Position numbers and translations under genes: made by a program. Positions 1 through 64,000 of a stretch of DNA of 64,000 nucleotides are shown here, in pieces. The DNA comes from an uncultured Lachnospiraceae bacterium (GTDB lineage: Bacteria; Bacillota; Clostridia; Lachnospirales; Lachnospiraceae). The DNA is taken from assembly GCA_945868435.1 (NCBI GenBank), contig CAMBLG010000001.1, positions 1 to 64,000 of the forward strand, written 5' to 3'. The notes below the pieces were generated by a model that was not told the origin of the DNA, did not search any database, and saw only the letters and a list, made by a program, of their open reading frames with translations. Each line of letters begins with the position of its first letter. Within the stretch, counting starts at the first letter, position 1.

Positions 1-711
1 GAGACCCGAGCGGCATCTGAATTGGAGAAGAAAGGAGCGCTTAGAATGACTGAAACTGCCCAGCCGCGGGTCTTGGAGAAGAAAATTGTCTGAGAGACCC
101 GAGCGGCGACGGAATTGGAGAAGAAAGGAGCGCTTAGAATGACTGAAACTGCCCAGCCTTGGGTCTTGGAGAAGAAAATTGTCCGAGAGACCCGAGCGGC
201 GAGGGAATTGGAAAAGAAGAGAGTGCTTAGAATGACTGAAACTGCCCAGCCTTGGGTCTTGGAGGAGAAATTTGTCTGAGAGACCCGAGCGGCGAGGGAA
301 TTGGAGAAGAAAGGAGCGCTTAGAATGACTGAAACTGCCCAAGCGCGGGTCTTGGAGGAGAAATTTGTCTGAGAGACCCGAGCGGCATCTGAATTGGAGA
401 AGAAGAGAGTACTCAGGATGACTGAAAATGCACAAGCGTGGGTCTTGGAGAAGAAAATTGTCTGAGAGACCCGAGCGGCATCTGAATTGGAGAAGAAAGG
501 AGCGCTTAGAATGACTGAAAATACCTAGCTGCGGGTCTAGGAGAGTCCAGCGTGGGTCTTGGAGGAGAAATTTGTCTGAGAGACCCGAGCGGTGACGGAA
601 TTGGAAAAGAAGAGAGTGCTCAGAATGGCTGAAAATACCCAGCCGTGGGTCTGTGGGAGAAAAATGCTTGAGAGACCCGAGGGATGCCTGAGAGACAGGA
701 GAAAACCGTAG
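1..711. repeat. Tandem array of 93-bp units, in phase
   Basis: Units begin with GAGACCCGAGCGG-like sequence at 1, 94, 187, 280, 373, 466 and 580, with a degenerate eighth start at 670. Spacings are 93, 93, 93, 93, 93, 114 and 90 bp, all multiples of three, so one reading frame is kept through the whole array. Each unit has a left arm (AGACCC, then GCGGC) complementary to a right arm (GCCGC, GGGTCT) about 50 bases later, with two-base bulge; in unit 1 these are 2-14 and 63-73. The right arm of one unit can instead pair with the left arm of the next (68-73 with 95-100). There are no unique spacers between units, so it is not a CRISPR. The array starts at the window edge and is probably longer. 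Confidence 0.9.
46..711 (+). other. Mini-ORFs with ribosome sites inside the repeat units
   Basis: Most units carry AAAGGAG about eight bases before an ATG. The resulting short ORFs are 46-93 (MTETAQPRVLEKKIV), 139-279 (46 residues, because the usual TGA is CGA in unit 2), 325-372 (MTETAQARVLEEKFV), 418-465 (MTENAQAWVLEKKIV), 511-528 (stopped early by TAG) and 625-711 (28 residues). The ribosome site is weaker where the sequence reads AAGAGAG. Translation is not shown by the sequence alone; the peptides match no family I recognise. The alternative is that the unit is a structural RNA or DNA repeat in which the ORF is incidental. Confidence 0.35.
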
Positions 712-978
712 AGGAGCAAGGCATAAGTACGAAATAAAGTACATGTATCTTTTGATTTTAACTATACAAATTTGAATGAGATGCATTATAATAAATATGC
801 ATATTCCAAGAACAAAGATATATTGAAATATATGAGTCGATTTCCAAAATAGAAGTGAAATGGAATATTAGATCAAATTCCAGGAATGATAGTGAAATGG
901 AATACATGTGCAGATTCTCGGGACAGCCGTGAATCTAGGAAACAGGGACAGAACTACAGGACAGTGAGGTAGTGTGAT
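712..978. other. AT-rich leader before the hydrogenase-maturation genes
   Basis: No gene is seen here. A TATAAT at 787-792 lies between two copies of ATGCAT (781-786 and 797-802), but no convincing -35 box sits at the right distance. A 14-bp perfect direct repeat, AGTGAAATGGAATA, occurs at 854-867 and 891-904 (period 37). These could be regulatory sites for the downstream genes; that is inference. Confidence 0.4.
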
Positions 979-1224
979 ATGGAGACCAGAATTGCATTAA
1001 TCGGAATTATTGTTGAGAATACAGAGTCGGTGGAACCATTGAATCAACTGCTTCATGAGTATGGATCCTACATCGTGGGGCGCATGGGCGTGCCTTACAG
1101 CAAGAAGCATGTGAACATTATCAGTGTGGCAATGGATGCCCCTCAGGATGTGATCAATGCATTGTCCGGAAAAATCGGCCGGCTTCCGGGGGTGAGAGCG
1201 AAGACTGTGTCTCAGGCCGGATAA
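979..1224 (+). CDS. TM1266-type putative regulator of the [FeFe]-hydrogenase system
   Basis: An 81-residue protein resembling the small ACT/CopG-like family named after Thermotoga TM1266, commonly annotated as an iron-only hydrogenase system regulator. Visible features are the start ETRIALIGIIVEN, the central GSYIVGRMGVPY segment and the SVAMDAP strand typical of the family. It is the first gene of the run leading into hydE, hydG and hydF, which supports the assignment. The ribosome site (GAGGT about nine bases before ATG) is weak. No separate DNA-binding domain is visible, so the regulatory role is a family-level expectation rather than something the sequence proves. Confidence 0.85.
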   Translation: METRIALIGIIVENTESVEPLNQLLHEYGSYIVGRMGVPYSKKHVNIISVAMDAPQDVINALSGKIGRLPGVRAKTVSQAG

Positions 1225-1257
1225 TATACATTCATTCGTACAACAACTATTCGGTCA

Positions 1258-1308
1258 CAAGGCAAAATAAGTATCAAAAGATGAGAATGATCAAGGCAAA
1301 ATAAGTAT
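1258..1308. repeat. 17-bp direct repeat before hydE
   Basis: CAAGGCAAAATAAGTAT occurs at 1258-1274 and again at 1292-1308, a perfect 17-base repeat with a period of 34 bp. The second copy ends six bases before the hydE start codon, in the place where a ribosome site is expected but not clearly present. Confidence 0.7.
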
Positions 1309-1314
1309 AGAAGA

Positions 1315-2364
1315 ATGACAGTATATAAAGATAGAATTGATACAATCAGACAGCAGCAAAATATTGACAGAGATACACTGGCGTGGCTTTTGGAGACGCA
1401 GGAGGAAGAGGTGCTTTCCTATCTGAAGGACAGCGCAAGAGAAGTTGCGGATGCGGTGTATGGTAAGCAGGTTTTTATCCGCGGGCTGATCGAGTTTACA
1501 AACTATTGCAGGAATGACTGCTATTACTGTGGCATTCGGAGAAGTAATCCGGACTGTGACCGCTATCGGCTGTCGCAGGAGGAGATTCTTTCCTGCTGCA
1601 GGGAAGGATACGAGTTGGGCTTCCGTACCTTTGTGCTCCAGGGCGGCGAGGATGGATACTATACCGATGATAGAATTTGTGAACTCGTTTCCAAAATTAA
1701 GGAGCTTTACCCGGATTGTGCGGTGACATTGTCTATCGGGGAAAAAAGCTTTGCCAGCTATCAAGCCTTTTTTGATGCGGGGGCAGACCGGTATCTGCTT
1801 CGGCATGAGACGGCGGACGAAGCACACTACAGGAAGCTTCACCCCAAGGAACTGTCGCTGTCCAAGCGGAAGCAGTGCCTTTGGGATCTGAAAGAGATTG
1901 GGTATCAGGTGGGCTGTGGATTTATGGTGGGATCACCGGGACAGACGGTGGATACACTTTACGAGGATTTACAGTTTATTTTAGAACTGCAGCCCCATAT
2001 GGTGGGCATCGGCCCGTTTATTCCACAGAAGGACACGCCTTTTGGAACAGAGCAGGCGGGGACAATGGATCAGACACTTCGGTTATTATCCATCATACGC
2101 CTTTTGCATCCGCATGTGCTTCTTCCGGCTACGACAGCACTTGGAACGATCCATCCGCTGGGGCGGGAGAGGGGAATTCTGGCAGGAGCCAATGTGGTGA
2201 TGCCAAACCTGTCACCGGTTGCGGTGAGGGATAAGTACAAGCTCTACGACAATAAAATATGTACCGGAGATGAAGCTGCGGAATGCAGGCATTGTATGGC
2301 AGGACGCATGAAGAATATCGGGTACGAGGTTGTTGTCGCGCGAGGGGACTATTCATTGATGTAG
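1315..2364 (+). CDS. hydE: [FeFe]-hydrogenase H-cluster radical SAM maturase HydE
   Basis: HydE is a radical S-adenosylmethionine enzyme that takes part in building the dithiomethylamine-bridged diiron subcluster of [FeFe]-hydrogenase. The 349-residue protein has the CX3CX2C cluster motif (NYCRNDCYYCG, Cys65, Cys69, Cys72) followed by the GGED SAM-binding strand (LQGGEDGYY) and a BATS-type C-terminal half ending near CRHCMAG. Length is normal for the family. The start ATG has only a weak AGAAG ribosome site, and a 17-bp duplication lies just upstream. It is followed by hydG and hydF, so the three maturases are together, while no hydrogenase structural gene is in the window. Confidence 0.96.
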   Translation: MTVYKDRIDTIRQQQNIDRDTLAWLLETQEEEVLSYLKDSAREVADAVYGKQVFIRGLIEFTNYCRNDCYYCGIRRSNPDCDRYRLSQEEILSCCREGYELGFRTFVLQGGEDGYYTDDRICELVSKIKELYPDCAVTLSIGEKSFASYQAFFDAGADRYLLRHETADEAHYRKLHPKELSLSKRKQCLWDLKEIGYQVGCGFMVGSPGQTVDTLYEDLQFILELQPHMVGIGPFIPQKDTPFGTEQAGTMDQTLRLLSIIRLLHPHVLLPATTALGTIHPLGRERGILAGANVVMPNLSPVAVRDKYKLYDNKICTGDEAAECRHCMAGRMKNIGYEVVVARGDYSLM

Positions 2365-2424
2365 GTTCCCGAACTATAAATTACTAACTGGGAAGAAAAT
2401 TCTGACCGGAAAGAGAGGAAAATT

Positions 2425-3852
2425 ATGTACAATGCAAAATCATTAAAGGCGGAGGAATTTATCTCTGATGAGGAGATCCGCGAGACATTGGCCTATGCCG
2501 ATGCCAACAAGGACAATCTGGAATTGATCGATGCAATCATCGCCAAGGCGAAAGAGCGCAAAGGTCTGACGCACCGGGAGGCTTCCGTGCTTCTCGCCTG
2601 CGAGAACGAGGAGAAGATCAAAGAGTGCTATGAGCTGGCAGAGCAGATCAAGAAGGATTTCTATGGCAATCGAATTGTCATGTTTGCGCCGCTGTATCTG
2701 TCCAACTACTGTGTCAACGGCTGTGTGTACTGTCCGTATCACATGAAGAACAAGCATATTGCAAGGAAAAAGCTGACGCAGGAGGAAATCGTAAAAGAGG
2801 TTACAGCGCTGCAGGATATGGGACATAAGCGCCTGGCCATTGAGGCGGGGGAGGATCCGGTCAATAATCCGATTGAATATATCCTGGAGAGCATTCAGAC
2901 CATTTACAGCATCAAGCACAAAAACGGTGCAATCCGCCGTGTCAATGTGAATATTGCGGCAACAACCGTAGAGAATTACAGAAAATTAAAGGATGCCGGA
3001 ATCGGCACTTACATTTTGTTCCAGGAGACCTACCACAAGGAGAGCTACGAAAAACTGCATCCAACCGGCCCAAAGCATGACTATGCATATCATACGGAGG
3101 CAATGGACCGCGCCATGGAGGGCGGCATTGATGATGTGGGACTTGGCGTGCTGTTCGGTCTTGAGATGTACCGTTACGAATTTGCAGGACTTCTGATGCA
3201 TGCGGAGCATTTGGAGGCTGTGCACGGTGTCGGTCCGCATACCATCAGTGTTCCCCGCGTGAAAAAGGCCGATGATATCGATCCAAGTGCCTTTGACAAT
3301 GGAATCAGCGATGACACCTTTGCCAAGATCTGTGCACTGATTCGTATTTCCGTTCCATACACCGGTATGATCATTTCCACTAGAGAGAGCCAGGCGGTCC
3401 GGGAAAAGGTGTTGCCTCTCGGGGTATCCCAGATCAGCGGCGCTTCCAAGACCAGTGTGGGCGGTTACGCGGATCCGGAGGCGGAGAAGGAAAGTGAGAC
3501 GACTTCCGAGCAGTTCGATGTCAGCGACCAGAGAACGCTGGACGAAGTGGTAAACTGGCTGATGAAGATGGGATATATTCCGTCCTTCTGTACCGCATGT
3601 TACAGAGAAGGCCGCACTGGCGACCGATTTATGACACTCTGTAAGAATATGCAGATCTTAAACTGCTGTCATCCGAATGCGCTGATGACGCTAAAGGAGT
3701 ATCTGGAGGATTATGCCAGCGAGGAAACGAGAAAAATCGGAATGGAGCTTATTGAAAAGGAGCTCGAGAAGATTCCGAATCCGAAGGTAAAGCAGACAAC
3801 CTATGAACACATTCATGATATTGCGGAAGGAAAACGCGATTTTCGATTCTAA
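2425..3852 (+). CDS. hydG: [FeFe]-hydrogenase H-cluster radical SAM maturase HydG
   Basis: HydG cleaves tyrosine to make the CO and cyanide ligands of the H-cluster, delivered as an iron-cysteine synthon. The 475-residue protein shows the radical SAM motif NYCVNGCVYCPYH (Cys96, Cys100, Cys103) and the C-terminal auxiliary cluster motif CX2CX22C (Cys389, Cys392, Cys415), which separates HydG from the thiamine synthase ThiH. GAGAGGAAAATT before the ATG gives a good ribosome site. It lies 60 bp after hydE and about 100 bp before hydF and is probably co-transcribed with both. Confidence 0.97.
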   Translation: MYNAKSLKAEEFISDEEIRETLAYADANKDNLELIDAIIAKAKERKGLTHREASVLLACENEEKIKECYELAEQIKKDFYGNRIVMFAPLYLSNYCVNGCVYCPYHMKNKHIARKKLTQEEIVKEVTALQDMGHKRLAIEAGEDPVNNPIEYILESIQTIYSIKHKNGAIRRVNVNIAATTVENYRKLKDAGIGTYILFQETYHKESYEKLHPTGPKHDYAYHTEAMDRAMEGGIDDVGLGVLFGLEMYRYEFAGLLMHAEHLEAVHGVGPHTISVPRVKKADDIDPSAFDNGISDDTFAKICALIRISVPYTGMIISTRESQAVREKVLPLGVSQISGASKTSVGGYADPEAEKESETTSEQFDVSDQRTLDEVVNWLMKMGYIPSFCTACYREGRTGDRFMTLCKNMQILNCCHPNALMTLKEYLEDYASEETRKIGMELIEKELEKIPNPKVKQTTYEHIHDIAEGKRDFRF

Positions 3853-3956
3853 CTGAAGCAACATCGGATTAACGGCAGCTAAGGGGATGAGCGGCTAGTG
3901 AGACAGACCGTAAAATGGTCTGTGATGTTTGGTTTGGGGGTAGAAAGGAGCAGAAT

Positions 3957-5207
3957 ATGGGAACGACGATGAATGACACACCTTCTGCAAACAGATTACA
4001 TATCGGTATTTTTGGTAAAACTAATAGTGGAAAATCCTCTTTCATCAATGCGCTGACGAACCAGCAGGTATCGATTGTTGCGGCGGTGGAGGGGACAACC
4101 ACGGACCCTGTATACAAGGCTATGGAGATTCATCCTCTCGGTGCATGTACGGTGATCGACACGGCCGGATTTGATGATGTGACGAGTCTTGGGGAACTCC
4201 GGCTGGAGAAGACAAGGCTTGCAGCTGAAAAAACCGATATTGCCATTCTCGTTCTGTCTGCAGGAGAGAAAAGTGCAGAGGATGGAAGCGGGGAGAATTT
4301 TAAGACCTGCTATGGGTTGGAATTCAAATGGTATGAGTATTTTAAGAATAAGGGAAAACCGGTTCTCTTTGTAGTCAACAAGTTGGATGAGGACCGCGAA
4401 CGGGCCGATCGGCTGGCGGCGTATATTCAGAAAGAAACCGGGCTTGAGCCACTCGTGGTATCGGCGCAGACCAAAGAGGGAATGGACAAAGCAAAAGAAG
4501 CGCTGGCCAGAACCATGCCGGAAAATTTTGGACAGAATATGATAACCGGGGATCTGGTTCAGGAAAATGACCTGGTGCTGCTTGTTATGCCGCAGGACAT
4601 TCAGGCGCCCAAGGGAAGACTGATTTTGCCACAGGTACAGACACTTCGGGAACTTTTGGACAAGAAATGTCTTGTCATGAGCTGTACGACCGACAAGCTG
4701 GTGGAAACTCTTGGAAAACTTACGGAACCGCCGAAGCTGATCATTACGGATTCTCAGGTATTTGGCTATGTGTATGAACACAAGCCGAAGGAGAGTATGT
4801 TAACGTCGTTTTCCGTTTTGTTTGCGGCCTACAAGGGAGACCTTCCCTATTACGTGGAGGGGGCAAAGCATATTGATACCTTAAAGGAAAATTCCCGTGT
4901 GCTGATCGCGGAATGTTGTACCCATGCGCCTCTGCAGGAGGATATCGGAAGGGTAAAGCTGCCGCGGATGCTTCGTAAACGATTTGGACCGGGGATTTCC
5001 ATTGAGGTGGTCAGCGGAACAGATTTTCCGGAGGACTTAAGCAGGTATGATTTGATTATTCAGTGTGGAGCCTGCATGTTCAACCGCACTTACGTGATGT
5101 CCAGAATCGACCGTGCAAAGGCGCAGCAAGTGCCCATGACCAATTATGGAGTGACCATTGCACACCTGACGGGGATACTAGAGTATATCACAATGCCAAG
5201 GGAGTGA
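3957..5207 (+). CDS. hydF: [FeFe]-hydrogenase maturation GTPase HydF
   Basis: HydF is the GTPase scaffold that receives the diiron precursor made with HydE and HydG and passes it to apo-hydrogenase. From the chosen ATG, which has GAAAGGAG upstream, the protein is 416 residues; an ATG 42 bp further upstream lacks a ribosome site. The P-loop GKTNSGKS is at residues 20-27, DTAGFDD is the G3 motif and NKLD the G4 motif. The C-terminal cluster-binding part has CTHAP and QCGACMFNR cysteines. The stop codon is only four bases before the lrgA-like ATG, so translation of the next two genes is probably linked to hydF. Confidence 0.96.
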   Translation: MGTTMNDTPSANRLHIGIFGKTNSGKSSFINALTNQQVSIVAAVEGTTTDPVYKAMEIHPLGACTVIDTAGFDDVTSLGELRLEKTRLAAEKTDIAILVLSAGEKSAEDGSGENFKTCYGLEFKWYEYFKNKGKPVLFVVNKLDEDRERADRLAAYIQKETGLEPLVVSAQTKEGMDKAKEALARTMPENFGQNMITGDLVQENDLVLLVMPQDIQAPKGRLILPQVQTLRELLDKKCLVMSCTTDKLVETLGKLTEPPKLIITDSQVFGYVYEHKPKESMLTSFSVLFAAYKGDLPYYVEGAKHIDTLKENSRVLIAECCTHAPLQEDIGRVKLPRMLRKRFGPGISIEVVSGTDFPEDLSRYDLIIQCGACMFNRTYVMSRIDRAKAQQVPMTNYGVTIAHLTGILEYITMPRE

Positions 5208-5211
5208 TAAA

Positions 5212-5592
5212 ATGAAATACTTAAAACAACTTTTAATAATTCTTATTTTCACGTTTGCAGGAGAAATTCTGCACTACGTTGTTCCATTACAGATACCGGC
5301 GAGCATCTATGGGCTGGTGCTTCTTTTTGCAGCGCTGGTATTGGGCTTCATCAAGCTGCCACAGGTGGAGGAGACTGCAAAGCTTCTGATCGAGGTGATG
5401 CCGCTCATGTTCATACCCGCAGGCGTTGCACTGCTGGAGAGCTGGGGAGACCTAAAACCAATCCTGATCCCTGTAGCTGCCATTATGGTTGTGTCCACCG
5501 TGCTTGTCATGGGAGTATCCGGCAAAGTAACCCAGGGGATTATGACGCACGCCGGAAAGAAACAAAAGGGGGAGGCGAAGGATCATGAATAG
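5212..5592 (+). CDS. CidA/LrgA family membrane protein
   Basis: A 126-residue holin-like membrane protein of the CidA/LrgA family. The sequence has about four hydrophobic segments, starting with LKQLLIILIFTFAGEILHY and the family-typical PLQIPASIYGLVLLF, and ends in a short basic tail. Characterised relatives affect murein hydrolase activity, cell lysis or overflow metabolism. It starts four bases after hydF and overlaps the LrgB-like gene by eight bases, so the two form the usual pair. Why the pair sits directly behind hydrogenase maturation genes is not clear; it may be an operon accident or a link to fermentation. Confidence 0.9.
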   Translation: MKYLKQLLIILIFTFAGEILHYVVPLQIPASIYGLVLLFAALVLGFIKLPQVEETAKLLIEVMPLMFIPAGVALLESWGDLKPILIPVAAIMVVSTVLVMGVSGKVTQGIMTHAGKKQKGEAKDHE

Positions 5593-6277
5593 CTTTCTTC
5601 AGGATTCTGTTTTCTTTGGAGTGTTTATCAGTATCGTGACCTATGAAATCGGAGCTTTGATCAAAAAGAAGTGGAATGTTGCAATATTTAATCCTCTTTT
5701 AATATCCATTGCTCTGATTATGATATTCCTGTTGGTGTTTGATGTGGAATACGAGACCTATGAGTATGGCGCAAAGTATCTATCCTATTTCCTTACTCCG
5801 GCTACCGTTGCATTGGCTGTACCTTTGTACGAGCAGCTGGAGCCATTGAAAAAAAACTGGAAGGCAATTATGGCGGGCATCCTTGCGGGTGCCCTGACTT
5901 CTGCAGTCTGTGTACTGGTCATGTCCATCCTTTTCAGGCTGACTCATGAGCAGTACGTGACGCTTCTGCCGAAGTCCATTACTACAGCAATCGGAATGGG
6001 ATTGTCGGAGGAGTTGGGCGGAATTGTAGCCATTACCGTGGCGGTGATTGTTGTGACGGGAATTGTCGGAAACATGTTCGCGGAGGGGATCTGTCGGCTG
6101 TTTCGCATTACGGATCCAGTGGCGAAGGGAATCGGAATCGGTTCGGCCTCCCACGCCATGGGAACGGCTAAGGCTATGGAGATGGGAGAGATTGAGGGCG
6201 CTATGAGCAGTCTGTCGATTGCGGTGTCCGGCCTGTTGACTGTCATCATTTCAATCCTGTTTTCGCACATATACTAG
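5585..6277 (+). CDS. LrgB/CidB family membrane protein
   Basis: A 230-residue polytopic membrane protein of the LrgB/CidB (YohK) family, the partner of the preceding CidA/LrgA-like protein. Family-typical stretches are [18 protein letters not shown], the [10 protein letters not shown] loop and the C-terminal [19 protein letters not shown]. The length is normal. Overlap by eight bases with the upstream gene, with GGGGGAGG-type ribosome sequence in its end, points to coupled translation. A role in export or in controlling autolysis is the family expectation. Confidence 0.92.
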
Positions 6278-6287
6278 GTTGAATGCA

Positions 6288-6328
6288 CATTTCTGTGGGA
6301 AAAAGCGCTCAGATGCCCCACAGAAATG
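6288..6328. promoter_or_regulatory. 12-bp perfect hairpin upstream of addB
   Basis: CATTTCTGTGGG (6288-6299) is exactly complementary to 6317-6328, with a 17-base loop. It lies between lrgB and the addB ribosome site (AAAGGAG, 6334-6340). There is no run of T after it, so it is not a classical terminator. It could be an mRNA-stability or attenuation hairpin. Confidence 0.6.
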
Positions 6329-6344
6329 ACATGAAAGGAGTACC

Positions 6345-9300
6345 ATGTCCCTGCAATTTGTACTGGGCAGCGCCGGCTGCGGAAAAACCGAATATGTCTA
6401 CCGGCAGCTGGTGGAAGAGGCAGGGCAAAACCCCAAGAAGAATTATCTTGTGGTGGTGCCGGAGCAGTTCACCATGCAGACACAGCAGAAGCTGGTGGAG
6501 CTGGCGCCGAACCATGCCATCATGAACATCGATGTCTTAAGCTTTAAGCGCCTGGCCTACCGTGTGTTCGATGAACTGGGAATGACGGAAGTGCGGGTGC
6601 TGGAGGAAACCGGCAAAAACCTTGTGCTGCGGAAGCTGGCCCAGGAGCAGGAGGAGAAACTGACGGTGCTTCGCCCGAATATGAACCGCATGGGCTATGT
6701 CGGAGAAGTCAAATCCTTTATATCCGAGCTGGTTCAGTATAATGTGACGCCACAGCAGCTGGAGGCAATGGCAAACAGAAATGACATTCCCTCTGTGCTG
6801 GCTGCCAAGCTTAAGGATATTGTCGTCATGTATCAGGCTTTCCAGGATTTCATGGAAGGGAGCTATATAACGGCGGAAGAAATCCTAAATGTATTGAAAG
6901 GTGTGGCGGCACAGTCGCAGCTGTTACAGAGCAGCGTAATTGTGTTCGATGAATTTACCGGTTTCACACCGATTCAGAATGAACTGCTAAAGGAACTGTT
7001 TCTTGTGGCAGAAAGAATTCTGATCCCGCTTACCATAGATAGGAGAGAGGACTTTTATCACAGCAGAGGGAGCGAAGAACTTTTTGACATGTCGAAGAAG
7101 ACCATCTCCTCCCTGAGCAGAATGGCATCGGAGCTGCATGTGCCGGTTTTAGAACCGGTGGTTCTGGAGGAAAGCGATAAGCGTCGTTTCATACATGCTC
7201 CGGCCCTGGCATTTATGGAACAGAATCTGTTTCGCCCGTATTATCAGAAAATGCATGGTGAGGCAGAGGAAATTTCGATTACCAGCGCAATGAATCCCAA
7301 AGAAGAGCTCACTCTCGTGGCACGGGAAATCAACCGGCTGGTGAGGGCAGGATACCGATACCGGGATATGGCGGTGGTGACGGGCGCGGTGGATACATAC
7401 CAGAGTTACGTAGAACCGCTTTTTCATAAGTATGAGATTCCGTATTTCTTAGACACCACAAAAGAGCTTCTGTTTCATCCCTTCATCGAGTGTATCCGGG
7501 CAGCGCTGGAGGTGATAGAGAGCAGCTACAGCTATACGGCAGTCATGCGCTTTTTGCGGTGTGGCTTTACCGATATTCCGGAGGATGATCTGGACCGGCT
7601 CGACAACTATCTTGTGGCTTGCGGGCTTCATGGACATGGGGCATGGGAAAAGCGCTGGGCAAGACTTCCGAAGGAGTCTTCCCTGTATAATCTGGAGCGC
7701 CTGGAAGAACTGAGAACGGAGATATATAGGCTGTTTGAACCATTGTGGCAGACCTTTTCCGGGAAAGATAAGACTGTGGCAGATGGAATTGCCGCCTTGT
7801 ATCAGCTTCTTACAGAGCTGGACGCAGAACAGAAGCTGTGGCAGAAGGCAGATGCATTCTTAAGCCAAAATGAGGAGAGCAGATCCAGAGAGTATGAGCA
7901 GATCTACCGCATCGTCATGGAGCTTTTGGAGAAGTACCACACGCTATTAGGGGAGGAACCCCTGTCTGTCACCGGGTTTACGGAGGTGCTGGAGGCAGGC
8001 TTGTCCGCCGCTGAGGTGGCGGTGATACCGCCGGGATACGATTGCGTAACCATAGGAGATATCGAGAGAACAAGGCTTAATCAAATTAAGATTTTATTTT
8101 TTATCGGCGTGAATGACGGGATTATTCCGAAGAATGCCAACGCCGGTGGCATCATATCCGAATACGAGAGGGAGCAGCTGCTTGCGGCGGATATGGAGCT
8201 GGCGCCGGGAGCCAGAGAGCAGGCGTTTATCCAGAGGTTTTACCTGTATCGGAATCTGACAAAGCCCTCAGAGCAGCTGTATTTAAGTTTTGCAAGAACC
8301 AACGGGGAAGGAAAGGCAATTCGGCCTTCTTACCTGATCCGTGTAATTCGACAGATGTTCCCCAAGCTTCCGGTTACGGAAATCACGCAGATTGAGGAGC
8401 GAGCGGATTTCTATACGAAGGAGGCTGCAAAGGATTATCTGATCCGGGGACGCAGGGAAGCGAACTGGTTCGCTCTGGCCAAGTATTTTTTTGAGGGGGA
8501 GGATGCCGATACGACCAAAGCCCTTCTGGCTGCCGGGTATCGAAGCTATCAGAATGAGCCAATCAGCAAGGCTGTGGCCATTGCTTTGTACGGCAGGAAG
8601 ATGGAGGGCAGTGTGACGCGCCTGGAGCGGTTTGCCGCCTGTGCGTATGCGCACTACCTGCAGTATGGACTTCGCCTGAAGGAGCGTGAGCTCTGCGAGT
8701 TTGCCGGTGTGGACATGGGAAATCTCTATCACACCGCGCTGGAGCGCTACAGTCATAAGTTGGAGCAGTCGGAATACGACTGGTTTACGATTCCGGATGA
8801 GAAGAGAGAGGAGCTGGCGGAGCTTTCGATGCAGGAAGCTCTGGCAGCTTATCCATCCATGAGCCTTTATGCCACGGAGGAGAATGCGTATCAGGCCAAC
8901 CACATGCAGAGCATTTTTCAGAAAACTGTGTGGGCACTGACCAAGCAGGTCAGTGCGGGGCAATTTGTGCCGGAGGACTTTGAGCTTAACTTTTCCACCC
9001 TTCGGGAGAACGGCGCCGACTCCGTCGGTGTGGTTGCGCTGGAGGATGATGTGCAGATGCTGCTTAAGGGGCGGATTGACCGTCTGGATATTTGTGAGAA
9101 TGAAGATGGAATCTGCGTAAAGATCATTGACTATAAATCCGGTGGCACGAGCCTGGATCTGTCAAAGCTGTATCAGGGACTTCAGTTGCAGCTTGTGGTG
9201 TATATGAATGCGGCCATGGAGCTGTGTAAGCGAAATCATAAGGATATTCCAATTGTTCCGGCGGGAATCCTGTATTATAACATCGATGATCCGGTGCTGG

Positions 9301-9782
9301 AATCGGATGAAAAACTGAGTCAGGAGGAGGCAGAGCACGCACTTCTTCTGGCACTTCGGCCGGATGGTCTCGTCAATCGCAAGGAGAGTATCTACCGGGC
9401 TATGGATGAACTGGTGGAGGGAAAATCAGATGTGATCCCGCTGGAGCTTAAAAAGTCGGGAGAATTGTCGGAGGCCCGTTCTCACGTGGCAGATACCGAA
9501 GAATTTGAATTGCTTTCGCGTTACGTTGCGCAGCAGATTCAAAAACAGGGGCAGGCCATCTACAATGGAGAGGTGGGCGTGAACCCGTACCGAAACGGAA
9601 ACACCGAAAGCTGTACCTACTGCCCGTATGCAGGGGTATGCGGGATCGATGCAAGGCTTCCGGGGTATCGGTTCCGAAAGGAAGAGAAGCTTTCCAAAGA
9701 AGAAGTCTGGGAGCGGATTCGGACGGAACTTGCGAAGGAAGCGCATAGTAAGAATGCCGGGGACAGGAGAGAGGAAGCATGA
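6345..9782 (+). CDS. addB: Helicase-exonuclease AddAB, subunit AddB
   Basis: AddB is the Chi-recognising, inactivated-helicase and nuclease subunit of the AddAB complex that resects double-strand breaks for RecA loading. The 1,145-residue protein has a P-loop GSAGCGKT at residues 8-15 and a C-terminal RecB-type nuclease with the IIDYKSGG motif (Asp929, Lys931). The iron-sulfur staple cysteines are present: Cys766 and the trio CTYCPYAGVC at 1090, 1093 and 1099, matching the layout of Bacillus AddB. The ribosome site AAAGGAG precedes the ATG. The stop overlaps the addA start by four bases, so the two subunits are translationally coupled. Confidence 0.97.
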   Translation: MSLQFVLGSAGCGKTEYVYRQLVEEAGQNPKKNYLVVVPEQFTMQTQQKLVELAPNHAIMNIDVLSFKRLAYRVFDELGMTEVRVLEETGKNLVLRKLAQEQEEKLTVLRPNMNRMGYVGEVKSFISELVQYNVTPQQLEAMANRNDIPSVLAAKLKDIVVMYQAFQDFMEGSYITAEEILNVLKGVAAQSQLLQSSVIVFDEFTGFTPIQNELLKELFLVAERILIPLTIDRREDFYHSRGSEELFDMSKKTISSLSRMASELHVPVLEPVVLEESDKRRFIHAPALAFMEQNLFRPYYQKMHGEAEEISITSAMNPKEELTLVAREINRLVRAGYRYRDMAVVTGAVDTYQSYVEPLFHKYEIPYFLDTTKELLFHPFIECIRAALEVIESSYSYTAVMRFLRCGFTDIPEDDLDRLDNYLVACGLHGHGAWEKRWARLPKESSLYNLERLEELRTEIYRLFEPLWQTFSGKDKTVADGIAALYQLLTELDAEQKLWQKADAFLSQNEESRSREYEQIYRIVMELLEKYHTLLGEEPLSVTGFTEVLEAGLSAAEVAVIPPGYDCVTIGDIERTRLNQIKILFFIGVNDGIIPKNANAGGIISEYEREQLLAADMELAPGAREQAFIQRFYLYRNLTKPSEQLYLSFARTNGEGKAIRPSYLIRVIRQMFPKLPVTEITQIEERADFYTKEAAKDYLIRGRREANWFALAKYFFEGEDADTTKALLAAGYRSYQNEPISKAVAIALYGRKMEGSVTRLERFAACAYAHYLQYGLRLKERELCEFAGVDMGNLYHTALERYSHKLEQSEYDWFTIPDEKREELAELSMQEALAAYPSMSLYATEENAYQANHMQSIFQKTVWALTKQVSAGQFVPEDFELNFSTLRENGADSVGVVALEDDVQMLLKGRIDRLDICENEDGICVKIIDYKSGGTSLDLSKLYQGLQLQLVVYMNAAMELCKRNHKDIPIVPAGILYYNIDDPVLESDEKLSQEEAEHALLLALRPDGLVNRKESIYRAMDELVEGKSDVIPLELKKSGELSEARSHVADTEEFELLSRYVAQQIQKQGQAIYNGEVGVNPYRNGNTESCTYCPYAGVCGIDARLPGYRFRKEEKLSKEEVWERIRTELAKEAHSKNAGDRREEA

Positions 9783-12700
9783 GCGTAACTTGGACAAGGG
9801 AACAACAGAAGGTCATCGATTGCCGCGACCGTGATATTCTCGTATCTGCTGCAGCCGGTTCCGGTAAGACGGCAGTCCTGGTGGAGCGCATCATAAAACG
9901 GATCACAGACATGAAGGATCCCATTGAGATCGATAACCTGCTGGTGGTCACCTTTACCAAGGCGGCCGCGGCGGAAATGCGGGAGAGGATCGGGGCGGCC
10001 ATCGAGAAAGCCTGTGAGGAGCAACCTGATAATTCCCATCTGCGCAGGCAGTCTGCCCTCATTCATAATGCGATGATCACTACCATTGACAGCTTCTGTC
10101 TGTTCGTGGTGCGCAATCACTTCGAGGAGATCAGTCTGGACCCGAACTTCCGCATTGCGGACGAGGGGGAGATCCGCCTGCTGGAGAAGGACACAGAGGA
10201 TGCGGTATTCGAGGAGAATTACGCGTGTAAGCGTTCCTCCTTTCTTGCGCTGATCGATGCCTATGCGGGCAAGAAAAGCGATCAGGCGGTAAAAGACATG
10301 GTCATGAAGCTGTATCGGATGTCTTTGAGCAGCCCGTGGCCGAAGGAGTGGCTGGAGGGCCTTTTAGCGCCTTACCGGGTGGAGACGCCACAGGAACTTC
10401 TTGAGACAGAGATGATTCGGGATATTGCGGACAGTACCGGAAAGCTTGTTGCGGACATGCGGCTCCAACTGGACAAGCTGTATGAACTCTGTCTGGCACC
10501 GGATGGACCGACGGCTTACGCACCGACGTTGGAAGCGGATGCAGCGATGCTCGCCGGAGCGGAGGATCTTTCGGGTTACGAGGAGTTGAACGACTTTTTG
10601 CAGAAGCTGACCTTCGGAAAGCTTGCCGCCATCCGGAACTTTGACGGGGATGTTCTGAAAAAAGAGGCTGTGCAGAATGGCAGAAACGCCATCAAAAAAG
10701 AACTGGAAGAACGAAAGAAAAAGTATTATTCCATGGATGTCGAAGCGCTACTTGCGCAGCTTGTGCGCCTTCGTCCGGTGGCAGAGGAGCTGGTGCGGCT
10801 TGCCCTTGCATACACCGATGCCATGGCGACTGCCAAACGGAAAAAGCGTATTGTGGATTTTTCCGACATTGAGCATTTCGCCCTGCAGATTCTTGTGGAT
10901 GAGAAAACAAAGAAAAGAAAGCGTACTGCGGAGGAATTCCGGGCGCATTTTGCGGAAATCATGATCGATGAGTACCAGGACAGCAACCAGGTACAGGAAG
11001 AGATTATGCGGGCCATCTCCAGAGAGGAGGAGGGCTCATACAACATGTTCATGGTGGGGGATGTAAAGCAGAGTATCTACCGGTTTCGTCTGGCAAGACC
11101 GGAGCTGTTCATGGAAAAATACGCGTCCTTTACCACAGAAGAAAGCGAACATCAGCGCATTGACTTGAGAAAGAATTTCCGAAGCCGGCCGGAGGTCATC
11201 GACTTTTGCAATGATCTGTTTTACAAGCTCATGGCTGAAGATCTGGGGAGCGTCCGCTACGATGCGGACGCGGCGCTGTACTGTGGCGCGCAGTACCCGG
11301 AAAATGCGGGGATGGAGGCGGAGCTTCTGCTTCTGGATGATGCGGATGAGCTTGTGGCTGCCTATGCCGGTGAAGATGAGGGCACTAGACAGCTGGAGGC
11401 TCGCATGGCAGCGTCCAAAATCCGCTGCATGATGAAGGAGATGAAGGTGACGGACAAGGAAACAGGAGAACTCCGTCCCCTTCGCTATTCGGATATCGTC
11501 ATCCTGTTTCGCAGCCTAAAGGATTGGGGAGATGCGTTCTCCAAGGTGTTGAACGGGCAGGGCATTCCCTCCCATGTGGAGTCCTCCACCGGGTATTTTT
11601 CTGCCATCGAAGTGCAGAATGTGTTGAATCTGCTGCGGATTCTGGATAATCCTTATCAGGATATCCCCATGGCGGCAGTACTGAAATCTCCCATGGTGGG
11701 ATTGGATGAGGAGGAACTGGCAGAGATCCGGTTGCGGGAGCAGACCGTGCCTTTTGCGGCAGCGGCGCTTCTTAGTATGGAGGAAGCCGAGGAAGGGCCA
11801 CTGGCGCGTTTTCGAGAGATCTACCGGAATTTGCGGCAGCAGAGGGAGCTTCCGATTCATGAGCTGATCCAGAAGATACTGGATGACACCGGTTATGGAA
11901 ATTATGCTGCAGCGATGCCGGCGGGAGAGTTGCGGAGCGCAAACCTTGCCATGCTGATCGAGAAGGCTGTGGCCTATGAGAAAACCAGTTACCGGGGCCT
12001 GTTTCATTTCGTGCGCTATATCGATCAGCTGCAGAAGTACGAGATTGACTTCGGCGAGGCGGATGTCACCGCGGAGAATGCGGATGTGGTACATCTGATG
12101 ACAATCCATAAGAGTAAGGGACTGGAATATCCGGTTGTGTTCGTGGCAGGCCTTGGAAAACGCATCAACCAGATGGAGACCAATGACCGTCTGGTGGTGC
12201 ACCCGGAGCTTGGCATGGGAATCTGCGAGATGACACATAGCGGGAATGCCAGAGTGAAGAAGAGTTGTATCTACCGGGAGGAGCTGGCCGACCGCATCCG
12301 AAGAGAGAATCTGGGTGAGGAGCTTCGGGTGCTCTATGTCGCGCTGACCAGAGCAAAGGAGAAGCTGATATTGACCGGTGTAGTGCACGATTTGGACAAA
12401 AAGCTTTCGGGCTATACCGGAAACGTGACACCGGGGCAGCCCATCAGCTATCGGGCACGGGTGAGTGCCGCAAGCTATCTGGACTGGGTGCTTCCCGCCG
12501 TGCTTTCTTACCCGGAAAAATATACCGTAAACGCTTTTGATCCGGCGCAGCTTGTGTGGGAGGAAGTAACGGATTCGGTGGAAAAGACGAAGGAGCTTGC
12601 CGAGCTTCTTGCGCAGATCGACGCCGCAGATGATGCCCTTGTGGAAGAATATGCAAAGCAGTTTTCCTACGAGTACCCATACCGAAGTGAGGCCGGGAGA

Positions 12701-13429
12701 AAAAGCAAGTATTCCGTATCGGAATTAAAGCATGCGTCCATGGAGCGCAAGTACCTGAACACGGAGGATACGGCGGAGGTGCCGGATTTTGTGAAAAATG
12801 AGCGGGAGAGCTATGTGCCGCGTTTTGCCAGGCCTTCCGAGGATAAGCCAGCGCGCAGAACCGGAAATGAAGCGGTAACGGCGGTGGAGACAAAGACGGC
12901 CATTGTTCCCCAAGGTGCACTTCGGGGAACAGCCGTGCACCGTGTCATGGAGTGCATGGACTTTGTGAAACTTGCGGGGGTAGACAGGAACGATGAAAAA
13001 GCGGTTTCCGCTTTTGTCCGGGATGAACTGAACCGGCTTCTGGATTCCGGAGAGCTGACCGGGGAATTGTATGATCTCATCATTCCTTCCATAATTGAGG
13101 GGTTCGTGAAGACAGACGTGGCACATCGCATGGGAGAAGCCGCACTGCGGGGAGATCTGTACCGGGAAAAGCCGTTTGTCATGGAAGAGGACGGTGTGTT
13201 GATTCAGGGAATCATCGATGTGTTTTGGATCGAGGGAGATTCCATTGTGCTTTTGGATTATAAGACGGATCGGGTAAAGGCGGCGGCGGAGCTGATTATG
13301 CGCTATGAGACACAGCTGAAGCTGTATGCAGATGCACTGCGCCGTGTGTTCAGTACCGGAACCACACAGATGAAGGCGGAGGAATGCCTGATTTATTCTT
13401 TCCGCTTACAGGAGGTGATTCGAATATGA
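9779..13429 (+). CDS. addA: Helicase-exonuclease AddAB, subunit AddA
   Basis: AddA is the motor subunit, an SF1A (UvrD-like) DNA helicase joined to a RecB-type nuclease. The 1,216-residue protein begins with the Q motif region (WTREQQKVID) and Walker A AAAGSGKT at residues 24-31. Walker B IDEYQD is at about 396-401, then VGDVKQSIYRFR, the HLMTIHKSKGLEYPVVF motif and VALTRAKEKL. The nuclease active site LLDYKTDR is at about 1158-1165 (Asp1160, Lys1162). The gene overlaps addB by four bases and shares ATGA with the maf start, giving a compact addB-addA-maf operon. Confidence 0.97.
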   Translation: MSVTWTREQQKVIDCRDRDILVSAAAGSGKTAVLVERIIKRITDMKDPIEIDNLLVVTFTKAAAAEMRERIGAAIEKACEEQPDNSHLRRQSALIHNAMITTIDSFCLFVVRNHFEEISLDPNFRIADEGEIRLLEKDTEDAVFEENYACKRSSFLALIDAYAGKKSDQAVKDMVMKLYRMSLSSPWPKEWLEGLLAPYRVETPQELLETEMIRDIADSTGKLVADMRLQLDKLYELCLAPDGPTAYAPTLEADAAMLAGAEDLSGYEELNDFLQKLTFGKLAAIRNFDGDVLKKEAVQNGRNAIKKELEERKKKYYSMDVEALLAQLVRLRPVAEELVRLALAYTDAMATAKRKKRIVDFSDIEHFALQILVDEKTKKRKRTAEEFRAHFAEIMIDEYQDSNQVQEEIMRAISREEEGSYNMFMVGDVKQSIYRFRLARPELFMEKYASFTTEESEHQRIDLRKNFRSRPEVIDFCNDLFYKLMAEDLGSVRYDADAALYCGAQYPENAGMEAELLLLDDADELVAAYAGEDEGTRQLEARMAASKIRCMMKEMKVTDKETGELRPLRYSDIVILFRSLKDWGDAFSKVLNGQGIPSHVESSTGYFSAIEVQNVLNLLRILDNPYQDIPMAAVLKSPMVGLDEEELAEIRLREQTVPFAAAALLSMEEAEEGPLARFREIYRNLRQQRELPIHELIQKILDDTGYGNYAAAMPAGELRSANLAMLIEKAVAYEKTSYRGLFHFVRYIDQLQKYEIDFGEADVTAENADVVHLMTIHKSKGLEYPVVFVAGLGKRINQMETNDRLVVHPELGMGICEMTHSGNARVKKSCIYREELADRIRRENLGEELRVLYVALTRAKEKLILTGVVHDLDKKLSGYTGNVTPGQPISYRARVSAASYLDWVLPAVLSYPEKYTVNAFDPAQLVWEEVTDSVEKTKELAELLAQIDAADDALVEEYAKQFSYEYPYRSEAGRKSKYSVSELKHASMERKYLNTEDTAEVPDFVKNERESYVPRFARPSEDKPARRTGNEAVTAVETKTAIVPQGALRGTAVHRVMECMDFVKLAGVDRNDEKAVSAFVRDELNRLLDSGELTGELYDLIIPSIIEGFVKTDVAHRMGEAALRGDLYREKPFVMEEDGVLIQGIIDVFWIEGDSIVLLDYKTDRVKAAAELIMRYETQLKLYADALRRVFSTGTTQMKAEECLIYSFRLQEVIRI

Positions 13430-14058
13430 GTCAGATCATATTGGCGTCCGCTTCGCCCAGAAGGCGGGAGCTTTTAGAACAGGTTGGAATCGAATTTTCC
13501 ATTTGTCCGGCCAAGGGAGAGGAAGTCATTACAAGCACAAAGCCACAGGAGGTGGTGCTGGAGCTGTCGAAGCAGAAGGCAGAGGAGGTGGCGGCGGGAA
13601 CACTCTCGTACAACGAGAGTCACAAAGATCTTGTGACACCTCAGGATATACTGGTCATCGGAGCAGATACGGTTGTCTCCTATGGGGATCAGATTCTCGG
13701 AAAACCGGTGGATGAAGAGGATGCCATACGTATGCTTCGTATGCTTTCCGGCAATACTCACAGTGTGTACACGGGAGTGACCTTTGTCTTTATTGACAAA
13801 TCGGGGAGAACCGGGGAATACAGCTTTTATGAGAAAACGGATGTGTCCATGTATGAGATGACGGAAGAAGAGATTCGTCGTTATGTGGACTCCGGCGAGC
13901 CTATGGACAAGGCCGGTAGTTACGGAATCCAGGGAAAATGTGCCATTCATATCCGGGCAATTGAGGGGGACTATAATAACGTTGTGGGACTTCCGGTGGC
14001 AAGAGTCTATCAGGAGTTGACGCGGCTGGGGTTTCCTATATATAATAAAAGCGTGTAA
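13426..14058 (+). CDS. maf: Maf family nucleoside triphosphate pyrophosphatase
   Basis: Maf proteins hydrolyse non-canonical or modified nucleoside triphosphates such as dTTP/UTP analogues and are linked to septum control. The 210-residue protein begins SQIILASASPRRRELLEQVG, the family signature, and has ILVIGADTVVSYGDQILGKP and the DKAGSYGIQG segment. The start was placed at the ATG that overlaps the addA stop (ATGA) because the annotated family begins here and GGAGGTG lies upstream; an ATG 42 bp earlier would be inside addA. It is slightly longer than the usual 190 residues because of an insert around ESHKDLVTPQD. Confidence 0.93.
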   Translation: MSQIILASASPRRRELLEQVGIEFSICPAKGEEVITSTKPQEVVLELSKQKAEEVAAGTLSYNESHKDLVTPQDILVIGADTVVSYGDQILGKPVDEEDAIRMLRMLSGNTHSVYTGVTFVFIDKSGRTGEYSFYEKTDVSMYEMTEEEIRRYVDSGEPMDKAGSYGIQGKCAIHIRAIEGDYNNVVGLPVARVYQELTRLGFPIYNKSV

Positions 14059-14173
14059 CTATTCAGAACCCTTGAGAATAAGAGGATCAGGAGCGCCATG
14101 CTTGCATGTGAGGGACTGATGCTCTTATTCGTAAGGTGGCTCGAATAGTTACCAAAATGCAACTATTCAGAAC
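14055..14173. repeat. Nested palindromic element after maf
   Basis: The outer arms GTAACTATTC (14055-14064) and 14143-14152 are perfect inverted repeats. Inner arms GAATAAGAG (14076-14084) and 14122-14130 are also perfect, and GATCAG/CTGATG can extend the stem. The result is a 98-bp imperfect hairpin that contains the maf stop codon. The first 13 bases of the left arm (14057-14069) are repeated in direct orientation at 14161-14173. No T-run follows, so a simple terminator is unlikely; a dispersed palindromic repeat or structured RNA is more plausible. Confidence 0.65.
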
Positions 14174-14188
14174 TCAGGAGGATGGTCT

Positions 14189-14452
14189 ATGTACGAATAT
14201 GATGAAGAGGTATTGGAGTATTTTCTTGCGCATCAGAGCCAGCTGTTTTCGGAAAATGTGGCGGAGTCTGTCGAGGAGGCGGAAGAGTTTCTGGAGGACT
14301 GCATGGCAGTCGTCTGCAAGAATCTGAAGGAAGTTAGGGATTATTTTGACGAGGCCGGTATGGATATTGCGGGGATGAGTGAGGACGAACTCCTGGAGGC
14401 GAGTGAGGTATTCGCTTTGCCGGATGGACGTTTTCTGATTGTAGAGGGATAG
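14189..14452 (+). CDS. Small acidic protein of unknown function
   Basis: An 87-residue, strongly acidic protein that I do not recognise as a named family. It looks mostly helical, with a central Glu-rich helix (VEEAEEFLEDCMAVVC) and a C-terminal part ending FALPDGRFLIVEG, which looks like a short beta hairpin. No signal peptide or membrane segment is seen. A good ribosome site (AGGAGG) precedes the ATG. It is seven bases upstream of the lipoprotein gene and probably co-expressed with it. Confidence 0.8.
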   Translation: MYEYDEEVLEYFLAHQSQLFSENVAESVEEAEEFLEDCMAVVCKNLKEVRDYFDEAGMDIAGMSEDELLEASEVFALPDGRFLIVEG

Positions 14453-14459
14453 AAATCAC

Positions 14460-15455
14460 ATGACAGGAAGAAAAAGCCGCATGTTGGCGGCAGCCCTGTG
14501 TGCCGCAATGCTTCTGACAGGATGTCGGATCGGAGACACGCAGGTTGTGTGGAAAACCAATAAATTAAATAATCACAGATATGTCTTTCAGGTCAATGAC
14601 CGAACCTGTGATGTGAAGCAGGCGAAGCTGTATCTGTGCAATTACAGGAATCTGTACGGAAGTGCCTACGGAATCGATCTGTGGTCGTATGATTACAATG
14701 AGTCTTCCCTGGAACAGTATGTGAAGGACATTACGATCCAGGAGCTGTCCCGCATCGTCTGTATGGATATGCTGGCGGAACAGATGGACATGAGCTTGAC
14801 GGAGGAGGAACAGGAATGCTGTGAACAGGCTGCGTCAGAGTATTATGCGTCTTTGTCGGAAGAAGAGCGTTCCTTTATGGATGTCAGAGAGCGTGATATC
14901 CAGAATGCGTACAGGGATTATGCCCTTGCCCAAAAGCTATATCGGTCTCTGACAGAGAATATTGATGAGGAAGTCAGTGATGATGAGGCGCGAGTCATCC
15001 GTGTGCAGCAGATCTATGTGACAGATGCGGATACGGCACAACTGATTAAGGAAAAGCTGGCCAATGGGGATGATTTCGCAGCCGTGGCAAGTACATACAA
15101 CAAGGCGTCCGAGATCGAGACGGTTGTGGCGAGGGATGAATTTCCCCAGGAGGTAGAAAATATCGCATTTAATCTGGATAACGGAGCAATCTCGGATATG
15201 ATAGAGGCAAACGGCGGATACTATTTCATCAAGTGTCTGAATAAGCTGGAAGAGCAGCTGACGGAGGACAACAAAGAAAACATCCGCCAGAAGCGCAGAA
15301 TGGAGCTTTTTGACCATGAATATCAGGATTTTATTGATCAGGCGACATTTACCATGAATGACAGTCTGTGGGATGACATCCATCTGGAGGAAACGGAGGG
15401 GATTACTACGGATTCGTTCTTCCGGGTATATGACAAGTATTTCAAGGAGGAGTAA
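14460..15455 (+). CDS. PrsA-like peptidyl-prolyl isomerase lipoprotein
   Basis: A 331-residue predicted lipoprotein with a basic start, a hydrophobic stretch and the lipobox LLTGC at about residues 18-22. A SurA/PrsA-type helical region follows, then a parvulin-like domain from about residue 175 to 260 (VRVQQIYV, GDDFAAVASTYN, GGYYFIKCLNKLEE). Family members help exported proteins fold outside the membrane. Some strictly conserved parvulin residues are hard to place, so catalytic activity is uncertain and a chaperone-only role is possible. The gene is followed within three bases by the PAP2 gene. Confidence 0.82.
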   Translation: MTGRKSRMLAAALCAAMLLTGCRIGDTQVVWKTNKLNNHRYVFQVNDRTCDVKQAKLYLCNYRNLYGSAYGIDLWSYDYNESSLEQYVKDITIQELSRIVCMDMLAEQMDMSLTEEEQECCEQAASEYYASLSEEERSFMDVRERDIQNAYRDYALAQKLYRSLTENIDEEVSDDEARVIRVQQIYVTDADTAQLIKEKLANGDDFAAVASTYNKASEIETVVARDEFPQEVENIAFNLDNGAISDMIEANGGYYFIKCLNKLEEQLTEDNKENIRQKRRMELFDHEYQDFIDQATFTMNDSLWDDIHLEETEGITTDSFFRVYDKYFKEE

Positions 15456-15458
15456 CGG

Positions 15459-15983
15459 ATGAGTTGGGAATTTGATTGGCTGTATACCTTGCAGGACATC
15501 CATAATCCTGCACTGGATAAAGTGATGGTATTTGTGTCTGCGCTGGGGAATGCAGGAATCTTCTGGATCGCAGTGGGATTACTTCTCTTAATTACTAAGC
15601 GCTACCGCCGGGGAGGCGCGCAGATGCTTGTGGCCATGGCAGTGACGTTTGTTATTGGGAATCTTATCCTGAAGAATCTGGTGGCGAGAGAGCGCCCCTG
15701 CTGGATTGACCGGGAGGTACTGCTTCTTATGGCTTCCCCATCCGATTACTCGTTTCCATCGGGGCATTCCATGAACGGGTTCGCCGGTTCCGTATCACTT
15801 TTGTGCATCGACAGGAGAATCGGAATACCTGCTGTGATTCTTGCGGCCGTTATCGCATTTTCCCGGCTGTACCTGTTTATGCATTTTCCGACGGATGTCT
15901 TTGCGGGAATTGTGATCGGGCTTGTGATCGCTCTGATTACTAACTATGTATTCTGGAAAAAGGGCTGGAAACAGGAATTGTAG
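15459..15983 (+). CDS. PAP2 family phosphatase
   Basis: A 174-residue integral membrane protein of the type 2 phosphatidic acid phosphatase superfamily. All three motifs are present: KNLVARERPCW (motif 1), PSGHS (motif 2) and SRLYLFMHFPTD (motif 3) with the catalytic histidines. Relatives dephosphorylate undecaprenyl pyrophosphate, phosphatidylglycerophosphate or phosphatidic acid; the substrate cannot be chosen from sequence. AGGAGGAG gives a strong ribosome site, and a good terminator lies just after the stop codon. Confidence 0.92.
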   Translation: MSWEFDWLYTLQDIHNPALDKVMVFVSALGNAGIFWIAVGLLLLITKRYRRGGAQMLVAMAVTFVIGNLILKNLVARERPCWIDREVLLLMASPSDYSFPSGHSMNGFAGSVSLLCIDRRIGIPAVILAAVIAFSRLYLFMHFPTDVFAGIVIGLVIALITNYVFWKKGWKQEL

Positions 15984-15993
15984 TAGGAAAGAG

Positions 15994-16030
15994 GGTCAGA
16001 TGTATATCATACGTCTGGCCTTATTATTTT
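15994..16030 (+). terminator. Rho-independent terminator after the PAP2 gene
   Basis: Stem GGTCAGATGTA (15994-16004) pairs with TACGTCTGGCC (16010-16020) with two G-T pairs and a five-base loop, followed by TTATTATTTT. Confidence 0.9.
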
Positions 16031-16084
16031 GTATGAAACTGGATATTTACATATGACCATATATGCGTAAAATTACTCTCAAAG

Positions 16085-16116
16085 CTATCGTTTTTCCTGA
16101 AATTACAAAGCGATAG
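16085..16116 (+). promoter_or_regulatory. Leader hairpin before the ECF S component
   Basis: CTATCGTTTT (16085-16094) pairs with AAAGCGATAG (16107-16116) with one mismatch and a 12-base loop. It lies 30 bp before the start codon. The leader is only about 115 bases long and does not match a riboswitch class I can recognise. Confidence 0.4.
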
Positions 16117-16145
16117 TTACGAAATCATACGAGAGGAGAAATGTT

Positions 16146-16739
16146 ATGAGACACGAAAACATTTACAAACTTACGCTGACTGCCCTGATGGCAGCATTAT
16201 CTTATGTAGTATTTACGTTCCTGCAGATTAAGGTTACACTGCCGGGTGGAGATGCAACTTCGTTCCATCTTGGCAATGCGGTCTGTGTACTTGCAGCTCT
16301 TCTGTTGGGAGGTGTGTATGGCGGTATCGGTGGAGCAATCGGTATGACAATCGGGGATCTGTTGGATCCGGTTTACATCGTCTATGCACCGAAGACGTTT
16401 ATTTTAAAGTTCTGCATTGGTTTGATTACCGGTCTGGTTGCACACAAGATTGGCAAGATTTCCACATCAAACGATAATAAGCATGTATTCAAGTGGACCA
16501 TTATTGCATCTGTTTGCGGGTTGTTATTTAATGTGATTTTTGATCCGCTGTTCGGATATTTCTACAAGCGTGTAATTATGGGTAAGCCTGCGGCAGAGGT
16601 TGCCTTGGCATGGAATATTACGACAACAAGTGTGAATGCAGTGATTTCTGTAATTGTCGCAGTTATCATTTATATGGCACTTCGCCCGGCTTTAAAGAGA
16701 GCAAACCTGTTTCTGACCATCGGCCAGAAAGAGAAGTAA
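16146..16739 (+). CDS. ECF transporter substrate-binding (S) component
   Basis: A 197-residue integral membrane protein with about six hydrophobic segments. It has the look of energy-coupling-factor S components (ECF-ribofla_trS type): an N-terminal LTALMAALSYVVFTFLQI helix, HLGNAVCVLAALLLGGVYGGIGGAIGM and DLLDPVYIVYAPKTFILKF. Such proteins bind a vitamin or cofactor precursor and use a shared EcfA/A'/T module encoded elsewhere. No substrate can be assigned from the sequence, and no neighbour gives a clue. Good ribosome site GAGGAGAA. It is followed by a strong bidirectional terminator. Confidence 0.85.
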   Translation: MRHENIYKLTLTALMAALSYVVFTFLQIKVTLPGGDATSFHLGNAVCVLAALLLGGVYGGIGGAIGMTIGDLLDPVYIVYAPKTFILKFCIGLITGLVAHKIGKISTSNDNKHVFKWTIIASVCGLLFNVIFDPLFGYFYKRVIMGKPAAEVALAWNITTTSVNAVISVIVAVIIYMALRPALKRANLFLTIGQKEK

Positions 16740-16756
16740 TAGAATAAAAAAGCAAA

Positions 16757-16797
16757 AAACGGTGCAGCCCATACAGTTGGGTTGCACCGTTTGGTTT
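16757..16797. terminator. Bidirectional terminator between the ECF gene and htpG
   Basis: A 14-bp stem (16757-16770 with 16779-16792, one G-T pair) with an eight-base loop. A-rich sequence precedes it and T-rich sequence follows, so it can stop both convergent genes. Confidence 0.93.
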
Positions 16798-16802
16798 TAT
16801 CC

Positions 16803-18899
16803 TTATTTCGTCAACAGCAGCATAATATCGTTGCTTCGCTTTACGAACTTGGTCATGGCCTCAGTAGACAGAGGTTGATTGCTGATCAGCGCCAGATCGT
16901 AAATCTGCTCTGCGAACATTGGTACATGCTCGGAATCCTTGTTGTCCAGAATGAATTTAACCAGTGGGTTGTTCACATTCAGAGTCAGGGTCTGGTCTGC
17001 TGCAAACATGTTCGGATCCATACCACCCATGCCGCCCATAGCGTACATCTTCATCATATCCTGCATACGTCTTCCCTGCTCGGAGAGCGTCAGGACGGAT
17101 GCTACGTCCGCATTTTTCAGAGCCTCTACCTTGACGGTGAGCTTGTCGTTGTTCAACGCGGATTTAAATACTTCCGTGAGAGTAGCTGTGGCATCTGTAA
17201 GGTCTGCGGAATCATCCTTCAAAGCCTCGGTCAGGTCTGCGTCAATACGCATGAACTGATAGTGGTCATTGCGCTGCTCCAACTGGGTAATGAAGGAGGT
17301 ATCGATGTTGTGATCCAGGATCACCGCATTCATTCCCTGTTCCTTGAACATCTGGATGTACTGTCCCTGCTGGTTCACATCGGTGACGTAGTATATCGTG
17401 GTGCGTTCCGGCTCCTTCGGTTCCTCGGAAGCATCAGCAGCTTCGGCTGCATCCTTTGCGTCAGCGGCATCCGCAGATTCCTCTACGGTAGTTTCCTCCC
17501 CGGTCTTTTCTTCTTCCGCTACCGGAACTAAGAGCTCCGGTAAGGTCTGATATTTATCGTTGATATCCTTGAAGAGGATATAGTCATTTATCTTGTCACA
17601 GAATTTCTCGTCCTTCAGGCAGCCGAATTTGATGAATGGGCTGATGTCATCCCAGTATTTCTCATAGGATTCCTTCTCAGTCTTGCACATACCGATGAGC
17701 TTATCCGCCACCTTCTTGGTAATGTACTCGGAAATCTTTTTGACAAAGCCGTCATTCTGCAGCGCGGAACGGGAAACGTTCAGCGGCAGGTCTGGACAGT
17801 CGATCACACCCTTTAAGAGCATCAGAAACTCCGGAATGACTTCCTTGATATTGTCGGCGATGAACACCTGATTGTTGTACAGCTTGATGGTTCCCTCAAT
17901 GGAATCATACTCGGTGTTGATCTTCGGGAAGTAGAGAATTCCCTTCAGATTAAACGGATAGTCCATGTTCAGGTGGATCCAGAACAGTGGCTCCTTGTAG
18001 TCCATGAATACCTTGCGGTAAAATGCCTTGTATTCTTCGTCTGTACACTCGCTTGGATTCTTAGCCCAGAGTGGCTGGGTATCGTTCAACGGAACAGGAC
18101 GCTTTACAATCTTAAGACGATCCTTGGCAGGAGAGATTTCAACGACCTCCTTTGTGCCATCCTCGTTCTCCTTCTCCTCGGTCTTGGCTTCCTCGTGGAT
18201 CTCCTCCACTACGACATCGGTGTCGCGCTTGTCTTCTTTGTCGATGGTCTCGTATTCCTCAGGTGCGTTGGCCTTGGTCAGGTAGATCTCGGTGGGCATG
18301 AATGAGCAGTACTTCTCGATGACTTCTCTTGCGCGGTACTCGTTGGCAAACTCCAGACAATCCTCGTTCAAAAACAGGGTGATCTCGGTTCCGACGTGAT
18401 CCATGTCACCGTCTACCATATCGAATTCGGTGCCACCGTCGCAGGACCAGTGAACCGGCGCAGCCCCCTCTTTATAGGAAAGGGTATCGATGGTTACCTC
18501 GTCCGCTACCATAAATGCGGAGTAGAAGCCCAGTCCGAAGTGTCCGATGATTTGATCGTCATTGGACTTGTCCTTGTACTTCTCAATGAAGTCCGTTGCA
18601 CCGGAAAAGGCGATCCGGTTGATGTATTCCTCCACTTCATCGGCCGTCATACCGAGACCGTTATCGATGAACTTTAAGGTCTTTTCCTCCGGATTCACAA
18701 TGACTTCAATCTTGGCCTTGTAGTCAGCCGGAAGCGAATACTCGCCCATCATATCCAGCTTCTTTAATTTGGTGATGGCATCGCAGCCGTTGGAGATCAA
18801 CTCGCGGTAGAAGATGTCGTGATCGGAATACAACCATTTCTTGATGATCGGGAAAAGGTTGTCGCTGTCAATTGATAAATTTCCATGTTTGTTTTCCAT
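16803..18899 (-). CDS. htpG: Chaperone protein HtpG (Hsp90)
   Basis: HtpG is the bacterial Hsp90, an ATP-dependent dimeric chaperone. The start MENKHGNLSID was chosen because GAAGGAG lies nine bases upstream; an ATG 18 bp further out has none. The 698-residue protein has the GHKL ATPase motifs (SNGCDA, DNGLGM, GHFGLGFYSAF) and the middle-domain LNVSRSALQND. It is longer than typical HtpG (about 625-640) because of two acidic inserts: one between the N and middle domains (coded near 18120-18250) and an Ala/Glu-rich one within the later half (near 17400-17520). A perfect CIRCE and a consensus promoter lie upstream. Confidence 0.97.
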   Translation of the reverse strand: MENKHGNLSIDSDNLFPIIKKWLYSDHDIFYRELISNGCDAITKLKKLDMMGEYSLPADYKAKIEVIVNPEEKTLKFIDNGLGMTADEVEEYINRIAFSGATDFIEKYKDKSNDDQIIGHFGLGFYSAFMVADEVTIDTLSYKEGAAPVHWSCDGGTEFDMVDGDMDHVGTEITLFLNEDCLEFANEYRAREVIEKYCSFMPTEIYLTKANAPEEYETIDKEDKRDTDVVVEEIHEEAKTEEKENEDGTKEVVEISPAKDRLKIVKRPVPLNDTQPLWAKNPSECTDEEYKAFYRKVFMDYKEPLFWIHLNMDYPFNLKGILYFPKINTEYDSIEGTIKLYNNQVFIADNIKEVIPEFLMLLKGVIDCPDLPLNVSRSALQNDGFVKKISEYITKKVADKLIGMCKTEKESYEKYWDDISPFIKFGCLKDEKFCDKINDYILFKDINDKYQTLPELLVPVAEEEKTGEETTVEESADAADAKDAAEAADASEEPKEPERTTIYYVTDVNQQGQYIQMFKEQGMNAVILDHNIDTSFITQLEQRNDHYQFMRIDADLTEALKDDSADLTDATATLTEVFKSALNNDKLTVKVEALKNADVASVLTLSEQGRRMQDMMKMYAMGGMGGMDPNMFAADQTLTLNVNNPLVKFILDNKDSEHVPMFAEQIYDLALISNQPLSTEAMTKFVKRSNDIMLLLTK

Positions 18900-18946
18900 T
18901 GCATTACACTCCTTCATGTATCAATCTGTAAAATAAGTCTGTAAAA

Positions 18947-18975
18947 ATAATATCGCTCTGCAGATAAAATGTCAA
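18947..18975 (-). promoter_or_regulatory. htpG promoter
   Basis: On the minus strand TTGACA (18975-18970), a 17-base spacer and TATTAT (18952-18947) form a near-consensus sigma-A promoter about 45 bp before the htpG start codon. Confidence 0.88.
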
Positions 18976-18982
18976 CGAAAAT

Positions 18983-19009
18983 TTAGCACTCAACAAAGAA
19001 GAGTGCTAA
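18983..19009. promoter_or_regulatory. CIRCE operator (HrcA binding site)
   Basis: TTAGCACTC (18983-18991), nine bases, GAGTGCTAA (19001-19009): a perfect match to the CIRCE consensus bound by the heat-shock repressor HrcA. It lies seven bases upstream of the -35 box of the htpG promoter. Confidence 0.96.
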
Positions 19010-19102
19010 TAGAATCGCCGGAACAGTTGAAAATAAAGGGCTGCAGAGTTTCTAAAATCTTTCTAAAATCGGTAACTGGGGGCAGAATATCGGAAATATT
19101 AG

Positions 19103-19131
19103 TTGAAAACAAAGCTATATACCGATATAAT
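19103..19131 (+). promoter_or_regulatory. Promoter at the HD-GYP gene
   Basis: TTGAAA (19103-19108), a 17-base spacer and TATAAT (19126-19131). The -10 box ends two bases before the first ATG (19134), so the transcript would be leaderless for that ATG or the true start is further in. Confidence 0.75.
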
Positions 19132-19133
19132 TA

Positions 19134-20822
19134 ATGTCATATGTGGATGTTACGTTAGAGAAAATAATTAAAGAGGTATGTGATCGAGTTATGTGTAAAG
19201 GCATAGATGAAAAGGAAGCACTGAGAAACTGTGGTTCCCGGGAATTGTTGCTGGAACTGTTAGGAGACTTTTACAAGCTGATCGATCCCAAATGCGAGAA
19301 GCTTAAACAGTGCCTTGAAGAAGATAAAATACGGGAGTTTACCGTAGAAGTACATGGCTTGAAGAATTCCGCGCGAATGATCGGAGCCATGGAATTGTCA
19401 CAGATGTTCTATCGCATGGAGCAGCTTGGCAATCAGGAAAAGCGGGATGAGATCGAAGCCAATATGCCGGAGCTTTTGGAGAAGTACCGGGAATATAAGC
19501 CTTTGCTTGCAGAGTATGGAGAAGTTACCGGCAGCAGGCAGAAGGTATCCAGTGAACAGAAGATGCAGGCGCTGATGCAGCTGCATGATGCGGTGGACCG
19601 CTTCGATCTGGATGAGGCGGATCGTGCCATGCGGGCACTGGAAAGTTATGCATTTTCCGAGGATGTGCAAAAGGATGTGGACAGACTTAGTGTCTGTGTG
19701 GCGGACGTGGCTATGGAAGAAGTCCTGAAGCTGACAGAGGAATTGTGTCAGAGTATAGCGGGCGAGAATACAGATGATGCGTTTGGCTCAGAAAACGCAG
19801 ATTGTCTGCCGCTTATCATGCTGGTGGACGATGATGAACTCAACGGGAAAGCGGTCACGGATATGCTGAAGGAGTATTATTGCATTATCTGTGCTACATC
19901 GGGAGAAAAGGCATTCTCGCTGTTAGAAAAGCAGGTGCCCCACCTGATTCTGTTGGATGTGCACATGCCGGGCATGAGTGGGCATGACGTGATCCGAAGA
20001 TTAAAGGAGAATCCGTCTTATGCGGAGATTCCGGTGATTTTCCTGACCTCGGACGATGAGGAGGACACCGAGGTACAGGGCTTTAGCGAGGGCGCCATTG
20101 ACTTCATCCGAAAGCCGTTCCGGAAGAATGTTGCACTGCAGAGAATCAACCGCATTTTAGAGCTTTCCTATCTGCAGAAAAATCTGAAACAGGAAGTGGA
20201 AAAGCAGACTGCGGTTGCGGAGACCAGAAGACAGAGCCTGGAGCGGCTGTCGCTGCAGATGGTACGGACATTGGCGAACACCATTGATGCCAAGGACTCT
20301 TACACCAATGGACATTCCACCCGAGTGGCGAAGTACTCCGTCATGATCGCAAAGCGTATGGGATATGCCGGTGAGCGGCTGGAACAGCTGCAATACGCGG
20401 CAATGTTGCATGACATCGGCAAAATCGGTATTCCAAGAGAGATTATTAACAAGCCGTCCAGACTGACGGATGAGGAATATGAGATCATCAAGACCCATCC
20501 GGCAATCGGAGGAAATATTTTAAAGGAGATATCGGAGATCCCGGACATTGCCATCGGTGCAAGGTGGCATCATGAGCGCTATGACGGAAAAGGCTATCCG
20601 GACGGACTTTCGGGAACCGAAATCCCTGAGATTGCAAGAATCATCGGGGTTGCGGATTCCTACGATGCCATGACCTCCAAGAGAAGCTACCGCGGTGTGC
20701 TCCCCCAGGAGGTTGTAGCGGGGGAACTCCAAAAGGGAAAAGGAAGCCAGTTCGATCCGCAGATTGCGGAAATTATGCTGGAACTGATCCGGGAGGATGA
20801 GGATTACAGCATGCACGAGTAA
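19134..20822 (+). CDS. Hpt-receiver-HD-GYP protein, probable c-di-GMP phosphodiesterase
   Basis: A 562-residue signalling protein with three modules. An Hpt-like domain covers about residues 20-100 with the phosphoacceptor HGLKN (His74). A receiver domain covers about 225-345 with Asp275 in LLDVHMPG. A coiled linker is followed by an HD-GYP domain from about 375 with HDIGKIGIP (His426, Asp427) and HHERYDGKGYPDG (from His479). HD-GYP proteins hydrolyse cyclic di-GMP. An N-terminal Hpt in front of a receiver is uncommon and suggests it both passes and receives phosphate. The start is uncertain: the -10 box abuts the first ATG, and ATG 19191 has AAAGAGG 14 bases upstream. Confidence 0.88.
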   Translation: MSYVDVTLEKIIKEVCDRVMCKGIDEKEALRNCGSRELLLELLGDFYKLIDPKCEKLKQCLEEDKIREFTVEVHGLKNSARMIGAMELSQMFYRMEQLGNQEKRDEIEANMPELLEKYREYKPLLAEYGEVTGSRQKVSSEQKMQALMQLHDAVDRFDLDEADRAMRALESYAFSEDVQKDVDRLSVCVADVAMEEVLKLTEELCQSIAGENTDDAFGSENADCLPLIMLVDDDELNGKAVTDMLKEYYCIICATSGEKAFSLLEKQVPHLILLDVHMPGMSGHDVIRRLKENPSYAEIPVIFLTSDDEEDTEVQGFSEGAIDFIRKPFRKNVALQRINRILELSYLQKNLKQEVEKQTAVAETRRQSLERLSLQMVRTLANTIDAKDSYTNGHSTRVAKYSVMIAKRMGYAGERLEQLQYAAMLHDIGKIGIPREIINKPSRLTDEEYEIIKTHPAIGGNILKEISEIPDIAIGARWHHERYDGKGYPDGLSGTEIPEIARIIGVADSYDAMTSKRSYRGVLPQEVVAGELQKGKGSQFDPQIAEIMLELIREDEDYSMHE

Positions 20823-20876
20823 CTCGTGTTACAAGAAAGAAAATATACTAGTTTAAAACAGAAGGAGATTACAGAC

Positions 20877-21266
20877 ATGTTAGAGACAGGAATTAAGGGA
20901 CATAAAGAGCTTATGGTTACGCCGGACAAGACGGCGAAGGCAATGGGCAGCGGAGCGCTGGATGTGTTTGCTACCCCATGCATGATCGCGTTGATGGAGA
21001 ACACTGCTTTTGAGAGTGTGCAGGCGGAGTTGGAGGAAGGATGCGGAACCGTTGGTACGGCTCTGAATGTCAAGCATGTGGCAGCTACTCCGGTGGGTAT
21101 GAAAGTGACCTGTGACACGGAACTCATCAAGGTGGACGGGAGAGCGCTGACCTTCTTAGTGAAGGCATACGATGCCTGCGGTCTCATCGGAGAAGGAGAG
21201 CACGAGCGCTTTATTATCTCCGAGGAGAAATTCCAGGCGAAGACCGATGCCAAAAATGGACAGTAA
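20877..21266 (+). CDS. Hotdog-fold thioesterase (FlK-like)
   Basis: A 129-residue single-domain hotdog protein similar to fluoroacetyl-CoA thioesterase-like proteins common in Clostridia. The ATPCMIALMENTAFESV helix carries the Thr and Glu, and NVKHVAATPVG the His, at the positions used by that family. The start was placed at the ATG ten bases after GAAGGAG. The natural substrate is unknown; relatives without a fluoroacetate role are thought to clear stray acyl-CoAs. The gene overlaps the start of the next reading frame by about ten bases. Confidence 0.8.
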   Translation: MLETGIKGHKELMVTPDKTAKAMGSGALDVFATPCMIALMENTAFESVQAELEEGCGTVGTALNVKHVAATPVGMKVTCDTELIKVDGRALTFLVKAYDACGLIGEGEHERFIISEEKFQAKTDAKNGQ

Positions 21267-21909
21267 GATGCTGTACGATAAGGATATCCGGGAACCGTTG
21301 TTTGAATTTCTGGAGAACTCCTATGGGAAGGTCCGCCTGCTGGAAGAACAGGTTATGGGTCAATCCAGGGCTGATGTTGTCATGGTAGTTCCCGGAGCAC
21401 TGTACGGAATTGAGATCAAGAGCGACGCGGACACCTATGCCCGCCTGAAGCGGCAGACCGAGGATTACGATCTGTATTACGACTATAACCTGATCGTCGT
21501 GGGAACCAGCCATGCCGCTCATGTGGAAGAGCATGTACCGCAGTGGTGGGGAATTATTACTGTCGAGCAGGAAGGGGAACAGACGGATTTTTATTTCCTG
21601 CGAAAGCCATCGGTCAATCCGAAGCTGGACTGGCAGCATAAGATAGAGATTCTCTGGCGGCCGGAGCTTGCCCATATTCAGGAACTGAACCGCATGTATG
21701 CCTACAAGCAGAAGAGCAAGCGTTTCGTGGCGGACAAGATCGTGGAGACGGTGCCCCATGACCTTTTGGCCATTCAGGTGTCGGAGGAGCTTTTCGAGCG
21801 GGATTACACGAAGATATGGGAGACTATCCAAGCCTATCGGAAGGAGAATGGGCAGAAGCCCAGACGCAGAAAGCGCAGGCGGCGGAGAAAGTGCATAGCA
21901 GCGAAGTAG
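21256..21909 (+). CDS. sce7726 family protein (possible PD-(D/E)XK nuclease fold)
   Basis: A protein of about 217 residues resembling the sce7726 family of unknown function. The segment SRADVVMVVPGALYGIEIKSDADTY has the D...EXK pattern of restriction-type endonuclease folds, followed by an aromatic-rich YDLYYDYNLIVVG. The C-terminus is a run of Arg and Lys (RRRKRRRRRK), suggesting nucleic-acid contact. The start is uncertain: ATG 21256 and ATG 21268 are both possible and neither has a strong ribosome site, consistent with coupling to the thioesterase gene. No toxin, antitoxin or phage gene is adjacent. Confidence 0.72.
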   Translation: MDSKMLYDKDIREPLFEFLENSYGKVRLLEEQVMGQSRADVVMVVPGALYGIEIKSDADTYARLKRQTEDYDLYYDYNLIVVGTSHAAHVEEHVPQWWGIITVEQEGEQTDFYFLRKPSVNPKLDWQHKIEILWRPELAHIQELNRMYAYKQKSKRFVADKIVETVPHDLLAIQVSEELFERDYTKIWETIQAYRKENGQKPRRRKRRRRRKCIAAK

Positions 21910-21936
21910 CAGCCCATTTAAAGGAGAAACAGGTGT

Positions 21937-23076
21937 ATGGGAAATGAGAGGGCGAGAATCTATGTCATGACACACAAGGAGTTCATCGTGCCGGATGATC
22001 CTATGTATGTGTCGGTGCACGTTGGGCGAAAGCCGTGGCTGGACGCACAGGAAAAGGCTGTGGATAGTGGTCGCAGAGATGGATGCCAGGCGCTCCTTAC
22101 TTACACGGGAGACGACAGCGGTGACAATATCTCGGATCAGAACTGCTATTACAGCGAGCTGACCGGATTGTACTGGGTGTGGAAGAATGTGCGGGATATG
22201 GAATATGTGGGGACCTGCCATTATCGGAGATATCTGTTGCATCAGGGTAGCCCGTTTACGGAGCAGGGGATTGTGGATGTACTTTCCAATTATGATGTAA
22301 TCACCACCAAGACCTTGCAGCTGAACTATTCCTATTATGAGGGATTTTGTTCGCACCATAAGCCCATTTATCTGGATGAGACCGCCCGCGTCATTGCGGA
22401 GCGTTATCCTGAATATCACGAGACGTTTTCACAGCTGGTTCATGAAAAGCATACCTATTTTGGCAACATGCTCATCTGCAGAAAGGAATTGTATGATGCC
22501 TACTGCACATGGCTGTTTGACATTCTGTTTGAACTGCAGAGGAGAATAAAGGTGGAGGAAGAGGATTCCTATCACAGGAGAATCTTTGGCTTTATCTCGG
22601 AATTTCTGCAGTATGTGTGGATTGTGCATAATCGTTACCGCGTGTATGAATGCATGGTCGGTATGCTGGGAGAAAAGGCGGAGGTTACCGAGGTAAAGCG
22701 CAGGTTGGCACAGTACTTTTCTGACCGGGATGTGGATGGTGCCAAGGCATATTTTCTGGAGGCGAGGAGAAAACGACCGGATATACTCATGGAGGCTTCG
22801 GATATTACGGGGGAACTGCATCTGGCCATGGAGGTCATCTCCATTGCCGGATTGGAGCAGGAGGCTTACGGAACGAATCTACTGGAACGGATCAATGCGT
22901 TTGGGGAGCTGATGGCTTACTGCAATATGCTGAACCGGTATGCCGCCCAGCGGTTGCGGGGGGATATTGAGCCGGAGGTCGCGCAATGGATTGAGAACGA
23001 GAAAGTTACAGAGGTGGCCATCTCGGTGGCACTTTCTGTTATGGACGCGGCAAAGGGGCAGACCTTTCATTTGTGA
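21937..23076 (+). CDS. DUF4422 glycosyltransferase-like protein
   Basis: A 379-residue protein with an N-terminal DUF4422 domain: RIYVMTHKEF, SDQNCYYSELTGLYWVWKN and GTCHYRRYL are typical. DUF4422 proteins are often found in capsule or exopolysaccharide loci and are presumed glycosyltransferases. Here there is no such locus, and the C-terminal third (about 250-379) has a helical region of unknown role. Ribosome site AAGGAGAAAC. The stop codon lies in the loop of a strong hairpin that ends the transcript. Confidence 0.82.
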   Translation: MGNERARIYVMTHKEFIVPDDPMYVSVHVGRKPWLDAQEKAVDSGRRDGCQALLTYTGDDSGDNISDQNCYYSELTGLYWVWKNVRDMEYVGTCHYRRYLLHQGSPFTEQGIVDVLSNYDVITTKTLQLNYSYYEGFCSHHKPIYLDETARVIAERYPEYHETFSQLVHEKHTYFGNMLICRKELYDAYCTWLFDILFELQRRIKVEEEDSYHRRIFGFISEFLQYVWIVHNRYRVYECMVGMLGEKAEVTEVKRRLAQYFSDRDVDGAKAYFLEARRKRPDILMEASDITGELHLAMEVISIAGLEQEAYGTNLLERINAFGELMAYCNMLNRYAAQRLRGDIEPEVAQWIENEKVTEVAISVALSVMDAAKGQTFHL

Positions 23077-23091
23077 AGGGCCTGCCCCTTT
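23052..23091. terminator. Terminator hairpin at the end of the DUF4422 gene
   Basis: AAAGGGGCAG (23052-23061) pairs with CTGCCCCTTT (23082-23091). The loop holds the stop codon. It separates two convergent genes. The T-tail is short. Confidence 0.7.
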
Positions 23092-23140
23092 GTGATGCAA
23101 GCGATACAATTTGTCTGTCTATCGCCTGGGGGATTCTGTT

Positions 23141-23995
23141 TTACAGATGGAAGAAGGATACGGCAATGGCGCCGGGGCCGGCATGGGTGCCGATGGTACT
23201 TCCCACTGTACTGATTGGAATATCCTCAATTGCAACCTTTCCATTCCAGAGGGAAGCACTGTCCTTCAAATATTTCTGGAGCATGGTGTCATCTAAGCCC
23301 GTATAGCCCAGACAGAGTGGCATGGTAAAATCGATGCCGCCGTGGGCTGCAACCTGCTGAATCAGCAGATTGTTACCATTCTTGGAACCGCGCGCTTTGC
23401 CGAGAATGACGATCTCTCCCTTTTCTACGGAGATAACGGGCTTGATGGACAGCAGATTTCCTGCCCATGCCGCGGTGCTGGACAGACGTCCACCGCGCTT
23501 TAAGTATTCCAGCGTGTCGAAAACGGACAGAACGCAGATCTTGGACTTTTTATCCTCCAGTTCTGAGACAATCTCTTCTGCGGAACATCCCTGATCCCGA
23601 AGACGGATTGCATACATGACGAGATTCTGTTCTCCGATGCATAGATTTTTGCTGTCTACCAGATGAATACAGTCCTCATATCCGTCCAGTGCAAGGTGCG
23701 CACTCTGATAGGTTCCGGAGAGCAGGGAGGAGAGTGTGATGACCACTGCGGTGTCACCGGCCTCTTTGATTTCCTTAAACTTGTGCTCAAATTCATGAGG
23801 GGGAATCTGACTCGTAGTAGGGAAGATACCGCTCTCGATCAGTTTCTCGTAAAATTCGTGGTGCGATAAGGTGACACCATCCAGGTATTCCTCGTCGCCG
23901 AAGATGGTCTTAAGTGGCATAAGGTCAAGTCCTAGTGCATCCGCTTTCTCCTTGGTAATGTCGGATGCGGAATCGATTACAATTCGTACGCTCAT
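23141..23995 (-). CDS. DegV family protein, probable fatty-acid-binding FakB
   Basis: A 284-residue DegV protein. Family members bind a fatty acid and, as FakB, present it to the kinase FakA for phosphorylation. The N-terminal VRIVIDSASDITKE, the PTTSQIPP loop and ITLSSLLSGTYQSA are the family's lipid-head-binding segments. AAAGGAG lies upstream of the ATG. The gene has its own strong promoter with a palindrome at the start of transcription that resembles the FabT/MarR-type lipid operator, in keeping with a lipid function. No fakA-like gene is in the window. Confidence 0.93.
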   Translation of the reverse strand: MSVRIVIDSASDITKEKADALGLDLMPLKTIFGDEEYLDGVTLSHHEFYEKLIESGIFPTTSQIPPHEFEHKFKEIKEAGDTAVVITLSSLLSGTYQSAHLALDGYEDCIHLVDSKNLCIGEQNLVMYAIRLRDQGCSAEEIVSELEDKKSKICVLSVFDTLEYLKRGGRLSSTAAWAGNLLSIKPVISVEKGEIVILGKARGSKNGNNLLIQQVAAHGGIDFTMPLCLGYTGLDDTMLQKYLKDSASLWNGKVAIEDIPISTVGSTIGTHAGPGAIAVSFFHL

Positions 23996-24053
23996 AACAG
24001 CTCCTTTCGATGTTAGCTATGTATTTTTATCCTAATTTTATGCACGATTCAAA

Positions 24054-24076
24054 AATAGTTTGATAGTCAAACTATT
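24054..24076. promoter_or_regulatory. FabT-like palindromic operator at degV
   Basis: AATAGTTTGA (24054-24063), TAG, TCAAACTATT (24067-24076): perfect 10-bp arms with a three-base centre. The core TTTGA-N3-TCAAA matches the pattern bound by the MarR-family fatty-acid repressor FabT. It covers the predicted transcription start of degV. Confidence 0.75.
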
Positions 24077-24079
24077 TGT

Positions 24080-24108
24080 ACTATACTGGATTCCCATTTA
24101 TTTGTCAA
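24080..24108 (-). promoter_or_regulatory. degV promoter
   Basis: On the minus strand TTGACA (24108-24103), a 17-base spacer and TATAGT (24085-24080). The predicted start of transcription falls inside the adjacent palindrome. Confidence 0.87.
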
Positions 24109-24270
24109 CCGTTCTAATTACAAGAAAAAACGCAATTAGAAATTGTTTTGTAAAAAATGCAGAATATACGTTTTTTCTATTGGAAAAATTTGATATAATA
24201 TCATTTGTCTGCATATTTCTTTACAGCGATTGCGGGCAATGCGTCACAAACGTACAAAGAGGAGGCTTCT

Positions 24271-24987
24271 ATGCTAGAACTTAAGAATATCAGTTTTCAG
24301 GCGGAGGATGAGAAGGAAATCCTAAAGGATGTCAGCCTGAAGATCGACGATAAAATTGTGGTAATTACCGGACCTAACGGCGGAGGAAAGTCAACCCTCG
24401 CCAAGGTGATCGCGGGAATTGTGACACCTACCGGAGGTCAGATTTTGCTGGATGGCGAAGATATTACCGGTTATTCTGTCACGGAGCGGGCCAATGCGGG
24501 TATCAGTCTTGCGTTTCAGCAGCCGGTGCGCTTCAAAGGTCTGACGGTCAGAGATCTGATCACGATTGCGGCCGGCAAAGAACTTAACGTGAGTGAGGCG
24601 TGCTCCTACCTGTCTGAGGTTGGATTGTGCGCCAAGGATTACATTGACCGGGAATTGAATGCAAGCCTTTCCGGCGGTGAGATCAAGCGTATCGAGATTG
24701 CCACCATTCTGGCAAGGGGAAGCAAATTCTCCATTTTCGATGAGCCGGAGGCGGGAATTGATCTGTGGAGCTTCCAGAGCCTGATCCGCGTATTTGAGAA
24801 AATGCAGAAGGAGTATAAGGGAACAATTCTGATCATCAGCCATCAGGAACGAATTCTGGATATCGCAGATAAGATTATCTATATTAAGGACGGCATGGTG
24901 GAGCAGTATGGTCCGAAGGATGAAATCCTTAAGACCCTGATCAATACCGCACAGCCCGGCTGTGACGTGTTAATGCAGAAAATCTAA
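24271..24987 (+). CDS. sufC: SufC-type ABC ATPase for Fe-S cluster assembly
   Basis: A 238-residue ABC ATPase of the SufC class, the energy-coupling partner of the SufB/SufD scaffold. Walker A GPNGGGKST is at residues 34-42, the signature is LSGGEIKRIEIA and Walker B is FSIFDEPEAGID. The start was set at the ATG behind AGAGGAGG. The next gene is a SufB/D-like scaffold, but sufS, sufU, sufE and a second scaffold gene are absent nearby, so it belongs to the reduced SufBC type. A TATAAT at 24194-24199 may be part of its promoter; the -35 is weak. Confidence 0.9.
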   Translation: MLELKNISFQAEDEKEILKDVSLKIDDKIVVITGPNGGGKSTLAKVIAGIVTPTGGQILLDGEDITGYSVTERANAGISLAFQQPVRFKGLTVRDLITIAAGKELNVSEACSYLSEVGLCAKDYIDRELNASLSGGEIKRIEIATILARGSKFSIFDEPEAGIDLWSFQSLIRVFEKMQKEYKGTILIISHQERILDIADKIIYIKDGMVEQYGPKDEILKTLINTAQPGCDVLMQKI

Positions 24988-25021
24988 GAGCAAACGATGT
25001 TCGACGATGGAGGATTACGAG

Positions 25022-25942
25022 ATGATAGATGAGATTGGAAAGAGTTTGTTAAAGGAAGTTGCGGAGCTGGATGCTCTGCCGGTCGGCGCATACAATATCC
25101 GCGTCAATGGCGAGAGCAGTGCGCGTAATACCACTGCCAATATCGATATTGTCAGCAAAGAGGACAAGTCCGGGATTGACATTATCATTAAGCCGGGAAC
25201 CAAGAACGAGAGTGTGCACATTCCGGTGGTGTTGTCCCAGTCCGGATTAAAGGAGACGGTATACAACGATTTTTATGTGGGGGAGGACTGCGATGTGACG
25301 ATCGTTGCGGGCTGCGGAATCCACAACTGCGGAACGGGAGACAGCAGCCATGCAGGTGTCCACCGCTTTTTCGTGGGGAAAAATGCGAAGCTTCGCTATG
25401 TGGAGAAGCATTACGGCGAGGGAGACGGACGCGGAAAGCGCGTTATGAATCCGACGACGGAGATGCATCTGGAAGAGGGGGCATCCGTATTGATGGAGGC
25501 AACGCAGATTTCCGGAATTGATGATACGGTCCGAAAGACCATTGCGACCCTGGCGGAAGGTGCCAATCTTGAGGTGCAGGAAAAAGTGCTGACGGACGGA
25601 GAGCAGAAGGCGGTATCAGAGTTTGTCGCAGACTTGAACGGGGAGGGATGCAGCTGTAACATCGTCAGCCGTACGGTGGCGAAGGATCAAAGTGTGCAGC
25701 ATTTCAGCAGTACGTTGAACGGAAATGCGCCCTGCAGCGGCCATACCGAGTGCGATTCCATTATCATGAATGGTGCGAAGGTGTCTGCAAGTCCAAATCT
25801 GACAGCTTCGAATGTGGATGCAAGTCTGATCCACGAGGCAGCCATCGGCAAGATTGCGGGCGAGCAGCTCTTAAAGCTCATGACACTGGGGCTTACGGAA
25901 GAGGAAGCCGAGGAAAAAATTGTTAGTGGCTTTTTAAAATAA
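25022..25942 (+). CDS. SufB/SufD family Fe-S scaffold protein
   Basis: A 306-residue protein of the SufB/SufD beta-helix family, shorter than typical SufB (about 470) and SufD (about 420). It retains the central repeats (VTIVAGCGIHNCG, HAGVHRFFVG), the SASPNLTASNVDASLIHEAAIGKI core and the C-terminal LTEEEAEEKIVSGFLK. Several cysteines are present that could hold a nascent cluster. The start was placed at the ATG eight bases after TGGAGG; an upstream ATG overlaps that ribosome site. With sufC directly before it, it forms a two-gene minimal Suf-like system. The symbol sufB or sufD cannot be chosen safely. Confidence 0.88.
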   Translation: MIDEIGKSLLKEVAELDALPVGAYNIRVNGESSARNTTANIDIVSKEDKSGIDIIIKPGTKNESVHIPVVLSQSGLKETVYNDFYVGEDCDVTIVAGCGIHNCGTGDSSHAGVHRFFVGKNAKLRYVEKHYGEGDGRGKRVMNPTTEMHLEEGASVLMEATQISGIDDTVRKTIATLAEGANLEVQEKVLTDGEQKAVSEFVADLNGEGCSCNIVSRTVAKDQSVQHFSSTLNGNAPCSGHTECDSIIMNGAKVSASPNLTASNVDASLIHEAAIGKIAGEQLLKLMTLGLTEEEAEEKIVSGFLK

Positions 25943-26042
25943 AAAACATCAATAAAATTGTTTAAATTTAATCATTCTAAATAGATATACAATGTGTTAA
26001 AATTCTTCACATAGATTGATGTATTTTAATTGGAGGAGAACT

Positions 26043-28043
26043 ATGAAGAATTACGACAAGTATGAACGGCAGTATTTTATGCCGCCGGTATGTGAATACG
26101 ATTGGGTTAAGAAAGATTACATCGACAAGGCACCAATCTGGTGCTCTGTGGATTTGAGAGATGGCAATCAGGCGCTCATCGAGCCTATGAGTCTGGATGA
26201 GAAGCTGGAGTTCTTTCAGATGCTTGTGGATATCGGTTTTAAGGAGATCGAGGTTGGTTTCCCGGCTGCATCAGAGACCGAGTTTATCTTTATGCGCACG
26301 CTGATTGAGCGGGATATGATTCCGGATGATGTGACGGTACAGGTTCTGACCCAGGCCAGAGAGCACATTATCAAGAAGACCTTCGAGGCAGTCAAGGGTG
26401 CGCCCCATGCGGTGATCCATCTGTACAATTCCACATCCGTTGCACAGCGCGAGCAGGTGTTTAAGAAGGATAAGGCGCAGATCAAGCAGCTTGCAATCGA
26501 CGGAGCAAAGCTTTTAAAGGAACTGGCGGACGAGACAGAGGGAGATTTCTCCTTCGAGTACAGCCCGGAAAGCTTCCATGGAACCGAAGTGGACTATGCG
26601 CTGGAGGTATGTAATGCCGTGCTGGATGTGTGGAAGCCGGATGACAAGAGAAAGGCAATCATCAACATTCCTGCAACGGTTGAGACTGCAATGCCTCACG
26701 TATTTGCAACCCAGATTGAGTATGTGAGCAAGCATTTGAAATATCGTGACCATGTGGTATTAAGCCTGCATCCCCACAACGACAGAGGCTGTGGCGTCTG
26801 TGATGCAGAGCTTGGAATTTTGGCAGGAGCAGACCGTATCGAGGGAACGCTGTTTGGAAACGGAGAGCGCACCGGTAATGTAGATATCGTGACCCTTGCC
26901 ATGAATATGTTTTCCTACGGCGTGGATCCGATGCTGGATCTGGCCGATATGCCGCACATTCGGGAGACCTATGAGCGCCTGACCCGCATGCATGTGGGAG
27001 ACCGTTCACCTTATGCGGGAGATCTGGTATTCTCCGCATTTTCCGGTTCCCATCAGGATGCAATTGCCAAGGGTATGGCGTGGCGCGAAGACAGGAAGCT
27101 TAAGACCTGGACGGTTCCGTATCTGCCGATTGATCCGATGGACGTGGGCAGAACCTATGACGCGGATGTGATCCGTATCAACAGCCAGTCCGGTAAGGGT
27201 GGCATCAGCTACATCTTAAAGCAGAACTTCTCCATTTCCATGCCGGAGAAAATGCGCGAGGAAGTGGGCTATGCGGTAAAGCAGGTGTCCGATGAGGAAC
27301 ACAAGGAGTTGTCTCCACAGTGGGTTTACGAGATCTTTGAGGAGAATTATGTGAACCGTATGCCGTATTTTACCATTGATGAGTGCCATTTCAAGCAGAA
27401 TGACGGAATCATGGCCGAGACGACCATTATGTTTGGTGGAAAGAAGACGGTGGTGGACGCCAACGGTAACGGACGTCTGGATGCGGTGAGCAATACGATC
27501 AAGCAGTTTTTCAATGTGAGCTATGAGTTATCCACTTACGAGGAGCATGCATTATCCCACGGTTCTTCCTCCAAGGCGATTGCCTATGTGGGAATTACCT
27601 GTGATAACAAGAATTATTGGGGTGTCGGAATGGATGAAGATATCATCAGGGCTTCCATCCATGCGCTGGTGGTAGCAGTCAACAAGCTGCCTCAGGTTGC
27701 CGGAAATGAGGGAAGCAAGGATGAGCGTTTGACGGCCATGCTGAACTTTATCCAGAACAATTACCAGACTGTTACGTTAGAGAGCATGGCAGACCAGTTC
27801 CATCTGTCAGAGCCGTACATTTCCAAATATATTAAGGACAAATCCTCCAAGACCTTTGGGGAACATGTGGCACATATCCGCATGAAGCGTGCCAAGACGC
27901 TTTTGAAGAATGGAAATATGACAGTGGAGAATATTGCATACGCAGTGGGCTATCAGAATGTGGAGCATTTTAACCGCACCTTCAAGAAGACTTTCGATAT
28001 GACTCCGATCCAGTATCGCAATACAAGCCGCGGAAACGCATAA
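26043..28043 (+). CDS. leuA: 2-isopropylmalate synthase fused to an AraC-type DNA-binding domain
   Basis: The first ~555 residues form a long (LeuA type, yeast-like) 2-isopropylmalate synthase, which condenses acetyl-CoA with 2-oxoisovalerate in leucine synthesis. CSVDLRDGNQAL (Asp37, Arg39, Asp40), HPHNDRG (His243, His245) and LFGNGERTGNVD are the active-site motifs. Residues ~425-550 are the leucine-binding LeuA dimerisation domain. Residues ~566-661 are a clear AraC helix-turn-helix pair (LESMADQFHLSEPYISKYIK, then NIAYAVGYQNVEHFNRTFKK). The reading frame is continuous, with no frameshift. GGAGGAG precedes the ATG. The gene stands alone; no leuB, leuC or leuD is adjacent. The fusion suggests a leucine-responsive enzyme-regulator. 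Confidence 0.94.
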   Translation: MKNYDKYERQYFMPPVCEYDWVKKDYIDKAPIWCSVDLRDGNQALIEPMSLDEKLEFFQMLVDIGFKEIEVGFPAASETEFIFMRTLIERDMIPDDVTVQVLTQAREHIIKKTFEAVKGAPHAVIHLYNSTSVAQREQVFKKDKAQIKQLAIDGAKLLKELADETEGDFSFEYSPESFHGTEVDYALEVCNAVLDVWKPDDKRKAIINIPATVETAMPHVFATQIEYVSKHLKYRDHVVLSLHPHNDRGCGVCDAELGILAGADRIEGTLFGNGERTGNVDIVTLAMNMFSYGVDPMLDLADMPHIRETYERLTRMHVGDRSPYAGDLVFSAFSGSHQDAIAKGMAWREDRKLKTWTVPYLPIDPMDVGRTYDADVIRINSQSGKGGISYILKQNFSISMPEKMREEVGYAVKQVSDEEHKELSPQWVYEIFEENYVNRMPYFTIDECHFKQNDGIMAETTIMFGGKKTVVDANGNGRLDAVSNTIKQFFNVSYELSTYEEHALSHGSSSKAIAYVGITCDNKNYWGVGMDEDIIRASIHALVVAVNKLPQVAGNEGSKDERLTAMLNFIQNNYQTVTLESMADQFHLSEPYISKYIKDKSSKTFGEHVAHIRMKRAKTLLKNGNMTVENIAYAVGYQNVEHFNRTFKKTFDMTPIQYRNTSRGNA

Positions 28044-28070
28044 GAATGAATTTAGATTTTATAAGAATAG

Positions 28071-28106
28071 GGGAGACTCGCAGATTTGCGAATCTCCCTT
28101 GTTTTT
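28071..28106 (+). terminator. Terminator after the leuA fusion
   Basis: GGGAGA (28071-28076) pairs with TCTCCC (28093-28098), extended by TCGCA/TTGCGA across one mismatch, then TTGTTTTT. It lies between convergent genes. Confidence 0.88.
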
Positions 28107-28142
28107 GTCGTATGATGCAGGTATCAAAGGTATATTTGATTC

Positions 28143-29504
28143 CTATGATGTTATATGTCTTGCGACATACACGCCGCTGGCGGATGCATGGGACAGAGAG
28201 TGGGTCACGCCGCTTCCGTCACCGATGATATACAGGCCCGGATATTTGCACTGGAGATTCTCGTCAATCTCCACTTCCATATTATAGAACTTAACTTCGA
28301 CACCGTACAGCAAGGTATCGTCGTTGGCGGTACCCGGTGCAATTTTGTCCAGAGCGTAGATCATCTCGATGATACCGTCTAAGATACGCTTTGGCAGAAC
28401 CAGACTGAGGTCGCCGGGAGTGGCTGCAAGAGTAGGAGTGACAAGACCTTCTTCAATACGTTTGGCGTTGCTTCTGCGACCTCGAACCAGATCACCGAAG
28501 CGCTGAACGATGACACCGCCCCCCAGCATGTTGGACAGACGGGCAATACTCTCGCCGTAGCCATTACTGTCCTTGAAAGGCTCAGAAAAGTGCTTGGCCA
28601 CAAGAAGGGCAAAGTTCGTATTTTCCGTGCGAAGATCTGCACTCTCGTAGCTGTGACCATTGACCGTCACAATGCCGTTGGTATTCTCATTCACCACAAT
28701 TCCGTAGGGATTCATACAGAAGGTGCGGACATTGTCCTCAAACTTCTCGGTGCGGTATACGATCTTGCTCTCGTACAGCTCGTCCGTAAGGTGAGAGAAG
28801 ATGACAGCGGGGAGCTCCACCCGGACACCGATATCCACGCGGTTGGACTTGGTGGGGATGCCCAGATCTTCACATACGGTTTCCATCCATTTGCTGCCGC
28901 TTCGGCCCACGGAGATGATGCATTTTCTGCAGTCGTAGGCGTTGTCCTCGCTATACACACGGTAACCGTCATCCATTACCTCGATCTTCTGAATCGGGGT
29001 GTCAAAGAAGAAGTCCATCTGATCCTTCATTTCATTGTACAGATTCTCCAAAACCACATAGTTGATGTCTGTGCCGAGATGGCGGACGGATGCATCCAGA
29101 AGCTTCAGCTTATTCTGCAGACACAGCTTTTTCAGGTTAGTTCCGGCAGTGGAATACATGCGGGTTCCCTCTCCGCCGTGGGATACGTTGATCTGATCCA
29201 CATATTCCATGAGCTCGAAGGCTTCCTTGCGGCCAATGTGCTCGTAGAGTGTCCCACCGAAATCGTTGGTGATATTGTATTTGCCGTCGGAAAAAGCGCC
29301 GGCTCCGCCGAATCCGTTCATGATGGCGCAGGTCTTACACTTGATGCAGCTCTTCACCTTTTCTCCGTCAATGGGGCAGTGGCGCTGCTCCAGAGAGTGG
29401 CCTGCGTCGAATGCGGCAATTTTAAGCTTTTTATCTCTTTGGAGCAGTTCGTAAGCGGAGAAAATGCCTCCGGGACCGGCTCCGATAATAATTACGTCGT
29501 ACAC
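28143..29504 (-). CDS. FAD-dependent NAD(FAD)-utilising dehydrogenase-like protein
   Basis: A 453-residue flavoprotein of the COG2509 type. It has the Rossmann FAD motif YDVIIIGAGPGG at the N-terminus, a CX2C pair (CIKCKTCAIMNGFGGAGAFSDGKYN), an IISVGRSGSKWM strand and a C-terminal FAD-contact segment GLYIIGDGSGVTHSLSHA. The start is a GTG with GGAGGT seven bases upstream; an in-frame ATG 33 bp earlier has no ribosome site. The substrate is unknown for this widespread family. It is monocistronic on the minus strand. Confidence 0.87.
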   Translation of the reverse strand: MYDVIIIGAGPGGIFSAYELLQRDKKLKIAAFDAGHSLEQRHCPIDGEKVKSCIKCKTCAIMNGFGGAGAFSDGKYNITNDFGGTLYEHIGRKEAFELMEYVDQINVSHGGEGTRMYSTAGTNLKKLCLQNKLKLLDASVRHLGTDINYVVLENLYNEMKDQMDFFFDTPIQKIEVMDDGYRVYSEDNAYDCRKCIISVGRSGSKWMETVCEDLGIPTKSNRVDIGVRVELPAVIFSHLTDELYESKIVYRTEKFEDNVRTFCMNPYGIVVNENTNGIVTVNGHSYESADLRTENTNFALLVAKHFSEPFKDSNGYGESIARLSNMLGGGVIVQRFGDLVRGRRSNAKRIEEGLVTPTLAATPGDLSLVLPKRILDGIIEMIYALDKIAPGTANDDTLLYGVEVKFYNMEVEIDENLQCKYPGLYIIGDGSGVTHSLSHASASGVYVARHITS

Positions 29505-29658
29505 TAAGATTACCTCCAGTTTATTATTGCTTCTCATAGATATTATAAGTATAGCATATATGAGGTATATAAGAAAGATAATTTTGAAGTTGTCCTTCTT
29601 TTGCCGTTCTTTCTATTGCAACCCAACACGGCAGCACACAATGTATCCTAAAATGAAA

Positions 29659-29691
29659 AAGGAAGCTACCCGGTTTACCGGGCGCTTCCTT
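29659..29691 (-). terminator. Terminator that includes the stop codon of the cation efflux gene
   Basis: AAGGAAGC (29659-29666) pairs with GCTTCCTT (29684-29691), and CCCGG/CCGGG pair inside (29669-29673 with 29678-29682). On the minus strand the gene's TAA (29677-29675) is the apical loop, and TTCCTTTTT follows. Confidence 0.85.
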
Positions 29692-30574
29692 CTTGTTCTT
29701 CATATGGATTGACATGTACCATGATATGCTTCACTTTGTTAAATTGTTTTTCAATATGGTCATGAACACGCTCTGCAATCGCGTGGGCATCCTTTAGTTT
29801 CAGTTCCGCATCTACCGCAATCTCAACATCTACATAGACCTTGGTGCCAAACACACGGGTACGCAGGCTGTCGATGCCAAAGACCCCTTCCTCGTCTTTG
29901 ATAAATTCGCGGAGAGCCTGCTCGTTGGCAGAATCCCAGGAATGGTCCACCATCTTGTCGATTGCGTCCCGGAATATATCGTAGGACGCCTTGGCGATGA
30001 AGAAGCAGATCACAAGGCTGGCAATGGAGTCGGCTATCGGAAAGCCGAGTCTTGCACCGCCGATACCAATCAGGGCACCGATGGAAGAGAGCGCATCCGA
30101 GCGGTGATGCCAGGCATCTGCCATCAGGGCGGCAGAGTCAATGCGTGTCGCAGCAATCTTTGTGTACCAGAACATGGCCTCTTTGACGACAATGGATACG
30201 ATCGCGGCAATGAGAGCCAGAATACCGGGAATCTCCAGTTCTGCATAATTCCCACTCAGAATCGTGCGTAGTGCAGAGTAACCGATTGACAGACCGGTGA
30301 GCAGCAGAATCGTTGCTAGTAAGATGGCTGCCACGCATTCCATGCGTTCGTGTCCGTAAGGATGTTCCTCATCAGCGTCCTTGGATGAGACGCGAATCCC
30401 GATGATGACCACGATGGTAGAGAATACGTCGGATGCGGAATGTACTGCATCCGAGACCATAGCGCCGGATTTGGCAATGATTCCGGCCATAAGCTTGAAG
30501 ACAGACAACAACAGGTTCACGATGATGCTGACAAGTGATACCCGGTTGGCGGTTTTTTGAAAATTTTCCTCCAT
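29675..30574 (-). CDS. Cation diffusion facilitator family transporter
   Basis: A 299-residue membrane protein of the CDF family, which exports divalent metals (Zn, Fe, Mn, Cd) in exchange for protons. Six hydrophobic segments are seen, with the metal-site motifs SDAVHSASDV in TM2 and ADAWHHRSDALSS in TM5, HPYGHER in the first cytosolic loop, and a cytosolic C-terminal domain (DVEIAVDAELKLKDAHAIAERVH). A His in place of the second Asp in TM5 fits zinc/iron transporters, but the metal cannot be fixed. AGGGAGGG is the ribosome site. Confidence 0.93.
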   Translation of the reverse strand: MEENFQKTANRVSLVSIIVNLLLSVFKLMAGIIAKSGAMVSDAVHSASDVFSTIVVIIGIRVSSKDADEEHPYGHERMECVAAILLATILLLTGLSIGYSALRTILSGNYAELEIPGILALIAAIVSIVVKEAMFWYTKIAATRIDSAALMADAWHHRSDALSSIGALIGIGGARLGFPIADSIASLVICFFIAKASYDIFRDAIDKMVDHSWDSANEQALREFIKDEEGVFGIDSLRTRVFGTKVYVDVEIAVDAELKLKDAHAIAERVHDHIEKQFNKVKHIMVHVNPYEEQEGSAR

Positions 30575-30844
30575 AGATAACCCTCCCTAGTGAAATAAGC
30601 GTATTCCGTTGAATGGTATATTCCCTATATTGTATGTTTTGAGAGCATTGCTGTCAATCTGCTTTGGGAATGTTCAAAAAGAAGTGCAAATTAGTTGCAT
30701 GGAACCAAAATCAGTAGAAACGAAGCAGTTTTTTCGAAAAAATGAATACAATCTTTGCTTCTAAGGATTGGAAAAAAGGGAAAAGAATAGTATACTTAAT
30801 GATAAGAGATTGCGGTTTTTGTGAATGAACAAAGGGGGACATAA
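30575..30844. other. Divergent intergenic region before the hybrid kinase
   Basis: No gene is seen in these 270 bases. A promoter for the kinase lies at 30768-30796, and the left end must hold the promoter of the divergent cation efflux gene, though I could not fix it. The sequence is AT-rich with A-tracts. Confidence 0.5.
30768..30796 (+). promoter_or_regulatory. Promoter of the hybrid histidine kinase gene
   Basis: TTGGAA (30768-30773), a 17-base spacer and TATACT (30791-30796), about 50 bp before the GTG start. Confidence 0.75.
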
Positions 30845-33052
30845 GTGAAATACTTTTTTGCATACTATCTTTTGGCAAGCTGTGTGCTTGCGGCATATTT
30901 TTCCATACGGAAAGTATTTGAACATGGCCATAAATATACAATTAACCGGATAATGGCTGCCTGCTGTATGTCGTCTGCTATATGGAGTCTGGGCTTTGGA
31001 GCATTGATTCTGCAGACGGATACACATATGGCATATTTGTGTAGAAATATCGGAATGGTCGGGACCTTTGGATTTCTGATCAGTGCGCAGCTGTTGACCT
31101 GTCATATATCCGGAATCAATCCAAGGCTTCGCTATTGGTTTGACGGATTTTCTTTGTTGGGAATACCCATTTATTTTCTGACTATTCAGCCGGATGTGAC
31201 GGTGTATAAACTGGAGCATATGGGCATGACCTATCACTTCCAAAGCGGTTTGCCCAATAATATCTATACCATCTACTGTGTGCTTGTGTCCGTGCATCTT
31301 CTGATTGTGATTATGTATATGATTCGAAGGTCATCGGTAAAGCGGATTCAGAAGTTTGGAAAGCGGCTTCTTATCATGCTTTTGATTGTTGTGGCAGGTA
31401 TGATTGTGGATACGGTGTTACCGCTTATTACGTCCAACAATGCGATTCCGGGTAGCTCTATGGCACAGTTTATTGGCCTGATCGTTTTGGATCGAGCGGT
31501 AGAGGCTATCAATATGTCCAGAATCAATATCGGGAATATGTCCCGGTACATATATTCATGTCTGGAGATGCCGGTGCTTGTATACGATGCGGACCATGTA
31601 TTGCAGATTATGAACGATGCGGGTATTCATTTTTTTCACAAGGATTTTGAGCATGGAAAGCATATTACCTATCCGATTGATGAGTTGTTTGACTGTGATC
31701 CCAAGCAGATTTTTTCCTTTGAGGGGAGCAGCAATAAGGTGGATGCTGCCTGTCTGTCGAATCAGATTTTTTGTAATCTGAATATCAGTCAGATTACGGA
31801 TGCATATGGAGATACCATCGGTTATATTATCATTGTTACGGATCTGTCAGAGCGTGTCAGTGCCATGATGCGCCTGGAGGAGGCCAAGAAGGATGCGGAG
31901 CTTGCCAATAAGGCAAAGAGTCGTTTCCTTGCCAATATGTCCCATGAGATCCGCACACCGATGAATGCCATTCTCGGTTTTTCGGAACTCCTTCTGAAAG
32001 AGAAACTTCCGGATACATGTCAGAGTTATGTGCAGGACATTAAGGGAGCGTCGGTCAGCCTGCTTACGATCATCAACGATATACTGGATATTTCCAAGAT
32101 AGAATCCGGTAAGATTGAAATTGTGAATTCCAACTATAGTACAGCAGAGTTGTTTGAAAATGTAGGACAGATTATTCGAATGCAGGCCAGTGAGAAGAAT
32201 CTGACATATTATCTGAATGTATCAGAGGATTTCCCGAGTGTTCTGCACGGAGACGACATTCGTATACGCAGTATGCTGGTCAATCTGTTGAATAACGCGG
32301 TAAAATATACGGATGAAGGAACGATCACATTGAATGCCAGTGTTCAAAGTCGCTATGCGGAAAATGCGGTGCTGGAGTTCGAGGTGAAGGATACCGGAAT
32401 CGGCATTCGGGAAGAAGAGTTGGGAAAGCTGTTCGAGAGTTTCTCCCGTGTAGATATTCAGCGCAACTATCATGTTGAGGGAACCGGACTGGGACTGTCT
32501 ATCGTTCAGAGCAGTGTGATGATTATGGGAGGACAGATTTCTGTGGATAGTGTGTATGGTGAGGGGACGACCTTTACGGTGACACTTCCGCAGAGAGTTG
32601 TGGATAATACTCCGTATCATGAAGGGCTGGAACAGAAGAAAGCTGAAAATGTGCAGGAAGAGGTGCTAAGCTTTGAGGGTATTCGAGTGCTTGTTGTGGA
32701 TGACACTCCGGTTAATCTGAAAGTGGCCTGCAGAAGTATGGAAGGATATGGCCTGAGCGTGGATGCCGCAAGCTCCGGAAGAGCGGCAATAGAACTGTGC
32801 AGAGAGAATCATTATCCAATCGTTTTCATGGATCAGATGATGCCACAGATGGATGGAATCGAAGCCATGAAACAAATTCGGGAATTGGACGTATACTATG
32901 CCTATGGCGGTCAGGGAAAGATCGTGGTACTTACGGCCAATGCAATTAATGGTGTGCGGGAGGATCTGTTGTCCAAGGGCTTTGATGAGTATCTGGAAAA
33001 ACCGATGGATTTTAACGCTTTGGAGGCAATTTTGATCAAATTTTTGCGGTAG
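30845..33052 (+). CDS. Membrane hybrid sensor histidine kinase with receiver domain
   Basis: A 735-residue sensor. The first ~225 residues hold about seven hydrophobic helices, resembling the 7TM N-terminal module of some histidine kinases. A PAS-like region follows (about 235-345), then a HisKA domain with LANMSHEIRTPMNAILGFSE (His367), a HATPase domain (NLLNNAVKYTDEG, DTGIGIREEEL, GTGLGLSIV) and a C-terminal receiver with Asp663 in FMDQMMPQMDG. The start is GTG with AAAGGGGGA upstream. The gene has its own promoter and is seven bases ahead of the RACo-like gene, so the two are probably one operon. No output DNA-binding regulator is nearby. Confidence 0.92.
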   Translation: MKYFFAYYLLASCVLAAYFSIRKVFEHGHKYTINRIMAACCMSSAIWSLGFGALILQTDTHMAYLCRNIGMVGTFGFLISAQLLTCHISGINPRLRYWFDGFSLLGIPIYFLTIQPDVTVYKLEHMGMTYHFQSGLPNNIYTIYCVLVSVHLLIVIMYMIRRSSVKRIQKFGKRLLIMLLIVVAGMIVDTVLPLITSNNAIPGSSMAQFIGLIVLDRAVEAINMSRINIGNMSRYIYSCLEMPVLVYDADHVLQIMNDAGIHFFHKDFEHGKHITYPIDELFDCDPKQIFSFEGSSNKVDAACLSNQIFCNLNISQITDAYGDTIGYIIIVTDLSERVSAMMRLEEAKKDAELANKAKSRFLANMSHEIRTPMNAILGFSELLLKEKLPDTCQSYVQDIKGASVSLLTIINDILDISKIESGKIEIVNSNYSTAELFENVGQIIRMQASEKNLTYYLNVSEDFPSVLHGDDIRIRSMLVNLLNNAVKYTDEGTITLNASVQSRYAENAVLEFEVKDTGIGIREEELGKLFESFSRVDIQRNYHVEGTGLGLSIVQSSVMIMGGQISVDSVYGEGTTFTVTLPQRVVDNTPYHEGLEQKKAENVQEEVLSFEGIRVLVVDDTPVNLKVACRSMEGYGLSVDAASSGRAAIELCRENHYPIVFMDQMMPQMDGIEAMKQIRELDVYYAYGGQGKIVVLTANAINGVREDLLSKGFDEYLEKPMDFNALEAILIKFLR

Positions 33053-33059
33053 GAGAGCT

Positions 33060-34598
33060 ATGAGTATAACAATTATTACAGCAGATGGAAGGAAAGAATA
33101 CGAAAGTGATTTGAAGCTGACTCTGCTCGAATTGTTGTGGAAGCATGGAGAAAAGCAGCTGCATGCCCCCTGTGGCGGAAAGGGACTCTGTGCAAAATGC
33201 ACTGTTTTTCAGGTGACGGAGGCAGGCGTAGAGCTTCCGGTGCTTGCCTGTCAGGTAATACCGAAGGATGGGGACGTTTATCACCTTCCGGAGAATTTGG
33301 AGCCTGTAGTTGCCCTGACCGGCCGTCATGTGGAAAATTTTAAGGCGGATGCCGGAATGCAGGGCTATGGGATTGCCTGCGATATCGGGACGACAACCAT
33401 AGCCTGTCGTCTGGTTTCCCTTACAGATGGAACCTGCGTGGCAGAACTGGGAGCTGGTAATGAACAGATTCGGTATGGATCGGATGTTATTTCACGGATA
33501 CAGGCAGCAGGGGAAGGGCATTTGGCTGAGCTTACGGAAATGATCCGCAGGCAATTGAATGGAATGATAGAAAGTCTGTGCAGGAGGGGAAAGGTGGCTT
33601 CCGGAGACCTTCATTGTATGTCGGTGGCTGCCAATACGACCATGTGCCATCTTTTGACAGGTCTTGATCCCCGGAGCCTTGGCGTTTTTCCCTTCACGCC
33701 TATGTCACGTTTTGGGGAATGTTACCGGGCTTCTCAACTGGATCTTGGGTTTGATGGGGAGGTTTATGTGCTGCCTGCAGTGTCCGGATATGTAGGCGGT
33801 GATATCACTGCGGATATTCTGGCTACAGGAATGGACCGAAGTGATCGGATTACGTTGCTTTTAGATGTAGGAACCAACGGAGAGATGGTGCTTGGCTGTG
33901 GAGATCATATGGTATGCTGTGCCACGGCTGCAGGACCTGCCTTTGAGGGCGCAGAAATTGATTGCGGAATGACGGCTGCAGCAGGTGCAATCTCATCGGT
34001 CGCATGGAAGGACGGACGGGTCGCCTGTGAGGTGATTGGCAATCGGGAGGCGGTTGGTATCTGTGGCTCAGGTCTGATCGATGCGGTTGCCATGATGTTG
34101 GATCTTGGTGTATTGGATGTGACAGGGCGCATGTTGGATCGAATGGAGGATCCGATACCGGCAGCTTGTCTGCCATACCTGGAACTGGACGAGGACGGCT
34201 GTCCGCTTTTTCGTCTGACGGCGCAGGTTTATGTGTCGCAGGAGGATGTGCATAAGCTTCTGATGGGAAAGGGAGCGATTGCAGCAGGAACGCAGATTCT
34301 TTTACAGATGTATGGGATTGATGCTGAACAGGTAGAAGAACTTTTGCTGGCCGGAGGATTTGGCAGTTATATTCATGTGGAGAGTGCCGCAAGAATCGGA
34401 CTGATTCCCCGAGCACTTAGTAAAGTCACACATTCCATCGGAAATACGGCGGTGGAAGGGGCACATGCGGCCCTGATCTCAAAGGAGAGCAGGGCTCGCC
34501 TGGCACGGATTCAAAGTCATATGGAGTATCATGAACTCTCTTCTTTGGAGGCGTTTCACGATGCATACATGGAAGCAATGACGTTTCCCGAAAACTGA
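33060..34598 (+). CDS. RACo-like [2Fe-2S] ferredoxin/ASKHA protein (DUF4445)
   Basis: A 512-residue protein with an N-terminal plant-type [2Fe-2S] ferredoxin domain (Cys38, Cys44, Cys47, Cys64; PCGGKGLCAKC) and a large ASKHA ATPase-type domain (YGIACDIGTTTIACRL, LLLDVGTNGEMVLG, AAGPAFEGAEI, GICGSGLIDAVA). This is the layout of RACo/RamA, which uses ATP to drive reductive activation of corrinoid cofactors in methyl transfer. It is shorter than characterised RACo (about 630) because the linker is reduced. No corrinoid protein or methyltransferase is in the window; its only partner here is the kinase upstream. Confidence 0.88.
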   Translation: MSITIITADGRKEYESDLKLTLLELLWKHGEKQLHAPCGGKGLCAKCTVFQVTEAGVELPVLACQVIPKDGDVYHLPENLEPVVALTGRHVENFKADAGMQGYGIACDIGTTTIACRLVSLTDGTCVAELGAGNEQIRYGSDVISRIQAAGEGHLAELTEMIRRQLNGMIESLCRRGKVASGDLHCMSVAANTTMCHLLTGLDPRSLGVFPFTPMSRFGECYRASQLDLGFDGEVYVLPAVSGYVGGDITADILATGMDRSDRITLLLDVGTNGEMVLGCGDHMVCCATAAGPAFEGAEIDCGMTAAAGAISSVAWKDGRVACEVIGNREAVGICGSGLIDAVAMMLDLGVLDVTGRMLDRMEDPIPAACLPYLELDEDGCPLFRLTAQVYVSQEDVHKLLMGKGAIAAGTQILLQMYGIDAEQVEELLLAGGFGSYIHVESAARIGLIPRALSKVTHSIGNTAVEGAHAALISKESRARLARIQSHMEYHELSSLEAFHDAYMEAMTFPEN

Positions 34599-34610
34599 CA
34601 GTATACAGAA

Positions 34611-35402
34611 TCATGCGAAAGGATACATGGCGTGCTGCTTCATATATTGAACGGATTCCATCAGGTCTTCAAAGGTTCGAACCTCGATGAGCACGGAAGG
34701 ACGTTCGGCAGGTGTAAGGCCTGAAATGTAATCGTTGTACACGTCCCAGGGGAGCGCACCGCTGCCCACCGGATGATGGGTGTCTTCAACTCCGTCATTA
34801 TCATTAATATGCAGGTGACGAATGTATGGCTTTAAGACACTGCACCAGTCGCTTATGGAGGTGCAGGAGATGAATGCGTGAGGGAAGTCGAGACACACGG
34901 CAAAGCGTGGTTCATCCTTCATGCGATCACTGAGCTGTAAGAGAAGCTCCGGTTCTTCGTCAAACATATTTTCCATGTAGACCGTTAAGGTCGGATATTC
35001 TGCCAGCAGGTTTCTCCAATAGCGTTCATTCTTGGAGACCCATTCTTCCCGATAACTTTTCAGACGGAAGTTGGGAATATGATTGGTGTGAAAGATAACC
35101 GCTTTGACGCCCAGCGCTGTGGCAATATCCATGCTCTGGTGGATGCGAAAGTCCGTTGCCTCGTAGATACGCGCATCGGAGGAATGGACGCACATGTCAA
35201 GAAAGACCCCGTGGAGAGTGTCTTCGCTGCGATCACGATCCAAAGCCTTGTAGGTGTCGATCAGATTTTGAACCAACTGGGGCTGATCCAAAACAGCCGG
35301 AATAAAAAAGTCATTGTATTCGAAACCGGCGTCATACTCTTTGGAAAAGTCTTCAAATTTATCAAGCTGCTCAAGCTTTGGAATGCAATATATTTGTTTC
35401 AT
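34611..35402 (-). CDS. Sugar-phosphate isomerase/epimerase-like TIM-barrel protein
   Basis: A 263-residue protein of the AP endonuclease 2/xylose isomerase-like TIM-barrel superfamily. Metal-site signs are VIFHTNHIPN, YMENMFDEEPE, VCLDFPHAFI and HLHINDNDG, followed by GSGALPW and VLIEVRTFED. The substrate is not evident. The start ATG is one base after the cyclase stop codon (TGAgATG), with GGGAGG upstream, so translation is coupled to the cyclase. Convergent with the RACo-like gene, 12 bp apart. Confidence 0.85.
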   Translation of the reverse strand: MKQIYCIPKLEQLDKFEDFSKEYDAGFEYNDFFIPAVLDQPQLVQNLIDTYKALDRDRSEDTLHGVFLDMCVHSSDARIYEATDFRIHQSMDIATALGVKAVIFHTNHIPNFRLKSYREEWVSKNERYWRNLLAEYPTLTVYMENMFDEEPELLLQLSDRMKDEPRFAVCLDFPHAFISCTSISDWCSVLKPYIRHLHINDNDGVEDTHHPVGSGALPWDVYNDYISGLTPAERPSVLIEVRTFEDLMESVQYMKQHAMYPFA

Positions 35403-35403
35403 C

Positions 35404-37533
35404 TCAGTGACCCTCCCTGCTTTGCTTTCGATCTTTGAGGAGTTCTTCAATACGTTCCCGGTTCTCGACCAGAATTTCTTCTACTTTCTCCCGATTTTCA
35501 ACCAATAGACCTTCCACCCATTCTTTGTTTTCGTCCAGAAGCTCTTCTACGCGCTCTCTGCTTTCATTGAGGGCGGCAGCGTTGGGCAGAAGGAGCTCTT
35601 TGCGTTCTTTCAAAGCGTGCTTTGGTTTCGCAATTGAGTTGATTTCATAGGTTTTTACTTCGCAGGTTTTTCCCTTCAGACGGAGATCTCCTACAAAAGA
35701 AGTCTGTGAATGGACCGCGATGGCATCCCGCATAGATTCGCTGATGAGAATCTGTCCGGGTCCGGCCTTGGACTCCAGGCGGGAGGCTGTGTTGACGGCG
35801 TCACCGATGGCTGTGTAATCCATATGGCTGCGGCATCCGATGTTGCCGACAATCGCCTCTCCGGCATTGATTCCGATTCCGATATTTAATGAAAGGTTAT
35901 ATTTCTCTTCATACGAGGTCTTGATCGTATTAAATTCCCTCATAATATCATCCGCCGCACAAGCGGCATAGAAGCAGTAGTCAGGAAGAGGCTTAGGCGC
36001 ATTAAAGATTGCCATGGCAGCATCTCCAATGAATTTGTCCAGCGTGCCGCCCCAACGGGAGATGGCACCGGCAACAACGGTAAAGTATGCGTTTAATATT
36101 TCCACAACCTGCTCAGGGTCCAGCCTCTCGGAGATGGTAGTAAAACCACGGACATCGACAAAAAGGACTGCAATTTCTCTGCGCTGGCTGAGTTTGGCCA
36201 GTGTCAGCGGATCGGCCTCTGTCACTTCATCGACGACGGAGGAGTCCACATAAAGCTTGAAGGTTTTTTCCATCTTTATGCGCTCCAACGTAGAGAACAG
36301 AAGATGCTGCAGCAGCATGAGTATCATGCTGAGCACAGCGTATACCAGAGGAATCAAAAGAAGAATGCGATGTCCCCTGGAGTTGGCGACTGTTGCACAT
36401 AAAAAGAACGATGCCGCATAGGCTACAAAGGACACAAACATAAACCAGATTTTGCGGTTGGCAAAACAAAGATAAAAGGCCCCAATCAGGATGCCGAACA
36501 GGATTGCCTGAAGCAGTGGGTGGGTGTTCTCAACCGTGCGCTGATTCAACAGGGATTGCAGCATGGATGCCTGCAAAAGAATATCCTGCGTGTCTCTGCG
36601 CATGGTCAGATTCGTAATGAGATTCTCTTGTGAGGGATCCTGATATTCGCCAATCAAGATCATGTGGTCAGACAAAAGATTTTTATCGTAATTCCCGGAG
36701 AGCAGATCACAGACCGAGATTGTCTGATAACTTTTGGTATTCCAGATGGTGTTAAATGCGAAAAGCTCCTGGGAATCCAGTTCCGGAAGTCTGTATGGTA
36801 AGCCAAGCACGCTCTGGTGCTGTTTATACATGGCCACAGCAAAGCTGTCATATTGGAGATTGCCATAGCGAAGAAAAAGTGCTGCCTGACGAATGAAACC
36901 ATCCGGAGACTGCTGGGTTGCATTGGAGACTCCCAAAGTGACAACCTCTGCCAGGTCATCAAAAGGAAGGGTTAGTTCCGTTACCTGATGCTCACTCCAG
37001 CTCATAGAATCGTCAGCCGCATCCGGTCGGAATAAATTGTCAGAGACATCTCTATCCATTGTTGGAGTCGGCTCTTGTGGGGAGTTTGTGTCTGAGGGTG
37101 TGCCGTCAGGCGACAAAGCCGGTTGGGGATCTTTCGTGTCAAACCCCGCACGTGCCAATGCCACAACATTCTGAGCCTTTTGGCATGCATCTACTAAAGC
37201 GGAATCTCCCTCTGTGTCTGTTCCGGGCTGGGATAAATCCGTGTCCAGACCGATTACAGTGGCACCGTCTTCGGAGACAGTATCTACCACTTCGGCCAGA
37301 ATACTTCTTGACCAGGTGCTGTACTCTCCATAGATTTCTTCGCTGGTCTCGTCAATTGTAATGAGTGTGATGCTGGAATCTGCCTGTTCAAAGGGATTGT
37401 ATTGGTAGAGAATATTGGTGACGGCTTCGTCCGCAACGAGAAGAACCTGGGAGTAGGACAGCGTTGCTGCACTGACTCCCAGACATATGGATACAATTAT
37501 GGTGATTGCCATCATTAGACGGTTATGTCGCAT
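35404..37533 (-). CDS. CHASE2-domain class III adenylate cyclase
   Basis: A 709-residue membrane cyclase. An N-terminal transmembrane helix is followed by an extracellular CHASE2 domain (about 45-315), three membrane helices (about 335-420) and a class III catalytic domain (about 450-625). Metal-binding residues Asp460 (FVDVRGFT) and Asp504 (FIGDAAMA) are present, with the substrate-selecting Lys500 (LDKFIGD) and the DYTAIGDAVNTASRLE strand with the transition-state Asn and Arg. This set fits cAMP production. The last ~65 residues are 11-residue coiled-coil repeats (ENREKVEEILVENRERIEELL-like). AGGAGGT precedes the ATG. It is flanked by a cNBD gene and an isomerase-like gene. Confidence 0.93.
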   Translation of the reverse strand: MRHNRLMMAITIIVSICLGVSAATLSYSQVLLVADEAVTNILYQYNPFEQADSSITLITIDETSEEIYGEYSTWSRSILAEVVDTVSEDGATVIGLDTDLSQPGTDTEGDSALVDACQKAQNVVALARAGFDTKDPQPALSPDGTPSDTNSPQEPTPTMDRDVSDNLFRPDAADDSMSWSEHQVTELTLPFDDLAEVVTLGVSNATQQSPDGFIRQAALFLRYGNLQYDSFAVAMYKQHQSVLGLPYRLPELDSQELFAFNTIWNTKSYQTISVCDLLSGNYDKNLLSDHMILIGEYQDPSQENLITNLTMRRDTQDILLQASMLQSLLNQRTVENTHPLLQAILFGILIGAFYLCFANRKIWFMFVSFVAYAASFFLCATVANSRGHRILLLIPLVYAVLSMILMLLQHLLFSTLERIKMEKTFKLYVDSSVVDEVTEADPLTLAKLSQRREIAVLFVDVRGFTTISERLDPEQVVEILNAYFTVVAGAISRWGGTLDKFIGDAAMAIFNAPKPLPDYCFYAACAADDIMREFNTIKTSYEEKYNLSLNIGIGINAGEAIVGNIGCRSHMDYTAIGDAVNTASRLESKAGPGQILISESMRDAIAVHSQTSFVGDLRLKGKTCEVKTYEINSIAKPKHALKERKELLLPNAAALNESRERVEELLDENKEWVEGLLVENREKVEEILVENRERIEELLKDRKQSREGH

Positions 37534-37562
37534 AGTACAATACCTCCTGTGGCGCTGTAGGA

Positions 37563-38123
37563 TTAAAGGTCAATTCGCTGCAGATATTCGTGATTCAGCT
37601 TCTCCAGTGAGGAGCTTAAATATTTGAGCAGTGTCCATACATAGTCCGGATCCTTTTTTGCAATGGCATCAAAAGAGCGGACATCCATTTTCTGTATGGT
37701 AGCGTAGATTGGATTTTTGCGGTATTTAAAGACGAAACGCTTGTCTTTTTCCTCAATCCGGTCCAGCATTCCGTTCAGCCGGTTGTTCAGGCTTAACAGG
37801 AGCCGGTAAGTAATGGAGGTAGCGTTTAAAAGCAACATGGAAAAATCTGTTTGCGATACCTCCAGCACGATGACATCGGCGGTGCTGGCAATGACTGTGG
37901 CAGAGCGAGGTTTTCCTTCCAGCAGAGACATTTCTCCGAAAAAACTTCCCTCTTGAAGGGTGTCTACTACCTGCGAGTTGTCGGAAAATGAGTTGATGAT
38001 CACATTCACTTTTCCGCGCAGCAGGACAAACATGGACTGACCGGATTCTCCTTCGCGGCAGATGGCCTGTCCCTCATGGAATGTGACGGTTGTGCCGCAG
38101 CCTTTTAATAGATCGATATCCAT
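37563..38123 (-). CDS. Stand-alone cyclic-nucleotide-binding domain protein
   Basis: A 186-residue protein whose first ~120 residues are a CRP-type cyclic-nucleotide-binding domain. The phosphate-binding cassette FFGEMSLLEGKPRSATV is at residues 61-77, with the Glu and Arg needed to bind a cyclic nucleotide. The C-terminal ~65 residues are helical (LNNRLNGMLDRIEEKDKRFVFKYR) and have no helix-turn-helix, so this is not a transcription factor of the CRP type. It lies 29 bp upstream of the cyclase gene and 18 bp downstream of the activase gene. The likely job is to read the cyclic nucleotide made by the adjacent cyclase and act through protein contact. Confidence 0.9.
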   Translation of the reverse strand: MDIDLLKGCGTTVTFHEGQAICREGESGQSMFVLLRGKVNVIINSFSDNSQVVDTLQEGSFFGEMSLLEGKPRSATVIASTADVIVLEVSQTDFSMLLLNATSITYRLLLSLNNRLNGMLDRIEEKDKRFVFKYRKNPIYATIQKMDVRSFDAIAKKDPDYVWTLLKYLSSSLEKLNHEYLQRIDL

Positions 38124-38141
38124 AACAAAACTCCTTCCGGT

Positions 38142-41100
38142 TTATTTCTTAAGATTCTTCTGTGCAGTGGAGAGCATCAGCTTGATTCGGTTCAGCTGAT
38201 TTACCTCGGATGCACCCGGATCGTAGTCGATTGCCACGATGTTGGCACCGGGGTACTCATGCCGGATCTCTTTGATCACACCCTTGCCCACAATATGATT
38301 TGGCAGGCATGCAAACGGCTGTGCACAGACGATATTGCCGGCACCCTGATGGATCAGCTCCAGCATTTCACCCGTCAAAAACCATCCCTCACCTGTTTGG
38401 TTTCCACAGGAGACAATGTGCTCAGCCTCCTTGGCAAGATCCCATATGTAGGCGGTCGGTTCGAAATGTTTGCTCTTTACCAGCTCGTCCCTTGCCGCTT
38501 TTCTCAACCACTCAAAAAACTTGATCAAAAGATTATTCATGCGTCTTGATTTCTCAGTGGCACCCAGATGGTCTGCCTTGAAATTCTGATTGTAGCAGCA
38601 GTACAGCAAGAAGTCTGTCAGATCGGGAACAACAGCCTCTGCGCCTTCGGATTCCAGCAGATCTACGATATAGTTGTTGGCAGCCGGCAGAAATTTTACA
38701 AGAATCTCACCGACTACGCCGACACGCGGCTTTTGCTCATCGGTAATCGGCAGGTTGTCAAAGTCACGAATGATCTCACGGCACATTTTCTTGTATTTGC
38801 GGTGTGAGAGCATCTTATTACTGCCCAAAAATTCAATGACACGTTTCTTCCACTTCTCATGTAATGCGTTGGCAGAGCCCGGCACAGCCTCATAAGGACG
38901 CATCCGGTATAAGCAGCGCATAAAGATATCGCCGAACTCAAGCGCGTAGAGTCCGTGCTGGATCAGGCTTGGTGTAAACTTAAAGCCAGGATTCTTCTCC
39001 AGTCCTACCATGTTGATGGAGATCACCGGAATATCCGGATAGCCTGCTTTGATCAGGGCACGGCGGATGAAACCGATGTAGTTTGTTGCACGGCATCCGC
39101 CTCCGGTCTGGGAGATTAGGATTGCGGTCTTGGTCATGTCATACTGACCGGAAAGAACAGCGCTCATAATCTGTCCGATGACAATAAGAGACGGGTAGCA
39201 GGCGTCGTTATTTACAAATTTAAGTCCCACATCCACGCATTCTCTTGCCGGGATATCCGGAATAACAAGATTATATCCGGCAGCCCTAAAAGCCGGCAGC
39301 AGAAGGTCAAAATGAATCGGTGACATCTGCGGGCAGATGATGGTGTAATTTTTTCGCATCTCCTCCGTGAAGATCACGCGCTCGTAATTGGCAGGCTGGA
39401 TGGTTCGCTTTTCCTGCTTTTTCTCCTTTACACGGATCGCTGACAGGAGAGAGCGGATACGGATACGGGCTGCTCCCAGGTTGTTGACCTCGTCGATCTT
39501 AAGGCAGGTATAGATCTTGCCAGACCCGGTCAGAATGTCGTTGACGCAGTCTGTTGTAACGGCATCAAGACCGCAGCCGAAGGAGTTGAGCTGAATCAGA
39601 TCCAGATCATCTCTTGTCTTCACATAGTTGGCCGCGGAGTAAAGGCGGCTGTGGTACATCCACTGATCCATAACGATCAGTGGTCGTTCCAGATTGCCCA
39701 GGTGGGAGATGGAGTCCTCCGTCAGCACGCAGATGCCGTAGGAGTTGATCAACTCCGGGATTCCGTGGTTGATTTCCGGGTCCACATGGTAAGGACGCCC
39801 GGCTAATACGATACCTCTGCGGCCGTTTTCCTCCATGTATGCCAGCACTTCTTCGCCTTTCTTTTGCATTTCCAGACGGGTTATTTCCAGTTCCTTCCAA
39901 CCCTCTGATACGGCGTCACGGACCTCGGACTCCGGGATGCCGAATTCTTCTTTGAAGCAGTCTACAAGCTGCTTTGAGAGAATTTCTTCACTGGTGAATG
40001 CCATAAATGGATTTAAGAACCGCATCTGCCCGCTGGTAATCTCATCCACATTATTCTTAATGTTCTCGGAATAAGAGGTGACGATCGGGCAGTTGTAATG
40101 GTTGTTGGCATCCGGAAACTCGTTGCGCTCATACGGAATAGCCGGATAGAAAATGAAATCCACGTTCTGATGAATCAGCCATGCAATGTGTCCGTGGGCA
40201 AGCTTGGCGGGATAGCACTCCGATTCGCTTGGTATAGAGTCGATACCGAGCTCGTAAAGCTTGCGGGTAGACTGCGGAGACAGCACAACGCGAAAGCCGA
40301 GTTTGGTAAAGAAGGTAGCCCAAAACGGATAATTCTCGTACATATTCAGAACACGGGGGATTCCCACGGTGCCTCTGGTGGCTGCTTCCACAGAAAGCGG
40401 CTCATAGTCGAAAAGACGCTTGTTCTTGTATTCAAAAAGGTTTGGAATATTCTCTTTATTTTTTTCTTTTCCCAGACCTCGCTCACAGCGGTTGCCGGTG
40501 ATATACTGACGATTGTCGGAAAACTTGTTGATCGTAAGCAGACAATGATTCGTACAGCCCTGACAGCGGGCAAGCTTTGTGGTGTAGGACAGCTCATTGA
40601 TTGCATCGATGGTGAGCATGGTTGTCCGGTAACCGGATTCGTGGCGTTCCCGTGCAATGAGGGCAGCACCGAAGGCTCCCATGATTCCGGCAATGTCCGG
40701 GCGGGTGGCATGTACACCGGCGATTTTCTCAAAGCTTCGGAGTACGGCATCGTTGTAGAAGGTTCCACCCTGAACCACGATGTTCTCTCCCAGATCGCTG
40801 GCATCGGACAGCTTGATTACTTTAAATAATGCATTTTTGATAACGGAGTAAGCAAGACCGGAGGAAATGTCGGCTACGGAAGCTCCCTCCTTCTGGGCCT
40901 GCTTAACCTTGGAATTCATAAATACGGTACAGCGGGTTCCGAGGTCAATCGGATTCTTGGCAAAAAGCGCTTCCTTCGCAAAGTCCTGAACAGAGTAATT
41001 GAGAGACTTGGCAAAGGTTTCAATGAAAGAACCGCAGCCGGAGGAGCAGGCCTCGTTCAGCTGTACGCTGTCAACGGTCTGGTTCTTAATCTTAATGCAT

Positions 41101-42386
41101 TTCATATCCTGACCGCCGATGTCTAAGATACAGTCAACCTTTGGGTCAAAGAAGGCGGCAGCATAGTAGTGGGCAACGGTTTCCACTTCACCCTCGTCCA
41201 ACATGAGTGCAGCCTTCAATAACGCTTCCCCGTAACCGGTGGAGCAGGAATGTACGATATGTGCGCCCTCCGGAAGGAGAGAATAGATTTCCTGAATGGA
41301 ACGGATTGCGGTGGCCAACGGACTGCCGTTATTGTTGCTGTAAAAGGAATACAGAAGATCTCCGTCTTCGCTTACCAGAGCAATCTTGGTGGTCGTGGAT
41401 CCGGCATCAATGCCGAGATAACAGTTCCCTTTATAGTCTGCAAGAGACGCGGTCTTAACATGGTTGCTGCCATGGCGCTCTGTAAATTCACGGTATTCCT
41501 CGTCATTTGCAAATAAAGGCTCCATTCTGGCCACCTCAAACTCCATCTTGATACCGTTTGCCAGTTTTTGACGCAGGGTATCCAGTGTTGTGACAGAATC
41601 CTCTTTGAAGTTTAATGCAGAGCCGATGGCCGCAAACAGATGTGAATTTTCCGGGGTGATGGCATGCTCGTCATCCAGGGCCAGTGTGCGGATAAACGCA
41701 GCCTTCAGTTCAGACAAAAAGTGAAGAGGTCCGCCCAAAAATGTCACGTGTCCGCGAATTGGTTTTCCGCAGGCAAGTCCACTGATGGTCTGGTTTACGA
41801 CTGCCTGGAAGATGGAGGCGGACAGATCCTCTCTGGTGGCACCTTCGTTGATCAGGGGCTGGATGTCAGTCTTGGCGAAAACACCACATCTGGCGGCAAT
41901 CGGATAGATTGCTTTGTAGCTTTTGGCGTATTCATTCAGTCCGGAAGCATCCGTCTGGATCAGAGAGGCCATCTGATCGATGAAGGAACCGGTACCGCCG
42001 GCGCAGATGCCGTTCATACGCTGTTCTACGTTGCCACCTTCAAAATAGATGATCTTCGCATCCTCGCCACCCAGCTCGATTGCGACATCTGTCTGGGGAG
42101 CATAGTACTGCAAAGCTGTGGATACCGAAATGACCTCCTGCACAAATGGGACTTCCAGATGCTTGGCCAGAGTAAGTCCGCCGGAACCGGTGATCATTGG
42201 CGAAACAGACAGCTCTCCAAGCTGATTGTATGCCTTCTCAATCAATGAGGAGAGGGTCTCCTGGATGTTGGCAAAATGCCGCTCGTAGTCGGAGAATAAC
42301 AGTTGATTGGAATCGTCTAGGATTGCAATCTTAACTGTGGTGGAACCGATATCAATTCCGAGCTTATGTAACTGTCCGTTATTCAT
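38142..42386 (-). CDS. Giant acyl-CoA dehydratase activase-related protein
   Basis: A 1,414-residue protein of the 2-hydroxyacyl-CoA dehydratase activase-related family. It holds two ASKHA ATPase modules, one at the N-terminus ([16 protein letters not shown]) and one from about residue 320 ([17 protein letters not shown]), each with cysteine-containing segments ([23 protein letters not shown]) used for a bridging [4Fe-4S] cluster. A Cys-rich stretch CQGCTNHC and a DUF2229/HgdB-like C-terminal half follow. Small activases (HgdC) drive ATP-dependent electron transfer to radical dehydratases; the role of the large fused form is unknown. The start is the ATG after GGAGGT. First gene of a minus-strand run. 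Confidence 0.93.
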
Positions 42387-42488
42387 TGTAATGACCTCCG
42401 TATGATTAAGCCTGTACATTTCAATATATGCGGCTCAAAAATCTATATGATTGCTTCTATAGATAATATATGACTAGAAGCAAACAAC

Positions 42489-42517
42489 ATTATACGACAC
42501 AATGTGACAAAATACAA
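42489..42517 (-). promoter_or_regulatory. Promoter of the activase-cNBD-cyclase run
   Basis: On the minus strand TTGTAT (42517-42512), a 17-base spacer and TATAAT (42494-42489). ACAATGTG occurs twice within it (42500-42507 approximately and 42514-42521 approximately), a possible regulator site. Confidence 0.72.
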
Positions 42518-42581
42518 TGTGCGATTCTGTAAATTATTTCTAAACAAATGGATAAAAAATTAGAAAGATTGATGTGCCGCG

Positions 42582-42611
42582 TTGACAAGTGCAGATTGGA
42601 AAACGTATAAT
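42582..42611 (+). promoter_or_regulatory. Promoter of the rhomboid-like gene
   Basis: TTGACA (42582-42587), an 18-base spacer and TATAAT (42606-42611), about 40 bp before the ATG. Confidence 0.88.
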
Positions 42612-42649
42612 AATTTTTGGTTGCATTTTTGAGAAAAATGAGGTGAATT

Positions 42650-43525
42650 ATGAACTGGATGAATAAATTGGAGCGTAAGCTCGGAAGGTATGCAATCCCG
42701 AATCTGAGCCGATATTTTGTGGCTGCTATTGTGGTGGGCTTTGTGATCAATCTGGCATCGCCGGCGCTTCTGTCCTATCTGGAATTTGATGCGGCGTCCA
42801 TTCTGCACGGACAGATATGGAGACTGGTTACATGGATTTTTGTCCCGGTCACAAGCATGGATTTCTTCGGACTTTTGTTTTTGTTCTGTGTGCTGATGTG
42901 GGGAAGTTCGCTGGAGTCTTTTCTGGGAACCTTCCGCATGAATGTATTTTTGATACAGGGAATTCTGATCAGCGATATCGGAGGTCTTTTGTTCTATGTG
43001 ATTACATGGGCGACCCTTGGGCAGGGGATGCCGGTTTATCTTTCCATGTATTATATTTTGATGTCCATGCTTCTTGCACTGGCTATCTGTGTTCCGGATG
43101 CGGAGGTGAGAATCTACTTTGTTCTTCCGATTAAGATGAAGTGGATGCTGATCTTCGAGCTTCTGTACCTCGCATATATCGTGTTCAGTTACTTTAAGAT
43201 GGGAATCACACAGTATGGCGGTGGATTTGGTATTGTAGTGGGCTTTATGATGAGTGCACAGATCCTTTTGGCAATCGGAAGCATGTTTTTGTTCTTTTGG
43301 CTTTCAAAGACAAGACTTGGACGAAAACAAAAAAAGCGTCAGAAGGAATTCCGCGCAACGTTTTCCCAGCCCCGGCCGGGCAGCGGTATCAGCCAGCACA
43401 AGTGTGCGATATGCGGAAGGACAGAGCTTACCAATCCGGGAATGACCTTTCGCTATTGCTCCAAGTGCAATGGCAATTATGAGTATTGTGAAGAACATCT
43501 TTTTACACACCGGCATGTACAGTAG
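42650..43525 (+). CDS. Rhomboid-like membrane protein with C-terminal zinc ribbon
   Basis: A 291-residue protein with about six membrane segments laid out like rhomboid-family proteins (IWRLVTWIFVPV early in the fold, then LMWGSSLESFLGTFRMNVFLI). The rhomboid protease motif GxSG and the paired His are not seen, so it is probably a non-proteolytic relative. After a basic linker (RKQKKRQKEF) the last ~40 residues are a zinc-ribbon-like domain with CAICG, YCSKC, YCEEH and HRH. The ribosome site is GAGGTG. It has its own strong promoter and is divergent from the activase operon. Confidence 0.78.
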   Translation: MNWMNKLERKLGRYAIPNLSRYFVAAIVVGFVINLASPALLSYLEFDAASILHGQIWRLVTWIFVPVTSMDFFGLLFLFCVLMWGSSLESFLGTFRMNVFLIQGILISDIGGLLFYVITWATLGQGMPVYLSMYYILMSMLLALAICVPDAEVRIYFVLPIKMKWMLIFELLYLAYIVFSYFKMGITQYGGGFGIVVGFMMSAQILLAIGSMFLFFWLSKTRLGRKQKKRQKEFRATFSQPRPGSGISQHKCAICGRTELTNPGMTFRYCSKCNGNYEYCEEHLFTHRHVQ

Positions 43526-43531
43526 ATGTGT

Positions 43532-43550
43532 TTATTAGATAATCTAATAA
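43532..43550. promoter_or_regulatory. 19-bp palindrome upstream of the BMP transporter
   Basis: TTATTAGAT (43532-43540), one A, ATCTAATAA (43542-43550): perfect 9-bp arms. It lies about 20 bp before the -35 box of the promoter for the BMP operon and could be an operator. It is too AT-rich to act as a terminator on its own, although AAAA follows. Confidence 0.55.
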
Positions 43551-43570
43551 AAGCTATAAGCAAGAAAAGG

Positions 43571-43599
43571 TTGACGGCAAATTTGCGGTGTGATACTTT
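43571..43599 (+). promoter_or_regulatory. Promoter of the BMP nucleoside transporter
   Basis: TTGACG (43571-43576), a 17-base spacer beginning with the palindrome GCAAATTTGC, and TACTTT (43594-43599). Confidence 0.7.
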
Positions 43600-43641
43600 T
43601 GTGGAGTAGTGATTTTTACATTTCAATAGGAGGAAATAATT

Positions 43642-44946
43642 ATGAAGAAGATCGTAAGTGCTTTTTTTGCAGCTATGCTTGCGGTATCAATGCTTGTCGG
43701 CTGTGGATCCGGTAATGCCGGAGCCGGTGCGGGAACAGAGAGCGGAAATACTGCAGAAGCAACGGATTTGAAGATTGGTGTGATTCTGGTCGGTGATGAG
43801 ACTGAGACTTATACAAAGGCTCACATTGACGGAATTAACGAGGCGGCAGATTCTCTTGGCATTCCGAGAGATAATATCCAGTGGAAGGAGCGCGTGGAGG
43901 AGTCTGAGGACTGTTATGATGCAGCAAAGGCTCTGATCGCAGACGGATGTACGCTGGTGATCTCAAACAGCTACGGACATCAGGATTTCATGGCTGAGGC
44001 AGCTGAGGAGTTCTCAGATGTAAATTTTGTGGCAATGACAGGTGACTATGCGGCAATTTCCGGATTGGACAACTTCTACAATGCATTTACCAATGTATAT
44101 GAGTCCCGCTATGTATCCGGTGTGGTTGCAGGTATGAAGGTGGCAGAACTTGACGCGGCAGGAGAGATCCCGGCAGAGGGCTATGATGAGAACGGCAATG
44201 TGAAGATCGGTTATGTCGGTGCATATCCTTATGCAGAGGTTGTATCCGGATATACTGCATTTTATCTTGGAATCCAGTCTGTATTCCCGAATGTTGTAAT
44301 GGATGTACAGTATACGAATTCCTGGTTTGACATCGAGGGCGAGGCAGCAGCAGCTGACGTGCTGATCAAGCGCGGATGCGTAGTTATCGGACAGCACGCA
44401 GATTCTACCGGTGCTCCGGATACGGTTGAGAAGGCTTGGCAGAATGGACAGGTCGTATATTCCGTAGGATACAATATGAGCATGCTTGATGTGGCTCCGG
44501 ATGCGGCACTCACCAGTGCGACAAACAACTGGGTTGCATATTACAAGGAGCTGTTTGCAGCAGTATTGAACGGAACTGAGATTCCACAGGATTGGGCTAG
44601 GGGTTATGCAGATGACGCGGTTTCCATCACAGAGCTCGGACCAAACGTAGCGGAAGGAACTGCTGAGAAGGTTGCAGAGGTTGAGTCTGCAATTAAGGAT
44701 GGTTCCCTTCATGTGTTTGATACTTCCAAATTCACAGTTGGCGGTGCGGCTGTTACCGACGAGACTGCCATGGTTGATCTTTCTTACATGGATTACTCTA
44801 CGATGACGGCTGTATATGAAGGTGACACGGTATCTGCTCTCAAGACTGATGAGAACGGAGTGACCTATTTCGATGAGTCTGTACTTCGTGCAGCACCATA
44901 TTTCCAGTTGAGAATCGACGGAATTACAGAACTGAACGCAAACTAA
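43642..44946 (+). CDS. BMP family substrate-binding lipoprotein (nucleoside uptake)
   Basis: A 434-residue lipoprotein: MKKIVSAFFAAMLAVSMLVG followed by Cys21 is a clear type II signal. The mature part is a BMP/PnrA-type periplasmic-binding fold (LKIGVILVGDETETYTKAHIDGINEAA, VISNSYGHQDFMAEAAEEF, GVVAGMKVAEL, VIGQHADSTGAPDTVEKA). Family members bind purine nucleosides or related ligands on the cell surface. It is the first gene of a four-gene importer and is separated from the ATPase by a GC-rich hairpin that may let it be made in excess. AGGAGG is the ribosome site. Confidence 0.93.
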   Translation: MKKIVSAFFAAMLAVSMLVGCGSGNAGAGAGTESGNTAEATDLKIGVILVGDETETYTKAHIDGINEAADSLGIPRDNIQWKERVEESEDCYDAAKALIADGCTLVISNSYGHQDFMAEAAEEFSDVNFVAMTGDYAAISGLDNFYNAFTNVYESRYVSGVVAGMKVAELDAAGEIPAEGYDENGNVKIGYVGAYPYAEVVSGYTAFYLGIQSVFPNVVMDVQYTNSWFDIEGEAAAADVLIKRGCVVIGQHADSTGAPDTVEKAWQNGQVVYSVGYNMSMLDVAPDAALTSATNNWVAYYKELFAAVLNGTEIPQDWARGYADDAVSITELGPNVAEGTAEKVAEVESAIKDGSLHVFDTSKFTVGGAAVTDETAMVDLSYMDYSTMTAVYEGDTVSALKTDENGVTYFDESVLRAAPYFQLRIDGITELNAN

Positions 44947-44974
44947 CAGCGTTTCAATCACATAAGGCCAAAGA

Positions 44975-44998
44975 GGGAGCGTATGTATATGCGCTCCC
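44975..44998 (+). promoter_or_regulatory. Hairpin between the binding protein and ATPase genes
   Basis: GGGAGCG (44975-44981) pairs with CGCTCCC (44992-44998), loop of ten bases. No T-run follows, so it may stabilise the upstream message rather than end it. Confidence 0.55.
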
Positions 44999-45025
44999 AT
45001 AATGCATTTTATTGGAGAGAATGAA

Positions 45026-46573
45026 ATGAGTAGTGCGGAACACAAACTTGCTATTGAAATGAAAAATATATCCAAGAGCTTTGGGCACGCAGTGGCAAAC
45101 AACAAGGTGAACCTTGATGTGCGCTACGGCGAGATCCTGTCGCTCCTGGGCGAGAACGGAAGCGGTAAGACCACTCTGATGAACATGCTGTCCGGTATCT
45201 ATTTTCCGGATGGAGGACAAATCCTCATTAAGGGGCAGGAGGTGACGATCCGCTCCCCGCATGATGCACTGGAACTCGGAATCGGTATGGTGCATCAGCA
45301 CTTTAAATTGGTGGACGTATTCACTGCGGCAGAGAACGTCGTGCTCGGTCTGAAGGACAAGCATTCCATGAAGCAGGTGGAGGAGAGGATTGCGTCAATC
45401 TGTGACAAATACGGGTTTGAAGTAGATCCGAAAAAGAAGGTATACAACATGTCTGTGGCGGAGAAGCAGACGCTGGAGATTGTCAAGGTTCTCTACCGCG
45501 GTGCGGATATTCTGATTCTGGATGAGCCTACGGCTGTGCTCACACCGCAGGAGACTGAGAAGCTGTTCCATGTTATGAATAACATGAAGGCAGACGGAAA
45601 AGCAATTATCATTATTACCCATAAGCTGAATGAAGTGCTTTCCGTATCCGATCGCGTGGCAATTCTGCGAAAGGGAGAGTCTGTTGGAACGGTGGAAACA
45701 AAGGATGCCACCGAGAGCTCCCTTACAGAGCTGATGGTCGGTAAGAAGGTTGAACTCAATATTGAAAGACCTCTGGTGAAGGACAGGCAGCTTCGCTTAT
45801 CGGTGGAGCATCTGTCAGTAGATAATGAATATGGGGCAAAAGTACTTAAGGATGTGAGCTTTGAGGCATACAGCGGTGAGATCCTTGGAATTGCCGGCAT
45901 ATCCGGTTGCGGACAGAAGGAGCTTCTGGAAGCTGTAGCAGGTCTTCAGTCCACAGCGGCAGGCAGCAGTATCCGTTATACTGCGCCGGGGGCAGAGCCG
46001 GAAGAACTTCTGGAGAAGAATGCTAGACAGATCCGGGAATGTGGTGTTGCCCTGTCGTTTGTGCCGGAGGATCGTCTGGGAATGGGACTTGTGGGTTCTA
46101 TGGGAATGACTGAGAATATGCTGCTTCGCAGCTATTCGGAAGGAAAATCTCCGTTTTTGTCTATGAAGGAGCCGAAGCATTTGGCAAAGAAGATCAAGAA
46201 GGAACTGGAGGTTGTTACGACAGGTATCAATACACCGGTGCGCAAGCTGTCCGGCGGTAATGTGCAGAAGGTGCTTGTGGGAAGAGAGATTGCCAATGCA
46301 CCGAGTGTACTTATGACGGCATATGCAGTGCGTGGCCTGGATATCAACACCTCCTATACGATTTATCGTCTGTTGAATGAACAGAAGAAGAAGGGAGTTG
46401 CCGTTATCTATGTCGGAGAGGATCTGGATGTCCTCCTTGCATTGTCAGACAGGATTCTTGTTTTATGTGAAGGACAGGTAAACGGTATACTGGATGCGAA
46501 GACCACAACCAAGGAAGAGGTTGGATTACTTATGACGAATCTGAAGAGTGAAGGAGGTACGAGCCATGCATAA
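45026..46573 (+). CDS. Nucleoside ABC transporter ATP-binding protein (two ABC domains)
   Basis: A 515-residue tandem ABC ATPase of the sugar/nucleoside (BMP, CUT2-like) class. The first domain is canonical, with Walker A GENGSGKT (42-49) and Walker B ILILDEPTAVLTPQE. The second has a complete-looking signature region (RKLSGGNVQKVLVGRE) but a degenerate Walker A (GIAGISGCGQKEL) and an altered Walker B, LMTAYAVRGLDI, where relatives have AAQPTRGLD. So hydrolysis probably happens at one site. The start was set at the ATG behind GGAGAGA; the ATG 24 bp earlier has none. The stop overlaps the permease start. Confidence 0.94.
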   Translation: MSSAEHKLAIEMKNISKSFGHAVANNKVNLDVRYGEILSLLGENGSGKTTLMNMLSGIYFPDGGQILIKGQEVTIRSPHDALELGIGMVHQHFKLVDVFTAAENVVLGLKDKHSMKQVEERIASICDKYGFEVDPKKKVYNMSVAEKQTLEIVKVLYRGADILILDEPTAVLTPQETEKLFHVMNNMKADGKAIIIITHKLNEVLSVSDRVAILRKGESVGTVETKDATESSLTELMVGKKVELNIERPLVKDRQLRLSVEHLSVDNEYGAKVLKDVSFEAYSGEILGIAGISGCGQKELLEAVAGLQSTAAGSSIRYTAPGAEPEELLEKNARQIRECGVALSFVPEDRLGMGLVGSMGMTENMLLRSYSEGKSPFLSMKEPKHLAKKIKKELEVVTTGINTPVRKLSGGNVQKVLVGREIANAPSVLMTAYAVRGLDINTSYTIYRLLNEQKKKGVAVIYVGEDLDVLLALSDRILVLCEGQVNGILDAKTTTKEEVGLLMTNLKSEGGTSHA

Positions 46574-47657
46574 AGAACCGTTGATTCGTGTTGCAAAGCG
46601 GGATGGCATGCCTCTTTATCAGAACATACTGATCAGGGCAGTGGCAATCGTGCTGGCAATGTTATTGGTGGTACTGTTTGTGCATTTTACGGCAGGAATC
46701 AGTGCGGGGACAACAATCTCCTACATGTGGGAGGGAGTATTTGGCAATTCCATTTACCTGAGGGATACCGTGTTCTATACGGCAAAGCTTTTGTGTATTG
46801 CCGTGGCGCTTGCCCCGGCATTTAAGATGCGTTTCTGGAACTGTGGAGCTGAAGGACAGGTTCTTGCAGGAGGACTGGCAACCGCGGTCGTGATGGTTTA
46901 TTGTGGGAATCTGCCGGCGCCGCTTCTGTATCTGGTTATGTTTATCAGCGCTTTGGCGCTGGCGGCAATCTGGGGAATCCTGCCGGCAGTCTTTAAGGCA
47001 AAAATGGGTGTAAATGAAACGCTGTTTACCCTGATGATGAACTATGTGGCAATTAAGCTGGTGGACTTTTTCTATAACAAGTGGAAGGGGTCTGCGTCTT
47101 CCCTCGGAAAGCTGAACAAGGGAACAAAGGCAGGATATCTTCCGGATCTGTTCGGAAGCGAGAATTCCTGGCTGCTTCTTGCAGTCGTGATTTTGACAAT
47201 TGCCGTATACTTTTATCTGTCCAAGACGAAGCATGGGTATGAGATCGCTGTCGTTGGAGAATCCCAGCGGACGGCAGAGTATGCAGGAATTAATGTGAAG
47301 ACGGTAACGATCCGTACGATGATGATCTCGGGAATTATTTGCGGAATCTGTGGGTTTATGACGGTTGCGGGGCATGACCATTCCATTTCCTCCTCCACTA
47401 CGGCAGGCGGTTACGGATTTACGGCAATCATTGTAGCGTGGCTTGCCAAGTTCAATACGGGGTTTATGGTTCTGATCTCACTGTTTGTCATCTTTTTGGA
47501 GCGTGGAACCTCACACATTGCTGACAAATGCTCCGGTTTTGATGCCAGCGCGTCAAAAATAGTCATCGGTCTGGTTTTGTTCTTTGTAATAGGAAGTGAA
47601 TTTTTTATCAATTATAAGATAAACCTGCGCAGCAAGCATGATAAGGAGGTGGCTTAG
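46566..47657 (+). CDS. Nucleoside ABC transporter permease (first)
   Basis: A 363-residue permease of the BPD_transp_2 (YufP-like) type with about nine membrane segments. FWNCGAEGQVLAGGLATA and GVNETLFTLMMNYVAIKLVDFF are family segments, and a GESQRTAEYAGI cytosolic coupling region precedes the C-terminal helices. The ATG chosen has AAGGAGGT upstream and overlaps the ATPase stop by eight bases. Together with the next permease it should form a heterodimeric membrane channel. Confidence 0.94.
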   Translation: MHKEPLIRVAKRDGMPLYQNILIRAVAIVLAMLLVVLFVHFTAGISAGTTISYMWEGVFGNSIYLRDTVFYTAKLLCIAVALAPAFKMRFWNCGAEGQVLAGGLATAVVMVYCGNLPAPLLYLVMFISALALAAIWGILPAVFKAKMGVNETLFTLMMNYVAIKLVDFFYNKWKGSASSLGKLNKGTKAGYLPDLFGSENSWLLLAVVILTIAVYFYLSKTKHGYEIAVVGESQRTAEYAGINVKTVTIRTMMISGIICGICGFMTVAGHDHSISSSTTAGGYGFTAIIVAWLAKFNTGFMVLISLFVIFLERGTSHIADKCSGFDASASKIVIGLVLFFVIGSEFFINYKINLRSKHDKEVA

Positions 47658-47658
47658 T

Positions 47659-48648
47659 ATGGCAACACTCATTGGCTGGATTGTCCGGGCGGTTGTGTTT
47701 GGCTCGGTTGTTATGTATGGTGCAATGGGAGAAATCCTGACAGAGAAAGCAGGCCATCTGAATCTGGGAACTCCGGGTATCATGTGTACAGGTGGTGCAT
47801 TCGGGTTTGCCGCGGCATACGCATATGAGAATGCGGTGGATAATCCGAACTTTTTGGTCTGTATTCTTGTGGCAGTAGGAACGGCGTTCCTTGCGGGGGC
47901 ACTGGCGGGGTTGATTTACTGTTTCCTGACGGCGACACTTCTGGTAAATCAGAATGTGGTGGGACTTACACTTACCATTTTCGGCGTTGGTGTTGGAAAG
48001 TTCTTCGGAACCTATGTCATTCCGGAGGGGGCGGTGTCCACGAAGGCGGTATTTGCCAATAAGGTTTTTATTGCAAAGATTCCCGGGCTGTCCGGGCTGG
48101 GCATCGTGGGAGAATTACTGTTTTCCTATGGATTTATGATCTATCTTGCCATTGTTCTGGCAATTGTTGTTCATCTGTTTTTGAGTCGTACACGCGTAGG
48201 TCTTAATCTGCGTGCGGTAGGCGAGAATCCTGCGACAGCTGACGCGGCAGGAATCAATGTGACGAAGTACAAGTACTGCGCGATCATGATCGGCTCCGGC
48301 ATTACCGGTCTGGGTGGAGTGCTTTATGTGCTGGATTATGGAAATGGTACCTGGGCTACGGCTTCCGGAGATGCCATTGAGGCACTGGCCTGGCTGTCGG
48401 TTGCGCTCGTGATTTTTGTTCGCTGGAATACGCTGCGGGCAATCTGGGGGTCTTACCTTTTCGGATTGTGCTACTGGGCCTACAACTATGTTCCGACGTT
48501 GATCGGTGTGAATGTCTCTACGGAGCTGGCACAGATGCTTCCGTATATTGTGACGATCGTTATCCTTATTCTGGGATGCACACATATGAAGCAGGAAAAT
48601 CAGGGACCGGCCTATCTGGGACAGAGTTATTTCAGAGAGGATCGATAA
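47659..48648 (+). CDS. Nucleoside ABC transporter permease (second)
   Basis: A 329-residue permease of the YufQ-like type. [23 protein letters not shown] near the N-terminus and [15 protein letters not shown] are typical, with the coupling segment [17 protein letters not shown]. About eight to nine membrane helices. It starts one base after the upstream stop with AGGAGGT as ribosome site, completing the binding protein-ATPase-permease-permease importer. Confidence 0.94.
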
Positions 48649-48674
48649 AAGAAAGAGAGAAAAGAGGAAGAGTT

Positions 48675-50351
48675 ATGGAGAACGAGACAGTATCCAAGAA
48701 TTTTATTGAGCAGATCATAGAGAAGGATCTGGCAGAGGGACATTGTGAGACGGTCAAGACACGTTTCCCACCGGAGCCAAACGGATATCTGCATATCGGA
48801 CATGCAAAGTCGATTCTGCTCAACTATGGATTGGCAAAAAAATATGGCGGACAGTTCAATTTCCGTTTTGATGACACGAATCCAACAAAGGAGAGGACAG
48901 AGTTTGTAGAATCTATCAAAGCAGACGTCAAATGGCTTGGTGCGGATTGGGGAGATAACCTGTTCTATGCGTCTGACTATTTTGACCAGATGTATGAAGC
49001 GGCAATCACGCTGATCAAAAAGGGAAAGGCTTATGTATCAGACCTCTCTGCAGAAGAGATTCGTGAGTACCGTGGAACGCTTACAGAGCCGGGAAAAGAA
49101 GACCCGTATTCCAATCGAAGCGTGGAGGAGAACCTGGAGCTTTTTGAGGGGATGAAGAATGGCGAATTTGAAGATGGCAGCAAGGTACTCCGTGCGAGAA
49201 TTGACATGGCTTCCTCCAATATCAATATGCGTGATCCGGTTATTTACCGTGTGGCACATATGACACATCACAATACCGGAGATAAGTGGTGCATTTATCC
49301 GATGTATGATTTTGCGCATCCGATTGAGGATGCAATCGAAGGCATCACCCATTCGATCTGTACACTGGAGTTCGAGGATCACAGACCCTTGTATGACTGG
49401 GTTGTTACAGAACTGGGCTACAAGAAAGGACCGGAGGGCACGCCGAAGCAGATTGAGTTTGCAAAGCTGTATCTGACTAATGTGGTGACAGGTAAACGAT
49501 ACATCAAGAGATTGGTGGAGGAAGGCATTGTGGATGGCTGGGATGATCCCCGTCTGGTATCCATTGCAGCGTTGAGAAGGAGAGGCTATACGCCGGAATC
49601 TATTCAGAATTTTGTTGAACTGTGTGGAATTTCCAAGGCTAACAGTTCGGTAGACTACGCGATGCTGGAGTACTGTATTCGTGAGGATCTGAAAATGAAG
49701 CGCCCCCGTATGATGGCGGTTTTAGATCCGGTCAAGGTTGTCATTGACAATTATCCGGAGGGACAGGTGGAGCAGCTTCCTGTGGACAATAATCTGGAGA
49801 ATCCGGAGCTTGGAAGCCGTACCGTGCCTTTTACAAGAGAGTTGTATATTGAGAGAGAGGACTTCATGGAGGAACCACCGAAGAAATATTTCCGTATGTT
49901 CCCAGGCAATGAGGTGCGTCTCATGAATGCTTATTTTGTAAAGTGTGTTGGCTGCGATAAGGATGCGGACGGTAATATCACGACAATCCACTGTACCTAC
50001 GATCCGGAGAGCCGTGGCGGCAACAGCCCGGACGGACGCAAGGTCAAGGGAACCATTCACTGGGTGTCTGCAGAATATGGAAAGAAGGTAACCGTGCGTC
50101 TCTATGAAAACATTGTGAATGAAGAACTGGGCGTATACAATGAGGATGGAAGCCTGAATCTCAACCCGAATTCACTGACAGTTCTGACAGAGAGTGTTGT
50201 GGAACCGGCGTTGATGGAGGCACAGGCTTATGAGAGCTTCCAGTTTGTGCGTCAGGGCTTCTTCTGTGCGGATTACAAGGATTCCAAGCCGGGGCAGCCG
50301 GTATTTAACCGTATTGTATCACTTAAGAGTTCGTTTAAATTACCATCGTAA
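48675..50351 (+). CDS. glnS: Glutamine--tRNA ligase
   Basis: Glutaminyl-tRNA synthetase charges tRNA-Gln directly with glutamine. The 558-residue protein has [16 protein letters not shown] with the HIGH site at 40-43, FRFDDTNP and the anticodon-binding beta domains (ending [13 protein letters not shown]). The second class I motif, KMSKS in most families and MSKR in E. coli GlnRS, corresponds here to VTGKR (271-275). The ATG chosen follows AGAGGAAGAG; longer upstream readings run into the permease gene. Its genome may also hold GatCAB for asparagine; that is not visible here. Confidence 0.96.
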
Positions 50352-50399
50352 AACGATGGCGCTTTGTTGCAAAAGAAGTTTAATTAATAGGGGGCAAAC

Positions 50400-51263
50400 A
50401 TGGGTTTATTATCAGGTTTGGAAAAATTTGGGTTAGAGCAGATGGATACGACCAATCTGTTTGAGGATGAGAAAAAGCCGAAAGCAGAACAGCAGGGGCA
50501 GGCGGATGCACCGAAGGAAGAGAAACATTTGGAAACGGAATTTCTACTGTTAAAATCCATTCGCTGTCCGGTATGTGATCATGTATTCCGTACTCGCCTG
50601 GTAAAAACGGGACGGGTAAAACGTCTGGAACCGGATTTTGATTTACGGCCAAGGTTTGCATATATTGACACAAACAAGTATGATGTTTCCTCATGTCCCA
50701 AGTGTGGATATACGGCTATTAACCGGTATTTTTCACACATTACCTCCGGACAGGTCAAACTGATTGATCAGGGTGTGCACAGCAAGTTCAAGGCCAATAC
50801 TTTGGTGAATGCAGAAGATGCGTTAGAGGCGTACACTTACGAGGAAGCCATTGAATATTGCAAGCTTGCCCTGTATTGTACCATGGTCAAGAAGGGAAGC
50901 ACCAGTGAAAAGGCCTATGAGTGTCTGAAACTGTCCTGGCTTTATCGAGGATGGAGAGAGAAGCTGGAGTCCGAAGGAACGAACGATCGGGAACTCTTGT
51001 CCAACGTGAAGGCAGAGGAGGATGCATATTATAAGCAGGCGTATGAGGGCTTTATGAAGGCAATCGCATCGGAGAGCTTTCCAATGTGCGGCATGGAGGA
51101 GAGTACGGTAAATATTCTTCTCGCCAACATGGCGTTTAAATTGGAAAAGTATGATGTGTCCTCCAAACTGGTATCTGCGATATTGACCTCCAGAGTTGCC
51201 AGCCGCTCGGTGAAGGATCGGGCAATGACGCTGAAAGAAGAAATCATTAAGAAGCTGCATTAG
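50400..51263 (+). CDS. DUF2225 family protein
   Basis: A 287-residue protein of the DUF2225 family, unknown in function and common in Firmicutes. Two zinc-type CX2C pairs are present: IRCPVCDHVF and SSCPKCGYTA. The rest is helical with TPR-like character (EALEAYTYEEAIEYCKLALYC, AYECLKLSWLYRGWREKLE). AGGGGG precedes the ATG. It is 49 bp after glnS and 22 bp before the RNase H gene, possibly one transcript. Confidence 0.9.
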   Translation: MGLLSGLEKFGLEQMDTTNLFEDEKKPKAEQQGQADAPKEEKHLETEFLLLKSIRCPVCDHVFRTRLVKTGRVKRLEPDFDLRPRFAYIDTNKYDVSSCPKCGYTAINRYFSHITSGQVKLIDQGVHSKFKANTLVNAEDALEAYTYEEAIEYCKLALYCTMVKKGSTSEKAYECLKLSWLYRGWREKLESEGTNDRELLSNVKAEEDAYYKQAYEGFMKAIASESFPMCGMEESTVNILLANMAFKLEKYDVSSKLVSAILTSRVASRSVKDRAMTLKEEIIKKLH

Positions 51264-51285
51264 GCATGAACGTAAAGGGGAGACG

Positions 51286-51924
51286 ATGGCTGGAAAATAC
51301 TATGCGGTTCGCAAAGGAAAAACCCCCGGAATTTATCGTACCTGGGAAGAGTGCAAAGAACTGGTAGATGGTTATTCGGGGGCACAGTATAAGAGCTTTC
51401 GGACGCTGGAAGAGGCACAGGCGTATCTGGGAAATTCCTCTGCAGGAGAAATTCGGAAGGAAATGTCGAATACACAAAAAGGCGCAGACTGTGCAGAAAA
51501 CGGACTCCCGGAAGTATATGCGTTTGTGGATGGTTCTTTTAATTCGTTGACCGGAATGTATGGATATGGCGGATTTTTGATCGTAAAAGGAGAGCGCCAT
51601 GTTCTTCAGGGCTCGGGATGCGATCCTGAGATGGCGGGCATGCGCAATGTCGCAGGTGAGATCATGGGCAGTATGGCCGCTATGGAGAAGGCGATGGAAC
51701 TGGGGGTCAAAGAGCTTGCCATTTACTATGACTATATGGGAATAGAAATGTGGGCGACAGGGGCGTGGAAGCGAAACAAACAGGGTACGATTGCATATTA
51801 CGAGTATGTGCAGCAGATTCGGGATCGGCTTTCTTTGACTTTTATAAAAGTGAAGGGACATTCCGGTGTAGAGGGAAACGAGGAGGCGGACCTGCTTGCC
51901 AGACAGGCGGTCGGAATTGTATAG
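51286..51924 (+). CDS. Ribonuclease H with N-terminal viroplasmin-type domain
   Basis: A 212-residue protein. Residues 1-50 are the caulimovirus viroplasmin-like RNA/DNA-hybrid-binding domain (KYYAVRKGKTPGIYRTWEECKELVDGY). Residues ~75-212 are an RNase HI domain that cuts RNA in hybrids: AFVDGSFNS (Asp82), RNVAGEIMGSMAAMEKA (Glu), YYDYMGIEMWATGAW (Asp) and GHSGVEGNEEADLLAR (His, Asp). AAAGGGGAG is the ribosome site. The domain order is that of clostridial and eukaryotic RNase H1. Confidence 0.93.
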   Translation: MAGKYYAVRKGKTPGIYRTWEECKELVDGYSGAQYKSFRTLEEAQAYLGNSSAGEIRKEMSNTQKGADCAENGLPEVYAFVDGSFNSLTGMYGYGGFLIVKGERHVLQGSGCDPEMAGMRNVAGEIMGSMAAMEKAMELGVKELAIYYDYMGIEMWATGAWKRNKQGTIAYYEYVQQIRDRLSLTFIKVKGHSGVEGNEEADLLARQAVGIV

Positions 51925-51939
51925 AAGTGAGGAGATGGC

Positions 51940-53052
51940 ATGGGAGTATTCAATGTTGAATTGAAAAAAGTTGTGGATGACAGTTATGAGATCGAGATCG
52001 GCTATGAACTGATGAACAAGCTGGTGGAGGATCTGGGCAGAGGTCTGCTGGGAGGCGTCCGAAAGCTTGCAATCATCACCGACAGCAATGTACAGGAATT
52101 GTATGCGAAGCCTATCGGAGAAAAGCTTTTGCAAGCCGGGTTTAAGGTGGATCTGTTTGTGTTCCCGGCGGGGGAGAAGAGCAAGACCAGAGAGACGAAG
52201 GCCCGTATTGAGGATGCAATGCTGGAGAAGGGCTATCGGAGGGACTGCGCGATTATCGCTGTGGGTGGCGGTGTTGTGACGGATCTTGCCGGTTTTGTGG
52301 CGGGAACTTATGGCAGAGGTGTACCGTTTATCAATTATGCCACAACACTTCTGGCAGCAGCGGATGCATCTGTTGGAGGTAAGACAGCGGTTGATACGCC
52401 CCTTGCAACGAATCTGATCGGTCTGTTTAACCAGCCGAAAAAGGTCTATCTGGATATTGCTGCCTGGTCGACGCTTCCGAAGAGGGAGATGATCAGCGGT
52501 CTGTCCGAGACCATCAAGCATGCCTGCCTTGCAAGTGAGGATATGTTTGAATTTATTGAAGAAAATCTGGAGGATATTCTGGATTTTAAGCGTTTTGCCT
52601 GTGAATATATTGCAGAGAATAACTGCAAGATCAAATATAATGTTGTTATGAAGGATGAGAGGGAGAGCGGTCTGAGAGAAATTTTAAACCTTGGACATAC
52701 CGTGGGACGCGCCATTGAGACAGTCAGCGATTATCGGTTGCTTCACGGAGAAGCCTTGGGAATCGGTATGACAGCACAGGTGCTCCTGTCCGCAAGTCTC
52801 GGATATATGTCAGAGGAGGAAGCGGAGCGCGTGATTGCATTGTATGACCGTGCAGGTCTTCCGACAAAGATTCCGGAGTACATTGACAGGGAGGCTTTGG
52901 TGAAAAAGCTTTATACTGACAAGAAGGTCCGGGACGGCAAGCTGCGCTTTGTCCTTCAGAAAGGAATCGGCGATGTAGTAGAGTTTGCACCGGGTGTGTA
53001 TGCAAAACCCATCGAGGAGGAACTGGTTCGGGAGATCCTGATGGAGATGTAA
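51940..53052 (+). CDS. aroB: 3-dehydroquinate synthase
   Basis: AroB converts DAHP to 3-dehydroquinate, the second step of the shikimate pathway, using NAD and a divalent metal. The 370-residue protein has PAGEKSKTRETK, the NAD-binding GGGVVTDLAGFVAGTYGRGVP, and the TTLLAAADASVGGKTAVD and ILNLGHTVGRAIE metal-site motifs. GAGGAGATG precedes the start. Other aro genes are not in the window. The stop codon is part of a small hairpin (53048-53065) that also covers the stop of the convergent tmcAL gene. Confidence 0.96.
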   Translation: MGVFNVELKKVVDDSYEIEIGYELMNKLVEDLGRGLLGGVRKLAIITDSNVQELYAKPIGEKLLQAGFKVDLFVFPAGEKSKTRETKARIEDAMLEKGYRRDCAIIAVGGGVVTDLAGFVAGTYGRGVPFINYATTLLAAADASVGGKTAVDTPLATNLIGLFNQPKKVYLDIAAWSTLPKREMISGLSETIKHACLASEDMFEFIEENLEDILDFKRFACEYIAENNCKIKYNVVMKDERESGLREILNLGHTVGRAIETVSDYRLLHGEALGIGMTAQVLLSASLGYMSEEEAERVIALYDRAGLPTKIPEYIDREALVKKLYTDKKVRDGKLRFVLQKGIGDVVEFAPGVYAKPIEEELVREILMEM

Positions 53053-53060
53053 GCGCTGGC

Positions 53061-54359
53061 TTACACGATCACGATGGGCTGTGTGTATTCATTGCATAGA
53101 TTCTGTCGGCATTGGATGCTGCATATACCGCGATAGAGATCGGCGGCATACAAATCCTGCCCAAAGACCTGCATGGCATCAGCAGAAAGAATATTGGAAG
53201 CGTCTGCAACCTTGGTAATCAGGGGAGCAGATGCTTTTTTGCTGATGGAAGAAAGCAGTGGTTTTGCAGCTTCGCGGAAGCCCAACACACGCAGATAACG
53301 GATGGAGGTGTCCTGATACATGTCCTGTGATATACCCAGCATAATGTGGGTGAGTACGCGGTTGATTCGTGTGTGGGTCAATTCTTTTGTCTTCAGAAGC
53401 TCTGCAAACTGTGTAAAGCTGACATAGTTCTTGAGACAGCCGGAAATTCGGCTGGATAAAGCTTCCGTACAGTCCGCGTACGCTTCATAGCCGTTCTGTT
53501 GTTCGGCAAGGAGAGTCATATATAGTGCACCGGAAAAAGCATTGGTATCCATGAGCCGGTTGTTGTCTGCCGCCTTTTTTAGCTGCTCGAGAGAATAATC
53601 CGGCATACAGCGGGATAGATTGTCCCAATTTCTTTCGGTAAAAAGGGCAGGGGCGTCGGTCGAATTTGTATTCCTGTCGTCCGGACAAGGGAGCAAAAGT
53701 GCCCGAAGGGCTGTCGCTGATGCATAGACAGAAGTCACTTCTGTGTCGTGATAGCCATCTCCGATCCGCTGGATCGGGTGAGAGCACAGTGCGTTTTCGT
53801 GGGTCTGATTCCACTCTGCAATGGCTTTCTCATACTCCAGTGCCAGAATATTGTTTGGCATAGATAGAAAAGCACGCAGATGGTCTGCGGATTCTTCCGG
53901 CAGAGCCGCGCATAACGCTTCCTGGCGGGCGAGCGGATAACTCATTCCGTTTCGAAGCAGCCTGGCAAGATATGTCTCATAGCCGCTGTCCTGTATTTGA
54001 CCGGTGAGGATTTCAGTCAATTTTGGCATAAGGGCAGGCTGTATTTGTTCACAGCCATAGCAGATGGCATCTACAACGCCTGTCGAGCCGAGAAGCTGCA
54101 CACCGGCACGGGCAAAGTATTCCGCAGAGGCTGTGGCCATGTGTGCCGGAAGTTCCAGTACGAGGTCGGCTCCCGCGGAAAGCGCCATCTGTGCGCGGGT
54201 GTGTTTATCAATAATGGAGGGAACACCCCTCTGCAGGAAATCGCCGCTCATGGCTACGATTACGTAGTCTGCACCTGTTTCTTTTTTGGCCTGTGCAAGC
54301 TGGTAGGCGTGACCATTGTGCAGTGGGTTGTATTCTGCGATAATTCCGGTTGCTTTCAT
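53061..54359 (-). CDS. tmcAL: tRNA(Met) cytidine acetate ligase TmcAL
   Basis: TmcAL makes N4-acetylcytidine at the wobble base of elongator tRNA-Met with acetate and ATP. The 432-residue protein has the nucleotidyltransferase motif GIIAEYNPLHNGHAY (HNGH at 14-17) and MSGDFLQRGVPSIIDKHTRA, followed by the long C-terminal part seen in Bacillus YlbM. The start was set at the ATG with GAAAGGAG upstream; an open frame reaching further would run into the inverted repeat at 54400. It is divergent from ackA, which supplies acetyl phosphate/acetate metabolism, but no shared control is visible. Confidence 0.9.
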   Translation of the reverse strand: MKATGIIAEYNPLHNGHAYQLAQAKKETGADYVIVAMSGDFLQRGVPSIIDKHTRAQMALSAGADLVLELPAHMATASAEYFARAGVQLLGSTGVVDAICYGCEQIQPALMPKLTEILTGQIQDSGYETYLARLLRNGMSYPLARQEALCAALPEESADHLRAFLSMPNNILALEYEKAIAEWNQTHENALCSHPIQRIGDGYHDTEVTSVYASATALRALLLPCPDDRNTNSTDAPALFTERNWDNLSRCMPDYSLEQLKKAADNNRLMDTNAFSGALYMTLLAEQQNGYEAYADCTEALSSRISGCLKNYVSFTQFAELLKTKELTHTRINRVLTHIMLGISQDMYQDTSIRYLRVLGFREAAKPLLSSISKKASAPLITKVADASNILSADAMQVFGQDLYAADLYRGICSIQCRQNLCNEYTQPIVIV

Positions 54360-54399
54360 TCTTCCCGGCCGCTCCTTTCTCATGTCTGATTTGCGTGCT

Positions 54400-54793
54400 G
54401 CAGCATTGGTTTTCACAATTTAATAATATTCAGAAAACGATTTTGGAGGATGGCTCATGAAACCTTCTAACGATTTAGACAGAATTGCCGCCTTGGACAA
54501 AACTCGCTTCAAGTAAAGTGGCATGCCACCATGTTGTGCTGCTCAAACAGTTGCCCTGCGGCGGCACATTTTGTTCATGCGCCCATGTAAGGCAAATGCG
54601 AATCACTCTAAGCCGTTCTCACTCTTGGGCGAACAATCCGGCGGAAATTGTTCGAGGCTATGGCGGACACGAATCATAAAAAAGAGAAATCCATGCTGCA
54701 ACAAAGTCGTAATTCTGGATGTATGAGTAGAAGGTTCATGAGCCAACCTCTAAAAAGTTTTGCGTTATCTGAAATTGTGAAAACCAATGCTGC
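54400..54793. mobile_element. MITE-like or structured-RNA element with 22-bp perfect inverted repeats
   Basis: 54400-54421 and 54772-54793 are perfect 22-bp inverted repeats. Inside them GGCTCATGAAaCCTTCT (54452-54468) pairs with 54729-54744 with one bulge, and the segments between also pair partly, so each end forms an imperfect arm of about 65-69 bases. The 260-base interior contains CGAACAAT/ATTGTTCG (near 54630-54655), the palindrome GTGGCATGCCAC (54520-54531) and GC-rich short stems. There is no transposase gene. A non-autonomous mobile element or a large structured RNA are both possible; I do not recognise a named RNA family. Confidence 0.7.
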
Positions 54794-54815
54794 AAACGTC
54801 TACATTATATCATGA
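54660..54815 (+). CDS. Possible 51-residue protein spanning the right arm of the element
   Basis: An open frame from ATG 54660 to TGA 54815 begins MADTNHKKEKSMLQQSRNSG and ends with SEIVKTNAANVYIIS. Most of its second half is encoded by the inverted-repeat arm, so the frame may be a by-product of the element. The ribosome site is poor (GAGG three bases before ATG). The predicted peptide is polar and basic, with no membrane segment or known domain. Confidence 0.25.
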   Translation: MADTNHKKEKSMLQQSRNSGCMSRRFMSQPLKSFALSEIVKTNAANVYIIS

Positions 54816-54881
54816 GAAAAGCGAGGGGGGAAGAAGGAAAGCGGGAGGCGGGAAAAATATCGGAAAATCTGCGATTCACTC

Positions 54882-54910
54882 TTGTACGGGAAGAAAATAG
54901 TGTTTATAAT
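54882..54910 (+). promoter_or_regulatory. ackA promoter
   Basis: TTGTAC (54882-54887), a 17-base spacer and TATAAT (54905-54910), about 56 bp before the ackA start. Confidence 0.82.
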
Positions 54911-54966
54911 AGTAATAGTGTCGTGTAGACAGGCTATTGAATAAAATATGAAGTGAGGGAAACAAA

Positions 54967-56157
54967 ATGAACGTATTAGTCATTAACTGTGGAAGCTCAT
55001 CCTTAAAATACCAGCTGATCAACTCTGACTCAGAATCAGTTCTGGCAAAGGGACTGTGTGAGCGAATCGGAATCGATGGACGCCTTGTATATCAGAAGGC
55101 AGGATTGGACAAGGAGATTACAGAAGCTCCGATGCCGACCCATAAGGAGGCCATTCAGATGGTATTGGATGCTTTGGTGAATCCGAAGACCGGCGCAGTT
55201 GCAAGTCTTTCTGAGATAGATGCGGTGGGACACCGTGTGGTACATGGCGGTGAGAAATTTGCAGCATCTGTTGTTCTGAATGATGAAGTCCTGGCTAAGG
55301 TGGAGGAGTGCAATGAACTGGCACCGCTTCACAATCCGGCGAACCTGATTGGTATTCGCGCTTGTCAGGAACTGATGCCAAACGTGCCGATGGTGGGTGT
55401 GTTTGATACCGCTTTCCACCAGACGATGCCGAAGAAGGCATATCTGTATGGACTGCCATATGAGTATTATGAGAAGTATAAAGTAAGAAGATATGGTTTC
55501 CACGGAACCAGCCACAGCTTTGTATCCAAGAGATGTGCAGAATTTTTGAATATGGATTTGAATAATTCCAAGATCATTGTTGCGCATCTGGGCAATGGTG
55601 CATCCATCAGCGCTGTTGTAAATGGTGCCTGCGTGGATACTTCCATGGGACTGACACCGCTGGAGGGACTGGTAATGGGAACCCGCTCCGGTGATATTGA
55701 TCCGGCTATCATGGAGTACATTGCCAAGAAAGAGAACCTGGACATCGACGGTGTCATGAATGTTCTCAATAAAAAGTCCGGTGTCGAGGGAATCTCCGGT
55801 GTGTCCAGTGACTTCCGTGATCTGGAGGCTGCTTACAATGAGGGAAATGAGCGCGCAATCGATGCTTGCGAGGTGTTCGCATATCGTGTAGCGAAGTACA
55901 TTGGTGCATATGTGGCAGCAATGAATGGGGTGGATGCCATTGCATTTACGGCCGGAATTGGTGAGAATACCAGTTTTATCCGCACCAAGATTCTTGCATA
56001 TCTCGGATATCTCGGAATTACGATGGATGAGAAGGCCAACGAAGTGCGCGGGGAGGATAAGGTGATTTCAACCGCAGATTCCAAGGTAAAGGTTTGCGTA
56101 ATCCCGACAAATGAGGAGCTTGCTATCTGCCGCGAGACAGTAGCCCTGGTGAAGTAA
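54967..56157 (+). CDS. ackA: Acetate kinase
   Basis: AckA makes ATP and acetate from acetyl phosphate, the main energy-yielding end step of acetate fermentation. The 396-residue protein shows [53 protein letters not shown] and the C-terminal [14 protein letters not shown], all family motifs. GTGAGGGAA is the ribosome site. The phosphotransacetylase gene is not adjacent, unlike in many relatives. Confidence 0.98.
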
Positions 56158-56187
56158 CACAAAGTAACAAAAATATCCAAAATTTTG

Positions 56188-56216
56188 TTGACAAACCTTA
56201 GACCGATATGTATAAT
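56188..56216 (+). promoter_or_regulatory. Promoter of the DUF177-rpmF pair
   Basis: TTGACA (56188-56193), a 17-base spacer and TATAAT (56211-56216): a full consensus sigma-A promoter. Confidence 0.93.
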
Positions 56217-56242
56217 TGTTTAGGTGTGAGTAGGAGAATATT

Positions 56243-56767
56243 GTGAATATTGATATTTCAATGATTGCAAAGTCCATAAATAAGGAAATGGTTCAGGAGG
56301 TACAGCTTGCTCTAGACTCCTTCCGTTCCCGTTTGGGTGATTTTCCTATTACAAGCAAGGAACCGATTGAACTTCACATCCGTAATCAGGAGAATGCTAC
56401 AGTGCTGATCACCGGTACGGTAGACATGGAGGTAATGATTCCCTGCAGCCGGTGTCTGGAAGATGTTCCGACACCAATCCATTTTGACATTGACAAGAAG
56501 CTTCGCATTGAAGAGGATTGTCTGGTTGATGACGAGATGGAGGAACCGGATTACCTGATTGGGTTTGAACTGGATGTAGAGAAATTAGTCTACGCCGAGA
56601 TTTTGGTGAACTGGCCGATGAAAGTTCTGTGCAAGGACGATTGCGAAGGAATTTGTAAAGTCTGCGGGATGAACTTGAACAAGGGAGCCTGCAGTTGCCA
56701 GAAAACAGAGCTTGATCCAAGAATGGCAGCAATCCAAGATATATTTAACAAGTTTAAGGAGGTGTAA
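56243..56767 (+). CDS. DUF177 (YceD) family protein
   Basis: A 174-residue DUF177/YceD protein, a conserved family almost always next to rpmF and implicated in 23S rRNA or ribosome processing. It has the paired cysteines CSRCLE and a cysteine-rich C-terminal zinc-binding part (CKDDCEGICKVCG, GACSC). The start is a GTG with TAGGAGAA upstream. The stop is four bases before the rpmF ATG, with AAGGAGGT inside its own end, so the two are coupled. Confidence 0.92.
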   Translation: MNIDISMIAKSINKEMVQEVQLALDSFRSRLGDFPITSKEPIELHIRNQENATVLITGTVDMEVMIPCSRCLEDVPTPIHFDIDKKLRIEEDCLVDDEMEEPDYLIGFELDVEKLVYAEILVNWPMKVLCKDDCEGICKVCGMNLNKGACSCQKTELDPRMAAIQDIFNKFKEV

Positions 56768-56771
56768 ACAA

Positions 56772-56951
56772 ATGTCAATTTGTCCAAAGAATAAATCTTC
56801 TAAGGGTAGAAGAGATAAGAGAAGAGCAAACTGGAAAATGTCTGCTCCGACTTTAGTTAAGTGCAGCAAGTGTGGCGAATTAATGATGCCTCACCGTGTG
56901 TGCAAGAACTGTGGCTCTTATAATAAGAAAGAAATCATCCCACAGGACTAA
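56772..56951 (+). CDS. rpmF: Large ribosomal subunit protein bL32
   Basis: A 59-residue L32 of the zinc-binding type, with Cys31, Cys34, Cys44 and Cys47 (CSKCG, CKNCG) and the basic N-terminus CPKNKSSKGRRDKRRA. The ATG is preceded by AAGGAGGTG; the same open frame extends upstream inside the DUF177 gene but lacks a ribosome site. It is followed by a very strong terminator. Confidence 0.98.
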   Translation: MSICPKNKSSKGRRDKRRANWKMSAPTLVKCSKCGELMMPHRVCKNCGSYNKKEIIPQD

Positions 56952-56963
56952 TGCAGAAAAGAT

Positions 56964-56999
56964 AGGCTCTCCGTAATCGGAGAGCCTTATTTTTGTTTT
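56964..56999 (+). terminator. Terminator after rpmF
   Basis: AGGCTCTCCG (56964-56973) pairs perfectly with CGGAGAGCCT (56978-56987), loop TAAT, followed by TATTTTTGTTTT. Confidence 0.96.
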
Positions 57000-57018
57000 C
57001 TAAAATTGAAATTTCGGA

Positions 57019-57047
57019 TTGATTTATACATAGAGATATAGTATATT
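57019..57047 (+). promoter_or_regulatory. plsX promoter
   Basis: TTGATT (57019-57024), a 17-base spacer and TATATT (57042-57047), about 30 bp before the plsX start. No clear lipid-repressor operator like the one at degV is seen here. Confidence 0.7.
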
Positions 57048-57077
57048 CTCTAATAGATGCATAAGGAGGAGAAATCT

Positions 57078-58103
57078 ATGCAGACAATGACAGTAGTTGC
57101 CCTGGATGCTATGGGTGGTGACAATGCGCCGGCAGAGATTGTCAAAGGCGCTGTGGATGCGGTTTCTTCCCGGGGGGATATCAAGGTTAAGCTCGTAGGG
57201 CAGGAGGATGTTGTGCGGGAGGAACTTGTAAAATATTCCTATCCCCAGGAACGGATCGAGGTTGTGGATGCACCGGAGGTTATCGAGATGGCAGAGCCGC
57301 CGGTACAGGCAATCCGCACCAAAAAACAGTCATCTATGGTAGTTGGTATGAATCTGGTAAAGCAGAAGGAGGCGGATGCGTTTGTTTCCGCAGGAAGCTC
57401 CGGAGCTGTGCTGGTAGGCGGACAGACCATTGTTGGTCGGATCAAGGGAATCAAGAGACCGCCTCTGGCACCGTTAATCCCGACAGAATCGGGAGTATCG
57501 TTACTGATCGACTGCGGAGCCAACGTGGACGCAAGACCGGAACATCTGGTTCAGTTCGCCAAGATGGGTTCCATTTACATGGAAAAAGTTGTAGGTGTGA
57601 AGAACCCCCGAGTGGCAATTGTCAATATTGGAGCAGAGGAAGAGAAGGGCAATGCTCTGGTCAAGGAGACCTTTCCACTGCTGCGCGCATGTACAGATTT
57701 GAATTTTGTTGGAAGTATTGAAGCGCGCGAGATTCCTCATGGCGGTGCAGATGTTATCGTGTGTGAGGCCTTTGTCGGAAACGTAATCTTAAAGTTGTAT
57801 GAAGGCTTGAGCTCTACCCTGGTGGGAGCAATTAAGCAGGGACTTATGAGCACACTTAAGAGTAAGATTGGTGCGGCACTTGCACTCCCGGCCATGAAGG
57901 CAACTCTTAAGGCATTTGATGCAACCGAGTATGGTGGAGCACCACTTTTGGGGCTGAATGGTTTGGTGGTGAAGACCCATGGAAACTCTAAGGCAAAGGA
58001 GATTACGAATTCCATCTACCAGTGTGTAGCTTTCCGTGAAAATGATATCAACGGAATAATTAAAGAAAAAATCGTTGACACTGAACAAGAGGACGAGAAT
58101 TAG
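57078..58103 (+). CDS. plsX: Phosphate acyltransferase PlsX
   Basis: PlsX converts acyl-ACP to acyl phosphate, feeding phosphatidic acid synthesis by PlsY. The 341-residue protein has VALDAMGGDNAP at the N-terminus, the VSAGSSGAVLVGG loop, CGANVDARPEHLVQFAKMGS, NIGAEEEKGN and the C-terminal GLNGLVVKTHGNS. The start was set at the ATG behind AAGGAGGAG; an upstream in-frame ATG has none. It is followed by acpP 18 bp later, the usual lipid pairing. Confidence 0.97.
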   Translation: MQTMTVVALDAMGGDNAPAEIVKGAVDAVSSRGDIKVKLVGQEDVVREELVKYSYPQERIEVVDAPEVIEMAEPPVQAIRTKKQSSMVVGMNLVKQKEADAFVSAGSSGAVLVGGQTIVGRIKGIKRPPLAPLIPTESGVSLLIDCGANVDARPEHLVQFAKMGSIYMEKVVGVKNPRVAIVNIGAEEEKGNALVKETFPLLRACTDLNFVGSIEAREIPHGGADVIVCEAFVGNVILKLYEGLSSTLVGAIKQGLMSTLKSKIGAALALPAMKATLKAFDATEYGGAPLLGLNGLVVKTHGNSKAKEITNSIYQCVAFRENDINGIIKEKIVDTEQEDEN

Positions 58104-58121
58104 TTAGAAAGGATGACGATT

Positions 58122-58355
58122 ATGGAATTTGAAAAGCTGAAGCAGATTATTGTTGAAGTATTGAACGTGGACGAGAGCGAGATTACAATGGAAACTACAT
58201 TTATTGACGACCTCGGTGCGGATTCGTTAGATGTATTCCAGATTATTATGGGCCTTGAGGAAGAGTTTGATATTGAGATTCCGAACGAACAGGCTGAGAA
58301 GATTGTTACTGTAGCCGATGCGGTAGAACAGATTAAGAGCGCAGTCAACAACTAA
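58122..58355 (+). CDS. acpP: Acyl carrier protein
   Basis: A 77-residue acyl carrier protein with the phosphopantetheine attachment site [12 protein letters not shown]; the Ser is at about residue 36. The acidic helix II ([13 protein letters not shown]) that docks to fatty-acid enzymes is present. The start was set at the second ATG, which has AAAGGA at proper distance. It follows plsX closely. A hairpin with T6 lies after the stop codon, so only part of the transcript would continue into rnc. Confidence 0.96.
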
Positions 58356-58366
58356 GATTGAATGGG

Positions 58367-58395
58367 AAGGAGTCCGAGGTACGGGCTCCTTTTTT
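58367..58395 (+). terminator. Terminator or attenuator between acpP and rnc
   Basis: AAGGAGTCC (58367-58375) pairs with GGGCTCCTT (58383-58391), loop of seven bases, followed by a T run to 58395. The rnc ribosome site starts only two bases later, so read-through likely feeds rnc. Confidence 0.85.
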
Positions 58396-58409
58396 CGCAG
58401 GAGATGAAT

Positions 58410-59105
58410 ATGCAGAAAATAAAAGATTTTCAAAACACAATCGGGTACAATTTCCAGAGCGAGGGACTGCTCAGGCAGGCACTGACCCACAGTTCTTATG
58501 CCAATGAGAAGCATATGAAAAAGCTTTCGGACAATGAGAGACTGGAATTTTTGGGTGATGCTGTGTTAGAATTGGTATCAAGCGACTTTTTGTACAAAAA
58601 TTATCAGAAGCTGCCGGAGGGGGAACTCACAAAGCTTCGGGCCAGTATCGTGTGTGAGCCTACGCTTGCCCTCTGTGCCAAAGAACTTCATCTGGGAGAG
58701 TATCTGTTGCTTGGCAAGGGAGAGGATCAGACCGGAGGAAGAGAGCGCAAATCCATTCTGTCGGATGCACTTGAGGCAGTGATCGGAGCAATTTATCTGG
58801 ATGGTGGTTTTGCTAATGCAAAAGAGTTTGTGTTAAAGTATATCATGACGGATATTGAACACAAACAGCTCTTTTATGATAGCAAGACTATCCTGCAGGA
58901 AGTCGTGCAGGGGGAGCATGAGAGCCTGCAGTATGTGATGACAGAGGAATCAGGACCGGATCATAACAAGAGTTTCACTGTGGAAGCACATATTGACAAC
59001 GTGTGTCTGGGCGTTGGAAGCGGACACACCAAGAAGGCAGCGGAACAGGAAGCGGCATACCGTGCACTTCTTAAGATCAGAGAAGACAAGGAGCAGAACA
59101 GGTAA
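58410..59105 (+). CDS. rnc: Ribonuclease III
   Basis: RNase III cuts double-stranded RNA in rRNA and mRNA processing. The 231-residue protein has the signature NERLEFLGDAVLEL with the catalytic acidic residues, SDALEAVIGAIYLDGG, and a C-terminal double-stranded RNA-binding domain (ILQEVVQGEHESLQYVM ... GSGHTKKAAEQEAAYRAL). Two ATGs six bases apart are possible; the second has GCAGGAG at a proper spacing. The stop overlaps the smc start (TAATG). Confidence 0.97.
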   Translation: MQKIKDFQNTIGYNFQSEGLLRQALTHSSYANEKHMKKLSDNERLEFLGDAVLELVSSDFLYKNYQKLPEGELTKLRASIVCEPTLALCAKELHLGEYLLLGKGEDQTGGRERKSILSDALEAVIGAIYLDGGFANAKEFVLKYIMTDIEHKQLFYDSKTILQEVVQGEHESLQYVMTEESGPDHNKSFTVEAHIDNVCLGVGSGHTKKAAEQEAAYRALLKIREDKEQNR

Positions 59106-62100
59106 TGTATTTAAAGAGTATAGAGGTACATGGATTTAAATCCTTTGCCAACAAGATCGTGTTTGATTTCCACAACGGAATAACCGGTATTGTGGGACCA
59201 AATGGAAGTGGTAAGAGTAATGTCGCGGATGCGGTGCGCTGGGTGCTGGGTGAGCAGTCGGTAAAACAGCTTCGAGGCTCTTCCATGCAGGATGTCATTT
59301 TTGCCGGAACGGAGAACCGTAAGCCCTTAAGCTATGCCTATGTTGCCATTACGTTGGACAATTCAGATCATCAGCTGGCGATTGAATTCGAAGAGGTAAC
59401 GATTGCGAGACGTCTGTACCGTTCCGGAGAGAGCGAGTATCTGATCAACGGGAATCCCTGTCGTCTTAAGGAAGTGTCAGAGCTGTTTTATGACACCGGT
59501 ATCGGAAAAGAGGGATACTCCATCATCGGACAGGGTCAGATCGACCGGATCTTAAGCGGAAAGCCGGAGGAGCGCCGTGAGCTTTTTGATGAGGCGGCCG
59601 GTATTGTGAAGTTCAAAAAGCGTAAGGTGACTGCCCAGAAAAAGCTGGATAGCGAGCGAGAGAATCTGGTTCGTGTCAATGACATTCTTGCGGAGTTGGA
59701 ACGGCAGGTAGGTCCGCTGGAGCGCCAGTCAGAAAAGGCGAAGACTTATCTGAAGAAGAAGTCAGAGCTGAAGGACTATGATGTGAACATGTTCCTTCTG
59801 GAGACGGAGCGCATTGAGAAGGAGCAGAAGGATGTGGAGGCGAAGTACCGCATTGCGGAGGAACAGCTGACCGAGACCAATACATCCTACGACAGGATCA
59901 AGAGCGAGTACGAACAATTGGAATCAGATATGGCCGAGATGGATGAGAAAATTAATTCCATCCGGGAGAATATCAGCAACACTTCGGTTATGCGCCAGAA
60001 ACTGGAAAGCCAGATTCAGGTGCTGACGGAGCAGATTCACACGGCGGAACTGACGGATGAGCATTTGCAGAGTCGCCTGGATGCCATTGAAAGGGATAAG
60101 CAGGAGCGTATGGCTTCCCGTCTTTCCTACGATGAGAAGAAGGCTGCGCTGGATGAACAGTTGACTGAGATAGAGTCCCGCAAAGCGAAAGCCCAGGAAG
60201 AACTGGCCGCAATTCAGGCTGAGATTGCAAGATGTAATGCCGGTCTTGAAAACGGACAGAAGGAATTGGTGGAGCTGTTGAACAACAAGGCAGGAATCCA
60301 ATCCCGCCAGCAGCGCAATGACACCATGCTGGAGCAGATCAATATCCGAAAGGCGGAGCTGTCCAAGCGTCTTCTGGACAGAAAGACGCAGGAGGCTGAT
60401 CTGAATGCGGCACTGGAGAACTCCAAGGCAGAGCTGGATGAGATCAATCAGGCAATTCAGGAGAAAAAGGCGTTAGAACAGTCCCTGTATGAGAAGCAGA
60501 AGGAGTGGCGCTTTAAGGCCAACGAGAACAATCGGCTTCTGGAGGAGGCGAAGGCTGCATGCATCAAGCAGCAGTCCCGTTTGGAGTCCTTGAAAAATAT
60601 TGCGGAGCGTTATGACGGATACGGCAACAGCATCCGTAAGGTCATGGAACAGAAGACGAAGCACAAGGGACTTCTGGGCGTTGTGTCAGACCTGATTCAG
60701 GTGGAAAAGAAATACGAGATCGCCATAGAGACTGCTCTTGGCGGTAATATTCAGAATATTGTGACGGAGGATGAGGAGACGGCCAAGCAGATGATTTCCT
60801 TCCTGAAGGAAAATCGTCTGGGACGTGCTACCTTTCTGCCTCTCACCAGTGTAAGTGCTAAGGGAAATCCCAAGAATGAGGCGGCCATGGGAGAGCCGGG
60901 AGTGATCGGTCTGGCCAATGAACTGGTGCAGTGTGACCATAAGTATGACGAGGTGGCAGCGTATCTCTTGGGACGTGTTCTTGTGGTAGACACCATAGAC
61001 CATGCCATCGCCATTGCAAAAAAGCATCATTACAGCTTACATATTGTGACTCTGGAGGGTGAATACTTAAGTCCGGGTGGTTCTATGACCGGAGGTGCGT
61101 TCAAGAATACCTCCAATCTTCTGGCCAGAAACCGTGAGATTGAGGAACTGGAGCAGAAGATTGCCAAGATGAAGGAGGAACTTTCCGAGAGGGAGAACCG
61201 CAGGGAGGATATTGCTACAGCCCTGGAGCTGAATGCAGATGAACTTGCGGGAGTGAAAGAGGAACTGCAGCAGAAGTACATTCTGCAGAATACCGCCCAG
61301 ATGAATGTGGACCGCGCAAAGCAGCAGCGGGATGAGAGCGAGGAGGTATTCTCCGGGCTCATGGGCGAAAATGCGCAGATTGAGAATCAGATTGCAGAGA
61401 TCAACAGTAACAAGAAGAAGATTCTGGAGGAGACTGAGTACGCGGCAAGGCGAGAGGCGGAGATCGGCGAGGAGTCCAGGAAATTCCAGGCCGTGTTGGA
61501 GCAGCAGAGTGCATCGGAGAGCGCTGCGGCGGACAAGGTATCCCATATTGTGATTGAGCTTGCCAATATGCGCCAGAGTGTAGAGTTTGCCCAGGAGAAC
61601 ATCGACCGTATCAACAGCGAAATCGAGAAGTATGACGCCGAGAGCCGGGAGCTTGTGGACAATGCCAAGAATTCCAAGGAGGATGCCGAGAAAAAGCGTC
61701 AGGATATCGAGAAAATCAAGAAGACGATTCTGGCATCCGCAGATTCCAACTCCCAGTTGGAGGAGGAACTGAAGGTAAGTCTGGAGAAAAAGGAAAAGAT
61801 GTCTGCGGATTACCGCGGATTTTTCCAGAAGCAGGAGGAGATTGCAAAGCGGCAGGGTGATTTGGACAAGGAAATTTTCCGTCTGAACAATCAGATGGAG
61901 AAGCTGAAGGAAGCCGGCGAATACCAGACGAATTATCTGTGGGAGGAGTATGAGCTTACTCCGCATGCTGCCCTGGAGCTTCGAAACGAAGCCTATGAGG
62001 ATTTGGGCGCGTTAAAGAGAATGATTACGGAAATCAAGGATGAGATTCGAAAACTCGGAGACGTCAATGTCAATGCCATCGAGGAATACAAGGAGGTGTC

Positions 62101-62665
62101 CGAGCGTTACGCCTTCTTGAAGGGACAGCACGATGATCTGGTGGAAGCAGAGCAGACGCTGGTTGGCATCATAGAGGATCTGGACAATGGTATGCGCAAA
62201 CAGTTTTCAGAGAAGTTTGCGGAGATTCAGAAAGAATTCGATTCGACCTTTAAGCAGCTGTTCGGTGGCGGACACGGAACACTGGAGCTGGTGGAGGATG
62301 AGGATATCTTGGAGTGCGGCATTCGCATTATCGCGCAGCCGCCGGGAAAGAAACTGCAGAATATGATGCAGTTGTCCGGTGGAGAGAAGGCGCTGACGGC
62401 CATTGCGCTCCTGTTTGCGATTCAGGCCTTGAAACCGTCTCCGTTCTGTCTGTTGGACGAGATCGAGGCTGCGCTGGATGATTCCAATGTCACCAGATTT
62501 GCCAATTATCTGAATAAGCTGACAAAGAATACCCAGTTTATCGTGATCACCCACCGACGTGGCACCATGGCAGCGGCTGACCGCCTGTACGGAATTACCA
62601 TGCAGGAGAAGGGTGTATCGACTTTGGTTTCAGTGAATCTGATTGAAAATGATTTGGATGAGTAA
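59105..62665 (+). CDS. smc: Chromosome segregation protein SMC
   Basis: SMC is the ring-forming ATPase of bacterial condensin. The 1,186-residue protein has Walker A GPNGSGKSN (31-39) and the early GFKSFANKIVFDF, long coiled coils on both sides of the hinge (about residues 520-640, GLLGVVSDLIQVEKKYE), the signature LSGGEKALTAIALLFAI and Walker B FCLLDEIEAALDDSN. The start overlaps the rnc stop by one base. It stands in the common rnc-smc-ftsY order. ScpA and ScpB genes are not in the window. Confidence 0.98.
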   Translation: MYLKSIEVHGFKSFANKIVFDFHNGITGIVGPNGSGKSNVADAVRWVLGEQSVKQLRGSSMQDVIFAGTENRKPLSYAYVAITLDNSDHQLAIEFEEVTIARRLYRSGESEYLINGNPCRLKEVSELFYDTGIGKEGYSIIGQGQIDRILSGKPEERRELFDEAAGIVKFKKRKVTAQKKLDSERENLVRVNDILAELERQVGPLERQSEKAKTYLKKKSELKDYDVNMFLLETERIEKEQKDVEAKYRIAEEQLTETNTSYDRIKSEYEQLESDMAEMDEKINSIRENISNTSVMRQKLESQIQVLTEQIHTAELTDEHLQSRLDAIERDKQERMASRLSYDEKKAALDEQLTEIESRKAKAQEELAAIQAEIARCNAGLENGQKELVELLNNKAGIQSRQQRNDTMLEQINIRKAELSKRLLDRKTQEADLNAALENSKAELDEINQAIQEKKALEQSLYEKQKEWRFKANENNRLLEEAKAACIKQQSRLESLKNIAERYDGYGNSIRKVMEQKTKHKGLLGVVSDLIQVEKKYEIAIETALGGNIQNIVTEDEETAKQMISFLKENRLGRATFLPLTSVSAKGNPKNEAAMGEPGVIGLANELVQCDHKYDEVAAYLLGRVLVVDTIDHAIAIAKKHHYSLHIVTLEGEYLSPGGSMTGGAFKNTSNLLARNREIEELEQKIAKMKEELSERENRREDIATALELNADELAGVKEELQQKYILQNTAQMNVDRAKQQRDESEEVFSGLMGENAQIENQIAEINSNKKKILEETEYAARREAEIGEESRKFQAVLEQQSASESAAADKVSHIVIELANMRQSVEFAQENIDRINSEIEKYDAESRELVDNAKNSKEDAEKKRQDIEKIKKTILASADSNSQLEEELKVSLEKKEKMSADYRGFFQKQEEIAKRQGDLDKEIFRLNNQMEKLKEAGEYQTNYLWEEYELTPHAALELRNEAYEDLGALKRMITEIKDEIRKLGDVNVNAIEEYKEVSERYAFLKGQHDDLVEAEQTLVGIIEDLDNGMRKQFSEKFAEIQKEFDSTFKQLFGGGHGTLELVEDEDILECGIRIIAQPPGKKLQNMMQLSGGEKALTAIALLFAIQALKPSPFCLLDEIEAALDDSNVTRFANYLNKLTKNTQFIVITHRRGTMAAADRLYGITMQEKGVSTLVSVNLIENDLDE

Positions 62666-62708
62666 AGAATGGGACTATGATTGGACAGGATAGAAAGAGG
62701 AGTGCTTG

Positions 62709-63644
62709 ATGGGCGAAGAGAAAAAAGGTTTTTTCAGTCGTCTGGTAGCCGGGCTTACCAAGACGAGGGATAATATCGTATCTGGGATTGATGCCGTATT
62801 TTCCGGCTTTTCCAAAATTGATGAGGAGTTCTATGAGGAACTGGAAGAAATCCTCATCATGGGAGATTTAGGCGTGAGGGCCACGGAACATATTTTGGAT
62901 AATCTCAGGGATAAGGTAAAGGAGAATCACATTAAGGAACCGGCGGATTGCAAACAGCTTTTGATTGACAGTATCAAGGAACAGATGCAGGTCACAGATG
63001 CAGCTTACCGGTTTGAAGAGGAGAAATCCGTTGTGTTGGTCATCGGTGTCAATGGTGTCGGAAAGACCACTACAGTAGGAAAACTGGCCGGAAAACTCAA
63101 AAGTCAGGGAAAGAAAGTCATTGTGGCCGGCGCAGATACCTTCCGGGCAGCAGCGGGAGACCAGCTCAGGGAGTGGGCCAACCGTTCCGGCGTGGATATG
63201 ATCGGGGGCGCTGAGGGCGCAGACCCAGGTGCGGTAGTATATGATGCCACTGCGGCAGCGAAAGCGAGAAACACGGATGTGCTTCTGGTAGACACTGCAG
63301 GACGGCTTCACAATAAGAAAAATCTTATGAATGAGCTGGGTAAGATCAACCGGATCCTGGAGAAGGAGTACCCGGAGGCGTATCGGGAGACTCTCGTGGT
63401 TCTGGATGCAACTACCGGACAGAACGCTTTGGTGCAGGCAAAGGAATTTTCGGATGTGGCGAAGATTTCCGGCATTGTTCTGACCAAGATGGATGGTACC
63501 GCCAAGGGCGGAATCGCCGTGGCAATCCAGTCCGAGCTGGGCGTTCCGGTGAAGTATATCGGCGTAGGCGAGACCATAGATGATCTGCAGAAGTTCAATT
63601 CGGACGAATTTGTAGATGCTTTGTTTGATATAAATAAAAAGTGA
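62709..63644 (+). CDS. ftsY: Signal recognition particle receptor FtsY
   Basis: FtsY is the membrane-associated GTPase that receives the signal recognition particle. The 311-residue protein is an NG domain without the long acidic N-terminal region of E. coli FtsY: an N domain ([18 protein letters not shown]) and a G domain with [53 protein letters not shown] and the closing loop [10 protein letters not shown]. The ATG was preferred to the TTG just before it. AAAGAGGAG is the ribosome site. Confidence 0.97.
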
Positions 63645-63668
63645 GAATAGAAAGAAGGATGAACAACA

Positions 63669-64000
63669 ATGTTGACACTTGACAAATTTGAGGAGGCCTG
63701 CGAGAAGGTCAAAGAGGTTACGCTGGAGACCAAGCTGGTCTACAGTGATTTCTTAAGCAATCAGACGGGAAATAAGGTGTATCTGAAGCCGGAGAATATG
63801 CAGTTTACCGGTGCATACAAGTTGAGAGGTGCTTACTATAAGATCAGTACCCTGACGGATGAGGAGAGAAGCCGCGGACTGATTACCGCATCTGCCGGAA
63901 ACCATGCCCAGGGTGTGGCTTATGCTGCGAAATGTTATGGATGTAAGGCTGTCATTGTGATGCCGACCACGACACCTCTCATCAAAGTCAACAGGACCAA
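63669..64000 (+). CDS. ilvA: Threonine ammonia-lyase, 5' part (cut by the window end)
   Basis: The first 110 residues of a PLP-dependent threonine dehydratase, which makes 2-oxobutyrate from threonine for isoleucine synthesis or threonine breakdown. YLKPENMQFTGAYKLRGAYYKI holds the PLP lysine, and SAGNHAQGVAYAA is the phosphate-binding loop of the family. GAAGGATG precedes the ATG. The C-terminal regulatory part is outside the window, so biosynthetic and catabolic forms cannot be separated. Confidence 0.93.
   Translation, partial: MLTLDKFEEACEKVKEVTLETKLVYSDFLSNQTGNKVYLKPENMQFTGAYKLRGAYYKISTLTDEERSRGLITASAGNHAQGVAYAAKCYGCKAVIVMPTTTPLIKVNRT

Follow-up and report, generated by a model that had tools for sequence, protein, structure and literature searches.

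A leuA gene that continues in frame into an AraC-type DNA-binding domain was found in a 64-kb stretch of DNA (the window) from an uncultured Lachnospiraceae bacterium, with a conserved palindromic candidate operator at its promoter. From the evidence below, I consider it likely that this leuA-araC fusion gene (26043..28043, + strand) encodes a trigger enzyme devoted to the promoter of its own gene: a working 2-isopropylmalate synthase (IPMS) which has turned into the transcription factor of that gene. The frame is unbroken from the ATG at 26043 to the stop codon at 28043 and encodes 666 amino acids. The ORF list starts the gene at an in-frame TTG (26016); the starts of the relatives align with 26043, and a ribosome-binding sequence, GGAGGAG, was seen by eye at 26032..26038 (+ strand). 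Directly upstream lie two suf-like genes (a SufC-like ATPase and a SufB/D-like protein, by eye; 24205-25942 of the window). Downstream of the fusion, a terminator-like hairpin is listed on the - strand (28071..28098), and the + strand runs into TTGTTTTTG by eye. The terminator-hairpin count of the window is 1, which is not above that of shuffles (1.8).

In the LeuA part, Pfam detected an HMGL catalytic TIM-barrel domain (HMGL-like, 7.8e-70; residues 31-308, 26133..26966), an IPMS_D2 subdomain in a region of low model confidence (residues 327-393, 27021..27221), and a LeuA_dimer regulatory, leucine-binding domain (1.4e-24; residues 423-549, 27309..27689). A variable linker (residues 550-562, 27690..27728) leads to the AraC-type DNA-binding domain with its two HTH motifs (residues 563-661, 27729..28025; all + strand), in which HTH_18 covers residues 582-660 and HTH_AraC residues 622-660. 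All five Pfam domains score above their cut-offs. The NCBIfam model PRK03739 for 2-isopropylmalate synthase gives 803.6 bits against a cut-off of 455, and the enzyme, having HMGL, IPMS_D2, and LeuA_dimer in this order, is of the LeuA2 type. The C-terminal part, about 100 amino acids with a long helix between its two HTH motifs, is of the AraC/XylS type. By domain homology, an enzyme and a DNA-binding part are thus present in one chain, which is the structure of a trigger enzyme. An alignment read by eye places R39, D40, E176, H243, H245, H337, and Y360 opposite R80, D81, E218, H285, H287, H379, and Y410 of Mycobacterium tuberculosis LeuA, which I take to be catalytic or metal residues, and all seven are invariant among 35 fused proteins. 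In an AlphaFold model made with an alignment of 35 fused proteins, an IPMS is followed by seven C-terminal helices (561-572 to 655-663). The confidence of the model is moderate (pLDDT 78.6, pTM 0.55) and poor over residues 321-390; over residues 561-660, the mean pLDDT per ten residues is 79-90. M. tuberculosis LeuA provides its top Foldseek matches. The 50 Foldseek matches listed include no AraC chain; Pfam and phmmer are the basis for calling the C-terminal part AraC-type. No other IPMS was found in the own genome (83.7% complete, 37 contigs), in which one weak HMGL match of 106 residues (E 4e-5) lies elsewhere. Since leuC, leuD, and a leuB-like gene are also present, the fused protein is most likely the working 2-isopropylmalate synthase of this bacterium.

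Is the fusion common in relatives? In a search of 145 genomes, the own genome included, with a match running into the AraC domain as the criterion, 58 were found to carry it: 51 of the 62 of the genus, 7 of the 28 from elsewhere in the family, and none of the 55 from other families of the order. All of the 55 fused genes that were fetched (those of G021, G057, and G008 were left out) are open over 661-669 amino acids. Three single-contig genomes (G015, G034, and G052) have the fusion as well. Sampling the class turned up 13 fused genes in 391 (3 of the 13 outside the family), and sampling the phylum 4 in 398 (one outside the class). The carriers among the best 80 named loci (more exist) include the isolate Lachnobacterium bovis DSM 14045, records of Butyrivibrio, Dorea, Schaedlerella, Merdimonas, Roseburia, and Agathobacter, and a gammaproteobacterium, Succinimonas amylolytica DSM 2873. 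A search for viral relatives confirmed none. The initial annotation had described a complete IPMS continuing in frame into an AraC-type domain with both HTH motifs intact, and had named domain searches in other genomes as a check and a sequencing error joining two genes as one possible refutation. The open frame with its Pfam and NCBIfam matches bears out the first point, the two HTH models above cut-off and the seven-helix model the second, and the domain matches in other genomes are those of the 58 carriers. An assembly artefact or a sporadic, unselected gene fusion might be suspected from the incompleteness of the own genome and its 37 contigs; its probability is negligible, as it is refuted by the conservation of the fusion across the 58 genomes, in single-contig assemblies and isolates, and in a single clade.

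This clade (SH-aLRT 99) holds all the fused rows of a quick 101-row tree built from the LeuA part (11 close fused loci were left out and 22 named loci used) and contains one nested loss. The gene concerned, L144 of genome G058, has lost the AraC domain (561 aa), and its operator is decayed. Succinimonas, a long branch, pairs with a Succinivibrionaceae MAG (L233; support 94) within the Lachnospiraceae rows, and the enclosing group has a support of 99. This nesting points to horizontal gene transfer, and the fusion and the operator were apparently transferred together from Lachnospiraceae to gammaproteobacteria. Neither of these two genomes has another IPMS match at E<=1e-15. As for selection, the ratios of mean dN to mean dS for 18 close fused genes (153 pairs) are 0.033 (catalytic domain), 0.039 (HTH1), 0.055 (LeuA_dimer), 0.056 (the AraC domain, which is under purifying selection), 0.078 (HTH2), and 0.30 (linker), and only the ranking of the domains is usable, since, according to the domain, 51 to 96 of the pairs have saturated dS. 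Of 124 fused proteins, 100 fit a hand-written recognition motif for HTH1. The poor conservation of the linker could mean that the AraC domain no longer binds DNA and is just an oligomerisation or allosteric module. I regard this as highly improbable, given that HTH1 is constrained about as strongly as the catalytic domain, that its recognition motif is kept in most fused proteins, and that an operator follows the fusion, as described next. The AraC domain of the fusion very likely binds DNA.

The candidate operator was exposed by aligning the upstream regions of fused genes. It is a palindrome of about 31 bp, TAAAATAAATCAA-N5-TTGATTAAATTTA. In the window, the first copy, O1, is located upstream of the promoter (25939..25969, + strand; 35.7 bits with the position weight matrix (PWM), the best score in the window). 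Its similarity continues to about 25979, and it overlaps the stop codon of the second suf-like gene (ORF 25007-25942). The second copy, O2, is inverted and lies over the -10 element and the likely transcription start, which is predicted near 26010 (O2 at 25999..26029, - strand; 30.0 bits). O1 and O2 are the only PWM matches of at least 12 bits in the window. The 55 genes of the matrix training set include the one in the window, and the pattern and the matrix were both derived from the same fused genes. The operator precedes all 55 fused genes fetched. A PWM match of at least 11 bits is absent from the fetched upstream sequence of all 35 comparison leuA genes, which come from the same genus, family, and order; since the fusion arose once, the fusion and the operator share one origin, and their co-occurrence does not represent many independent events. 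The comparison set consists of 34 unfused genes and L134, which runs off its contig at residue 503 and is thus of uncertain status; it is counted in the 35 here and in the 14 and the 10 given below. Counted by letters, L127 and L144 (the secondary loss) from the comparison set do reach 15 of 19. Fifty of the 55 operators lie within 400 bp at 15 or more of 19 letters (0.65 in shuffles), 49 of them at 16 or more (0.05 in shuffles). The remaining five, three of which lie above a T-box, match 17-19 letters and are found farther out, at -415 to -823. The matrix scores of two training sites among the 55 are as low as 12.7 and 13.1 bits.

Among the named loci, 70 of 74 (the 80 minus five not of full length and one with 164 bp of upstream sequence) have a match of at least 15 bits within 1 kb, compared with one of 63 control stretches; at least six loci (L195, L196, L197, L208, L210, and L256) match matrix-training contigs in length, so the 70 of 74 are not fully independent. 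A deeper scan found the site of L213 at -1345, above its T-box, which is probably the same as the one control match. L230, L232, and L270 (3 of the 74) have no convincing site even in deep upstream sequence. In the whole own genome, the palindrome pattern at up to two mismatches occurs at two places, O1 and O2, both at leuA. In Succinimonas, it occurs at leuA with no mismatch and at one other genomic place with one mismatch, and the upstream region otherwise looks different by eye. A looser pattern (3 mismatches of 19) gives six places in the own genome, four of them away from leuA, against three for the reversed control, and its counts across 20 genomes are likewise close to those of the reversed control. 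A palindrome is unusual for AraC proteins, whose sites are mostly direct repeats. IPMS family enzymes are homodimers. The LeuA part of the fusion would dimerise and offer two AraC domains to the two-fold symmetric operator, which would explain a palindrome rather than direct repeats. Helical phasing of the O1-O2 distances was considered but is not claimed, as the values scatter (36-41, 58-64, 68-78, and outliers).

The promoter geometry is rigid. In the window, an extended -10 element, TGTTAAAAT (25995..26003, + strand), stands without a TTGAC at the -35 place, and its -10 hexamer (25998-26003) is covered by O2. A strong O1 is present in 114 fused promoters, and in 103 of these TGnTAnnnT occurs within 40 bp of it (about 4% in shuffles). 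The spacing is 23-26 bp in 101 of the 114, a number which, for the same overlap with the training contigs, is not fully independent, and it is exactly 25 bp in 86. None of these 101 promoters has TTGAC at the -35 place; a residual -35-like similarity of 3-4 of six letters is left in 86 of them (above random places) and of five letters in five. Where a T-box is present, all 10 comparison genes have TTGAC in the 80 bp preceding it, and none of the 20 fused genes does (Fisher 3e-8, relatedness ignored). The best-promoter score separates fused from unfused genes weakly (mean 3.9 vs 4.9, p 0.04). It seems that O1 replaces the -35 box in fused promoters. Since they have no consensus -35 and carry O1 in its place, their layout is that of an activator-dependent promoter. 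The ancestral layout is likely a -35 promoter with a T-box, as in other leuA genes. As for the second site, 27 of 46 begin between -1 and +4 relative to the initial base of the -10 hexamer, which should be a repressing position.

These data suggest the following mechanism. A dimer on O1, in place of the -35 box, would recruit RNA polymerase to the extended -10 element and activate leuA; activation from O1 is probable. In the window and in many relatives, binding to O2 over the -10 element and the transcription start would repress the gene, and I think that such repression is rather probable. What shifts the protein between the activating and the repressing states may be leucine at its LeuA_dimer domain or the enzyme's substrate or product state. 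The conservation of the domain makes leucine sensing by the fusion plausible, and leucine is the likeliest ligand, with a slightly better than even chance of being the signal. One chain would thereby close the feedback on both enzyme activity and enzyme synthesis.

A T-box leader was also looked for. The window has none (no Rfam match at the gathering score), and 10 of 14 comparison loci (L125-L138) have one. It was found in 20 of 83 fused loci scanned with Rfam (L232 and L233 were outside the scan), which is not a frequency, since part of these loci were picked for far-upstream sites. A second operator is present in 0 of the 20 fused loci with a T-box and in 38 of the 63 others (Fisher p 6e-7), a table biased by the same choice of loci. 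On the tree, this exclusion is never reversed, and about two informative pairs give a median p of 0.5. Thus, the data suggest at most that O2 replaced the T-box. As a history, I would give an even chance to the AraC domain having been gained once, the -35 of its own promoter having been taken over (making an obligatory autoactivator), a second, symmetric start-site operator having replaced the ancestral leucine T-box in several lineages, and the circuit having spread horizontally with its operator.

Does the fusion control other leucine genes? The names leuS, ilvN, LysR, suf, and threonine synthase were assigned by eye. The ilv-leu regions were fetched for 17 of the 20 genomes searched, and no site of at least 12 bits was found in the 600 bp before leuC, ilvN, and ilvC in these 17. 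Elsewhere in these regions, weak PWM matches occur in L085 (13.5 bits, inside an ORF) and L099 (13.2 bits). Of 16 loci, 3 have a partial site in the leuS promoter (18.8, 21.8, and 12.7 bits), and leuS is possibly a second target in some relatives; upstream of leuS in the own genome, the best PWM score is -9.7, below the threshold. At L093:7069, L094:6830, and L104:10310, leuS promoters with T-box-like leaders hold a partial operator-like TTAAAATAAATCAT at the -10. The genes ilvB, ilvD, and ilvE and the transporters, which were not singly located, are covered in the own genome by the genome-wide palindrome pattern. The partial leuS sites and the two matches just above 12 bits are what a leucine-responsive regulator of the whole leu/ilv regulon could be credited with. 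It is very unlikely, in view of the empty regions before leuC, ilvN, and ilvC, the score at leuS in the own genome, the pattern counts near the reversed control in the 20 genomes, the palindrome matched in the own genome by the leuA sites alone, and the 276 kb between the fusion gene and leuC. With no site before these genes and the palindrome just at leuA in the own genome, the fusion looks like a regulator of itself, and a broad leucine regulon under it is not supported. The proposal of the initial annotation that the chain is a trigger enzyme stands in part. The fusion is conserved, its HTH motifs are intact, its catalytic residues are kept, and the region in which sites were to be sought (25943-26042) holds a sharply conserved candidate operator; the control of leu and ilv operons, before which it had also proposed to look for sites, is not supported by the results above.

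It was also considered whether the operators are real but read by another regulator, a separate AraC or LysR protein, the fused AraC domain doing something else. The own genome encodes further AraC-domain proteins, with up to 40% identity to the fused domain, and a LysR-like gene (L084:6869-7768, contig C1 of the own genome, by eye) is divergent from leuCD and adjoins it. The reading of O1 as a LysR box (ATCAA-N5-TTGAT resembles one) was rejected and is retained solely within this explanation. The explanation is unlikely, because no PWM match lies upstream of the 35 comparison leuA genes, the site accompanies the fusion in Succinivibrionaceae too, and the gap between leuC and the LysR-like gene (L084:7760-7860) has a different palindrome by eye, ATAACCTTA...TAAGGTTAT. 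For this last reason, control of leuCD by the leuA site was also rejected. The LysR-like gene is possibly a second regulator of leucine genes. Self-regulation by the fused protein is kept as the preferred reading.

How does the fusion compare with known systems? M. tuberculosis LeuA2 (PDB 1sr9/3fig), the best phmmer and Foldseek match, has the same LeuA domains and catalytic residues, but the match ends with the LeuA regulatory domain, to which the fusion adds its C-terminal AraC domain. Enzyme-regulator fusions are a known kind. PutA, BirA, and NadR are trigger enzymes with a fused DNA-binding domain; like the fusion, they have both functions on one chain, while their enzymes and DNA-binding folds differ. 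The Ada methyltransferase carries an AraC-type DNA-binding domain and an enzyme in one chain, acts in DNA repair, and uses methyl transfer as its signal. Like the fusion, it pairs the two, but it is not an allosteric biosynthetic enzyme. The T-box leader of leuA controls the same gene, but it is RNA-based. In yeast, the IPMS activity of Leu4 controls leucine gene transcription through Leu3, the two proteins being linked by diffusing alpha-isopropylmalate. The link from IPMS to transcription resembles the proposed circuit, which would hold it in one chain instead of two proteins. I found no trigger enzyme of leucine synthesis with a fused DNA-binding domain. PMC3602430 lists a reference on the trigger-enzyme concept. 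In the titles and abstract openings among the matches listed from the open-access literature, which leaves most subscription journals outside, no IPMS-AraC fusion is described. What appears to be new here is the conserved palindromic candidate operator upstream of fused leuA genes with its promoter geometry. If the proposal is true, sensing, catalysis, and transcriptional control form a complete feedback circuit in one protein of the leucine pathway. Its evolutionary stages would still be visible, from unfused genes with a -35 and a T-box, through fused genes with one operator and a T-box, to fused genes that have two operators and lack the T-box. How an enzyme becomes a regulator would thereby be open to direct testing. 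The fusion may also serve gut-bacteria engineering as a compact and possibly leucine-responsive part.

A few other loci are worth recording. A second, unfused LeuA2 lineage exists in the family (L145-L164; about 50% identical, without operator or T-box), and several genomes carry it beside the fusion. A Mailhella MAG (L228) has the fusion on a contig and an ordinary LeuA elsewhere, possibly a binning error. In the own genome, an ORF resembling AP2/HNH homing-type proteins by eye (L084:9666-10535) lies between leuD and a threonine-synthase-like gene. On contig C1 of the same genome, a weak HMGL-like match lies directly before a gene of the isocitrate/isopropylmalate dehydrogenase family (G000:C1:327014-328768), and my guess is that the two are a Re-type citrate synthase pair.
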